Below are positions 1 to 37,922 of a DNA stretch of 37,922 nucleotides, piece by piece. Source of the DNA: a virus; the IMG/VR virus record IMGVR_UViG_3300034018_000393, positions 1-37,922 of that record; one strand, written 5' to 3'. The stretch's first letter is position 1. Every line of letters starts with the position of its first letter. The notes under the pieces were generated by a model. It did not search any database. It was not told the origin of the DNA and saw nothing but the letters and a program-made list of their open reading frames with translations. Position numbers and translations under genes: made by a program.

Positions 1-36
1 GCCAACGCTGTGGTCTAATACAACTAATTTTTTCAT
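1..36 (-). CDS. Start of a leftward gene running off the left edge (unknown)
   Basis: Reading leftward from an ATG at 34-36 the frame is open to the window edge and begins MKKLVVLDHSVG. The start lies about 17 bases downstream of promoter copy 53-93, behind an A-rich leader like those of the neighbouring small genes, which supports the call. Only 12 codons are visible, so no function can be given. The hydrophobic LVVLD start would suit a first beta strand of a globular protein, but that is a guess. Confidence 0.5.
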   Translation of the reverse strand, partial: MKKLVVLDHSVG

Positions 37-52
37 ATTACTTTATTTTTAA

Positions 53-93
53 TTACACTTATATTATCATTTAACAATCGTATTAGTACTGTA
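53..93 (-). promoter_or_regulatory. Early-type three-box promoter, copy 1
   Basis: Minus-strand match to TACA-N5-AATACG-N9-TGATAATATA-N2-TGTAA. All three boxes are at the standard spacing. It reads toward the partial gene whose ATG is at 34-36. Confidence 0.75.
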
Positions 94-95
94 AA

Positions 96-212
96 TCAAT
101 CTTCATCTTCCCCGTCCCAATCCGTAAACTCACAATGCTCTAAACAATCGGCGCACAACTCATCAAATATATGGTGTCTACCCGCTCCACAACAATTACT
201 ATATTCTTCCAT
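96..212 (-). CDS. 38-aa Cys/His-rich small protein, probable zinc ribbon
   Basis: ATG at 210-212, TGA at 96-98. The protein begins MEEYSNCCGAGRHH and carries two Cys clusters: CC at residues 7-8 and C20-x2-C23, with a further Cys at 27, followed by an acidic tail. This CC-x(n)-C-x2-C layout resembles small zinc-binding proteins common in phages of Bacteroidota (family memory, not a search). It would bind one zinc ion and could contact nucleic acid or a host protein. It is the third gene of a leftward unit (504-602, 230-445, 96-212) served by promoter copy 628-668, and its stop lies just upstream of the next promoter copy. Confidence 0.7.
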   Translation of the reverse strand: MEEYSNCCGAGRHHIFDELCADCLEHCEFTDWDGEDED

Positions 213-229
213 CTTACTTTATTTTATAG

Positions 230-445
230 TTATACAATAGGAACGTTGTAATGGTTCCACAATCCTCTAAACGCATAGGTCTTACCTTTACGGAATACCG
301 ATTTACTACGGGTAATTACCTTACTACTCTCCTTAGCGGTGAAACATCGTATCTCACCATATTGTAATCTTACCAACTCTAAATGTGTATTATTCTTAAC
401 ACTACGTGTACGAACAACGTACTCACAAACTTCTTGCATTGTCAT
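230..445 (-). CDS. Hypothetical early protein, 71 aa
   Basis: ATG at 443-445. The product is basic and beta-rich in appearance (TFAKESSKVITRSKSVFRKG, then a YAFRGLWNHYN motif). I do not recognise a family. It sits between two other micro-genes in the same direction, 17 bases upstream of the Cys-rich gene, and is probably co-transcribed with 504-602. A small basic protein in an early phage block would suit a host-takeover or regulatory role, but nothing in the sequence demonstrates it. Confidence 0.6.
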   Translation of the reverse strand: MTMQEVCEYVVRTRSVKNNTHLELVRLQYGEIRCFTAKESSKVITRSKSVFRKGKTYAFRGLWNHYNVPIV

Positions 446-503
446 AATTACTATCTTTTTACAGGTTGCTTTTAGTTTTTATTACTCATTTATAACGCAA
501 CGG

Positions 504-602
504 TTATCTTCTTAGCACATACGAGGCACTTTTCGCCGCTTCTAAGAACTCAAATTTCAATCTTAATACTACAAGCCTAAGGGCACTAGAATAATTCTTC
601 AT
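504..602 (-). CDS. Hypothetical micro-protein, 32 aa
   Basis: ATG at 600-602, TAA at 504-506. The peptide begins MKNYSSALRLVVLRLKFEFLEAA and is predicted to be a single amphipathic helix with many Leu and Lys/Arg residues. It is the first open frame downstream of promoter copy 628-668, starting about 26 bases after the last promoter box, the same distance as at the other promoter-gene pairs. That position is the main evidence that it is a gene. Function unknown. Confidence 0.5.
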   Translation of the reverse strand: MKNYSSALRLVVLRLKFEFLEAAKSASYVLRR

Positions 603-627
603 AATCGTTTATATTTAGTTGTTAATC

Positions 628-668
628 TTACATTTATATTATCAATTCACCATCGTATTGGTCTTGTA
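628..668 (-). promoter_or_regulatory. Early-type three-box promoter, copy 2
   Basis: Full match on the minus strand with 9 bases between AATACG and TGATAATATA. It drives the 32-, 71- and 38-aa gene cluster to its left. Confidence 0.75.
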
Positions 669-734
669 TAAGGGTGGTACTTCATTTATAAGAAATAAAA
701 GTACTTATATGGTAACCCCTTATCTCTCAACTAC

Positions 735-824
735 TTACGTGTTATTTTCTAACATTTCATTGAAGGTATCAACAAAATTTAGGTACTCGATGTACTCTTC
801 GGTGGTCTTAAAGTTGTGTTCCAT
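735..824 (-). CDS. Hypothetical acidic micro-protein, 29 aa
   Basis: ATG at 822-824, TAA at 735-737. The peptide begins MEHNFKTTEEYIEYLNFVD and reads as one acidic helix. It follows promoter copy 844-884 by about 20 bases, behind a leader of repeated AAAC/AAAT units. Its helix pattern (E-Y-I-x-L) loosely resembles the end of the 35-aa protein at 2336-2443, but both are too short to call homologous. Function unknown. Confidence 0.55.
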   Translation of the reverse strand: MEHNFKTTEEYIEYLNFVDTFNEMLENNT

Positions 825-843
825 AGGTTATTTTGTTTGTTTG

Positions 844-884
844 TTACACATATATTATCAAAATGGTCTCGTATTTGGTCTGTA
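844..884 (-). promoter_or_regulatory. Early-type three-box promoter, copy 3
   Basis: Full match on the minus strand. It belongs to a subset (with the copies at 1052 and 2812) that shares 13 identical bases, GTATAGCATACAG, across the upstream box. It drives the 29-aa gene at 735-824. Confidence 0.75.
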
Positions 885-891
885 TGCTATA

Positions 892-1051
892 CATTCGGTG
901 AGTAAAGGTTCCGTGGCGACCCAACGGACTTTGGGAAAAGTGTGACACTAGGGTCTTAAGTTAATAAATAGTAGGCTAACGTCGCACTATTGGTGAGCGT
1001 TAAATACCACGTAGGGCGGAGTCTACTCTTCCGACGCTATTTCAAAGTCAG
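892..1051 (-). other. Transcribed region without an ATG ORF: possible small RNA or long leader
   Basis: Promoter copy 1052-1092 reads into this stretch, yet no ATG occurs on the minus strand before the next promoter copy. It contains a short hairpin (CCCAA / TTGGG arms, at 921-936) and a roughly 30-base segment near 957-990 that recurs near 3250-3280. A GTG-started frame of 34 codons (844-948) exists but runs straight through promoter copy 3. A small non-coding RNA, a long leader, or a decayed gene are all possible. Confidence 0.3.
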
Positions 1052-1092
1052 GCCCGTATATATTATCAGTAAGAAACCGTATTACCTCTGTA
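1052..1092 (-). promoter_or_regulatory. Early-type three-box promoter, copy 4
   Basis: Boxes and spacing match. The downstream TGTAA box is degenerate (ACGGGC). It carries the extended GTATAGCATACAG upstream element. No ATG-started gene lies directly downstream. Confidence 0.65.
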
Positions 1093-1117
1093 TGCTATAC
1101 CCCTTCCGGGGGTGATA

Positions 1118-1207
1118 CTATGAGTGTATCAATGTGAGTGTTACAACAATGCCTCCGAGGAAGCACAGTACGGCTAATGCAATCACATCATTTCTTTGGT
1201 CGTTCAT
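1118..1207 (-). CDS. Small membrane protein, 29 aa
   Basis: ATG at 1205-1207, TAG at 1118-1120. A polar start (MNDQRNDV) is followed by one hydrophobic segment, residues about 8-27 (IALAVLCFLGGIVVTLTLI), long enough to span the inner membrane once. It starts 2 bases from the stop of the 37-aa gene 1209-1322, which argues for translational coupling and shared transcription. A possible 5-bp GC hairpin (ACCCC/GGGGT) follows its stop. Tiny early membrane proteins in phages often act on host membrane processes; no specific role can be read here. Confidence 0.5.
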   Translation of the reverse strand: MNDQRNDVIALAVLCFLGGIVVTLTLIHS

Positions 1208-1208
1208 A

Positions 1209-1322
1209 TTATTTACTTTTAAGGATTAATATTATTACTATTACAACACATATAGTGCTCACTATTATACCGTCGGCATGTAATCCAATTGTACATGCCG
1301 TTATACCTAAGATTGTCTTCAT
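1209..1322 (-). CDS. Small membrane protein, 37 aa
   Basis: ATG at 1320-1322, TAA at 1209-1211. It begins MKTILGITACTIGLHADG and has a second, strongly hydrophobic stretch (residues about 19-34, rich in Ile and Val) before a basic LKSK end. It is therefore a one- or two-pass membrane protein with a cytoplasmic basic tail. It lies 13 bases downstream of the 60-aa gene 1336-1518 in the unit started by promoter copy 1534-1574. No family recognised. Confidence 0.5.
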   Translation of the reverse strand: MKTILGITACTIGLHADGIIVSTICVVIVIILILKSK

Positions 1323-1335
1323 ATTATTTGTTTTT

Positions 1336-1518
1336 TTAGTTATATATTAAATCTTTTTGTTCTTGTGTTAAGTCATCACGGTCCATCATTTCTAACTTTA
1401 GAGCATGATAGGCATGTTGTACTTCTATTTCTTGATTAGAATCTATATCTGCCAATAATTCTTTGGCATCATATAATAAGTCTAAAATTTTCATTACTTT
1501 TGTGGTTAAATTGTCCAT
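1336..1518 (-). CDS. Hypothetical acidic helical protein, 60 aa
   Basis: ATG at 1516-1518. The sequence is acidic and helical throughout (MDNLTTKVMKILDLLYDAKELL, later MMDRDDLTQEQKDL) and could form a short coiled coil or a DNA-mimic-like helix bundle. It is the first gene after promoter copy 1534-1574, behind a leader almost identical to that of gene 1585-1824. Two small membrane-protein genes follow. Function unknown. Confidence 0.65.
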   Translation of the reverse strand: MDNLTTKVMKILDLLYDAKELLADIDSNQEIEVQHAYHALKLEMMDRDDLTQEQKDLIYN

Positions 1519-1533
1519 GTTATTTGTTTTTAG

Positions 1534-1574
1534 TTACATTCATATTATCATTTGAACGTCGTATTTATCCCGTA
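1534..1574 (-). promoter_or_regulatory. Early-type three-box promoter, copy 5
   Basis: Full match on the minus strand (the upstream box is TACG instead of TACA). Shares a long identical core and A-rich leader with the copy at 1840, as if a promoter-leader cassette had been duplicated. It drives 1336-1518 and the two membrane micro-genes after it. Confidence 0.75.
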
Positions 1575-1584
1575 AGTATAGCAA

Positions 1585-1824
1585 TTACCAAGGTATATGC
1601 ATAATTTTAAGCGCATATTCAAATGCATAATCATAATCGATATCTAGCATTTCATTTGTTCGTATATCTAATAAATCAAGATGCTCTTGACTAAGATTTT
1701 CTTCAAAAGAAACTATATCTCTAGCGTTATCATCAAAATGGTACATAAGGTCATTAGATGCCAAGCTATCAATGTAGCTTTCAATGTCTCGTTTTGTCTT
1801 AATTTGGTTACTTAAGAATTTCAT
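1585..1824 (-). CDS. Hypothetical acidic early protein, 79 aa
   Basis: ATG at 1822-1824. The product is acidic (D/E-rich: SFEENLSQEHLDLLD, later NEMLDIDYDYAFEYAL) and predicted helical. It is a single gene between two promoter copies, its own at 1840-1880 and the next at 1534-1574. Small acidic early phage proteins are often inhibitors of host nucleic-acid-binding proteins, but this is only a general tendency; no family is recognised. Confidence 0.65.
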   Translation of the reverse strand: MKFLSNQIKTKRDIESYIDSLASNDLMYHFDDNARDIVSFEENLSQEHLDLLDIRTNEMLDIDYDYAFEYALKIMHIPW

Positions 1825-1839
1825 GTTATTTGTTTTTAG

Positions 1840-1880
1840 TTACACATATATTATCATTTGAACGTCGTATTCGTTTTGTA
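1840..1880 (-). promoter_or_regulatory. Early-type three-box promoter, copy 6
   Basis: Full match on the minus strand. The leader between the TGTAA box and the ATG at 1822-1824 is A-rich with no Shine-Dalgarno sequence. Confidence 0.78.
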
Positions 1881-1908
1881 TGTATAGCACCCGTTAGGGT
1901 CTAGAAAC

Positions 1909-2274
1909 CTACTCTATAGTAGGCTCTAGATTTTCAATAGTCGCTAAGTGTCTAACATTAGCCGGCATATCGGTTGATTGTGACCAATATTCACGTTTAA
2001 TCCAACATGGCATGATAGATAACTTTGGCAACATTACATTCAATACATCGTCGTGATTGTAAGTTATTCGTTGATTCTTGTTGTTAACGAATGTTATTAT
2101 TTGATTACGACCTAACCATGACTTACGGACTACAAAGTTGGCTCGTTCGATCGGCGGATATATCAATGCCAATTGTTCTGGACTCAAGGCCGCGATGGCC
2201 TCTGATATCAATTCTTTACTCGACTTAGTTACTTCAACAACGTTTTCAACTAAAACTTCTTTTACTTTTTTCAT
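1909..2274 (-). CDS. Hypothetical early protein, 121 aa
   Basis: ATG at 2272-2274. This is the largest leftward gene in the window. A charged helical N-terminus (MKKVKEVLVENVVEV, with SPEQLALIYPPIE at about residue 31) is followed by a beta-rich middle (NFVVRKSWLGRNQIITFVN) and a tail with two Trp residues (CWIKREYWSQS). I do not recognise it. It stands alone between promoter copy 2305-2345 and the next unit, so it is probably monocistronic. Confidence 0.65.
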   Translation of the reverse strand: MKKVKEVLVENVVEVTKSSKELISEAIAALSPEQLALIYPPIERANFVVRKSWLGRNQIITFVNNKNQRITYNHDDVLNVMLPKLSIMPCWIKREYWSQSTDMPANVRHLATIENLEPTIE

Positions 2275-2304
2275 AATTATTATATTTATATTGTTATTAT
2301 TTAT

Positions 2305-2345
2305 TTACATCTATATTATCAAACACTCGTCGTATTTATTCTGTA
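2305..2345 (-). promoter_or_regulatory. Early-type three-box promoter, copy 7
   Basis: Full match on the minus strand. It overlaps the stop codon of the 35-aa gene 2336-2443, so the genes are packed up to and into each other's promoters. Confidence 0.78.
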
Positions 2346-2443
2346 TATTCTTCTTCGATTATTATTAAAGTATCAATATATTCTAGTAATACATTATCAT
2401 TAGTTAACTTTCTTAGTTCTTGTAATTTTTCTAGATTTGTCAT
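2336..2443 (-). CDS. Hypothetical micro-protein, 35 aa
   Basis: ATG at 2441-2443, TAA at 2336-2338. The peptide starts MTNLEKLQELRKLTNDN and ends in an acidic IIIEEEYTE tail. Heptad-like Leu spacing suggests a short coiled coil. It begins about 19 bases after the last box of promoter copy 2462-2502 with the same style of A-rich leader as its neighbours, which is why I call it. Its stop codon lies within promoter copy 2305-2345. Confidence 0.55.
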   Translation of the reverse strand: MTNLEKLQELRKLTNDNVLLEYIDTLIIIEEEYTE

Positions 2444-2461
2444 AGTTATATTATTTATTTG

Positions 2462-2502
2462 TTACACTTATATTATCATTATCTCGTCGTATTTACTTTG
2501 TA
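2462..2502 (-). promoter_or_regulatory. Early-type three-box promoter, copy 8
   Basis: Full match on the minus strand. It overlaps the end of the upstream gene 2493-2675 and drives the 35-aa gene. Confidence 0.78.
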
Positions 2503-2675
2503 AGCCTATATTTGTGGAAGTTATTAGTCAATAATCGATCGACCACTTCAAGGTCATTTTTATCTATCAATAGGATATTATTATTCATATAAAATACATG
2601 ACCCATTTTATTGGAATTAGATAATAGGTTATAAATAATGGACTTGAAATTTTTATTAATTTTTAACTTTTTCAT
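2493..2675 (-). CDS. Hypothetical basic early protein, 60 aa
   Basis: ATG at 2673-2675, TAA at 2493-2495. The protein is basic and Asn/Lys-rich (MKKLKINKNFKSIIYNLLSN, then a second half IDKNDLEVVDRLLTNN). It may be a small alpha/beta fold. It is preceded by promoter copy 2713-2753 and a leader containing AAAACAAATAAC, the same element as at 1518 and 1824. No family recognised. Confidence 0.6.
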   Translation of the reverse strand: MKKLKINKNFKSIIYNLLSNSNKMGHVFYMNNNILLIDKNDLEVVDRLLTNNFHKYRLTK

Positions 2676-2712
2676 AATGTTATTTGTTTTAGTTATTATT
2701 ATTACTTTTTAA

Positions 2713-2753
2713 CTTCATATATATTATCATTTACTCTTCGTATTAGGTCTGTA
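2713..2753 (-). promoter_or_regulatory. Early-type three-box promoter, copy 9
   Basis: Full match on the minus strand, with TGAAG in place of the usual TGTAA box. It drives 2493-2675. Confidence 0.7.
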
Positions 2754-2811
2754 GATAAAGGTAGAAGCAAGGTACAGACTAAGTACAGAGGGGCTGGCCA
2801 CTACTACGCGA
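2754..2811 (-). other. Short transcribed gap with no ATG (between two tandem promoters)
   Basis: Reading leftward from promoter copy 2812-2852 there is no ATG before promoter copy 2713-2753. The two promoters may act in tandem on 2493-2675, or the outer one may make a short RNA. The sequence holds a GGCCAGCC palindrome-like run and little else. Confidence 0.3.
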
Positions 2812-2852
2812 CTTCATTTATATTATCAGTAAGGCCCCGTATCTGTTCTGTA
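2812..2852 (-). promoter_or_regulatory. Early-type three-box promoter, copy 10
   Basis: Boxes and spacing match on the minus strand with small deviations (ATACG, TGAAG). It carries the extended GTATAGCATACAG element. Just upstream (2857-2881) is an inverted repeat ATACGC/GCGTAT enclosing a GCTCCGC direct repeat. Confidence 0.68.
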
Positions 2853-3059
2853 TGCTATACGCTCCGCTTCGCTCCGCGTATGTTATAGTTGTATATGTAT
2901 GATGATACCTATGATGATACCTATGATGATACCTATGATGATACCTCCAACGGACGATGCACTAAACGTTCCTAATACAAAACTAGTAGCGATCCTGAAT
3001 AGCTAGTTAGCATGCCATGCCATAAACTAAAAGGTAAAACATTTTGAACAAATCCTATT
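2853..3059. other. Gene-free stretch between the left block and the divergence point
   Basis: With the promoters at 2713-2852, the gap from 2676 to 3059 lacks protein genes. It holds the inverted repeat at 2857-2881, the 4 x 12-bp tandem repeat at 2898-2945, and clustered short palindromes near 2996-3023. The few ATG frames on either strand are under 15 codons. A replication or transcription control role is possible but not shown. Confidence 0.5.
2898..2945. repeat. Four perfect tandem copies of a 12-bp unit
   Basis: TATGATGATACC is repeated four times without a mismatch. It lies outside any credible coding frame. Short iterated units of this kind can be protein-binding iterons or slippage products. 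Confidence 0.9.
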
Positions 3060-3242
3060 TCAAGCGCCGGGGGTGGGAAATTTGAAACTGTTTTCTTTTC
3101 GAAAAGTTTGTAGCAAAAATTGTATATAACCCCTTAGTTCTTTATATCTGATGTCACTTACTTCTAAATATCTGATAAGATCTTTCCAATAACTACCACT
3201 TGGTATTATTATTTTTTTTTTAGTTTTATAAACTAGTGACAT
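3060..3242 (-). CDS. Possible small protein, 60 aa, first leftward frame at the divergence
   Basis: ATG at 3240-3242. The product is basic (MSLVYKTKKKIIIPSGSYWK, then helical RYLEVSDIRYKELRGYIQFLL). No copy of the three-box promoter precedes it; instead the region just upstream (about 3250-3280) resembles a stretch at 957-990. The composition is plausible for a protein, but the missing promoter makes it the least certain of the leftward calls. Confidence 0.4.
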   Translation of the reverse strand: MSLVYKTKKKIIIPSGSYWKDLIRYLEVSDIRYKELRGYIQFLLQTFRKENSFKFPTPGA

Positions 3243-3343
3243 TAGCTAATTAAGTAATAAAATAGCAGGCTATTGTCGCATTGTTATTTACTGTAAAATT
3301 TTATGTCGATGCGTGATTGTATACCTTATATTAAAAGTATATT
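3243..3343. promoter_or_regulatory. Divergence region between leftward and rightward blocks
   Basis: About 100 AT-rich bases separate the last leftward start (3242) from the first rightward start (3344), so promoters for the rightward block are expected here. I see no copy of the three-box motif on the plus strand and no convincing Bacteroidetes TTG / TAnnTTTG pair. A segment at about 3250-3280 recurs imperfectly at 957-990. Confidence 0.45.
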
Positions 3344-3622
3344 ATGGAAGTTCAATTAGGAATACAGTCACCTTTGTTAAAGCAGAAGTTATCACCGTTA
3401 GCGGCTAAGAAAAAGGCTGTTAGGGATTTGGCTTATGCTAAAACTGATGATAGAAGAATTAAGAAAGCACATGCGCAGAGAATGCATCGTAAAAACCCTG
3501 GTAGTAAAGGTATGGACTATGATCATGAAGATGGTAGGTTTGAATCTGTGAAGCAGAACAGAGGTAATGAAGGTGAAGGTACTAAGAAGGAGAGTGGTAA
3601 GAAATATAAGATCCACGGATAA
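3344..3622 (+). CDS. Small highly basic late protein, 92 aa
   Basis: First rightward gene, starting at the ATG after the divergence region. The protein is rich in Lys, Arg, Gly and His (DRRIKKAHAQRMHRKNPGSK in the middle; EGTKKESGKKYKIHG at the end). It has no membrane segment. Stop and next start overlap as TAATG, so it is translationally linked to 3622-3891. Five such basic proteins in a row suggest DNA-associated virion components, but this is inference. No family recognised. Confidence 0.7.
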   Translation: MEVQLGIQSPLLKQKLSPLAAKKKAVRDLAYAKTDDRRIKKAHAQRMHRKNPGSKGMDYDHEDGRFESVKQNRGNEGEGTKKESGKKYKIHG

Positions 3623-3891
3623 TGGCTACGCAGAAGTTTATGGGAGAAGGTCAATTGGTTAATAGATTGGCTGCGCAGGTAGGTAGTAAGGAACTTGCTA
3701 TTACATTATTAAAGAAGAGAGGACACATGAATGCTAATGGTACGCTTACGGCATCTGGTAGAGCTAGAAACAATATGACTGCTGAACAGAGAGCTAAGGA
3801 TAGAGCTTCTAAGGCAACAGGAGAATCTGTAAACAATTTTACTTATAATCCAGCTACGAATAGAACTAAGAAGCTAAATAGAAAAAAGTGA
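3622..3891 (+). CDS. Small highly basic late protein, 89 aa
   Basis: Starts within the TAATG overlap of the previous gene. A short helical N-terminus (GQLVNRLAAQVGSKELAIT) is followed by a repetitive basic tail with NANGTLTASGRARNN, a G-L-(T/S)-A-x-G-R signature I associate with small basic phage proteins (compare the LNAKGVASY segment in 4364-4699). The C-terminus is KKLNRKK. Probably a virion or DNA-associated protein; exact role unknown. Confidence 0.7.
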   Translation: MATQKFMGEGQLVNRLAAQVGSKELAITLLKKRGHMNANGTLTASGRARNNMTAEQRAKDRASKATGESVNNFTYNPATNRTKKLNRKK

Positions 3892-3892
3892 T

Positions 3893-4096
3893 ATGAATTT
3901 AAAAGGAATAGGTCCCCAAGGGCTAGGTGTGAAAACAAACAATGGCTATACTATTGGATCAGGTGGTAATAGTCCAATGAAGCAACCAGTAAAAGACGCA
4001 TGTTATAAAAAAGTAAAAGCAACGTATGATGTATTTCCTTCAGCTTATGCTAGTGGTGCTATCGCTAAGTGTAGAAAGAATAAAGGTAAAAAGTAA
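3893..4096 (+). CDS. Small basic protein with a Y-x-V-(F/W)-PSAYASGA motif, 67 aa
   Basis: The C-terminal half reads ACYKKVKATYDVFPSAYASG followed by AIAKCRKNKGKK. I recognise this from small proteins of marine phages and giant viruses, where a similar KVKARYKVWPSAYASGA segment recurs; function is unknown there. Two Cys (in DACYKK and AKCRKN) could pair or bind metal. The Gly-rich N-terminus (GIGPQGLGVKTNNGYTIGSGG) looks flexible. It overlaps the next start by TAATG. Confidence 0.75.
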   Translation: MNLKGIGPQGLGVKTNNGYTIGSGGNSPMKQPVKDACYKKVKATYDVFPSAYASGAIAKCRKNKGKK

Positions 4097-4350
4097 TGGC
4101 AGTACGAAAAACCGAGAAAGGAGCCTCGTTAAAAAGATGGTTCAAAGAGAAGTGGACAGATGAGAAAGGTAATGTATGTGGATCTGCGGATAGAAAAGGT
4201 GTTAAAGCTTGTAGACCATCTGTTAGAGTAAGTGCGGCTTCGCCTAAGCCTTGGAGCCAAATGACACAAGCAGAAAAAACAAAAGTTGTATCTGCTAAGA
4301 AGAAAGTTGGTATGGGAGCTAGAAGATCTAGTAAAAGTAATGTATCATAA
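4096..4350 (+). CDS. DUF5872-like small basic protein, 84 aa
   Basis: The sequence SLKRWFKEKWTDEKGNVCGS followed by GVKACRPSVRVS and PKPWSQMTQAEK matches my memory of the DUF5872 pattern (KRWFKEKW...CG...ACRPS.RVS...TW.EL...EK), found in phages and large DNA viruses and of unknown function. It is Lys/Arg-rich with a conserved pair of Cys. It neighbours a PSAYASGA protein and a DUF6321-like protein, modules that often occur together or fused. Confidence 0.8.
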   Translation: MAVRKTEKGASLKRWFKEKWTDEKGNVCGSADRKGVKACRPSVRVSAASPKPWSQMTQAEKTKVVSAKKKVGMGARRSSKSNVS

Positions 4351-4363
4351 ATAAAGAAATAAT

Positions 4364-4699
4364 ATGTCGTGTAAATGTAAAGGCAAATGTTCCTGCGGAA
4401 CAATGGCTACAAAAAAATCACCTGTTATGCAGAAGACTGCAGCATGGGCTCGCAAAGAAGGTAAAGATCCAAAAGGTGGATTAAACGCTAAAGGTGTTGC
4501 GAGTTATAGAAGAGAAAACCCAGGGTCTAAGTTACAAACAGCGGTTACTAAAAAACCATCGGAATTAAAACCAGGCAGCAAGGATGCAAAGCGTAGAAAA
4601 TCATTCTGTGCTAGGATGTCCGGTATGCCAGGGCCGATGAAGAAACCAAATGGTGAACCTACTAGAAAAAAGTTAGCATTAGATAAATGGAACTGTTAA
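4364..4699 (+). CDS. DUF6321-like basic protein with Cys-rich N-terminus, 111 aa
   Basis: The core GGLNAKGVASYRRENPGSKL, later KRRKSFCARMSGMPGP and a WNC C-terminus, match the DUF6321 pattern as I recall it (phage proteins of unknown function). The N-terminus MSCKCKGKCSCGT is an unusual four-Cys cluster preceding a second possible start at 4403 (MATKKS); if translated, it could bind a metal ion. Strongly basic overall. Last of five small basic genes before the fibre-like gene. Confidence 0.8.
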   Translation: MSCKCKGKCSCGTMATKKSPVMQKTAAWARKEGKDPKGGLNAKGVASYRRENPGSKLQTAVTKKPSELKPGSKDAKRRKSFCARMSGMPGPMKKPNGEPTRKKLALDKWNC

Positions 4700-4715
4700 T
4701 AAAAAAAAACAATAA

Positions 4716-5702
4716 ATGGCAATAATATACAGTTATAGTAAAGCAAATGATGTACGGAGTACTGATACATTCATAATATCAAGATTCAATGAAGAGGACT
4801 TGGCTAATCCAAGGAGAACAATGAGTGTTGAAGCATCAACTTTAGCAGACTACTTTTCTAGTAATATGCCTGTGAGCACTTTAAATGAAGTTTTAGCGGC
4901 GGGTAATGAATCTTTATTAACTGCAAATGTCGGCGAGCTAGGACTATGGGACACTGCAGATGGAGATTATGCTAAAATTCAAGTGCAAGATTCCTATTTT
5001 AAATTCTATAATTCATCAGGGGATCTCGTATCTGAGATAAGTAGTGATAGTATTATTGTTAATAGTAATTATTCTGCTAGTTTTACTACTTCACAAATCA
5101 CAGCTAATAGAGAATATATAATGCCTGATGCTTCTGGAACTGTAGCTTTAGTAGAAGATATACCAACTTCTTTGCCAACAGCTAACTATGGTTTATTTAC
5201 ACAAACAGCAAATAGTACTATAATAGTTAATACCAATAGTGAGCTAAGCCTAATTGGAACCGGATTAGGCTCTTTATCTGTTCCTGCTAATGGGTTTAAT
5301 ATTGGAGATTCTTTTAGAGCGTCTTTAATGGGACATATATCTTGTCTTGGGTCAGCTGCTTTAAGGATACGAATTAAAGCTTGGAATGGCTTTTCTTATA
5401 GTATACTAGGAGATACAGGGGATATAGATTTAGACGCAGTAACAGGGCAGCATTGGAATCTTGATATCGATTTTACAATAAGAGCATTAGGAGGAGCAGA
5501 CGAAGCTAGTATAGTTAGTGGAGGTAGTTTTTATTATAACAAAACCAATGGGAATATAGATTTAAGAAACTTTATATCAGAGAACAATACTGATTTTGAC
5601 ACAGAGTCTAATAATGAAATAGTTATTACCGCTCAGTTTAATAATGCTAGTGTTTCAAATAGTATTTACTCTAATTTATTTATATTGACAAAAACATACT
5701 AA
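4716..5702 (+). CDS. Probable tail fibre or appendage protein, 328 aa
   Basis: The N-terminus (MAIIYSYSKANDVRSTDTFI ... RRTMSVEASTLADYF) resembles particle-anchoring starts of phage appendage proteins. Residues about 75-150 look like a repeated beta structure ending in NREYIMPDASGTVALVEDI, a phrase common in phage fibres just before the terminal domain. The C-terminal half (GTGLGSLSVPANGFNIGDSF onward) reads as a trimeric TNF/C1q-like beta-sandwich. Role would be adhesion or decoration. It directly precedes the lysis genes. Confidence 0.65.
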   Translation: MAIIYSYSKANDVRSTDTFIISRFNEEDLANPRRTMSVEASTLADYFSSNMPVSTLNEVLAAGNESLLTANVGELGLWDTADGDYAKIQVQDSYFKFYNSSGDLVSEISSDSIIVNSNYSASFTTSQITANREYIMPDASGTVALVEDIPTSLPTANYGLFTQTANSTIIVNTNSELSLIGTGLGSLSVPANGFNIGDSFRASLMGHISCLGSAALRIRIKAWNGFSYSILGDTGDIDLDAVTGQHWNLDIDFTIRALGGADEASIVSGGSFYYNKTNGNIDLRNFISENNTDFDTESNNEIVITAQFNNASVSNSIYSNLFILTKTY

Positions 5703-5899
5703 TGAGTAGAAAAGAACGAATAGATTTATTCTTATCAAAATGGGTAAGTAGAAAATTGATGGCTTTTGTGATCGCATCGGTGGCTTTATTTACATCGAAC
5801 ATAGATTCAGACAATTGGACAGTGGTGGCAGCGATATACATAGGATCACAAGCGGCTACCGAAATAGCAGAACGTTTAATAAAAGCAAAATCAGTATGA
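5702..5899 (+). CDS. Small membrane protein, holin candidate, 65 aa
   Basis: Starts in a TAATG overlap with the fibre gene. A basic N-terminus (MSRKERIDLFLSKWVSRK) precedes two hydrophobic segments, residues about 19-33 and 40-53 (MAFVIASVALFT and WTVVAAIYIGSQAA), then a basic tail. This layout is common among small proteins next to phage endolysins. It overlaps the spanin-like gene (ATGA) and lies two genes before the M15 endolysin, which supports a holin role: forming the inner-membrane lesion at lysis. Not proven; two other small membrane proteins in the window compete for this role. Confidence 0.6.
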   Translation: MSRKERIDLFLSKWVSRKLMAFVIASVALFTSNIDSDNWTVVAAIYIGSQAATEIAERLIKAKSV

Positions 5900-6513
5900 C
5901 AAGAAATCACTTAAAAGTTTTATATTCAATAATACTAACTTTAGTAGTAGTTTTATTATTACAAAGGAGTTGTAACAAAGCAGAATCTATAAGGAATACC
6001 ATAGAAGTAAAGACGGATACAATTTATAAACATGTACATGATACCGTGATCAAGAAAGTTACGGTTTTAAAGAAAGAATATGTGCATATAAACAAACCAG
6101 AATATAATTCTGGCGAAACTATTGATACTTGTAAAGCTAGGTTCCAAAACCTTTTAAAAGAGCACCTGGTTAGAACAATATACACAGATACATTGAAATT
6201 AGATAGTCTCGGAACCGTTGTTATTAGAGACACTGTATGGATAAACAAGTTATACGGTAAAAGAGAATACATAAAAGATTATAAAATACCACAAGTTACA
6301 AAAACTATTACTATAACAAAACATGAAGAACCTAAGAGACAACTTTATGTAGGTCTTAATGCTTTTGCTAATAGAAGTGATATCACCGCATTTAGTCCTG
6401 GGTTTATGTATAAAACAAAAAAAGATCATGTTTACCAAGCGTCTATTGGTGTTGGATTCAACGGTGTAGTTACTTATGGCTTTGGTACATATTGGAAAAT
6501 TAAAATCAAATAA
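5896..6513 (+). CDS. Envelope-spanning, spanin-like protein, 205 aa
   Basis: I chose the ATG at 5896, which overlaps the upstream stop as ATGA; a longer frame from 5815 would run through the holin candidate. The N-terminus is a single signal anchor (residues about 9-22, YSIILTLVVVLLLQ). A charged, probably periplasmic middle has repeated DT-x-(Y/W) motifs (KTDTIYKHVHDTVIKK, VVIRDTVWINK). The last ~50 residues (QLYVGLNAFANRSD ... GVVTYGFGTYWKIKIK) alternate like outer-membrane beta strands. Between holin candidate and endolysin, this suggests a one-piece spanin that bridges and fuses the membranes. Inference from layout, not from homology. Confidence 0.5.
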   Translation: MTRNHLKVLYSIILTLVVVLLLQRSCNKAESIRNTIEVKTDTIYKHVHDTVIKKVTVLKKEYVHINKPEYNSGETIDTCKARFQNLLKEHLVRTIYTDTLKLDSLGTVVIRDTVWINKLYGKREYIKDYKIPQVTKTITITKHEEPKRQLYVGLNAFANRSDITAFSPGFMYKTKKDHVYQASIGVGFNGVVTYGFGTYWKIKIK

Positions 6514-6516
6514 TAA

Positions 6517-6945
6517 ATGGTAACAAGTGCACAATGCTTAAAGAAGTGGGGTGATCCTGCAATAACTACTAACGAGTTAAAATACATGACTCTTTGGGAT
6601 GTGCCGTCACATCTTGAGATAGGAGTTATACCAAAGAAGTTATATTGTAACAAATTAATGATTGGCCCATTGATGCAAGCCTTCTCTAATATAATAGATA
6701 GAGGGCTTATAGATGAATTAAAAACGTGGGATGGCTGTTTCAATGTAAGAAAGAAAAGAGGTCTTAAATCAATGTCTTTACACTCTTGGGGAATAGCCAT
6801 AGACATCAATGCCGCATGGAATGGGTTAGGTAAGGAGCCTACTATGTCCAATAGATTAGTAAAGTGTTTTACTGATTGTGGATTTGAATGGGGAGGGACT
6901 TGGATAAGAAAGGACGGAATGCATTTTCAATTAAGATCAATATAG
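6517..6945 (+). CDS. M15-family peptidoglycan peptidase, endolysin
   Basis: A 142-aa protein with the M15 (VanY / T5 endolysin-type) zinc site: H89 in SMSLHSWG, D96 in AIDIN, and H136 in KDGMHFQ, with D133 placed as in DxxH. The WGG-x-W segment at 125-129 is typical. It would cut the peptide cross-links or stems of host peptidoglycan at lysis (L,D- or D,D-specificity cannot be told). It has no signal peptide, so it needs a holin to reach the wall. It follows the spanin-like gene by 3 bases. Confidence 0.9.
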   Translation: MVTSAQCLKKWGDPAITTNELKYMTLWDVPSHLEIGVIPKKLYCNKLMIGPLMQAFSNIIDRGLIDELKTWDGCFNVRKKRGLKSMSLHSWGIAIDINAAWNGLGKEPTMSNRLVKCFTDCGFEWGGTWIRKDGMHFQLRSI

Positions 6946-7010
6946 TTGGTTTTGTGGGTAAAAATCAATTAAAATAAGTAATATATATATTAAATTAAAT
7001 TCAATTAAAT

Positions 7011-8576
7011 ATGTCAAATGAGATAGTAAAGAATCTTAGCTTTGGTAAAGAAGCTAGGAATAATGTATTTGCTGGTATCACCAAATTAACTAGAGCTGTT
7101 AGTTCAACATTGGGAGCTGGTGGTAAATGTGTAATGTTAGAGGATGATAAAGGTAGACCACTAATCACTAAGGATGGGGTTACAGTAGCAGATAGTGTTA
7201 CTCTATTAGATCCTGTAGAAAACATGGGAGCAAGACTTTTAAAAGAAGCCGCTAGAAAAACAGTTAAAGAAGCTGGAGATGGTACAACAACAGCAACAGT
7301 ATTAGCGCATGCTATTTTAGAGGAAGCTTACTTAATACAAGATTTGGTAAGTTCTAGAGAATTAAAGAATGGTATTGAAGAAACTGTAGATTTAGTTGTG
7401 GAATACTTAGAGTCTATTAAAGTACCTGTAACAGGTGATATGATAGATCATATTGCTACTATATCAACTAACAACGATCCAGTACTTGGTAAAATTATTG
7501 GTGATGCTTTTAGAGCTGTTGGTGAAACTGGAATTGTGATGATGGAATCATCAGCAAATCCAGAAACCGAAATTGAAATTATTGATGGGGTACAATATGA
7601 TAAAGGTTTGGTAAATTCAAACTTTATTACAAATCCAAATAAAAGAGTTGCAGAATTAGAAAATCCATTAGTATTAATCGTAGAGTCACCAGTTGAGTCT
7701 ATTCGCCAAATACAATCGGTATTAGAATATGTAATAAAAAATAATAAACCATTATTGATTATAGCGGACATGGAACAAACTGTTTTATCTGCTTTAGCAA
7801 TGAATAAGGTTAAAGGTAATATTAAAGTTAACGTTATTAATGCACCTACTTATGGTATCACAAAAAAGGATACACTAACTGATCTTGCTTTATTAACAGG
7901 AGCTACCATTATAAATGAAGATCTAGGTGACGATATGGATCTTATAGATATTGAATGCTTAGGTAGTTGCTTAAAAGCGATTACAGATGATAGCGAAACA
8001 ATATTACATGTAGGAGAAACTAAACCAGCAGTTCAAGAGCTGATTGATGAGTTAAATTTACAATTAGCAAAAGCTACTGCTCCAGGTGAAGTAATTAGAT
8101 TAGAAAAAAGATTAGCAAGATTATCAGCAAAAGTAGCTGTAGTAAAAGTAGGTGCTGGTTCTGATTTGGAATTAAAAGAGAAAGCAGATAGAGTTGAAGA
8201 TGCAATATGTGCAACTAAAGCAGCTATTAAAGAAGGAATTGTTCCAGGAGGAGGAATTGCTCTTTTAGACGCATCGAATAAAATAAAAGCATTGAACCAA
8301 GGATCACTTGCTTTATTAGAAGCTATTAAAGCTCCGTTTAAGACGATATTATCTAATGCTGGTATTGATCATCCAAACAAGGATTGGAATCGCTTAGAAG
8401 GTCACGGATTGAATGCTGTAACTGGCGAACAAGTTAACATGATAGAAGCAGGAATTATTGATCCTTTATCTGTTACAAAGAGTGCTTTAAGAAATGCTGC
8501 TTCTGTAGCTGTTACGATATTGTCAACTGATTGTATAATTAATAATTTAAGAATCAATGAAGGCAATAGGCAATAA
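7011..8576 (+). CDS. groEL: Phage-encoded chaperonin GroEL, 521 aa
   Basis: Type I chaperonin alignable end to end with bacterial GroEL. ATP-site residues are present: D55 in ITKDGV, D90 in the AGDGTTT loop, the GGG at 413-415, and catalytic D397 in RVEDA. It is shorter than E. coli GroEL (about 548) because the Gly-Met tail is absent; it ends INEGNRQ. Two differences stand out: the usual LGPKG loop is LGAGG (34-38), and the apical substrate-binding segment GYLSPYF is replaced by GLVNSNF (199-205). It is followed directly by groES. It should form a folding cage, presumably for phage capsid, fibre or other proteins. Confidence 0.95.
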   Translation: MSNEIVKNLSFGKEARNNVFAGITKLTRAVSSTLGAGGKCVMLEDDKGRPLITKDGVTVADSVTLLDPVENMGARLLKEAARKTVKEAGDGTTTATVLAHAILEEAYLIQDLVSSRELKNGIEETVDLVVEYLESIKVPVTGDMIDHIATISTNNDPVLGKIIGDAFRAVGETGIVMMESSANPETEIEIIDGVQYDKGLVNSNFITNPNKRVAELENPLVLIVESPVESIRQIQSVLEYVIKNNKPLLIIADMEQTVLSALAMNKVKGNIKVNVINAPTYGITKKDTLTDLALLTGATIINEDLGDDMDLIDIECLGSCLKAITDDSETILHVGETKPAVQELIDELNLQLAKATAPGEVIRLEKRLARLSAKVAVVKVGAGSDLELKEKADRVEDAICATKAAIKEGIVPGGGIALLDASNKIKALNQGSLALLEAIKAPFKTILSNAGIDHPNKDWNRLEGHGLNAVTGEQVNMIEAGIIDPLSVTKSALRNAASVAVTILSTDCIINNLRINEGNRQ

Positions 8577-8817
8577 TATAGTGATACTACCAAAGAAAGT
8601 AGGTATATCACAAACAGAAAGCGGATTATTATTAAAGGAAAAAGACAAAGAAAATATACGATATAAAGAAGCTGTTGTTATATCAGTGAGTGATGATATT
8701 AAATGTTTAAAGCAAGCAGATGTTATTTACTATGATAAAGCTGCTGGTCACGGTATAGAATTTGATGGTCAAGATTATCAGGTTATAAGATTGCAGGATG
8801 TTGTAATAGTTTTATGA
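8557..8817 (+). CDS. groES: Phage-encoded co-chaperonin GroES-like protein, 86 aa
   Basis: The N-terminus AIGNNIVILPKKVG, the ESGLLL strand, AVVISVSDD, and the end GQDYQVIRLQDVVIVL follow the cpn10 fold order. The mobile loop (about residues 15-24) is short and differs from bacterial GroES, as expected if it fits its own GroEL. The start lies inside the groEL end (20-base overlap), so the two are translationally coupled. The order groEL-groES is the reverse of the usual bacterial operon. It would cap the phage GroEL. Confidence 0.88.
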   Translation: MKAIGNNIVILPKKVGISQTESGLLLKEKDKENIRYKEAVVISVSDDIKCLKQADVIYYDKAAGHGIEFDGQDYQVIRLQDVVIVL

Positions 8818-9260
8818 AAAGATTAGAAGCTACAGACATAAAAGAGCTTAACTTATTAAAACATTATAGACTTATTCGTAAGTGGGCTTGCAGAAATTAT
8901 AATCTTACGGATGCTGATCTTGAGTTGCTAGTATATTTTGATTGCATGGACTTTTTTACCAAGCAAGATTATAAAGTAGGTACTTATGCATATAGTTGGG
9001 ACAATAAGCGCTGGAACAATTTATTGAAAGAAGGATGGATAGTGGTATGGAGAACAAGAAACCATACAACCCAGAAATACAATATATATAAAGTTTCATT
9101 CAAGTGCAAACAACTAATAAACAGAATGTACCGTATAATGCTTGGGACGGAAGATATACCAACAACATCGAGGAGTAATAAGATAATGAAAAATAATACA
9201 TATACCGATATAGTATTACGAGCAGCAATAAATAATGTAAATAAAGATAAAACACGATGA
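8814..9260 (+). CDS. Conserved phage protein, possible winged-helix, 148 aa
   Basis: Starts in an ATGA overlap with groES. Residues 10-110 (LNLLKHYRLIRKWACRNYNL, LTDADLELLVYFDCM, YAYSWDNKRWNNLLKEGWIV, TTQKYNIYKVSFKCKQLINR) have the helix-helix-wing rhythm of MarR-like winged-helix domains. I recall very similar proteins in marine Bacteroidota phages, always without a known role. The basic tail could touch nucleic acid. A transcription regulator is the best guess, at modest confidence. Confidence 0.6.
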   Translation: MKRLEATDIKELNLLKHYRLIRKWACRNYNLTDADLELLVYFDCMDFFTKQDYKVGTYAYSWDNKRWNNLLKEGWIVVWRTRNHTTQKYNIYKVSFKCKQLINRMYRIMLGTEDIPTTSRSNKIMKNNTYTDIVLRAAINNVNKDKTR

Positions 9261-9523
9261 GATACAATAATTCTTTAAGTAAGCCAAGCAACAATCCGGG
9301 TATGATGTCAGCTAATGATCAACCAGCCATGGCGAACATGGAGGCTACGCCTGATCAAATGCCAATGGTTTCAACTCCAAGAACAGCTTATAATCCGGGT
9401 ATAAAACCTAGTGGTGCTCCGGTTAATTTTAATCCAAAAGCACAAGCTTCTATGACAGGTATGTTTGGTATGCCAGAAGAAGGAACTTATGATAGAGCAT
9501 TACCAGTAAGCCCAACAATCTAA
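9257..9523 (+). CDS. Hypothetical Pro/Met/Asn-rich protein, 88 aa
   Basis: Begins in an ATGA overlap with the previous gene. The sequence is low in hydrophobic core residues and rich in Pro, Met, Asn and Ser (NNPGMMSANDQPAMANMEAT, MPMVSTPRTAYNPGIKPSG), so it is probably disordered. It could be a minor virion or linker protein. No family recognised. Confidence 0.6.
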   Translation: MRYNNSLSKPSNNPGMMSANDQPAMANMEATPDQMPMVSTPRTAYNPGIKPSGAPVNFNPKAQASMTGMFGMPEEGTYDRALPVSPTI

Positions 9524-9537
9524 ATAATAAAAGTAAT

Positions 9538-9744
9538 ATGATGAAATTATCAACACCTGCCGTAAAAAGAATAGAAAACGATGGTATCACAGGGGCTAAT
9601 GCTCTTTGGAATGGTCCATTAGATATAACTGGCTTTCCTTTAGGAAAAGGATCAAGTAGCGGTAAAAACGGAATGGAAGTAAGTAAAGCTCCTTGTTCTT
9701 ACAAGAGCGCTCCTATAACACAACGGACAAAATGTAAACTGTAA
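9538..9744 (+). CDS. Hypothetical small protein, 68 aa
   Basis: Two adjacent ATG codons (9538 and 9541) could start it. Gly/Ser-rich with a basic C-terminus containing two Cys (APCSYKSAP, RTKCKL). The stop abuts the ATG at 9745 of a membrane protein gene, so the two are coupled. Unknown function; low-complexity and probably a minor structural or accessory protein. Confidence 0.55.
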   Translation: MMKLSTPAVKRIENDGITGANALWNGPLDITGFPLGKGSSSGKNGMEVSKAPCSYKSAPITQRTKCKL

Positions 9745-9918
9745 ATGGAAATGACAGACCTCAAACTGTATGCTTTAAATGTATTAGCTTTTTCTATAAC
9801 TTTAACAAGCATTGAACCTATATTAAAAATAGTTCTTCTGGTACTTTCTATTGGTTACACAGCAATTAGAATATATAGTCACTTTGAAGATAAAAATAAA
9901 AATAAAGACAACAATTAA
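9745..9918 (+). CDS. Two-pass small membrane protein, 57 aa, alternative holin candidate
   Basis: ATG at 9745 directly after the upstream TAA; TAA at 9916-9918. Two hydrophobic segments (about residues 8-20, YALNVLAFSITLT, and 25-40, PILKIVLLVLSIGYTA) are joined by a short acidic turn and followed by a charged tail EDKNKNKDNN. A frame that overlaps it (9851 onward) only becomes the real basic gene from 9929. Position away from the endolysin weakens a holin call, but size and topology allow it. Confidence 0.6.
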   Translation: MEMTDLKLYALNVLAFSITLTSIEPILKIVLLVLSIGYTAIRIYSHFEDKNKNKDNN

Positions 9919-9928
9919 AACTACAAAA

Positions 9929-10339
9929 ATGAAAACGCCAATTAAACAAAAAGTGGGTCTAAAAGCAAAAGCAAAAGAAATATTAGCTAATACAAATAAA
10001 AGTGCAGGGAGCAGAGTAATGGCTGGTATGGCTGCTAAAGTTGCTGCAAAAAAAGAAGCTAAAGCGGCTGCAACACCTGCTACTGCAAAACCAGCACCGG
10101 TGCCTGTTAAGTCAACAGCTGCTCCAACAAGCAAGCCAACTCAAGCACCTATAACTCCGCAGCCGGCTAAACCTGCCCCTGCTTCTCCAGTGCCTGCTCC
10201 AACTATGCAGAAAAAATCAGTAAGCAAAAAAACTGCTTACGATATTAAACAAGCAAGCAATCAAAAGTTAACTGCAGGAGCAAGAAAGCATTACGCTATG
10301 AATGCTCAAGCAGCTATGAAGAATAAAAAGAAAAAATAA
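9929..10339 (+). CDS. Histone-H1-like Ala/Lys/Pro-rich protein, 136 aa
   Basis: I chose the ATG at 9929 (MKTPIKQKVGLKAKAKE) rather than the longer frame from 9851, because the extension lies inside the preceding membrane-protein gene and has a leader-like AAACTACAAAA just before 9929. The middle is AKKEAKAAATPATAKPAPVP-type repeats, the end MKNKKKK. This Ala/Lys/Pro composition matches linker-histone tails and bacterial H1-like proteins. It could coat or compact DNA in the cell or capsid. Composition alone does not prove homology. Confidence 0.7.
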   Translation: MKTPIKQKVGLKAKAKEILANTNKSAGSRVMAGMAAKVAAKKEAKAAATPATAKPAPVPVKSTAAPTSKPTQAPITPQPAKPAPASPVPAPTMQKKSVSKKTAYDIKQASNQKLTAGARKHYAMNAQAAMKNKKKK

Positions 10340-10364
10340 TTAACAAACAACTAAAACAAAAACA

Positions 10365-10700
10365 ATGGCAAAATTCATTACAGTTCCGTCAACGGATACA
10401 GGTTACGCAACAGCTACAGTACCTAACGGAGGACCTATTAACTTACCTGTAGATCTTATCTTTGATGTGAAGCAAACTGCAGCTACAACTACAGTTATTT
10501 ACTTTGATAACAGATTAGGAATTGGGCAAAAAACGCTTACATTAACACATACATCGACTGCTGCTGCAGGTACTGCTCCTGTTGTTGCTGATGCAATTTA
10601 TGATGCATTAAATGTATTACCTGGTGGTACTTTTGTTCCTGTTTCAATGCCAACAGTAGGTGGTGTTAAAATTGTGGTAACAGAGGCATTATACGCATAA
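10365..10700 (+). CDS. Small beta-rich late protein, 111 aa
   Basis: MAKFITVPSTDTGYATATVP, then a Thr/Ala-rich beta pattern (TTVIYFDNRLGIGQKTLTLT) ending VGGVKIVVTEALYA. It has no membrane segment. The composition and position suit a small virion or decoration protein; I recall similar MAKFI-starting proteins in marine phages, unassigned. A stem-loop follows its stop. Confidence 0.6.
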   Translation: MAKFITVPSTDTGYATATVPNGGPINLPVDLIFDVKQTAATTTVIYFDNRLGIGQKTLTLTHTSTAAAGTAPVVADAIYDALNVLPGGTFVPVSMPTVGGVKIVVTEALYA

Positions 10701-10710
10701 CAATATATTA

Positions 10711-10743
10711 AGGGTTTGTTGCTAATATATTGTAGCAAACCCT
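10711..10743 (+). terminator. Stem-loop after 10365-10700, possible terminator
   Basis: Arms AGGGTTTGTTGC and GTAGCAAACCCT form a 12-bp stem with two G-U pairs and a 9-base AT loop. Flanking ATATTA / ATAATAT bases can extend it. The downstream run is AT-rich but not a clean T-tract. Confidence 0.55.
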
Positions 10744-10765
10744 ATAATATTTAAACTATATAAAA

Positions 10766-11080
10766 ATGGCATTTAAAATGAGTGGGCCTCCTTATAATAT
10801 TGATAATACACCAATATATAGTAGAGGCATGGATGGAAACATTCTTGGTATGGCTCAATCAAATGGAACTATACTTGTAAACAAAGATGTTTCGCCATTA
10901 GAGTTGAAAAAGAACAGAACAGTAGAGCATGAAAAAGTACATATTAATCAAATGAAAAGAGGTGATCTTGATTACGATGATGACAATGTATTTTGGAAAG
11001 GCAAGAAATATCCAAGGTCAAAAATGCAGGAAGGATCAAAAAAACTTCCGTGGGAGATTGAAGCTTATAAAAAGCAATAA
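10766..11080 (+). CDS. Mini zinc-peptidase-like protein (HExxH), 104 aa
   Basis: Residues 54-58 read HEKVH in RTVEHEKVHINQMKRGDL, the HExxH signature of zincins, followed by DYDDDNVFWKGKKY and a second acidic site in LPWEIEAYKK that could supply the third ligand. I recall this compact protein (HE-x-VH-Q ... WEKEAY) from Bacteroidota phages. The size is near the minimum for a minigluzincin. It may process a virion protein. A stem-loop separates it from the upstream gene, so it may have its own promoter. Confidence 0.65.
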   Translation: MAFKMSGPPYNIDNTPIYSRGMDGNILGMAQSNGTILVNKDVSPLELKKNRTVEHEKVHINQMKRGDLDYDDDNVFWKGKKYPRSKMQEGSKKLPWEIEAYKKQ

Positions 11081-11082
11081 AC

Positions 11083-11109
11083 TTGCGTGATAATAATAAT
11101 ATAACTTTA
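11083..11109 (+). promoter_or_regulatory. Possible host-type promoter (TTG / TAnnTTTG-like) before the secreted protein
   Basis: TTG at 11083-11085 and TAACTTTA at 11102-11109 are separated by 16 bases; the second matches 7 of 8 in the Bacteroidetes -7 element TAnnTTTG, but the spacing is a little short. A weak call. Confidence 0.25.
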
Positions 11110-11121
11110 ATTTAATTTATT

Positions 11122-11493
11122 ATGAGAAATTTATTATTAACAATCGTTTTTGTTTTAGAGTGTGTACAAGTTAATGCTCAAAAAATGTCAAAAGAATTCT
11201 TAGAAGGAACGTGGATACCAGAAACGTATGCATCAGAACTTACATTCTCAGGAACAACTAAGAAAACTTTCAAAGTAGAAATGACAACGAATGATGAAGA
11301 AAGGGAGTCGCTTAAAGTGATTTCTTACAATTTTCAAAAAAATAATTTTTATTTAAAGTCCTTGTACGAACCAACTAATTGGGAATGTCTTGGTGTATTT
11401 ACAATAATAGACGAAAATACAATTGCTGTTGATTACATTAGTGAAGCTCCTGCAGTTGTAATATACAGAAGAAAACAACAAAACAACTATTAA
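11122..11493 (+). CDS. Secreted lipocalin-like protein, 123 aa
   Basis: The N-terminus MRNLLLTIVFVLECVQVNAQ is a signal peptide with cleavage expected after Ala19, leaving Gln at +1, typical of Bacteroidota. The mature part opens with FLEGTWIPE, the usual start of lipocalin-like small beta-barrels, and continues as beta strands (SLKVISYNFQKNNFYLKSLY, IDENTIAVDYIS). It would act in the host periplasm or surface. It looks like a host-derived accessory gene (moron), possibly altering the envelope or blocking superinfection; the role is not readable. Confidence 0.65.
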   Translation: MRNLLLTIVFVLECVQVNAQKMSKEFLEGTWIPETYASELTFSGTTKKTFKVEMTTNDEERESLKVISYNFQKNNFYLKSLYEPTNWECLGVFTIIDENTIAVDYISEAPAVVIYRRKQQNNY

Positions 11494-11506
11494 AAAAAAC
11501 AAAAAA

Positions 11507-12046
11507 ATGGCTTACAAACAATCACCAGGCAGAATGGCTATGCCTAAAACAGGTAGAGGAATTTCTCCTGCTTTGATGGGAAAATGTGGTTCCCCAATGA
11601 AACAAACTCAAGACCCAGATTTAACAAGAAAAGGGGCTGAATCTCGTAAAAAAGTATTAGCGGATGCACCAAGAAGAGCTGCTGATAAAAAGGATAGTCA
11701 AGGTATACAAGTAGATCCTACTACAGGTAAAGCAACAGCAAGACCTTATGAAAAAAAATTCCTTGGAGGAGAAGCTGAAAGTAGTAATAAAAAAGTTCCG
11801 ACTGGCAAAAGTACTAATGCAAGGATTGTTGACGGAAAAGGAAAACTAGTTAAGGAGGCAAAAAAAGGGCAAACGGCAAGACGTATGTCAAATGAGGATC
11901 TTTATAGAGAATATAAATCAGATAGCACCAATACGATGGCAGCTAGAAATAAATATGCTAGATTCTATAATGTACAAGCAGGGAAAGAAAAACCTACCGC
12001 TGAAGAAACACGTTCTGGACAAGCTAGAGCATTTTTCGCAAAATAA
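11507..12046 (+). CDS. Hypothetical basic, disordered late protein, 179 aa
   Basis: Begins MAYKQSPGRMAMPKTGRGIS and is rich in Lys, Arg, Ala, Gly and Ser over most of its length (ESRKKVLADAPRRAADKKDS). The only likely folded part is the helical C-terminus (MSNEDLYREYKSDSTNTMAA onward). Like the 3344-4699 and 9929-10339 products it may be DNA-associated. No family recognised. Confidence 0.6.
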   Translation: MAYKQSPGRMAMPKTGRGISPALMGKCGSPMKQTQDPDLTRKGAESRKKVLADAPRRAADKKDSQGIQVDPTTGKATARPYEKKFLGGEAESSNKKVPTGKSTNARIVDGKGKLVKEAKKGQTARRMSNEDLYREYKSDSTNTMAARNKYARFYNVQAGKEKPTAEETRSGQARAFFAK

Positions 12047-12052
12047 ATAACT

Positions 12053-12295
12053 ATGAATATATCTAAGACAGGCTATAAGAAAAATAGCAAAGACAAAAAC
12101 AATCCTTATAATATTATACCAAGTGGTAATATAACGATGGAAGGAGTAGAGTTTGATGTTTTAGGTATAGACAATTTAGGTAATAAAAAAACAATGAAGC
12201 CAGGGAATGATTATGTGTTCCCTGGTAATGTTGTTTTAGAAATACCTATCAAGAAGGAATCTTTATATAAAAAGTACTTTTCAAAAAACAAATAG
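12053..12295 (+). CDS. Conserved phage protein, 80 aa
   Basis: MNISKTGYKKNSKDKNNPYN at the start and IIPSGNITMEGVEFDVLGID, LGNKKTMKPGNDYVFPGNVV afterward. I recall close relatives in marine Bacteroidota phages with the same NPYNIIPSG-x-ITM-x-(G/D)V phrase, of unknown function. Beta-rich and small. Its TAG stop overlaps the first bases of the tRNA gene. Confidence 0.65.
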   Translation: MNISKTGYKKNSKDKNNPYNIIPSGNITMEGVEFDVLGIDNLGNKKTMKPGNDYVFPGNVVLEIPIKKESLYKKYFSKNK

Positions 12296-12366
12296 CAGGT
12301 GGGAGGTAAGGTATCTCACGGGTCTCATAAGCCCGCTAAAACTGGTTCGACTCCAGTACGTTGCTA
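12294..12366 (+). tRNA. tRNA with CAT anticodon (Met or Ile2 type)
   Basis: T arm ACTGG-TTCGACT-CCAGT at 12341-12357; anticodon arm CGGGT-CTCATAA-GCCCG at 12319-12335 with anticodon CAT and U33; variable loop of 5; D arm GAGG-TAAGGTA-TCTC at 12303-12317. The acceptor arms AGCAGGT and ACGTTGCT pair only with a bulged G (12360), and position 8 is not T, so the molecule is unusual. No CCA is encoded. The 5' end lies in the stop codon of the preceding gene. Confidence 0.75.
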
Positions 12367-12393
12367 CTAATATTAATATACAAAATAAAATAA

Positions 12394-12663
12394 ATGGGAC
12401 AATACGGTAATCAACCAGATTTTGCTACGAGAGTAGACACTATTTCAGCATATCCTACTAATGATATAAGATCAGCAGCTATATATATTGGAGCTGTAAC
12501 GGATCCAGATTTAACAACTACGTCTATAACTGTTAGACCGGTAGGTAATACTGCAGATGTCACATTCACAGGATTAACTAGTGGTAGTTTTTTACCTGTT
12601 ATAGTTACATCAATAACATCCGCTGTTAACATTCCAGTTGGTAGCGTTTTATTAGTATACTAA
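12394..12663 (+). CDS. Small beta-rich protein, 89 aa, possible virion or fibre accessory
   Basis: MGQYGNQPDFATRVDTISAY, a conserved MGQYG-x-QPDF start I recall from marine phage proteins, then a beta pattern (AAIYIGAVTDPDLTTTSITV, DVTFTGLTSGSFLPVIVTSI). It ends 1 base before the adhesin gene, suggesting a linked function such as a particle-bound cap or fibre base. Unassigned. Confidence 0.6.
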   Translation: MGQYGNQPDFATRVDTISAYPTNDIRSAAIYIGAVTDPDLTTTSITVRPVGNTADVTFTGLTSGSFLPVIVTSITSAVNIPVGSVLLVY

Positions 12664-12664
12664 T

Positions 12665-13717
12665 ATGATAGGGTTAGGCTTATCAATTGGTTGGAAATCC
12701 AATAAAAAAACATCTGGAGGCGAAGTGCCTGTTAATACAGTTGCTCCAGTTGTAAGCGGTACTAATACAGTTGGGAGTGTTTTAACTACTACAAACGGAA
12801 CTTGGAGCGGTAGTTTACCAATCACTTACACCTATCAATGGTTGAGAGATGGAAGTAATATTGGTGGGGCAAATTTATCTACTTATACTTTAGTAAGTGC
12901 TGATAGTTCAAATTTAGTATCTTGTAGAGTTACAGCTACTAATGCTTTAGGGAGTGCAAATGCAATTTCTAATAGTTTAACTATTTATGAGCCTGAATAT
13001 AAAGCTGTTCTAGATAAAGCTATTTTAGAAGGTTTCACTTTGCCTATAGATGAAGAAAAAATTAAGCAAAATAATTTAATGATTTCTTTAAAATCATCTG
13101 GAGGTTACACAAAGGCTGACCAAATATTAGTACTAGCCAACACCTCTAACGCTAACTTTACTCGTGTAGATTGGAAAAATCCAACACGTTTAGCGACATT
13201 AGTTAACGCTCCAGCGTTTGTAAGTGGCAAAGGTTTACAAGGTGGCGGAACATCTTATATAGATACTAATTTTAATCCAACAGTAGGAACGAATAAATAC
13301 ACTCAAAACAATGCAAGTCGTTATGTGTTTATGGACACAGCAAGTGGTACAGGGGTTTTTGACGGATGCGCAACTACTGATAGAAATTTAATACAAAGAA
13401 ATAACTTATCAAATCAAAGGATAAATTCAAATGTCGCTTTAACAGGAGGTGCGGTTAATTACAGCGCAAGTCGTGGGATGAAGTCAATACATCGTACAAG
13501 TAGTTTAAATGTTGAATTATTTAATGACACAACGCAAGATAGTAGAACAGCTTTATCGGCGACTATGGCTTCATCTAATCAAACTATTTTACGCTCTGGT
13601 TCAACATCTCCTATTTATGGAGCACACACAATATCATTTTATATGATGGGAGAAAGTATGGTGTCTGAAAATTCTGCAATTGTAACAGCTGTTAACGCTT
13701 ATTTAAATTCTTTATAA
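12665..13717 (+). CDS. Ig-plus-lectin-like adhesin, probable receptor-binding or tail protein, 350 aa
   Basis: After a Gly/Lys-rich N-terminus, residues about 22-108 form an Ig-like domain (APVVSGTNTVGSVLTTTNGT; TYTYQWLRDGSNI; the LVSCRVTATN strand with a conserved Cys). A linker with helix (EYKAVLDKAILEGF) leads to a concanavalin/LamG-like C-terminal domain (GKGLQGGGTSYIDTNFNPTV; GAHTISFYMMGESM). Such combinations bind glycans and commonly decorate tails or capsids. It should help attach to the host surface. The accessory gene 13720-13929 follows by 2 bases. Confidence 0.7.
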   Translation: MIGLGLSIGWKSNKKTSGGEVPVNTVAPVVSGTNTVGSVLTTTNGTWSGSLPITYTYQWLRDGSNIGGANLSTYTLVSADSSNLVSCRVTATNALGSANAISNSLTIYEPEYKAVLDKAILEGFTLPIDEEKIKQNNLMISLKSSGGYTKADQILVLANTSNANFTRVDWKNPTRLATLVNAPAFVSGKGLQGGGTSYIDTNFNPTVGTNKYTQNNASRYVFMDTASGTGVFDGCATTDRNLIQRNNLSNQRINSNVALTGGAVNYSASRGMKSIHRTSSLNVELFNDTTQDSRTALSATMASSNQTILRSGSTSPIYGAHTISFYMMGESMVSENSAIVTAVNAYLNSL

Positions 13718-13719
13718 TT

Positions 13720-13929
13720 ATGTTAGTACTAAAAGCAAATGAAGAGCAATACAACGCTTTAAATTATTACGAAAATAACGGCAATGTTTTAGAATTTACA
13801 AAAGATAAAAACGATAATTGGGTAGTAGGAATTAACGTACTTACCGCTGAATGCTTTTATGATATATGGCAAGATTTAGCAAAGTTAGAAACTATTGAAT
13901 ACATCTCAAATGAAGAAGAAACTATATAA
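13720..13929 (+). CDS. Fibre-associated small protein, 69 aa
   Basis: MLVLKANEEQYNALNYYENN, then VLEFTKDKNDNWVVGINVL. This type (strand, EQY helix, then (L/I)EF-x-KD-x-(N/D)-NW(I/V)VG) is often found directly after fibre or adhesin genes in Bacteroidota phages. It may be an assembly partner or a small tail component. The end overlaps the next gene's start by 20 bases. Confidence 0.65.
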   Translation: MLVLKANEEQYNALNYYENNGNVLEFTKDKNDNWVVGINVLTAECFYDIWQDLAKLETIEYISNEEETI

Positions 13930-14155
13930 CATATTTCTAAAGTACTCCGATAAATTGGCGCATGCTTTTTATGGAACTTTATTTTATTTATTTTTGAATT
14001 TATTTTTAATTTCGGAGTTAGCGTTGTTCTTGACATTTGCGTTAGCTACCGGGGTTGAGATTTACGACAAACATAAAGGAGGAAAAGCAGATGTATTGGA
14101 TTTTATAGCAACGGTTTTAATACCGGCAATTTTATTCATACTAAATATAAAATAA
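13910..14155 (+). CDS. Multi-pass small membrane protein, 81 aa
   Basis: I prefer the ATG at 13910 (MKKKLYNIFLKYSDKLAHAF) over 13895; the longer start only adds MNTSQ inside the upstream gene. Two or three hydrophobic segments (FYGTLFYLFLNLFLISELAL, FLTFALATGVEI, FIATVLIPAILFIL) surround a conserved DKLAHA and E-(I)-YDKHKGG-x-ADVLDF. The DKLxH...K-E-x-YD...D-x-x-A pattern is shared with small membrane proteins of phages and bacteria (DUF2279-like) of unknown role. Third holin-like candidate. Confidence 0.65.
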   Translation: MKKKLYNIFLKYSDKLAHAFYGTLFYLFLNLFLISELALFLTFALATGVEIYDKHKGGKADVLDFIATVLIPAILFILNIK

Positions 14156-14185
14156 AAACATTAATTAACAATTAAATTAAATAAA

Positions 14186-14431
14186 ATGGAAGTAGTAAAA
14201 CAAATTACACAAGAACAATTAGAATTAATTTCAGGTCAGCACAAAGAACTAAACGATGCATTGGCTAATATAGGTTTATATGAGTCTCAAAAACATGCTA
14301 TTCTGCATAGATTAGCAGACATAAATAGAGCTATAGAAGAAACAAAAAATAAACTTCAAGAAGAATACGGCGCTATTAATATAAATTTAGCAGATGGATC
14401 TTATACTGAAATCAAACAAGAAGAGGTATAA
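14186..14431 (+). CDS. Conserved coiled-coil phage protein, 81 aa
   Basis: MEVVKQITQEQLELISGQHK and LADINRAIEETKNKLQEEYG form two long helices, with a short beta tail AININLADGSYTEI. I recall this arrangement as a frequent small gene upstream of the packaging genes in marine phages, unassigned. It could be a chaperone-like or assembly factor. Overlaps the next start as TAATG. Confidence 0.65.
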   Translation: MEVVKQITQEQLELISGQHKELNDALANIGLYESQKHAILHRLADINRAIEETKNKLQEEYGAININLADGSYTEIKQEEV

Positions 14432-14658
14432 TGGATTCAGTAGTTAGAAAAATAAGTATAGGCACTAATTATAAAGATGATGCGATGCATTATTCCGTGG
14501 GTCAAGAGGTTTACGGGGGGCATCGTATATCTTATATATTATTAGATCATTCTGATAATTCTTACAATATTTATATAAAGAAAGAAGAAGAAGTGATGCC
14601 TTGGAAAAAGTTCAATTGCAATATGGCAATTTCGGTTGAATATGATTTAGAGTATTAA
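14431..14658 (+). CDS. Conserved small phage protein, 75 aa
   Basis: Starts in a TAATG overlap. VVRKISIGTNYKDDAMHYSV, VGQEVYGGHRISYI, NIYIKKEEEVMPWKKFNCN read as a small all-beta fold. The same order of genes (this, the coiled-coil protein, the GroES-like tandem protein, then the terminase) recurs in marine phages as I remember them. Function unknown. Confidence 0.65.
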   Translation: MDSVVRKISIGTNYKDDAMHYSVGQEVYGGHRISYILLDHSDNSYNIYIKKEEEVMPWKKFNCNMAISVEYDLEY

Positions 14659-15305
14659 TGAACATGACAGCTGTATTCGATTTTATAATCAAACCAGTAG
14701 GGTCTAGATATAATAATAGCGTTGATATTGATGGTAAACAACTTATAGTAAATACAAGAATAGAAAGCTTTAAATCAGTTAATAAATTAGCAGAGGTGGT
14801 TTCAATACCATTAGCTATAGAAACTGATATAAAAGTTGGAGATATTATTGTAATACATCATAATGTGTTTAGAAGATTCTACGATATTAAAGGTAGACAA
14901 AAGAACAGTAGATCTTATTTTAAAGAGGATTTATATTTTTGTGCACCTGATCAGATATACTTATATAAACGGGATAACGAATGGCAATCTTTTGGAGATC
15001 GTTGTTTTGTAAAACCCGTAAAGAATAAAGACCAATTTAAGATGTCAAAAGAACAAAAGCATATTGGAATACTAAAATATGGTAATGACTCTTTAAACAA
15101 GCTTAAAATCAATTCTGGTGACCTTGTGGGGTTCAAACCTTTTGGAGAGTTTGAATTTATAATAGATGGCCAGAGATTATATTGTATGAAATCTAATGAT
15201 ATTGTAATTAAATATGAATATAAAGGAGACGAAGCAACAGATAATCCAAGCTGGGCACAAAGCAGTACTGGAATTAATAAAAGTAGCGGAGGAAGCAATT
15301 CTTGA
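14658..15305 (+). CDS. Tandem GroES-like (cpn10-fold) protein, 215 aa
   Basis: Two segments follow the cpn10 order. First, about residues 4-115: FDFIIKPVGSRYNN, LIVNT, LAEVVSIPLAIETDIKVGDI, IVIHHNVFRRFYDIKG, DQIYLY. Second, about 115-200: FGDRCFVKPVKNK, HIGILKYGND, INSGDLVGFKPFGEFEFIID, GQRLYCMKSNDIVIKYEY. Each has the (strand)-(V/I)KP ... V-x-x-(G/P) ... K-x-GD-(I/L)-V ... IdG-x-x-Y ... DI pattern of GroES. It could cap the phage or host GroEL, or be a structural use of the fold. Inference from pattern only. Its end overlaps the next gene by 92 bases. Confidence 0.55.
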   Translation: MNMTAVFDFIIKPVGSRYNNSVDIDGKQLIVNTRIESFKSVNKLAEVVSIPLAIETDIKVGDIIVIHHNVFRRFYDIKGRQKNSRSYFKEDLYFCAPDQIYLYKRDNEWQSFGDRCFVKPVKNKDQFKMSKEQKHIGILKYGNDSLNKLKINSGDLVGFKPFGEFEFIIDGQRLYCMKSNDIVIKYEYKGDEATDNPSWAQSSTGINKSSGGSNS

Positions 15306-15489
15306 TAATGGTGAAGATGATTTATCAGCCGATAAATTGAAGAATGCAGCAGCTACAAAAAAGTTAGCTATATTTGATGCGTTTGAAATATTAAGCAGGA
15401 TTCAAGAAGAAGAAAGAATGATAGAGGAATCCGAAAAGCAAACAGAAACAAAAGTGTTTAAAGGTTTTGCAGAGGGGAGGTCTAAATAA
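15214..15489 (+). CDS. Probable small terminase subunit or packaging accessory, 91 aa
   Basis: The ATG at 15214 lies 92 bases inside the upstream gene. I keep it because the first residues (MNIKETKQQIIQAGHKAVLE) form a helix continuous with LIKVAEEAILDNGEDDLSAD, LKNAAATKKLAIFDAFEILS. All-helical and acidic, ending FKGFAEGRSK, directly before the large terminase (TAATG overlap). This is the usual place of a small terminase; no helix-turn-helix is obvious. Confidence 0.5.
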   Translation: MNIKETKQQIIQAGHKAVLELIKVAEEAILDNGEDDLSADKLKNAAATKKLAIFDAFEILSRIQEEERMIEESEKQTETKVFKGFAEGRSK

Positions 15490-17711
15490 TGTACGAACAA
15501 AATTTATACCAAATACTTGACAACCATATAAAACCAAGTGTAATAAAACAAAAAAACCGATTTAACAAGTGGGAGTACGGATATAACAAAGAGCATGATG
15601 TTGTTGTTATCAGTCGTACTGGTAAGATTGGTGAAATATATGAAATACAGAATCTTAAAATAGCTTTACCTTTTATAGAAAAAGCTTATAAAAGATCTGA
15701 CAAGAAAGAAGACCAATATTGGGTGCAATCAGAATTTCCAAAAGAACTTTCCAGAATTAAAAATGTATTTGATTGGAATAAATATCCAGATGTGTTTAAG
15801 GAACGTTGGTACGATTATATTGACCAAGAGTTTAAATACAGAGAAGAAGGTTTTGGATTTTATAATAATGGAAAACCCACATATATAACAGGGACACACT
15901 ATATGTACTTGCAATGGAGTAAGATAGATGTGGGTGCTCCCGATTTTAGAGAGTCTAATAGACTTTTCTTTATATTTTGGGAAGCTTGTAAAGCAGATGA
16001 TAGATGTTATGGAATGTGCTATTTAAAGAATAGACGTTCTGGATTTTCATTCATGTCCTCTGCAGAATTAGTTAATCAAGCAACAATATCTAGTGATGCC
16101 CGTTTTGGTATATTATCAAAGTCTGGAGCCGATGCTAAAAAAATGTTTACTGATAAAGTTGTTCCTATATCAATAAACTATCCTTTCTTTTTTAAACCTA
16201 TCCAAGATGGTATGGATAGACCTAAAACAGAATTAGCATATAGAATACCAGCATCTAAGCTTACACGTAAGAAATTAGATACAAATGAGAAACTAGAAGA
16301 GCTTGACGGATTAGATACAACAATTGACTGGAAAAACACCGGAGACAACAGTTATGATGGTGAGAAGTTAAAACTTCTAGCGCATGACGAAAGTGGTAAA
16401 TGGGAAAGACCAGACAATATATTAAATAACTGGAGAGTTACAAAAACATGTTTAAGACTAGGGTCCAAGATCATAGGTAAATGTATGATGGGTTCTACTT
16501 CGAACGCATTAGATAAAGGAGGAGAAAACTTTAAGAAACTTTATTACAATTCAGATGTTACAAAAAGAAACCGCAATGGACAGACTAGCTCAGGATTATA
16601 TAGTTTGTTCATACCTATGGAATGGTCGTACGAGGGATTCATTGATACTCATGGCTTACCTGTCTTCGACACTCCAGAAAAACCGATAAAAGGTGTTGAT
16701 GGTAAATGGATTGATGCAGGAGTTATCGAACACTGGCAAAACGAGGTTGAAGGCTTAAAATCTGACTCTGATGCTTTAAACGAATACTATAGACAGTTTC
16801 CAAGAACAGAACAGCATGCTTTTAGAGATGAAGCTAAACAAGCTTTATTTAATCTTACTAAGATATATGAGCAGATTGACTACAATGACGATTTAAGACA
16901 TTCTAGTGTATTAACAAGAGGTAGTTTTCAATGGGAGAATGGGATACAAGATTCTAGGGTTATGTTCTATCCAAATAAAGATGGTAGATTCCTTATTAGC
17001 TGGGTTCCCGATAAATTCTTACAAAACCGCGTAATAATAAAAGATGGTATGAAATATCCAGGTAATGAGCACTGCGGTGCTTTTGGCTGTGATAGTTACG
17101 ATATATCAGGAACAGTAGATTCTAGAGGATCTAATGGTTCATTACACGGACTTACTAAGTTTACAATGGAAAACATACCGGTTAATCACTTTTTTTTAGA
17201 ATATATTGCTAGACCACAAACAGCTGAGATATTTTTTGAAGAAGTATTAATGGCTTGCGTATTTTACGGAATGCCTATACTTGCAGAGAATAACAAAGCT
17301 AGGCTTTTGTATTATTTCAAGAGAAGAGGTTATAGAGGTTTTTCAATGAATCGTCCGGATAAAACGTGGAATAAATTATCACCAACAGAAAAAGAGATTG
17401 GAGGTATACCTAATTCAGGACAGGATATTATACAAGCACATGCTGCTGCTATAGAAACATATATTGAGAATCATGTTGGTATTCAAGGAGATAACTGGGG
17501 ATCTATGTATTTCCAACGTACTTTGAATGATTGGGCTCGATTTGATATTAGCAATAGAACAAAGCATGATGCATCTATTAGTTCTGGATTAGCAATAATG
17601 GCGTGTAATAAACACATGTATTCTCCTGTATATGAAACGACTAAACAGTCAATTCCACTAAACTTTAAGAAATACGACAATAACGGCAATACTTCAAAAA
17701 TAATACGATAA
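15489..17711 (+). CDS. Terminase large subunit, 740 aa
   Basis: Genome-packaging motor ATPase plus nuclease. The Walker A is atypical: LKNRRSGFSFM (about 179-189) lacks the standard GK(T/S), as in other large terminases of Bacteroidota podoviruses. Walker B with catalytic Glu is LKLLAHDESG (D300, E301). RNase-H-like nuclease acidic residues are D535 (FGCDSYDISG), E600 (LAENNK) and D694 (KHDASISSG). Length exceeds typical terminases (400-600) owing to an extended N-terminal region. It would act at the portal, cutting and pumping DNA. Followed at once by the portal gene. Confidence 0.88.
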   Translation: MYEQNLYQILDNHIKPSVIKQKNRFNKWEYGYNKEHDVVVISRTGKIGEIYEIQNLKIALPFIEKAYKRSDKKEDQYWVQSEFPKELSRIKNVFDWNKYPDVFKERWYDYIDQEFKYREEGFGFYNNGKPTYITGTHYMYLQWSKIDVGAPDFRESNRLFFIFWEACKADDRCYGMCYLKNRRSGFSFMSSAELVNQATISSDARFGILSKSGADAKKMFTDKVVPISINYPFFFKPIQDGMDRPKTELAYRIPASKLTRKKLDTNEKLEELDGLDTTIDWKNTGDNSYDGEKLKLLAHDESGKWERPDNILNNWRVTKTCLRLGSKIIGKCMMGSTSNALDKGGENFKKLYYNSDVTKRNRNGQTSSGLYSLFIPMEWSYEGFIDTHGLPVFDTPEKPIKGVDGKWIDAGVIEHWQNEVEGLKSDSDALNEYYRQFPRTEQHAFRDEAKQALFNLTKIYEQIDYNDDLRHSSVLTRGSFQWENGIQDSRVMFYPNKDGRFLISWVPDKFLQNRVIIKDGMKYPGNEHCGAFGCDSYDISGTVDSRGSNGSLHGLTKFTMENIPVNHFFLEYIARPQTAEIFFEEVLMACVFYGMPILAENNKARLLYYFKRRGYRGFSMNRPDKTWNKLSPTEKEIGGIPNSGQDIIQAHAAAIETYIENHVGIQGDNWGSMYFQRTLNDWARFDISNRTKHDASISSGLAIMACNKHMYSPVYETTKQSIPLNFKKYDNNGNTSKIIR

Positions 17712-20114
17712 ATGATTTATACTAACAGTAATAGTTCTTTCCCAAGCCAGGTAGTACCTGATAGCGTAAAAGAGTCTCTAGAATATGGAGCTTTAGTAGG
17801 TAGAGCTATTGAAAACGAATGGTTTAGGGGAGACAGAGTAGGAGGAGCGGGAAACGATAGGTTTGGCTCTAACTGGCAAAACTTTCACAGATTAAGACTT
17901 TACGCTAGAGGTGAACAACCAATGCAAAAATACAAAGATGAATTATCCATTAATGGGGATTTGTCTTATCTTAATTTAGATTGGAAACCTATACCTATAT
18001 TAGCTAAATTTGTTGACATCGTGGTAAATGGTATATCTAACAAGAGTTATAAAGTAAAAGCTTATGCTCAAGATCCAGCATCTACAAAAGCAAAAACTGA
18101 TTATGCCGCTGGTATACTTAGAGATATGATGGCTAAAGATCTGTTAGATGAAATACAAAACAAATTAGGTTCAAACTTATATAACTCATCTGATCCAAGC
18201 AACTTGCCAGAGAGCAAAGAAGAATTGGAGATGAGGTTGCAATTAGATTATAAACCATCGATAGAGATAGCCGAAGAAGAAGTTATTAATCAAGTATTGG
18301 CTACTAATAAATATGATTTAATAGCTAAAAGATTAAACTATGATCTTGCAGTAATTGGTATTGCGTGCGCTAAAACATCGTGGAATCCTGCTAATGGAAT
18401 TGTTATTGATTATGTAGATCCAGCTTGTTTGGTTTATTCTTATACAGAAGATCCAAACTTTGAAGATGTTTACTATATTGGAGAAGTAAAATCTATAAGC
18501 CTTGAAGAATTAAAAAAACAATTTCCTCAATTATCAGAAGATGAATTAAAGAGGATAGAAAAATATCCTGGAGATATGAATTATATTCGTAACTATCCAG
18601 GCCAAAGCAATGATAATACAACAGTACAAGTATTATATTTTGAATACAAAACATATTCAAACCAAGTATTTAAAATAAAACAAACGGAACAAGGTTTAGA
18701 AAAAGCTATCCAAAAAGACGATAGTTTTGATCCACCCGAGAATGATAATTTTAAAAGAGTTTCTAGAAGTATAGAGGTATTATATTCTGGAGCTAAAATT
18801 CTAGGCTACGAACAAATGTTAGAATGGAAATTAGCTGAGAATATGACACGCCCTTATGCTGATACAACTAAGGTACAGATGAATTATACTATCTGTGCGC
18901 CAAGAATATATAAAGGAAGAATAGAATCATTAGTTAGCAGAACAATCACATTTGCTGATATGATACAACTAACGCATCTTAAATTGCAACAGGTGTTATC
19001 TAGAATGGTTCCAGATGGAGTATTCGTCGATGTTGATGGTTTAGCTGAAGTTGATTTAGGAAACGGCACAAACTATAATCCAGCGGAAGCACTTAATATG
19101 TATTTCCAAACAGGGTCTATTGTAGGTAGATCAATGTCTCAAGACGGAGGTGTTAATCAAGGTAAAGTTCCTATTGTAGAATTACAATCATCAAACGGAA
19201 ATGCTAAGATCCAGTCTTTGATAGGTACTTATCAATATTATTTACAAATGATACGTGATGTTACTGGCCTTAATGAGGCTAGAGATGGGAGTGCTCCAGA
19301 TAGAGATGCTTTAGTAGGATTACAAAAGATGGCTGCTGCAAATTCAAATACTGCAACAAGGCACATAAAAGATGCGAGTTTATATTTAACATTAAGAACA
19401 TGCGAAAACATTTCGTTACGTGTTAATGATTCTTTAAACTTTCCATTGACTAAGCAATCTTTAATAGAGAGCATTTCGTTATTTAATGTTGAAACTTTAA
19501 AAGAGATTGAAAATCTTAACTTACATGACTTTGGTATATTCCTTGAATTAGAACCAGAAGAAGAAGAAAAAGCAGCTTTTGAAAAGAATGTACAGATAGC
19601 CTTACAATCTGGAGGAATAGATTTAGAGGATGTTATTGACTTAAACAGAATTAATAACATTGACTTAGCTAATCAAGCTCTTAAATATAAGAGAAGAAAG
19701 AAACAAGAAAGAGATCAAGCTGTTCAACAAGCCAACATTAAAGCGCAAGGAGAAGCACAAGCTCAAGCATCTGAAGCAGCCGCTATGGCAGAGGTACAAA
19801 AGAGAGAAGCAATTGCTCAAACTGAAATTCAAATATTACAAGCAAAAGCTAATTTGGAATTACAAAGAATGCAACAAGAATTACAAAATAAAAAAATATT
19901 GTTAGCAGAACAATTCAAATATGATTTTGAATTAGGTAAAATGCAAGTAGATATTGCTAATGAAAAGTTAAGTCAAGCAGAAGATCGCAAAGACCAAAGA
20001 ACTAAAATACAAGCAACACAGCAATCAGAGTTAATTGAACAAAGAAAGAATAATACTTTGCCAAAGAACTTTGAAGATCAAGGAGCTGATGAGTTTGATT
20101 TAGCTCTTATGTAA
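17712..20114 (+). CDS. Portal protein, 800 aa
   Basis: Immediately after the terminase (stop at 17709-17711). Residues about 25-100 carry a helical DNA-gate-type start (RFGSNWQNFHRLRLYARGEQ, KPIPILAKFVDIVVNGI), a motif common to P22-type portals. The C-terminal 140 residues are a long Ala/Gln/Lys/Glu coiled coil (about 655-785), fitting an internal barrel extending into the capsid. It forms the ring at the vertex used for DNA entry and exit. The assignment rests on size, position and this pattern. Confidence 0.85.
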   Translation: MIYTNSNSSFPSQVVPDSVKESLEYGALVGRAIENEWFRGDRVGGAGNDRFGSNWQNFHRLRLYARGEQPMQKYKDELSINGDLSYLNLDWKPIPILAKFVDIVVNGISNKSYKVKAYAQDPASTKAKTDYAAGILRDMMAKDLLDEIQNKLGSNLYNSSDPSNLPESKEELEMRLQLDYKPSIEIAEEEVINQVLATNKYDLIAKRLNYDLAVIGIACAKTSWNPANGIVIDYVDPACLVYSYTEDPNFEDVYYIGEVKSISLEELKKQFPQLSEDELKRIEKYPGDMNYIRNYPGQSNDNTTVQVLYFEYKTYSNQVFKIKQTEQGLEKAIQKDDSFDPPENDNFKRVSRSIEVLYSGAKILGYEQMLEWKLAENMTRPYADTTKVQMNYTICAPRIYKGRIESLVSRTITFADMIQLTHLKLQQVLSRMVPDGVFVDVDGLAEVDLGNGTNYNPAEALNMYFQTGSIVGRSMSQDGGVNQGKVPIVELQSSNGNAKIQSLIGTYQYYLQMIRDVTGLNEARDGSAPDRDALVGLQKMAAANSNTATRHIKDASLYLTLRTCENISLRVNDSLNFPLTKQSLIESISLFNVETLKEIENLNLHDFGIFLELEPEEEEKAAFEKNVQIALQSGGIDLEDVIDLNRINNIDLANQALKYKRRKKQERDQAVQQANIKAQGEAQAQASEAAAMAEVQKREAIAQTEIQILQAKANLELQRMQQELQNKKILLAEQFKYDFELGKMQVDIANEKLSQAEDRKDQRTKIQATQQSELIEQRKNNTLPKNFEDQGADEFDLALM

Positions 20115-20148
20115 AAAAAAATATTAACCAATTTTATATTATTATATT

Positions 20149-21354
20149 ATGTCAGAGAACGTAAAACAAGAAGGAAGTTTTAAAATGCAAAAACCAAAAC
20201 CCGCTGCAAGAAAATTAAACAAACCTGTAGAGGTTACAAAAATTGATTTAAGAACACCTAAAGAAAATACTGATGCCATTCAAGAGCAAATCACAAATGA
20301 AAGCGTGCTACAGCCAGAACAGCCCCAAATGGGATTGCAAGAAGTGGAGCAAGGAAACGACAAACAAGAAGTCGTTACCATTAAAATTGAAAACGAAAAA
20401 GAAGTAACGGAAATTAATCAACAACCTGTTGCGGTTATACAAGAAATCTCAAATGAAGAAATAAACGCTTCATCTGCAGAACTTGAAGCTGAAGCTGTTG
20501 AAGCATTCAATGAGCTAGAGAAAACCGGGAGACAATTACCAGAAAACGTTGAGAAGCTGGTAGCCTTTATGGAAGAAACAGGAGGTACCGTTGAGGACTA
20601 TGTTAGATTGAATGCAGATTATTCAAATGTTAATAATGAATTACTATTAAAAGAATATTATAAAAAAACTAGACCTCATCTTAATGAAGAAGAAATTGAA
20701 TTCCTAATGGAAGACAGATTCTCCTATGATGAAGATGATGACGATGAGCGAGATATCCGTAAAAAGAAACTCGCATTTAAAGAAGAAGTTGCAAAAGCCA
20801 AAGGATTTTTAGAAGATCTAAAAAGTAAATACTACGAGGAAGTTAAGTTACGACCTAGTGTAAATAAGGATCAACAAAAAGCGCTTGACTTTTTCAATAG
20901 ATATCAAAAGGAGCAGGAAATTGTGGAAACACAACATTCTAAATTTAAGAGCGACACAAAGAATTTTTTCTCTCAGGATTTCAAAGGTTTTGATTTCAAA
21001 TTGGGTGAAAAGAATTTTAGATATGGAGTTCAAAATACAGAAGTTGTGGCAGATAAACAATCAAATATTACCAATCTAGTCAAGAGGTTCTTGAACGATA
21101 AAGGGGAGGTTACAGATTTGAAAGGTTATCACAAAGCAATGTATGCTGCAGAAAATGTAGATGCTTTAGCTAATCATTTTTATGAACAAGGTAAAGCTGA
21201 TGCTGTTAAAGAGATAACCGCAAAATCTAATAATATATCTGCCACGCCTAGGCAAACGGCGTCTGGTGAGATATTTGTTAATGGATTTAAAGTGAAAGCA
21301 ATTAATGGTGTTGATTCTACGAAATTAAAAATAAAAAGTAAATTTAACAACTAA
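20149..21354 (+). CDS. Capsid scaffold protein, 401 aa
   Basis: Acidic, low-complexity N-terminus (Gln/Glu-rich, residues 30-130), a Glu/Asp-rich centre (YDEDDDDERDIRKKKLAFKE, about 195-214), then coiled-coil helices, and a basic end (STKLKIKSKFNN) of the kind that binds coat protein. It lies between portal and major capsid protein, the standard place for a scaffold. I see no protease triad, so head maturation protease must be elsewhere or absent. Confidence 0.75.
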   Translation: MSENVKQEGSFKMQKPKPAARKLNKPVEVTKIDLRTPKENTDAIQEQITNESVLQPEQPQMGLQEVEQGNDKQEVVTIKIENEKEVTEINQQPVAVIQEISNEEINASSAELEAEAVEAFNELEKTGRQLPENVEKLVAFMEETGGTVEDYVRLNADYSNVNNELLLKEYYKKTRPHLNEEEIEFLMEDRFSYDEDDDDERDIRKKKLAFKEEVAKAKGFLEDLKSKYYEEVKLRPSVNKDQQKALDFFNRYQKEQEIVETQHSKFKSDTKNFFSQDFKGFDFKLGEKNFRYGVQNTEVVADKQSNITNLVKRFLNDKGEVTDLKGYHKAMYAAENVDALANHFYEQGKADAVKEITAKSNNISATPRQTASGEIFVNGFKVKAINGVDSTKLKIKSKFNN

Positions 21355-21366
21355 AATTAAAAAATT

Positions 21367-22860
21367 ATGGCAAATGTAACGCCTCAATTTGGGTCGATTA
21401 AACCGTCCCAAAAACAACAAGCTTTAGATACAAACTATTTAAACTTTACAGATCCTAATAATGCGGATTTCGTATCTTTTGCACAACAATATTTACCAGA
21501 AATATATGAGTCTGAAGTAGAACGCTACGGGAATAGAACTCTTTCTGGATTCTTACGTATGGTAGGTGCTGAAATGCCTATGGCTTCAGATCAGGTTATT
21601 TGGTCAGAACAAAACAGATTACACATTGCATACACAGGTGTGGATGTTGATAGTGCAGCAGGTAATACTTTATTGATTCCTTCAGATTTAACTCCTACAG
21701 TTGCTACCAATTATGTAGCGAACGTTATTTCAGTTAATCAAACGATTGTTATTATGAATCCTGCAACAGGATTAGAAGTTAAAGCTGTCGTTACTGCTTC
21801 TGGAGCTAACAATACTTCTTCTAATGCTGCTAATGGTGCTTTAACTGTTGCTCCTTACACTGCTGCTACATTAGCTGCTGCTGGATTCACAGATGGAATG
21901 GATGATTTAAAGATCTTCGTTTATGGTTCTGAATACAAAAAAGGATCTGGAGGAACTGATTTTACAAACTATGTGAGCATTGAACCTTCTTTTACTCAAT
22001 TCTCTAACTCACCTATCATTATCCGTAACAAATATACTGTTAATGGATCTGACACTGCTCAGATTGGTTGGGTAGAAATTGCTACTGAAGACGGAGCTGG
22101 TGGATATATGTGGTACTTAAAAGCAGAGTCTGAAACAAGATTACGTTTTGAAGATTACTTAGAAATGTCTGTAGTTGAGGGTGAATTAGCTGTTGCAAAC
22201 GTTGGAGGAGGTACTCCGTCTGCCGCTTATGCTGCAGGCAAAAAAGGTACGCAAGGTTTATTTGCTGCTGTTGAAGAAAGAGGTAACGTATTAAACAACT
22301 TCTCTGCTGCTGCTGGTTTAACTGAGTTTGATTCAATCTTAAGAAACTTAGATACTCAAGGAGCTATTGAAGAGAACATGCTTTTCTTAAACCGTCAAAC
22401 TTCATTAGATTTTGATGATATGTTAGCTGCTTTATCTTCTGGTGCTGCTGGGGGGGTTGCTTACGGTTTATTTGAAAACTCAGAAGAAATGGCATTGAAC
22501 TTAGGTTTCTCAGGTTTCCGTAGAGGATCTTATGATTTCTACAAAACTGACTGGAAATACTTAAACGATGCGTCTACCAGAGGTGGTATGGCTAAATCAG
22601 CTATTGATGGAGTATTAGTACCTGCTGGAACTTCTACAGTTTACGATCAAGTATTAGGTACAAATATTCGTAGACCATTCTTACACGTTCGTTATAGAGC
22701 TTCTCAAGCTGACGATAGAAGAATGAAATCTTGGGTATTAGGTTCTGTTGGCGGAGCATATACATCTGATTTAGATGCAATGGAGGTTAACTTCTTGTCT
22801 GAAAGATGTTTATGTGTACAAGGTGCTAATAACTTCGTGTTATTCACTTCAGTATCCTAG
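21367..22860 (+). CDS. Major capsid protein (HK97-fold type), 497 aa
   Basis: Position after the scaffold, length and composition (Ala/Gly/Thr-rich, few Cys) fit the main shell protein. The N-arm QALDTNYLNFTDPNNADFVS and YLPEIYESEVERYGNRTLSG, a long helix region (DSILRNLDTQGAIEENMLFL), and the C-terminal HVRYRASQADDRRMKSWVLG resemble crAss-like and marine Bacteroidota capsid proteins in my memory. The codon choice differs from neighbours (more GCT/TCT/TTA), as expected for a highly expressed gene. A strong terminator follows. Confidence 0.85.
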   Translation: MANVTPQFGSIKPSQKQQALDTNYLNFTDPNNADFVSFAQQYLPEIYESEVERYGNRTLSGFLRMVGAEMPMASDQVIWSEQNRLHIAYTGVDVDSAAGNTLLIPSDLTPTVATNYVANVISVNQTIVIMNPATGLEVKAVVTASGANNTSSNAANGALTVAPYTAATLAAAGFTDGMDDLKIFVYGSEYKKGSGGTDFTNYVSIEPSFTQFSNSPIIIRNKYTVNGSDTAQIGWVEIATEDGAGGYMWYLKAESETRLRFEDYLEMSVVEGELAVANVGGGTPSAAYAAGKKGTQGLFAAVEERGNVLNNFSAAAGLTEFDSILRNLDTQGAIEENMLFLNRQTSLDFDDMLAALSSGAAGGVAYGLFENSEEMALNLGFSGFRRGSYDFYKTDWKYLNDASTRGGMAKSAIDGVLVPAGTSTVYDQVLGTNIRRPFLHVRYRASQADDRRMKSWVLGSVGGAYTSDLDAMEVNFLSERCLCVQGANNFVLFTSVS

Positions 22861-22880
22861 TCTAACAATTAGTGTAGATT

Positions 22881-22918
22881 TTACCCTCGTTGTATATACG
22901 AGGGTAATTTTTACTCTT
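22881..22918 (+). terminator. Intrinsic terminator after the major capsid gene
   Basis: A perfect 10-bp stem TTACCCTCGT / ACGAGGGTAA with a 7-base loop, followed by T-rich DNA (TTTTTACTCTTTT). It would end or attenuate head-gene transcripts and probably stabilise capsid mRNA. Confidence 0.85.
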
Positions 22919-22961
22919 TTTTACTCTCGAAATTAAAAAAAATAATTAATTATATCATATT

Positions 22962-23735
22962 ATGTCAAAAGAAAAAACAACTCCGCAGACAGGTGGAGAC
23001 GCGTGGGAAATTAAAGACCGCACTTATTTATTAACTGGACCACATAGTCCATTAACTTATACAATATCATCAAGACACTCTAGAAGATTTCCATTGTTAT
23101 GGTTTGATCCAGAAACAAAAGAACAAAGAGAATTGAGATATGCAACAAATCAAAATTCGCCGTTTGTAAGCGAACAAAAAGGAGAAGCTACTCTTGGACA
23201 CATTATGTTTAAGAATGGTGTTCTTACAGTTTCAAAAGATCAACAAAATTTACAAAAGCTATTATCTATTTATCATCCAATGCTAAATAGAAAGTATAGA
23301 GAATTTGATGCTGTAGTAACTGCTATAGACGAATTAGATTACTTAGAATTAGAATTAGAAGCTATGACGGCTGCATCAGGTATGGACGTTGATCAAGCAG
23401 AATCTATTTTAAGAGTTGAATTAGGATCTAAAGTTTCTAAGATGACATCTAAAGAAATAAAAAGAGATTTACTAATATTTGCTAAAAGAAACCCTGAGTT
23501 ATTTTTAGATTTAGTTAACGATGAAAACATTCAACTTCGCAATTTCGCTATTAAAGCATGTGAAGCAAACATTATAAAGCTATCGCAAGATCAACGCGAT
23601 TTCAAATGGGCAGCTAATGGTAAAAAACTAATGACTGTACCTTTTGATGAAAATCCGTATTCGGCTATGGCTGCTTTTTTCAAAACAGATGAGGGGATAG
23701 AGGTATTCCAGTCTATTGAGAAAAAATTTCAATAA
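22962..23735 (+). CDS. Conserved head-neck region protein, 257 aa
   Basis: The first 110 residues are beta-rich (DRTYLLTGPHSPLTYTISSR, LGHIMFKNGVLTVSKDQQNL), the rest helical (YLELELEAMTAASGMDVDQA and following). It sits between the major capsid protein and the connector genes, a slot occupied by a conserved but unnamed protein in related phages. It could be a head-completion or auxiliary capsid protein. No motif gives a function. Confidence 0.65.
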   Translation: MSKEKTTPQTGGDAWEIKDRTYLLTGPHSPLTYTISSRHSRRFPLLWFDPETKEQRELRYATNQNSPFVSEQKGEATLGHIMFKNGVLTVSKDQQNLQKLLSIYHPMLNRKYREFDAVVTAIDELDYLELELEAMTAASGMDVDQAESILRVELGSKVSKMTSKEIKRDLLIFAKRNPELFLDLVNDENIQLRNFAIKACEANIIKLSQDQRDFKWAANGKKLMTVPFDENPYSAMAAFFKTDEGIEVFQSIEKKFQ

Positions 23736-23745
23736 CACGTAATAC

Positions 23746-23795
23746 TAATATTAGGGCGGCTATTGCGTAATAACGCGGTAGCTGCCTAAATATTA
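23746..23795 (+). other. Long intergenic RNA hairpin between head and neck genes
   Basis: Core arms GGCGGCTATTGCGT (23755-23768) and ACGCGGTAGCTGCC (23773-23786) pair over 14 bp with three G-U pairs and an AATA tetraloop; outer TAATATT / AATATTA bases extend it to about 23 bp with one mismatch. No T-tract follows, and the next start codon is 16 bases downstream. Could be a weak terminator, an RNA-processing site or a translation control element. Confidence 0.75.
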
Positions 23796-23810
23796 TAATA
23801 AAAACAAACA

Positions 23811-24563
23811 ATGGCAATAAACGTAGATACAGTTTACAAAACAGTACTTTCTATTCTTAATAAAGAACAGAGAGGCTATATGACTCCAGATGAGTTTAAC
23901 AAAGTAGCAACACAGGTTCAATTAGAAATATTTGAATCTTATTTTGATGATTTAAACCAACAATTAAGGATTCCTCAATCTAATACGGAATATGCCGATA
24001 GACAAAAGAATATAGACAGTATGTTATCTATATTCAAAACATTTGGTTCCTGCACTAAACCTGTGGGAGCAGACTATTTTGTAGTACCCTCTAATCTACA
24101 CAAGTTGGGTACTGTTATATATAAAGATGAAATAGAAATAGAAAGGGTTCAAAAAGATCAATTAATATATCTTAATTTATCACCTCTTACAAAGCCAACA
24201 AAACAATTTCCAGTATACTTATACGAGAACGCTACATTAGGAGTTGCAGCTACAGCAGCAACATTGCCTCGTATATATGTTCATCCTAGAGATATAACAT
24301 TAGCTGCTGATATAAGTGTTTCTTATATTAGAAAACCAGTTGACGTTATATGGGGTTATACAGGTATAGGTGGAATTGCTTGGACAAATGGACCATACAT
24401 ATATTCTGCTAGTAATTCTGTTCAATTTGACTTAGATGCAGCAGAACAAACTAATGTTATAACTAAGATATTATTATATGCGGGTGTTATAATAAGAGAC
24501 CCTGAAATTGTACAAATGGCAGCTCAGAAATCGCAACAAGAAGAAAATAACTCTAAAAACTAA
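23811..24563 (+). CDS. Neck/connector protein, 250 aa
   Basis: N-terminal helical part (VYKTVLSILNKEQRGYMTPD, FNKVATQVQLEIFESYFDDL) and beta-rich C-terminal half (VYLYENATLGVAA, ISVSYIRKPVDVIWGY). This helix-then-sandwich layout and the position two genes after the capsid suggest a head-tail connector or first ring protein under the portal. Similar proteins are known from Bacteroidota podoviruses as unnamed structural proteins. Confidence 0.6.
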   Translation: MAINVDTVYKTVLSILNKEQRGYMTPDEFNKVATQVQLEIFESYFDDLNQQLRIPQSNTEYADRQKNIDSMLSIFKTFGSCTKPVGADYFVVPSNLHKLGTVIYKDEIEIERVQKDQLIYLNLSPLTKPTKQFPVYLYENATLGVAATAATLPRIYVHPRDITLAADISVSYIRKPVDVIWGYTGIGGIAWTNGPYIYSASNSVQFDLDAAEQTNVITKILLYAGVIIRDPEIVQMAAQKSQQEENNSKN

Positions 24564-24568
24564 AATAT

Positions 24569-25807
24569 ATGCCAATGCCTAATGGTGGTTTAATTACCGA
24601 AACAAATAGACAATATTACGAAGGTGTTCAAAGTTTTGTAGGAGATGAAGTAACTTCTGTTTTTACTACAACATTCAATACTGACTTAGTTTTTTATTCC
24701 TATGATCCCAATGCCGAGAATTATCCATTAAATAACTTTAAACTTTATGTTAGTACAGCAGGAGGATTGCCTGGGTCGTTTGAAGAATATACAGATGAAT
24801 ACACTGTTATTGGTAACTCAATAGATTTAATGGGAGTTATCCCAGGGGCCAGTGAGGTATTTGTTGTTCAATTAAAAATATTAACAGGTGGTAACTACGG
24901 AGACGAAGACGCTTTTGGAAATATTGTAGAAGAGAACTATGGAGGATACCAATACACAAAGTTAAGTGATGTAATAAATAGTTTTATTGTTGCTTACGTT
25001 GGTAATGGCAAATTAATACCAGATGTAAAAAGAACCGATGTAATATTCCATGCTAAGCGAGCTATGCAGGAATTTAGTTATGATACATTGAAAAGTATCA
25101 AATCACAAGAGTTAACTATCCCTCATTCTTTAAGCGTTGTACTGCCACAGGATTATGTGAACTATGTAGGCGTTTATTGGGTCGATAGGCAAGGCGTAAA
25201 GCATCCAATCTATCCAGCTAATAACTTAACCTCTAATCCATCAGAAGCTCCTTTACAGGACGACAGAGGAGTTCCTATGCAGGATCAATTTAATAACAAC
25301 ATCGAAACTGAACCGATAATAGAAGAAAGATGGAGAAGAGCTAGTACAGACTTGTTAAATGGCACATACCTGGCTAATGGCTGGGGTGCTGATAATGATT
25401 TTGGCGGTTGGTATTATGGAATGGATAATTTTGGAGCGGTTGGCAGACAGTACGGATTAGATCCACAATATGCACAAGGCAACGGATGGTTTACTATAAA
25501 TGATAGAGAAGGTAAGATGTCTTTTTCTAGCAATCTACATAAGATGATAATTACATTGGATTATATATCAGATGGATTAGCGTATGATTTAGATTCTAGA
25601 GTACCTAAAATGGCAGAAGAAGCAATGTATGCTTATATACTGCATGCGATAGTATCTACAAGAAGAGATTCACCAGAATATCTTGTGCAAAGATTGAATA
25701 GAGAGAAGTTTGCTAAATTAAGAAATGCTAAATTACGTTTATCTAATATCAAGTTACATGAGATTGTACAAGTTATGAGAGGTAAATCAAAATGGATTAA
25801 ACACTAA
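24569..25807 (+). CDS. Tail stabilisation/adaptor protein, 412 aa
   Basis: An N-terminal beta domain (about 1-120) is followed by a conserved helical region (SDVINSFIVAYVGNGKLIPD; VKRTDVIFHAKRAMQEFSYD; TIPHSLSVVLPQDYVNYVGV) that I associate with adaptor / gp4-like tail stabilisation proteins of crAss-like phages. Residues 290-340 are Gly/Tyr/Trp-rich. It begins 5 bases after the connector gene. Probably forms a 12-subunit ring attached to the portal. Confidence 0.65.
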   Translation: MPMPNGGLITETNRQYYEGVQSFVGDEVTSVFTTTFNTDLVFYSYDPNAENYPLNNFKLYVSTAGGLPGSFEEYTDEYTVIGNSIDLMGVIPGASEVFVVQLKILTGGNYGDEDAFGNIVEENYGGYQYTKLSDVINSFIVAYVGNGKLIPDVKRTDVIFHAKRAMQEFSYDTLKSIKSQELTIPHSLSVVLPQDYVNYVGVYWVDRQGVKHPIYPANNLTSNPSEAPLQDDRGVPMQDQFNNNIETEPIIEERWRRASTDLLNGTYLANGWGADNDFGGWYYGMDNFGAVGRQYGLDPQYAQGNGWFTINDREGKMSFSSNLHKMIITLDYISDGLAYDLDSRVPKMAEEAMYAYILHAIVSTRRDSPEYLVQRLNREKFAKLRNAKLRLSNIKLHEIVQVMRGKSKWIKH

Positions 25808-25813
25808 AATATA

Positions 25814-28800
25814 ATGGCAGAAATTAAAAATAATTTTACTGGAGGAAAAATGAATAAGGATCTCGATGACAGGTTAGTTCCTGAAAACGAGTATCGAGAC
25901 GCTGTAAACCTGCAAATAAGTAAATCAGAAAATTCAGATGTAGGTACGATGCAAACCGTATTAGGCAATAGCCTATTGGTTGATTTTAATGAGATAGCTG
26001 ATGAAACAGGATTAGATTGTATTGGTCAATTTATAGACCTAACAAACAATGTGGGTTATTTTTTTTTAACGGATTACATTGATACTACAGGAACAAGTCT
26101 ATATTCGCCAACTGCTAAGAATTATATATTTACATACAATTTCGGAACCAATGTTGCCACTAAATTAGTATCAGGTGCTTTCCTAAACTTTTCAGTGACA
26201 AGTCCTATAATTGGCGTAAACTTATTAGAGAATTTATTATTCTGGACAGACAATCGGAACCAACCAAGAAAAATAAATATAGACACTGCTTTCAGTACAC
26301 CAAATTATTATATAACAGAAGACACTATATCTGTTGCTAAATATTATCCATATAAGTCAATAGAACTTTGGCAAGAAAGCGAAGAGGCTCCTGAAAGTTA
26401 TGAAACAACAATGAAAGATGTTTCATCATTATACTATCCAAATGGAGGCGAATGTTTTACAGATGAAGCAACTACAGCAGATACTACTTTCCTTGTTAAA
26501 GGAGTTTCGGGTATTATTATACCGGGAGTAAATGTTGGTTATATTAGTGGTGATGGAACAATTATACCGTTAGGATTAACAGTTGTAAGTTATAATGAGA
26601 TGGGTCCATCGGTTACCTTATCAGGACCTATCACTTTGCCAGATGAAACATCGTTAGTATTTTCAATTAATCCTTATTATGATCCAGTATTTCCAGGAGA
26701 TCCTGATTATTTAAAAGACAAGTATGTAAGATTTTCTTATAGGTTTAGGTTTGATGATGGTGAATATTCTTTGATAGCTCCATTTACACAAATAGCATTT
26801 ATACCGCAACAAGATGGTTACTTTACATATAATGCTGATTTTAACGTTAATGACGAAGAAGCAACATATAGAAGTACTATTGTTGCTTTTATGCAAAATA
26901 AAGTTACCCAAATAAAATTAGTAATACCATTACCTGTAGATAAAGACTTTTTAAGTAGTGACTTGAAAATTACTGAATTAGACATACTATATAAGGAGTC
27001 AGACGGCTTATCAATAAAAGTATTAGATACAATATCAGTAGAAGAAATAGAAGATCAAGTAGATGGCGGAGAGAGTAATTTTTTATATAACTATAATTCT
27101 AGAAAGCCATATAAAACATTACCAACAGCAGAAATAACTAGAGTATATGATATAGTTCCAGTAAGGGCCTTTGCTCAAGAAGTAGTTAGTAATAGAATTG
27201 TTTACGGTAATTATCAAGATAAACATACTCCATTACCTTCTAATGTAAGTTTAAACTACAATGTTGCTGTTTCTACAAAGTATGACTTTGATACTATCAA
27301 TGGTTTTACAAGCTCAATAGAATATCCAAACCATAGTCTTAAAGGGAACAGGAGTTACCAAGTTGGGGTTGTATTAGCTGATAAATTTGGTAGACAATCA
27401 ACTGTATTGTTATCAAGAAATACAACCTCTGTAGTCACTGAAGGCCAAGCTTTCTCTGGTTCAACTGTATATGCTGGATATATAAACAATACAATTGATC
27501 CAATGAGCTGGCCTGGAAGTTCTTTGAAACTTATCTTTAATGACCTAATACCTCCTGATAGACAAGTTTCTACTGCTTATCCTGGAGTATATAATGGTGA
27601 TCCCTTGTCGGTTGATTATAACCCACTAGGTTGGTATTCATATAAGATTGTTGTAAAACAAACAGAGCAAGATTATTACAATGTATATCTGCCAGGGGTA
27701 ATGGCTGCATATCCGGATGATACTACTAAAGAAATAGGTAAAACATCTCATATTGTATTAATAAACGACAATATAAATAAAGTACCCCGTGATTTATCAG
27801 AAGTTGGACCATTACAAAAACAATTCAGGAGTAGTGTTAAGCTATATAATAGAGTTAATACATTTGACATTACTACTGCCCCGTTTCTAGGTAATATACA
27901 ATATTATCCAGGTAAAACGGCAATGATTGTTAGTACAATCGCTGATAACTTAGAAATGTTTAATGGTGATGGCACTGCTATCCCATTTGCTCCATCTGAT
28001 TATTTTTATAATGTACAGTCTAATCCACTGATAGGGAGGATATCAACTGTAAAACAATTTGGTATAATAGCAGCTGGGCCTACGGAGCCATGGTTTAACT
28101 TAGGCATTGCTGAAACTGCTCCTACGGAATCACTATTAGATATATTCTGGGAAACAACCACAGCAGGATCTGTTGCAGAATTAAACGAAGCAATAGAAGC
28201 TGGAGCTGGAGGAGCTGTTCGATTAAGTGAATGGAACATTAATAGATTTGATGAAGACATGGAGGAGGGTGACTATATTGATAATGATGGATTTGCTTTA
28301 GTTAATGCTTTTAACATAGCTATCAATAATGATCCGATAATAATTACGAGTCTAACTATGCCGTCCGTTAATACCCTTGGCCCTTTTGGTACAGATGTAA
28401 CTTCTTATTTCACCTTAGAACAAGATCCACTAAATCCAATAATCTCAGAATATCCAAGGTGGTTTATAAAGGTTACTTCAGATTTTTATGACAATGTATA
28501 CTTTAGAGGCGGCCCCGAATTTGAATTAAACAATTTTGTATTCAACTTTGTGGCTACGGTAGGAGGAGTAGATAGGATATTGTCTAGAACAGTTACATTA
28601 AACAACATTGATCCAATAATATTTGGAGCACCTCCTTCGGGAGAAGTGGTTGCAAGTACTCCTAACGATACTACTCACATAAGATTATCTGGGCGTAACG
28701 GATGTGGCAACGATGCTTTAGCAAACGCTCTGCCGATTGAATGGTCTCTTTTAAGTGCTAATCTTTTAGGGGGAGGCCCTGTTGATTATTTTTCAGTATC

Positions 28801-29287
28801 AACAGATATAGTTGGTACATTCGCTGGTGGTAAGCTAAATAACAACTATTTGCCTCTTATAACTCCAATTGGTCCTTTTGAAATAACGATGAGACTAACC
28901 GATGCAGGTGGAGCTGGAGATGCTGCTGATGTATCCTTTTTGCTTAGATTAGGATTTGCGCCAGGCTCAGGCTCAGTTATAGAATATTCTTTTACGTCTA
29001 TGGGTATTGAAAGGAAATTTGTAGTAATACCAGTGCTTCCTGGGTTGGATCCATATATACCAGGTTATTATGCATATATGGGTGGCTGGAACGAATTGAG
29101 AAGCGGCACTAGTGTTATACTTATTCCTAGCACCGGGTATTCTTGCGGAGGAGGATGGTTATATAGTTCATCCAGTGACATTGAGGTAATAAAAAATGAT
29201 TCTGTGTTATGTCTTGATGATTCATATACCGGTGGTCTAGTAGAACGTCTTATTAACACTTCTGGTTATACCTTCTCTTTCTCTTAA
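25814..29287 (+). CDS. Tail ring/propeller protein, N-terminal part of a split gene, 1157 aa
   Basis: Starts with EIKNNFTGGKMNKDLDDRLV, PENEYRDAVNLQISKSE, the hallmark of large tail stabilisation/ring proteins in marine and Bacteroidota podoviruses. Residues to about 760 look like a multi-bladed beta-propeller; about 800-1130 add beta-sandwich domains. The C-terminal part found in single-chain relatives is encoded separately at 29328-30770. It probably forms the tail tube end through which DNA leaves. The stop is followed by a second in-frame TAA. Confidence 0.75.
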   Translation: MAEIKNNFTGGKMNKDLDDRLVPENEYRDAVNLQISKSENSDVGTMQTVLGNSLLVDFNEIADETGLDCIGQFIDLTNNVGYFFLTDYIDTTGTSLYSPTAKNYIFTYNFGTNVATKLVSGAFLNFSVTSPIIGVNLLENLLFWTDNRNQPRKINIDTAFSTPNYYITEDTISVAKYYPYKSIELWQESEEAPESYETTMKDVSSLYYPNGGECFTDEATTADTTFLVKGVSGIIIPGVNVGYISGDGTIIPLGLTVVSYNEMGPSVTLSGPITLPDETSLVFSINPYYDPVFPGDPDYLKDKYVRFSYRFRFDDGEYSLIAPFTQIAFIPQQDGYFTYNADFNVNDEEATYRSTIVAFMQNKVTQIKLVIPLPVDKDFLSSDLKITELDILYKESDGLSIKVLDTISVEEIEDQVDGGESNFLYNYNSRKPYKTLPTAEITRVYDIVPVRAFAQEVVSNRIVYGNYQDKHTPLPSNVSLNYNVAVSTKYDFDTINGFTSSIEYPNHSLKGNRSYQVGVVLADKFGRQSTVLLSRNTTSVVTEGQAFSGSTVYAGYINNTIDPMSWPGSSLKLIFNDLIPPDRQVSTAYPGVYNGDPLSVDYNPLGWYSYKIVVKQTEQDYYNVYLPGVMAAYPDDTTKEIGKTSHIVLINDNINKVPRDLSEVGPLQKQFRSSVKLYNRVNTFDITTAPFLGNIQYYPGKTAMIVSTIADNLEMFNGDGTAIPFAPSDYFYNVQSNPLIGRISTVKQFGIIAAGPTEPWFNLGIAETAPTESLLDIFWETTTAGSVAELNEAIEAGAGGAVRLSEWNINRFDEDMEEGDYIDNDGFALVNAFNIAINNDPIIITSLTMPSVNTLGPFGTDVTSYFTLEQDPLNPIISEYPRWFIKVTSDFYDNVYFRGGPEFELNNFVFNFVATVGGVDRILSRTVTLNNIDPIIFGAPPSGEVVASTPNDTTHIRLSGRNGCGNDALANALPIEWSLLSANLLGGGPVDYFSVSTDIVGTFAGGKLNNNYLPLITPIGPFEITMRLTDAGGAGDAADVSFLLRLGFAPGSGSVIEYSFTSMGIERKFVVIPVLPGLDPYIPGYYAYMGGWNELRSGTSVILIPSTGYSCGGGWLYSSSSDIEVIKNDSVLCLDDSYTGGLVERLINTSGYTFSFS

Positions 29288-29327
29288 TAAGAGGTAATTT
29301 ATATAAAAATCAAGTAATAATAACTAT

Positions 29328-30770
29328 ATGGGAGCAATAATAGAAGTAAAATATTTCAATACTTTTTTACTAAAGAAAACCACAAATTCAGATTTTAAAG
29401 GAGAGTGGAATGGTTCTCTTGGTATTCCTGAGAGTTTAGGCGGTTATCCAGGCCCTGTGACTCCCTTTACACAAGAAGACTATAACTGGGTAATTGAAGA
29501 AGCTAGAATAACAGGAGGATATAATAATACCTCTGTTGATTTTGGCGTAAGAGCTTATTTAGTAGAAGAAGAACCTAGCGCAAGTATTAGAGGTAACTCT
29601 TTGATATATTCTGGTATATTTAATTCTAGAACGGGTGTAAATAATACCAATGTGTTTTCCATAGGTGATGAAATAACTAGAAGTTTAGATCCGGCAAGTG
29701 GATCAATACAAAAACTATATGCAGAGGACACAAACTTAATAATCTTTCAAGAGAACAAAGTAAGTAGATCTTTAATAGAAAAAGACGCAATCTACTCAGC
29801 CGAAGGCGGTGGAACAGTCACTTCATCAAATGCTGTAATTGGACAGAATATTCCTTATGCTGGTAATTACGGCATAAGTAAAGACCCACTTAGTTTTGCA
29901 GTATATGGTTATAGAAAGTACTTTACAGATAGATATAGAAATAGTGTTTTAAGATTGTCTCAAGATGGAATTACAGAAATATCAGAATATGGTATGACTG
30001 ACTTCTTTAGAGATACATTTGCCACCATAAGCTCTTCTAACTTTGGTCAAGGTAATATAATAGGTAGTTGGGATGCTTATAATAAGCAATACATGGTTTC
30101 ATTACAAACAAGTGAAGCTAATCCTACGCAATCTTATGTAACATTAAATTTTGATGATACAATCAACGGATTTACTAGCTTCTTCTCTTTTAGGCCAACT
30201 AGGATGTTTAGTGTTAGAAGTAATTTCTATTCTATAAAAGACGGATCGCTATGGGAACATTACGCACAAGGAGCGTCAGCAGGAACTTTTTATGGAACAC
30301 AAACAAAGTCGTCGATCACATTGATATTTAATAAAGATGTGGGCGTAAGTAAAAACTTTAAAACAGTAAACTACGAAGGTGATAATGGCTGGCAAGTAGA
30401 TAGTTTTATAGGAGATACACAAAAATATGATTTTGGCGATGTTTTCTATAACTTTGGAATAAGCAATGACACAACCGCTCAAATACCTAGTTATATTGGA
30501 GGCGCTTATGATGCTAATGGTAATGTATATCCTACGCTTTTAACTCCCCCTATATATCGATATGGATTTGAAAGAAAAGAGAATAAATACTATGCTAATT
30601 TAGTTAATAATAGTGCTCCTTTTAGTGGTGAAGTTATTTATGGCGAACAAGTGTCTGGCATAAAAGGTAGATTTGCAACGGTTACTTTATCAACAGATAA
30701 TATAACAAACGTAAATGGGCTTAAGGAAATATGGAGTGTTGGTACACAATATGTAATGTCAAGCTATTAA
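29328..30770 (+). CDS. Tail ring/propeller protein, C-terminal part of a split gene, 480 aa
   Basis: Opens with IIEVKYFNTFLLKK, a point that lies inside the chain in related single-chain proteins (as I recall: a KYFN(T/C)(F) strand, then GLIYSG(I/L)(F/Y)N, NNTN-x-F, then GS-I-QKLYAEDTNLIIFQE and YGISKDPLSFAVYGYRKYFT). All of those are here. It completes the propeller blades and ends in NGLKEIWSVGTQYVMSSY. Encoded 40 bases after 25814-29287 in a different frame with its own ATG. The two products likely assemble together. Confidence 0.7.
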   Translation: MGAIIEVKYFNTFLLKKTTNSDFKGEWNGSLGIPESLGGYPGPVTPFTQEDYNWVIEEARITGGYNNTSVDFGVRAYLVEEEPSASIRGNSLIYSGIFNSRTGVNNTNVFSIGDEITRSLDPASGSIQKLYAEDTNLIIFQENKVSRSLIEKDAIYSAEGGGTVTSSNAVIGQNIPYAGNYGISKDPLSFAVYGYRKYFTDRYRNSVLRLSQDGITEISEYGMTDFFRDTFATISSSNFGQGNIIGSWDAYNKQYMVSLQTSEANPTQSYVTLNFDDTINGFTSFFSFRPTRMFSVRSNFYSIKDGSLWEHYAQGASAGTFYGTQTKSSITLIFNKDVGVSKNFKTVNYEGDNGWQVDSFIGDTQKYDFGDVFYNFGISNDTTAQIPSYIGGAYDANGNVYPTLLTPPIYRYGFERKENKYYANLVNNSAPFSGEVIYGEQVSGIKGRFATVTLSTDNITNVNGLKEIWSVGTQYVMSSY

Positions 30771-30776
30771 ATATAA

Positions 30777-31250
30777 ATGGATAATCAAATAAAATCAAAT
30801 TCGGAGCATCGTATAATAAATATGGAGTTCATCAACAAAGTGGAAGCATTAGAAACAGCAATGTTAGCAATGGATAATCCATTAATAGCAAAAGGTAATT
30901 CAGATATGTTTCCATTAAAGCATTCTTTCTCAGAAGGAGTGTATATTAGAGAAATGTTCATGGCAAAGGGAGGTCTTGTTATAGGTAAACTATATAAGAT
31001 TTCCCATACATGGTTTTTATTGCAAGGGGAAATTGAAGTTGTTACTGATGAAGGTAAGAACCATTATATTGCTCCTTGTTATGTACATGCTCCTGAAGGA
31101 ACCAAAAGGGTTATATGTGCATTAGAGGATACGATATTTGTTAATGTATATCCAAACCCTGAGAATATAACAAACATAGAAGAATTAGAAGACATGCTGA
31201 CATGCTCTTCCTATGAAAAATACAAAGAATATAAACTTTTAAATGAATAG
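30777..31250 (+). CDS. Cupin-fold phage protein, 157 aa
   Basis: The core VIGKLYKISHTWFLLQGEIE, HYIAPCYVHAPEGTKRVICA, LEDTIFVNVYPNP matches the two cupin motifs (a His in the first strand pair; G-x-E; then P and a later hydrophobic strand). Only H in KISHTW and E in QGEIE remain of a typical metal site, so catalysis is uncertain. In late phage operons such proteins are often structural or sugar-binding. A second Met at residue 16 could be the start. Confidence 0.7.
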   Translation: MDNQIKSNSEHRIINMEFINKVEALETAMLAMDNPLIAKGNSDMFPLKHSFSEGVYIREMFMAKGGLVIGKLYKISHTWFLLQGEIEVVTDEGKNHYIAPCYVHAPEGTKRVICALEDTIFVNVYPNPENITNIEELEDMLTCSSYEKYKEYKLLNE

Positions 31251-31253
31251 AGT

Positions 31254-32207
31254 ATGAGTATGGTAGTAGCCGGTTGTATTGGAGCCGCAGCAGCAATATC
31301 GTCGGGAATCATTGGAGCCAGTAAAGCTAAAAAAGCTAGAAAAAGAGCAGAAAGAGAAGCAGCTGCGAGAGCAAAAGAATTAGCTGCGTTAGAAAGATCT
31401 AGGCAAGCAATAATAAACCCGTATGAAGGAGTAAAAGATGTTAGTGCAATGGCTTCAAACCCTTATGCCAGTCTTGGTGTTGCAACACAAGCAGCTGAGT
31501 TTCAAGCGGAACAAGCAGATATGTCTTTAGCTAATACTTTAGATGCTTTAAAACAAACAGGAGCTGGAGGTGGTGGAGCAACGGCATTAGCTCAAGCAGC
31601 ATTACAAAGTAAGAAAGAGATTTCAGCTAATATTGAACAGCAAGAAGCTTCTAATGAAAAGCTTAGAGCTCAAGGAGAACAAGATTTACAAGCTATAAAA
31701 ATGGCAGAAGCACAAAGAGTACAACAAGCTCAAGCCGCTGGTAAACAATTTATGTTTGAAGTTAGAGAACAAAGAGAGGTTGCAAGAATGGATCGTGTAG
31801 CTGGTCAAATGTCAAACGCCCAAGCTCAAGCTGCACAAGCAAGAGCGGATCAGACAGGAGCGATAACTGGTATGCTCGGAAGTCTTGGATCAATAGGATC
31901 TTCAATGGGCGCCGGCGGCGCTTTTGGAGGTGGAGGTGGAGGTGGAGGTGCGCAGGCGGGTGGACGAGGTGCATTAGCAGGAGCTAGTTCTGATATAAGA
32001 TTAAAAAAGAATATTGAAAAAATTGGAGTATCTAATAGCGGAATAAATGTTTATTCTTTTGAGTATAAAGATAGCAAATATGGTCTGGGGAAATGGCAAG
32101 GCGTAATGTCTAATGAGATTACCGCTAACGCCGTATCAAAAGATAAAGATGGATATGACATAGTAGATTATTCATTACTTGATGTAGAATTTAAACAAAT
32201 ACAATAA
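31254..32207 (+). CDS. Internal virion protein with C-terminal S74 self-cleaving domain, 317 aa
   Basis: Residues 1-25 hold a hydrophobic Ala/Ile/Gly helix; 25-200 is an Ala/Gln/Arg/Glu coiled coil of the kind seen in phage ejection proteins; 208-240 is a Gly-rich linker. The last 72 residues (SDIRLKKNIEKIG, YSFEYKDSKYGLGKWQGVMS, IVDYSLLDVEFK) form an intramolecular chaperone (peptidase S74, ICA) domain. The Ser-Lys dyad would be S246 and K251, spaced as in known S74 domains; cleavage before S246 would leave a 245-aa mature protein. The S74 domain is usually on fibres, so its host here is notable. Confidence 0.75.
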   Translation: MSMVVAGCIGAAAAISSGIIGASKAKKARKRAEREAAARAKELAALERSRQAIINPYEGVKDVSAMASNPYASLGVATQAAEFQAEQADMSLANTLDALKQTGAGGGGATALAQAALQSKKEISANIEQQEASNEKLRAQGEQDLQAIKMAEAQRVQQAQAAGKQFMFEVREQREVARMDRVAGQMSNAQAQAAQARADQTGAITGMLGSLGSIGSSMGAGGAFGGGGGGGGAQAGGRGALAGASSDIRLKKNIEKIGVSNSGINVYSFEYKDSKYGLGKWQGVMSNEITANAVSKDKDGYDIVDYSLLDVEFKQIQ

Positions 32208-33671
32208 ATGGGAGCATACAGTAATCCACAAGCGATAATTGATACACAATCGGGAGAATACATAAGAGACTTGCAAAGTAATATTGCAGGTTCATTTTCT
32301 AATTTTGCTCAAAGTTATGCTAATAAACAAGAAGCTATAAAGAAAAAATTAGAAGAAAATAAGAAAAAATTAGACGATATAAATAGAGAAACAGAAGAAT
32401 ATTCTTTCGCTCTGCGTACTAATGTTTCTAAGATATCTAACGCTGATGATAAATTAAATTTAGCTGAAACATTTGAACCATTAATACAGGAAGCCGTAAA
32501 ATTAAAATCCGGATTATTAAATAATTCTATAACAGGCAATGATAGACAGGTAGCTATGCAAAGATTATCTGATATCAATAACTCTGTCTCAAGCAGTTTT
32601 ACTACAAGTTTAGGAGACATATCTTCTTACGCGGAAGACGTTGATAACTTATTGATGAAACCTATTGGAGATCCAGGTGGTTTAGCTCAAGATATGGATC
32701 CTAGCGATGTAAAGGCTCTTAGGATAATGCAGGGGAAATTAGGTGGCACAAAAAAAGCTGTATACAAAGACGGAAATCCTAACAACCTTGTTTGGGAAGT
32801 ATATGATGGTAATGGTGCATTGGTAAAAGAATACGCTGCATCTCAATTAAAGAAGATGAGTAATTTAGGAACAGAATTTATAAAAGTTGTTCCAGATAGA
32901 ACAGAAAGTAATGAAAGACTTAAATCCGCTAAACCTGATGTTTTTGAATTAGAAGCAGTTAATGCGAAAGATCCAAACGCTCAGAAACAATCTAACGGCC
33001 GTATAAAAGAAGCATTTTTAAAGAAAGACGCAAACGGTAATTTAGTTACTAAAGAAGTTGAACTTGGAGAAAAAGAATCTGGTAAATTTAAACTCGTTAT
33101 GGAACCAGATTTAGAAATGATTAGAACAGCATTGGATACTGACTTAACTTCTCAGATAGCAGGTATGACAGACGAAGAACTCATGTTACATACAAACAAT
33201 ACTGTAAACAAATATCGCATTAAAGCTGGTTTAAAGCCAATATATTTAGATTCTGATGGTGTATTAGACGAAACAGAAAAAGCTCAAGCCATTGATGCAT
33301 ATAAAGACCATTTTGTTAATACACAAATAATGCGTGAACAAGTTGTATTAAGAGAAGATAATAGTACTTATATATATCAAAAAGAAGGAGCAACTACTCC
33401 GAAAGAAGCTAAGCCTAAAAAAGAACCTAAAAAGACTGCTAATCAAAGATTACAAGAATCTGTATTTGAAACACCTCCTTCAGAAAGAGCAAAAAGCGGT
33501 GTTGGACAAGGCACAATAGTAAGCGGTCCTAATAAAAAATACAAGATAGCGGGAAAAGATGATGGTGGTAAAGTAGGTTATTGGTATGAAATTGATAAAG
33601 ATGGTTTAATAATAGGTAACCCAGTGCCTGAAGCTACAGTGAAAAAGCAAATTGGATATAAAAAACAATAA
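32208..33671 (+). CDS. Probable internal virion (ejection) protein, 487 aa
   Basis: Begins directly after the previous stop. N-terminal coiled coil (about 25-140: FSNFAQSYANKQEAIKKKLE, KKKLDDINRETEEYSFALRT), a mixed middle, a Lys/Pro/Glu-rich stretch near 400-415 (TPKEAKPKKEPKKTA), and a small beta C-terminus (NKKYKIAGKDDGGKVGYWYE). Lying between the S74 protein and the giant polyprotein, it likely belongs to the set packaged in the head and injected. No enzyme motif seen. Confidence 0.6.
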   Translation: MGAYSNPQAIIDTQSGEYIRDLQSNIAGSFSNFAQSYANKQEAIKKKLEENKKKLDDINRETEEYSFALRTNVSKISNADDKLNLAETFEPLIQEAVKLKSGLLNNSITGNDRQVAMQRLSDINNSVSSSFTTSLGDISSYAEDVDNLLMKPIGDPGGLAQDMDPSDVKALRIMQGKLGGTKKAVYKDGNPNNLVWEVYDGNGALVKEYAASQLKKMSNLGTEFIKVVPDRTESNERLKSAKPDVFELEAVNAKDPNAQKQSNGRIKEAFLKKDANGNLVTKEVELGEKESGKFKLVMEPDLEMIRTALDTDLTSQIAGMTDEELMLHTNNTVNKYRIKAGLKPIYLDSDGVLDETEKAQAIDAYKDHFVNTQIMREQVVLREDNSTYIYQKEGATTPKEAKPKKEPKKTANQRLQESVFETPPSERAKSGVGQGTIVSGPNKKYKIAGKDDGGKVGYWYEIDKDGLIIGNPVPEATVKKQIGYKKQ

Positions 33672-33693
33672 TAATAAATTAAATTAAGTACCT

Positions 33694-36600
33694 ATGTTTG
33701 AATACGTTGATAGTTTAGGACAAATATACACAGAAGACGATATAAACAAGATGGCAGCCGAGCAGAAAACCTCGGCTGATGCCATTATAAGAGGTAAGAA
33801 GTTAAAGCAGAAATCTACAAAGAATACTGTTACTCCTAAGCCAAAACAAAAAACGTATCCTTGGAGTGATGGTCAAACTAAAAAAGAACCTGGATTCTTA
33901 GATGAATTTAAAAAAAGTAGTAAAGCTAAGAAGACTAATATAAAAAAGAATACTGAAAAAGTATCAAACTTTGTTGGTAAACAAAATGATCTTAGTCAGT
34001 TTTATCAAGAAGATCCAATACAGGAGATCTTAAATCCAAAAAGCGAGTTAGAGAAAACTTTAGCTACATTACCTGCTGTACCTGCAAAACAAGATTGGGA
34101 AAAATTACAAGATAAAGAAGATGAAGTAGTTAATTATATAAAAAGTAAACCAATTGATTATGCTTCAATTGACAAATTATATAATGATGAGATCAACGAT
34201 TCTCAGAACATCGACTACGTAAGAGAGGGTGCAAAAAACTTCTTTAATGATGTTGTGTTGTCTCCAATATCTATGGTTGGTCAAGCTATAGGTGCTGATA
34301 TAGATCTTACTATATCTCCGTTCAAACCATTAGAGAGCCAAAAGAAAGAAGCAATAGAAATATTATCTAAGACTAAAAAGAAAGGCGCTAAGGTAACAAA
34401 TGAAGAAATAGACGCTCTTGCAAAAGATCTATTTTATAAAGAAAAAATATTAATACAAGAAGGTAAAGCTGCCGAAGAATATTGGGATGAACAACCTTTG
34501 TATATAAAAGAAGTAGCAGAGCAAAAGGAAAAGCTTAAAATACGAGCGGCTCAAGATGTATTGGTATCTTCTGATTTGGCTCGTCAACAAACCGTATTAG
34601 CTAAAACATACAATAATGATATAACTTCGTTTGAAAAATACGCAGAAGGATTCAAAACAAAATATGATTCTGGAGATGTTACAGATGAAGAGATAGCTAA
34701 ATATGAAGTAAGGAGAGAGAATGCTAAAAAATCATTAGAAAGTTTAAAAGGAGTATATGATAATTTTCCTAAGTACATTGACAAAATAAAAAGCGATGAG
34801 GAAAAGTTAGAATATTTCAAGTATAATTATGATGATGTTACTGCTAATATGCAAAAGCTTATTGGTACAAGTCTTAATATAGTTGGAGGAACTGGTAAAA
34901 TATTAGGCTCTACAATAGAATATATAGAAGGAGATAAAGCTGGTCTTGGTGGATTACTTAGTGAAGCATCAGGTGATACAATAAAACTTGGTAATAAGAT
35001 TAAAGAAGATACAAAGCAATATTCTTTTGAAGATGTTAACTCATTTTCAGATTTTGGTAAATATAGCTTTGGATTAATAGCTGAGCAATTGCCTGTATAT
35101 GCATCAATGTATTTTGGCGGTAATTATGGAGCTGCAGCGGTATCGTTGGGATCTGGAGGGCAAAAGATACAAGAGATGGAAGATGAAGTTGGTTCTGACT
35201 ATGACTTAGGGACTAAACTATTAGCAGGTTATGGATTTGCTTTGGCTGAATTTGTCCCTGAAAAACTAGGTACACTTAGGATGTTTGACAACATGAAAAA
35301 GGTTATGTCTTCTATGGGTAGTCAACCAAGACAGATGTTTAAAGATAGCTTTATAAAATCAAGCTTATACACAGCCGGACTTGTTGGTGTTGAATCTCAA
35401 ATAGAGGGAGGCACAGAAGTTGTTACAGAAGGCTTAGATATGCTTATTGACGAGCATTTGTTGGGAGTTAGCATTACTCCTTCTGCTAGAGCGAAAAGAT
35501 TTAAAGAAGCTTATGCCGCAGGAGCATTTATGGGTGGAGGAATGCAAATGGGTGGTGGAGTTTCAACATTAGTGGCAAAGGAATTAAAAAACTACGCTAC
35601 GGCTCAAGAAATGGCTGCCAGTAAAAATATTATAGACCGTATAGATTATTTACAAAATGAATTACAGACTAATACAAGATTGTCTGGTAAAGAAGCTGAT
35701 GAAATAAAAATAGAAATAAATAGATTATCTAATGAATCATTAAAGGTTATTGAAAACTCACGTGATCGTGTATATGATATGCCTGCTGATGACATGACCG
35801 CTGTGTTGGAAATAAACAAAAAACAGCAAGATACTAAAGATGCTTATATTGAATTATCTCAATCAAACTTTTCACCTGAAATTAAGAAAGAGAAAGCTAC
35901 TGAGTTAAAAGAACAGTTTAATGAATTTGAAAGACAAAGAGAGTTTCTATTGACTGGTAAATACGCTATGATAAATAAAATAGTTGGCAATAGAGCAACT
36001 ATTAATAGTAGTGTTGAAAATATTAAAAAAATAGTAGCTGGATTAGGTGAAGAAAATATCAGTAATAGAATAGGTGATCAAGGATCTATTGCTGTATTTG
36101 AGAATGTCGATGAATTAAAGAAGGCTTATAAAGAATGGGTTACTGTTGAAAATAATAATACAAAAAAAGCTATTGCTTCTGGTGAATTGCCGGCTAATAC
36201 AGCTATAAAATCAGACGAGCAAATAAACTCAGAAGTTGAAGAGGTTGCTAAATCTGATGGATTCAGTTTACCTAATGGTCAATCAGTTGTTAACTTAAGT
36301 GTAGCCTCAAGAACAGGGGCTATTAACGTTGCTCAACACGAATTCTTACATAAAGTATTAGCAAAAGCGCTTAGCAATCCACAAGAAAGAAAAAAAGTTG
36401 TTAATGGATTCTTATCTGTTTTAACCAAGAAAGAAAGAGATGTTATACAAAAACGTATTAACGAGAACTATTTAGACAAGGAAACAGGAACAATAAAAGA
36501 TGAAGATTTAGAAGAGTACTTTACAGCTTTCATCGATGCTATTGCCTACGGCGAAATTGGAGATAAAAACCAAATTAAAGACGTATTAAGAAGGGCTGCA

Positions 36601-37922
36601 AGGCCTGTTCTTAGAGTATTACAAAAAATGGGTTTTACCAATGCTAAATTTAGCGAAGGCCGTGATTTCTATGATTTCTTAAAAAATTATCAATCAAACG
36701 CTAGTAAAGGTAGAATAAGCGAAAGAGCAAAAAGTTTATTAGCTGGTGCGGTAGTGTCTAGATCTATAAGATATTCAAAGTCTATTGAAGAAAGAATGGA
36801 CGATTTAGATGATCAATTAAATAATAATGAAATTGATTATGACACTTACGAAACCAAAATGGTTGCTCTTGAAAAGGAGGAAGCCGAGACTAAGCGTAAA
36901 GAGTATGAAGAAAAGAAAGCTGCTTTAGGTAAAGAACCAGAAACAAAGAAGACTGAGAAGAAAGAATCTAAGCCAAAAACAAAAGAAGTTACTGAAATAA
37001 GTGAGGCAGCTGCTAAAGCTAAGGCTAAACTTGATGCCATTGGTAATGATCCAAAAGGATTTAATCCTGGTAATCCGGCTATATATTCGGAGCTTGATAA
37101 GATGGTTAAAGTTAAATCAAGAAACTGGAGAACTTCTAAAGGAACAATTATCGATTTTACAAATAAAGATAAAGGAGGACTTGATGGTTTTGATTTAGAA
37201 GAGATGGTTAGCTACGTTAGAACATCGATGATCCCTTATATAGCTAAATTTGACCCCTCAAAAAACAATAGCTTGTATGGTTATATAAACGCACAATATG
37301 CAAACCGTATGAAAGCAGCTTTAAAGAGTGGTGAAGTTGCTGATGTTGTGTTTACTGAAGATGTTACAGAAATGACTAAATTGGCAAATGAGGATGTTGA
37401 AGTAACAAAACCAACATTGCCAGAAAGAAAGCGTTTTCAAAATATATTAGAGTCTGGAGTATTTAGTCCGGATGTTCTTGATAACATTCAAGCAAAGATA
37501 TTGCCTATTATTAGAACATTGAAATCAAAGATTAATGAGAAGACTACGTTAAACAGAACGATAGCTCCTATTATAGCTGAGATAAGAGATGAGATGGGTA
37601 AACAAGCAGACATTGACATTAAGAAAGCAATGGGTGGTAAAGAAAACCAAGAGTTACAAAATTGGTTAATAACTAATAAGAAAACCATTCTTGAAAATAT
37701 GACCACTACTTGGTTGATGGGTAAAGATATGGGTAACAAAGTAGCTGGAGGTATGCCATTTGCAATACAAAAAAAGGTAAATGGCAGATGGCTTAATTAT
37801 CCTGATTGGGTAGGTCAAAAAATTGATCGTGAATCAGTTGGTACAGACTTAGCCGGAAGAACAGCTGGGCATGAGCTAGTTAGAAGATTGCCGGAGGTAA
37901 ATAAGAATGTTTCTACAATGGA
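33694..37922 (+). CDS. Giant virion polyprotein with HExxH zinc-peptidase site, 5' part (at least 1409 aa, runs off the right edge)
   Basis: ATG at 33694 (MFEYVDSLGQIYTEDDINKM). The frame is open to the end. Visible parts: Lys-rich disordered start; helical stretches; small-residue-rich hydrophobic segments near 390-415, 465-490 and 605-635 that could enter a membrane; a zincin site H882-E-F-L-H886 with a candidate third ligand in EEYF at 940-943; Lys/Glu linker near 1050-1110; and a KFDPSKNNSLYGYINAQYAN segment (about 1185-1204) resembling sigma region 2 / large polyvalent phage proteins. It is probably packaged and delivered with the DNA, the peptidase perhaps processing the chain or host proteins. 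Confidence 0.7.
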   Translation, partial: MFEYVDSLGQIYTEDDINKMAAEQKTSADAIIRGKKLKQKSTKNTVTPKPKQKTYPWSDGQTKKEPGFLDEFKKSSKAKKTNIKKNTEKVSNFVGKQNDLSQFYQEDPIQEILNPKSELEKTLATLPAVPAKQDWEKLQDKEDEVVNYIKSKPIDYASIDKLYNDEINDSQNIDYVREGAKNFFNDVVLSPISMVGQAIGADIDLTISPFKPLESQKKEAIEILSKTKKKGAKVTNEEIDALAKDLFYKEKILIQEGKAAEEYWDEQPLYIKEVAEQKEKLKIRAAQDVLVSSDLARQQTVLAKTYNNDITSFEKYAEGFKTKYDSGDVTDEEIAKYEVRRENAKKSLESLKGVYDNFPKYIDKIKSDEEKLEYFKYNYDDVTANMQKLIGTSLNIVGGTGKILGSTIEYIEGDKAGLGGLLSEASGDTIKLGNKIKEDTKQYSFEDVNSFSDFGKYSFGLIAEQLPVYASMYFGGNYGAAAVSLGSGGQKIQEMEDEVGSDYDLGTKLLAGYGFALAEFVPEKLGTLRMFDNMKKVMSSMGSQPRQMFKDSFIKSSLYTAGLVGVESQIEGGTEVVTEGLDMLIDEHLLGVSITPSARAKRFKEAYAAGAFMGGGMQMGGGVSTLVAKELKNYATAQEMAASKNIIDRIDYLQNELQTNTRLSGKEADEIKIEINRLSNESLKVIENSRDRVYDMPADDMTAVLEINKKQQDTKDAYIELSQSNFSPEIKKEKATELKEQFNEFERQREFLLTGKYAMINKIVGNRATINSSVENIKKIVAGLGEENISNRIGDQGSIAVFENVDELKKAYKEWVTVENNNTKKAIASGELPANTAIKSDEQINSEVEEVAKSDGFSLPNGQSVVNLSVASRTGAINVAQHEFLHKVLAKALSNPQERKKVVNGFLSVLTKKERDVIQKRINENYLDKETGTIKDEDLEEYFTAFIDAIAYGEIGDKNQIKDVLRRAARPVLRVLQKMGFTNAKFSEGRDFYDFLKNYQSNASKGRISERAKSLLAGAVVSRSIRYSKSIEERMDDLDDQLNNNEIDYDTYETKMVALEKEEAETKRKEYEEKKAALGKEPETKKTEKKESKPKTKEVTEISEAAAKAKAKLDAIGNDPKGFNPGNPAIYSELDKMVKVKSRNWRTSKGTIIDFTNKDKGGLDGFDLEEMVSYVRTSMIPYIAKFDPSKNNSLYGYINAQYANRMKAALKSGEVADVVFTEDVTEMTKLANEDVEVTKPTLPERKRFQNILESGVFSPDVLDNIQAKILPIIRTLKSKINEKTTLNRTIAPIIAEIRDEMGKQADIDIKKAMGGKENQELQNWLITNKKTILENMTTTWLMGKDMGNKVAGGMPFAIQKKVNGRWLNYPDWVGQKIDRESVGTDLAGRTAGHELVRRLPEVNKNVSTM

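Follow-up and report, generated by a model that had tools for sequence, protein, structure and literature searches.

A giant polyvalent phage protein with a predicted zincin, a sigma-region-2-like segment and a junction motif that may mark processing sites

In 2017, Iyer et al. described polyvalent proteins, which occur in phages and in conjugative elements; their processing by a zincin is predicted there, and the passages considered name no recognition motif for it (PMC5512222). The phrase "sigma factor" is absent from the main text of the same article. PhicrAss001, a podovirus whose muzzle is of the crAss type, stores large cargo (gp45-gp50; PMC10172136). Four Cellulophaga phage proteins, phi18:3 gp123, phi38:1 gp101, phi13:2 gp127 and phi46:3 gp120, are virion structural proteins by annotation, which for phi18:3 gp123 cites virion proteomics by MS/MS. 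Phage N4 ejects a giant virion RNA polymerase of about 3,500 residues, which has a C-terminal HExxH domain and which we take to be T7-like. Here, we report a giant protein, probably a particle component of bacterial viruses from aquatic habitats. It is polyvalent in the sense of Iyer et al. (2017), and its new features are a sigma-like module and a candidate code for processing.

The window analysed is the whole of the viral contig IMGVR_UViG_3300034018_000393 of IMG/VR (37,922 bases), and its features are collected in Table 1. In agreement with a preliminary description of this DNA, more than 1400 codons were found in one open reading frame (33694-37920), which is still open at the end of the record. 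The gene continues beyond the window, as had been expected. Close relatives of it were found at six loci, and the complete proteins among them measure 2905 (L004, 97% identical to the window protein where the two overlap), 2713 (L003) and 2589 residues (L007); the window portion is the front half of a protein of about 2,900 residues. The membrane-like segments that had also been claimed were not confirmed as true membrane segments: the hydrophobic stretches are weak, and the best 19-residue Kyte-Doolittle mean, 1.30 at residues 187-205, does not reach the value of about 1.6 that is usually required of a transmembrane segment.

Table 1. Positions of the giant gene, its predicted domains and its upstream neighbours in the window (aa, residues of the giant protein)
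Feature	Position	Strand	Basis or remark
Upstream gene with a PHROG match (virion structural / DNA ejection protein)	31254..32207	+	
Upstream gene, 487 aa, function unknown	32208..33671	+	conserved beside the giant gene
Giant gene of the polyvalent polyprotein, first 1409 codons	33694..37922	+	ATG at 33694, runs off the record end
N-terminal domain, aa 152-780	34147..36033	+	homologues in cultured Bacteroidota phages, phi18:3 gp123 among them
Zincin core, aa 856-950	36259..36543	+	invariant residues, profile, model
HEFLH, aa 882-886, predicted two zinc ligands and catalytic Glu883	36337..36351	+	invariant in 70 relatives
E941, predicted third zinc ligand	36514..36516	+	invariant in 70 relatives
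J0, RYSKS, aa 1026-1030, end of the zincin module, candidate processing site	36769..36783	+	
Sigma-70 region-2-like segment, aa 1162-1213, includes FDPSKNNSLYGYIN	37177..37332	+	profile and fold search

The giant gene is placed after a block of TerL, portal, capsid and tail genes with two muzzle-type ORFs (matches to phrog_14478, PF25731 and PF25729). The ejection-protein-like gene lies two genes upstream, with the 487-residue gene in between. These two ORFs are adjacent (25814-29287 and 29328-30770), and a single crAss-type muzzle protein is matched by the former in its front part and by the latter in its back part; this split is probably no sequencing error, since ORFs of matching size occupy the same place in relatives. 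GroEL-like and GroES-like chaperonins are also encoded by the phage (7011-8576 and 14658-15305). Both GroEL and GroES are present in phage elemoA, and in phi38:1 a GroES adjoins the terminase and a GroEL is found in addition.

A profile of the C-terminal domain, about 700 residues long, matched 508 stretches in viral contigs. The best 80 loci of these were fetched and, after removal of near-duplicates, 76 long proteins were analysed, including two distant homologues from cultured phages. Iterated HMM searches revealed a strong homology between the N-terminal domain and the four Cellulophaga phage proteins. The preliminary description had the giant protein packaged in the virion; this is supported indirectly, because its N-terminal domain is homologous to phi18:3 gp123 with its MS/MS annotation, and the window protein itself would probably be packaged too. 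Among the family members taken from the best 80 of the 508 stretches, the N-terminal profile was undetected in 27, and therefore the carrier itself varies. Pfam and PHROGs searches with the whole giant protein returned nothing informative. Pieces of the family (L103-L116) were seen in MAGs of Bacteroidota and also in some that are labelled as Alphaproteobacteria, Aliivibrio, Woesearchaeota or Ilumatobacteraceae; the labels outside Bacteroidota are probably binning errors.

The proposal of a zinc peptidase was upheld by its residues and by profile comparison, but not by the fold search. HEFLH was found in the place claimed, and EEYF, at residues 940-943, about 55 residues after it. H882, E883, H886 and E941 are the sole invariant columns of a 70-sequence alignment with a mean column identity of 19%; an HExxH with a conserved downstream glutamate ligand is the signature of zincin-like metallopeptidases. 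Exactly one HExxH is present in every distinct long relative listed from the best 80 of the 508 stretches, and the motif arose in just 0.14% of shuffled copies of the window ORF. When the zincin profile of all members was compared with peptidase M78, a probability of 73.5% was obtained (E 3e-5 for the single comparison), the match covering the edge strand and the active helix. This probability was 44.5% when two rows from cultured phages were dropped, and it did not exceed 0.4% for ten control windows of the same proteins. The AlphaFold model, for which the alignment left out two rows from phage records, is fair (pLDDT 79.5, pTM 0.73). However, Foldseek retrieved no zincin from the PDB with this model, and the Pfam peptidase families gave no match to the window protein; both points count against the mechanism proposed below. 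MPTase-PolyVal (PF18818) gave no Pfam match and an hhalign probability of just 23% over 15 columns, for which reason the giant protein was not filed under that family. The zincin, its fold being predicted, is probably active. HExxH is absent from the four Cellulophaga phage proteins, which are without the window-family modules, and present in the larger elemoA gp21 and Gundel_1 gp074; these few points fit a peptidase that travels with the cargo.

A likeness to region 2 of sigma factors had been noticed in the segment FDPSKNNSLYGYINAQ, which is confirmed at residues 1186-1201; in many relatives the consensus is D[VI]..R.Y......kfDGRG.LYGYiNGRI.fRI.DalK. Using hhalign, the block with FDPSKNNSLYGYIN was compared with 22 Bacteroidota sigma region 2 sequences and matched them in the right register, with a probability of 87%, a score of 35 and an E of 4e-6 over 47-48 columns, 17 control windows scoring at most 13.9. 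Furthermore, sigma factors dominate the top 50 Foldseek matches of the block model in the PDB (best E no lower than 0.04), and SigE region 2 fits the model with a TM of 0.63-0.69 (normalised to the target) at 3.4-3.6 A. The mean pLDDT of this model is 73.8, with lower values, about 46-72, within the sigma-like segment. Pfam Sigma70_r2 reached one of 54 members (E 0.15), and LPD38 made weak contact with two of the 54 blocks. The block was found in only 57 of 77 members from the best 80 of the 508 stretches, which is a point against the mechanism proposed below. No match to region 4, the helix-turn-helix that binds the -35 element, occurs among the Pfam matches listed for the 54 members. Because region 4 was not found, the domain is termed region-2-like and not a sigma factor; the earlier claim holds for region 2. 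Its homology to sigma-70 region 2, observed at profile level, is probably genuine. A sequence search of the PDB with both profiles returned no match. In L006, the giant gene is broken at the sigma-containing block (about 13795-13822); it is intact in the other copies.

Zincin and sigma-like segment thus stand in one very large chain whose modules are exchanged, and the earlier comparison with large polyvalent phage proteins was borne out: effector or enzymatic domains without mutual relationship, two at least, are combined, and the architecture changes fast, modules being replaced between close relatives. The further domains that had been expected downstream are present in relatives between two junctions, J1 and J3, in a stretch of 306-838 residues. 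By sequence pattern only, HAD-like modules (DFDDT) were seen there in 31 relatives and P-loop modules (GGPGAGK) in nine, examples of such modules being at residue 1869 of L066 and residue 2038 of L036; a possible ADP-ribosyltransferase-like module was seen, likewise by pattern, in L012 and L028. PD-(D/E)XK nuclease modules, suspected by eye, are not claimed, a loose pattern finding six proteins only.

A short [KR]-x-S motif, absent from the preliminary description, was observed at most module borders. J0 is the sole junction within the window, J1 to J3 being located beyond the record end and known from relatives. J1 (ERGN-[VI]K-x-S) closes the sigma-containing block and has an invariant K, a nearly invariant S and a variable x. 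J2 precedes the HAD-like or P-loop modules, and J3 the C-terminal domain. In four close relatives, 3-5 motifs were counted per protein against about 0.17 expected, a count in favour of the mechanism proposed below. Between close relatives, identity drops from about 80-95% to about 10-50% at residues ~1483 and ~1974 of L004 and recovers at ~1855 and ~2156; the L004 motifs KYSLS (1487), KHSRS (1862), KFSFT (1980) and KLGKS (2153) lie on or near these breaks, and most variable stretches terminate at motifs. In another pair, L009 and L002, the first 40 residues are 97% identical and most of the second half about 85-100%, but the N-terminal half of L009, together with its zincin, is a different one. 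The break lies near J0, similarity being regained gradually from ~1017 to ~1086, beside the J0 motif at 1026. Modules are thus swapped near the motifs. Misfits to the motif, which count against the mechanism, are J3 of L004, L009 and L026, the proteins L016 and L020, and J0 in many members. Searches with LPD38 and ART-PolyVal in Bacteroidota genomes, bearing on the generality of the motif elsewhere, gave few multidomain matches, in loci too short for it. The [KR]-x-S borders may be cut sites of the resident zincin; whether they are cut at all is, on the patterns described, an even question.

The variants of the motif agree within one protein. Residue x was identical at J1 and J3 in 28 of 51 scorable proteins and of the same class in 40, compared with 10.3 and 19.7 expected from shuffling. 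When J1 and J3 were simulated as evolving independently from a shared root state along the C-terminal domain tree, 9.8 +/- 4.0 identical and 19.3 same-class proteins resulted. The p-values (printed as 0.0 for both measures in 3000 runs, and 0.008 in a Fisher test of class agreement between J2 and J3) are indicative, because the junction patterns, like the class groupings, were chosen after inspection of the sequences. The list behind the J2 comparison visibly contains a few misreadings by the regular expression. In a sister-pair test of J1 and J3, 5 to 7 pairs were informative, too few for significance, and none was opposing. L068 and L084, which are not sisters on the tree, each have KESKG at both J1 and J3; this sharing might reflect convergence or transfer.

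In a relative of 61.5 kb (C-terminal domain 79% identical), no large ORF, the giant gene included, carries DxDGD, the catalytic motif of crAss-like virion RNA polymerases; there it occurs only in a 123-residue ORF, a chance-like match. No large polymerase-like ORF was found in this relative, and no RNA polymerase is listed in the annotation of elemoA. Phages of this kind probably rely on the host RNA polymerase, which would make a role for the sigma-like block plausible.

We propose the following mechanism. The phage would package the polyprotein and deliver it together with its DNA. The N-terminal domain and the C-terminal domain would form a carrier frame, between the parts of which the zincin, the sigma-region-2-like domain and the exchangeable modules are held. 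The zincin would cleave the chain at the [KR]-x-S junctions, either while still inside the particle or once the host has been entered, and so free the modules. The freed sigma-like domain would then bind the host RNA polymerase and aid the start of early phage transcription. As a whole, from packaging to the action on the polymerase, this mechanism is given slightly less than an even chance. In a stronger form, zincin and [KR]-x-S sites would have coevolved in each lineage as an own processing code, and after entry the sigma-like subunit would take over the host RNA polymerase of phages devoid of a virion RNA polymerase; this version is considered unlikely.

The polyprotein could also stay intact, with a zincin that cuts host targets or is structural and with junctions that are linkers. 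The N4 virion RNA polymerase, with its HExxH domain bound to the polymerase, presumably acts as a full-length protein, and this precedent speaks against our mechanism. Zincins as effectors are among the options given by Iyer et al. (PMC5512222), and several junctions depart from the motif. However, a plain linker leaves unexplained the kept K and S and an x that agrees across borders, and an intact chain is regarded as rather unlikely. If the junctions are cut, another protease (a phage prohead protease or a host enzyme) might be responsible and the zincin might do something else, as the motif by itself names no enzyme. No prohead protease was seen among the large window proteins scanned, which are a subset of the genes, and the lack of HExxH in the four homologues without window-family modules also argues against this explanation, which we hold to be improbable.

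Module exchange near the motifs would equally be expected if these were recombination seams, short shared sequences for exchange without a role in the protein. Such a cause at the DNA level was disfavoured by the codons: within one gene, the serine codon switches between TCN and AGY from junction to junction, so the constraint acts on the protein and it is not the DNA that is conserved. Moreover, the K and S of J1 are retained next to a domain with vertical inheritance. Already weakened in this way, the seam is very improbable. A further alternative concerns a single step of our mechanism and is compatible with those above: the sigma-like block would be a structural, helical carrier domain, convergent with region 2 and without binding to RNA polymerase. 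The shortness of the likeness, about 50 residues, agrees with it, as do the low AlphaFold confidence in this segment and the near silence of Sigma70_r2, whereas a profile score far beyond the controls, in the right register, and fold matches that are mostly sigma factors argue for the homology; convergence is a serious possibility that falls short of an even chance. In the mechanism that we favour, the sigma-like domain may bind RNA polymerase.

In aquatic metagenomes the family is common, yet Pfam largely misses it. A packaged sigma-like module, if true, would represent another route by which an injected protein reaches transcription start, besides virion RNA polymerases and ADP-ribosylation of the host polymerase. 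A polyvalent architecture with a zincin, and processing presumed to go with it, were already proposed by Iyer et al. (PMC5512222); as far as the searched literature tells, two features are new, the sigma-region-2-like module and a junction motif matched within lineages, the latter making the zincin-processing prediction of 2017 testable on an isolate.

Compared with known systems, the window family shares with the polyvalent proteins of Iyer et al. (PMC5512222) a very large, multidomain, phage-type chain with a zincin in mid-chain and exchangeable enzymatic modules, and differs from them in being largely missed by Pfam. In elemoA gp21 (Flavobacterium phage, 3694 residues) and Gundel_1 gp074 (Tenacibaculum phage, 2482 residues), the N-terminal domain is homologous and one HExxH is present, and the gene of elemoA gp21, like the giant gene, follows the tail genes in the gene order. 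The identity, about 27%, concerns the N-terminal part only; the other modules differ, and the C-terminal profile of the window family matched neither protein. The four Cellulophaga phage proteins have the homologous N-terminal domain but are shorter (1439-1990 residues), besides their lack of HExxH. PhicrAss001 and the window both have muzzle homologues; the cargo of the former includes RNA polymerase-associated proteins (PMC10172136), which were not found in the 61.5 kb relative. Finally, the protein of N4 is likewise giant and carries an RNA polymerase, whereas no polymerase motif was found in the near relative of the window, and a sigma-like segment is present instead.
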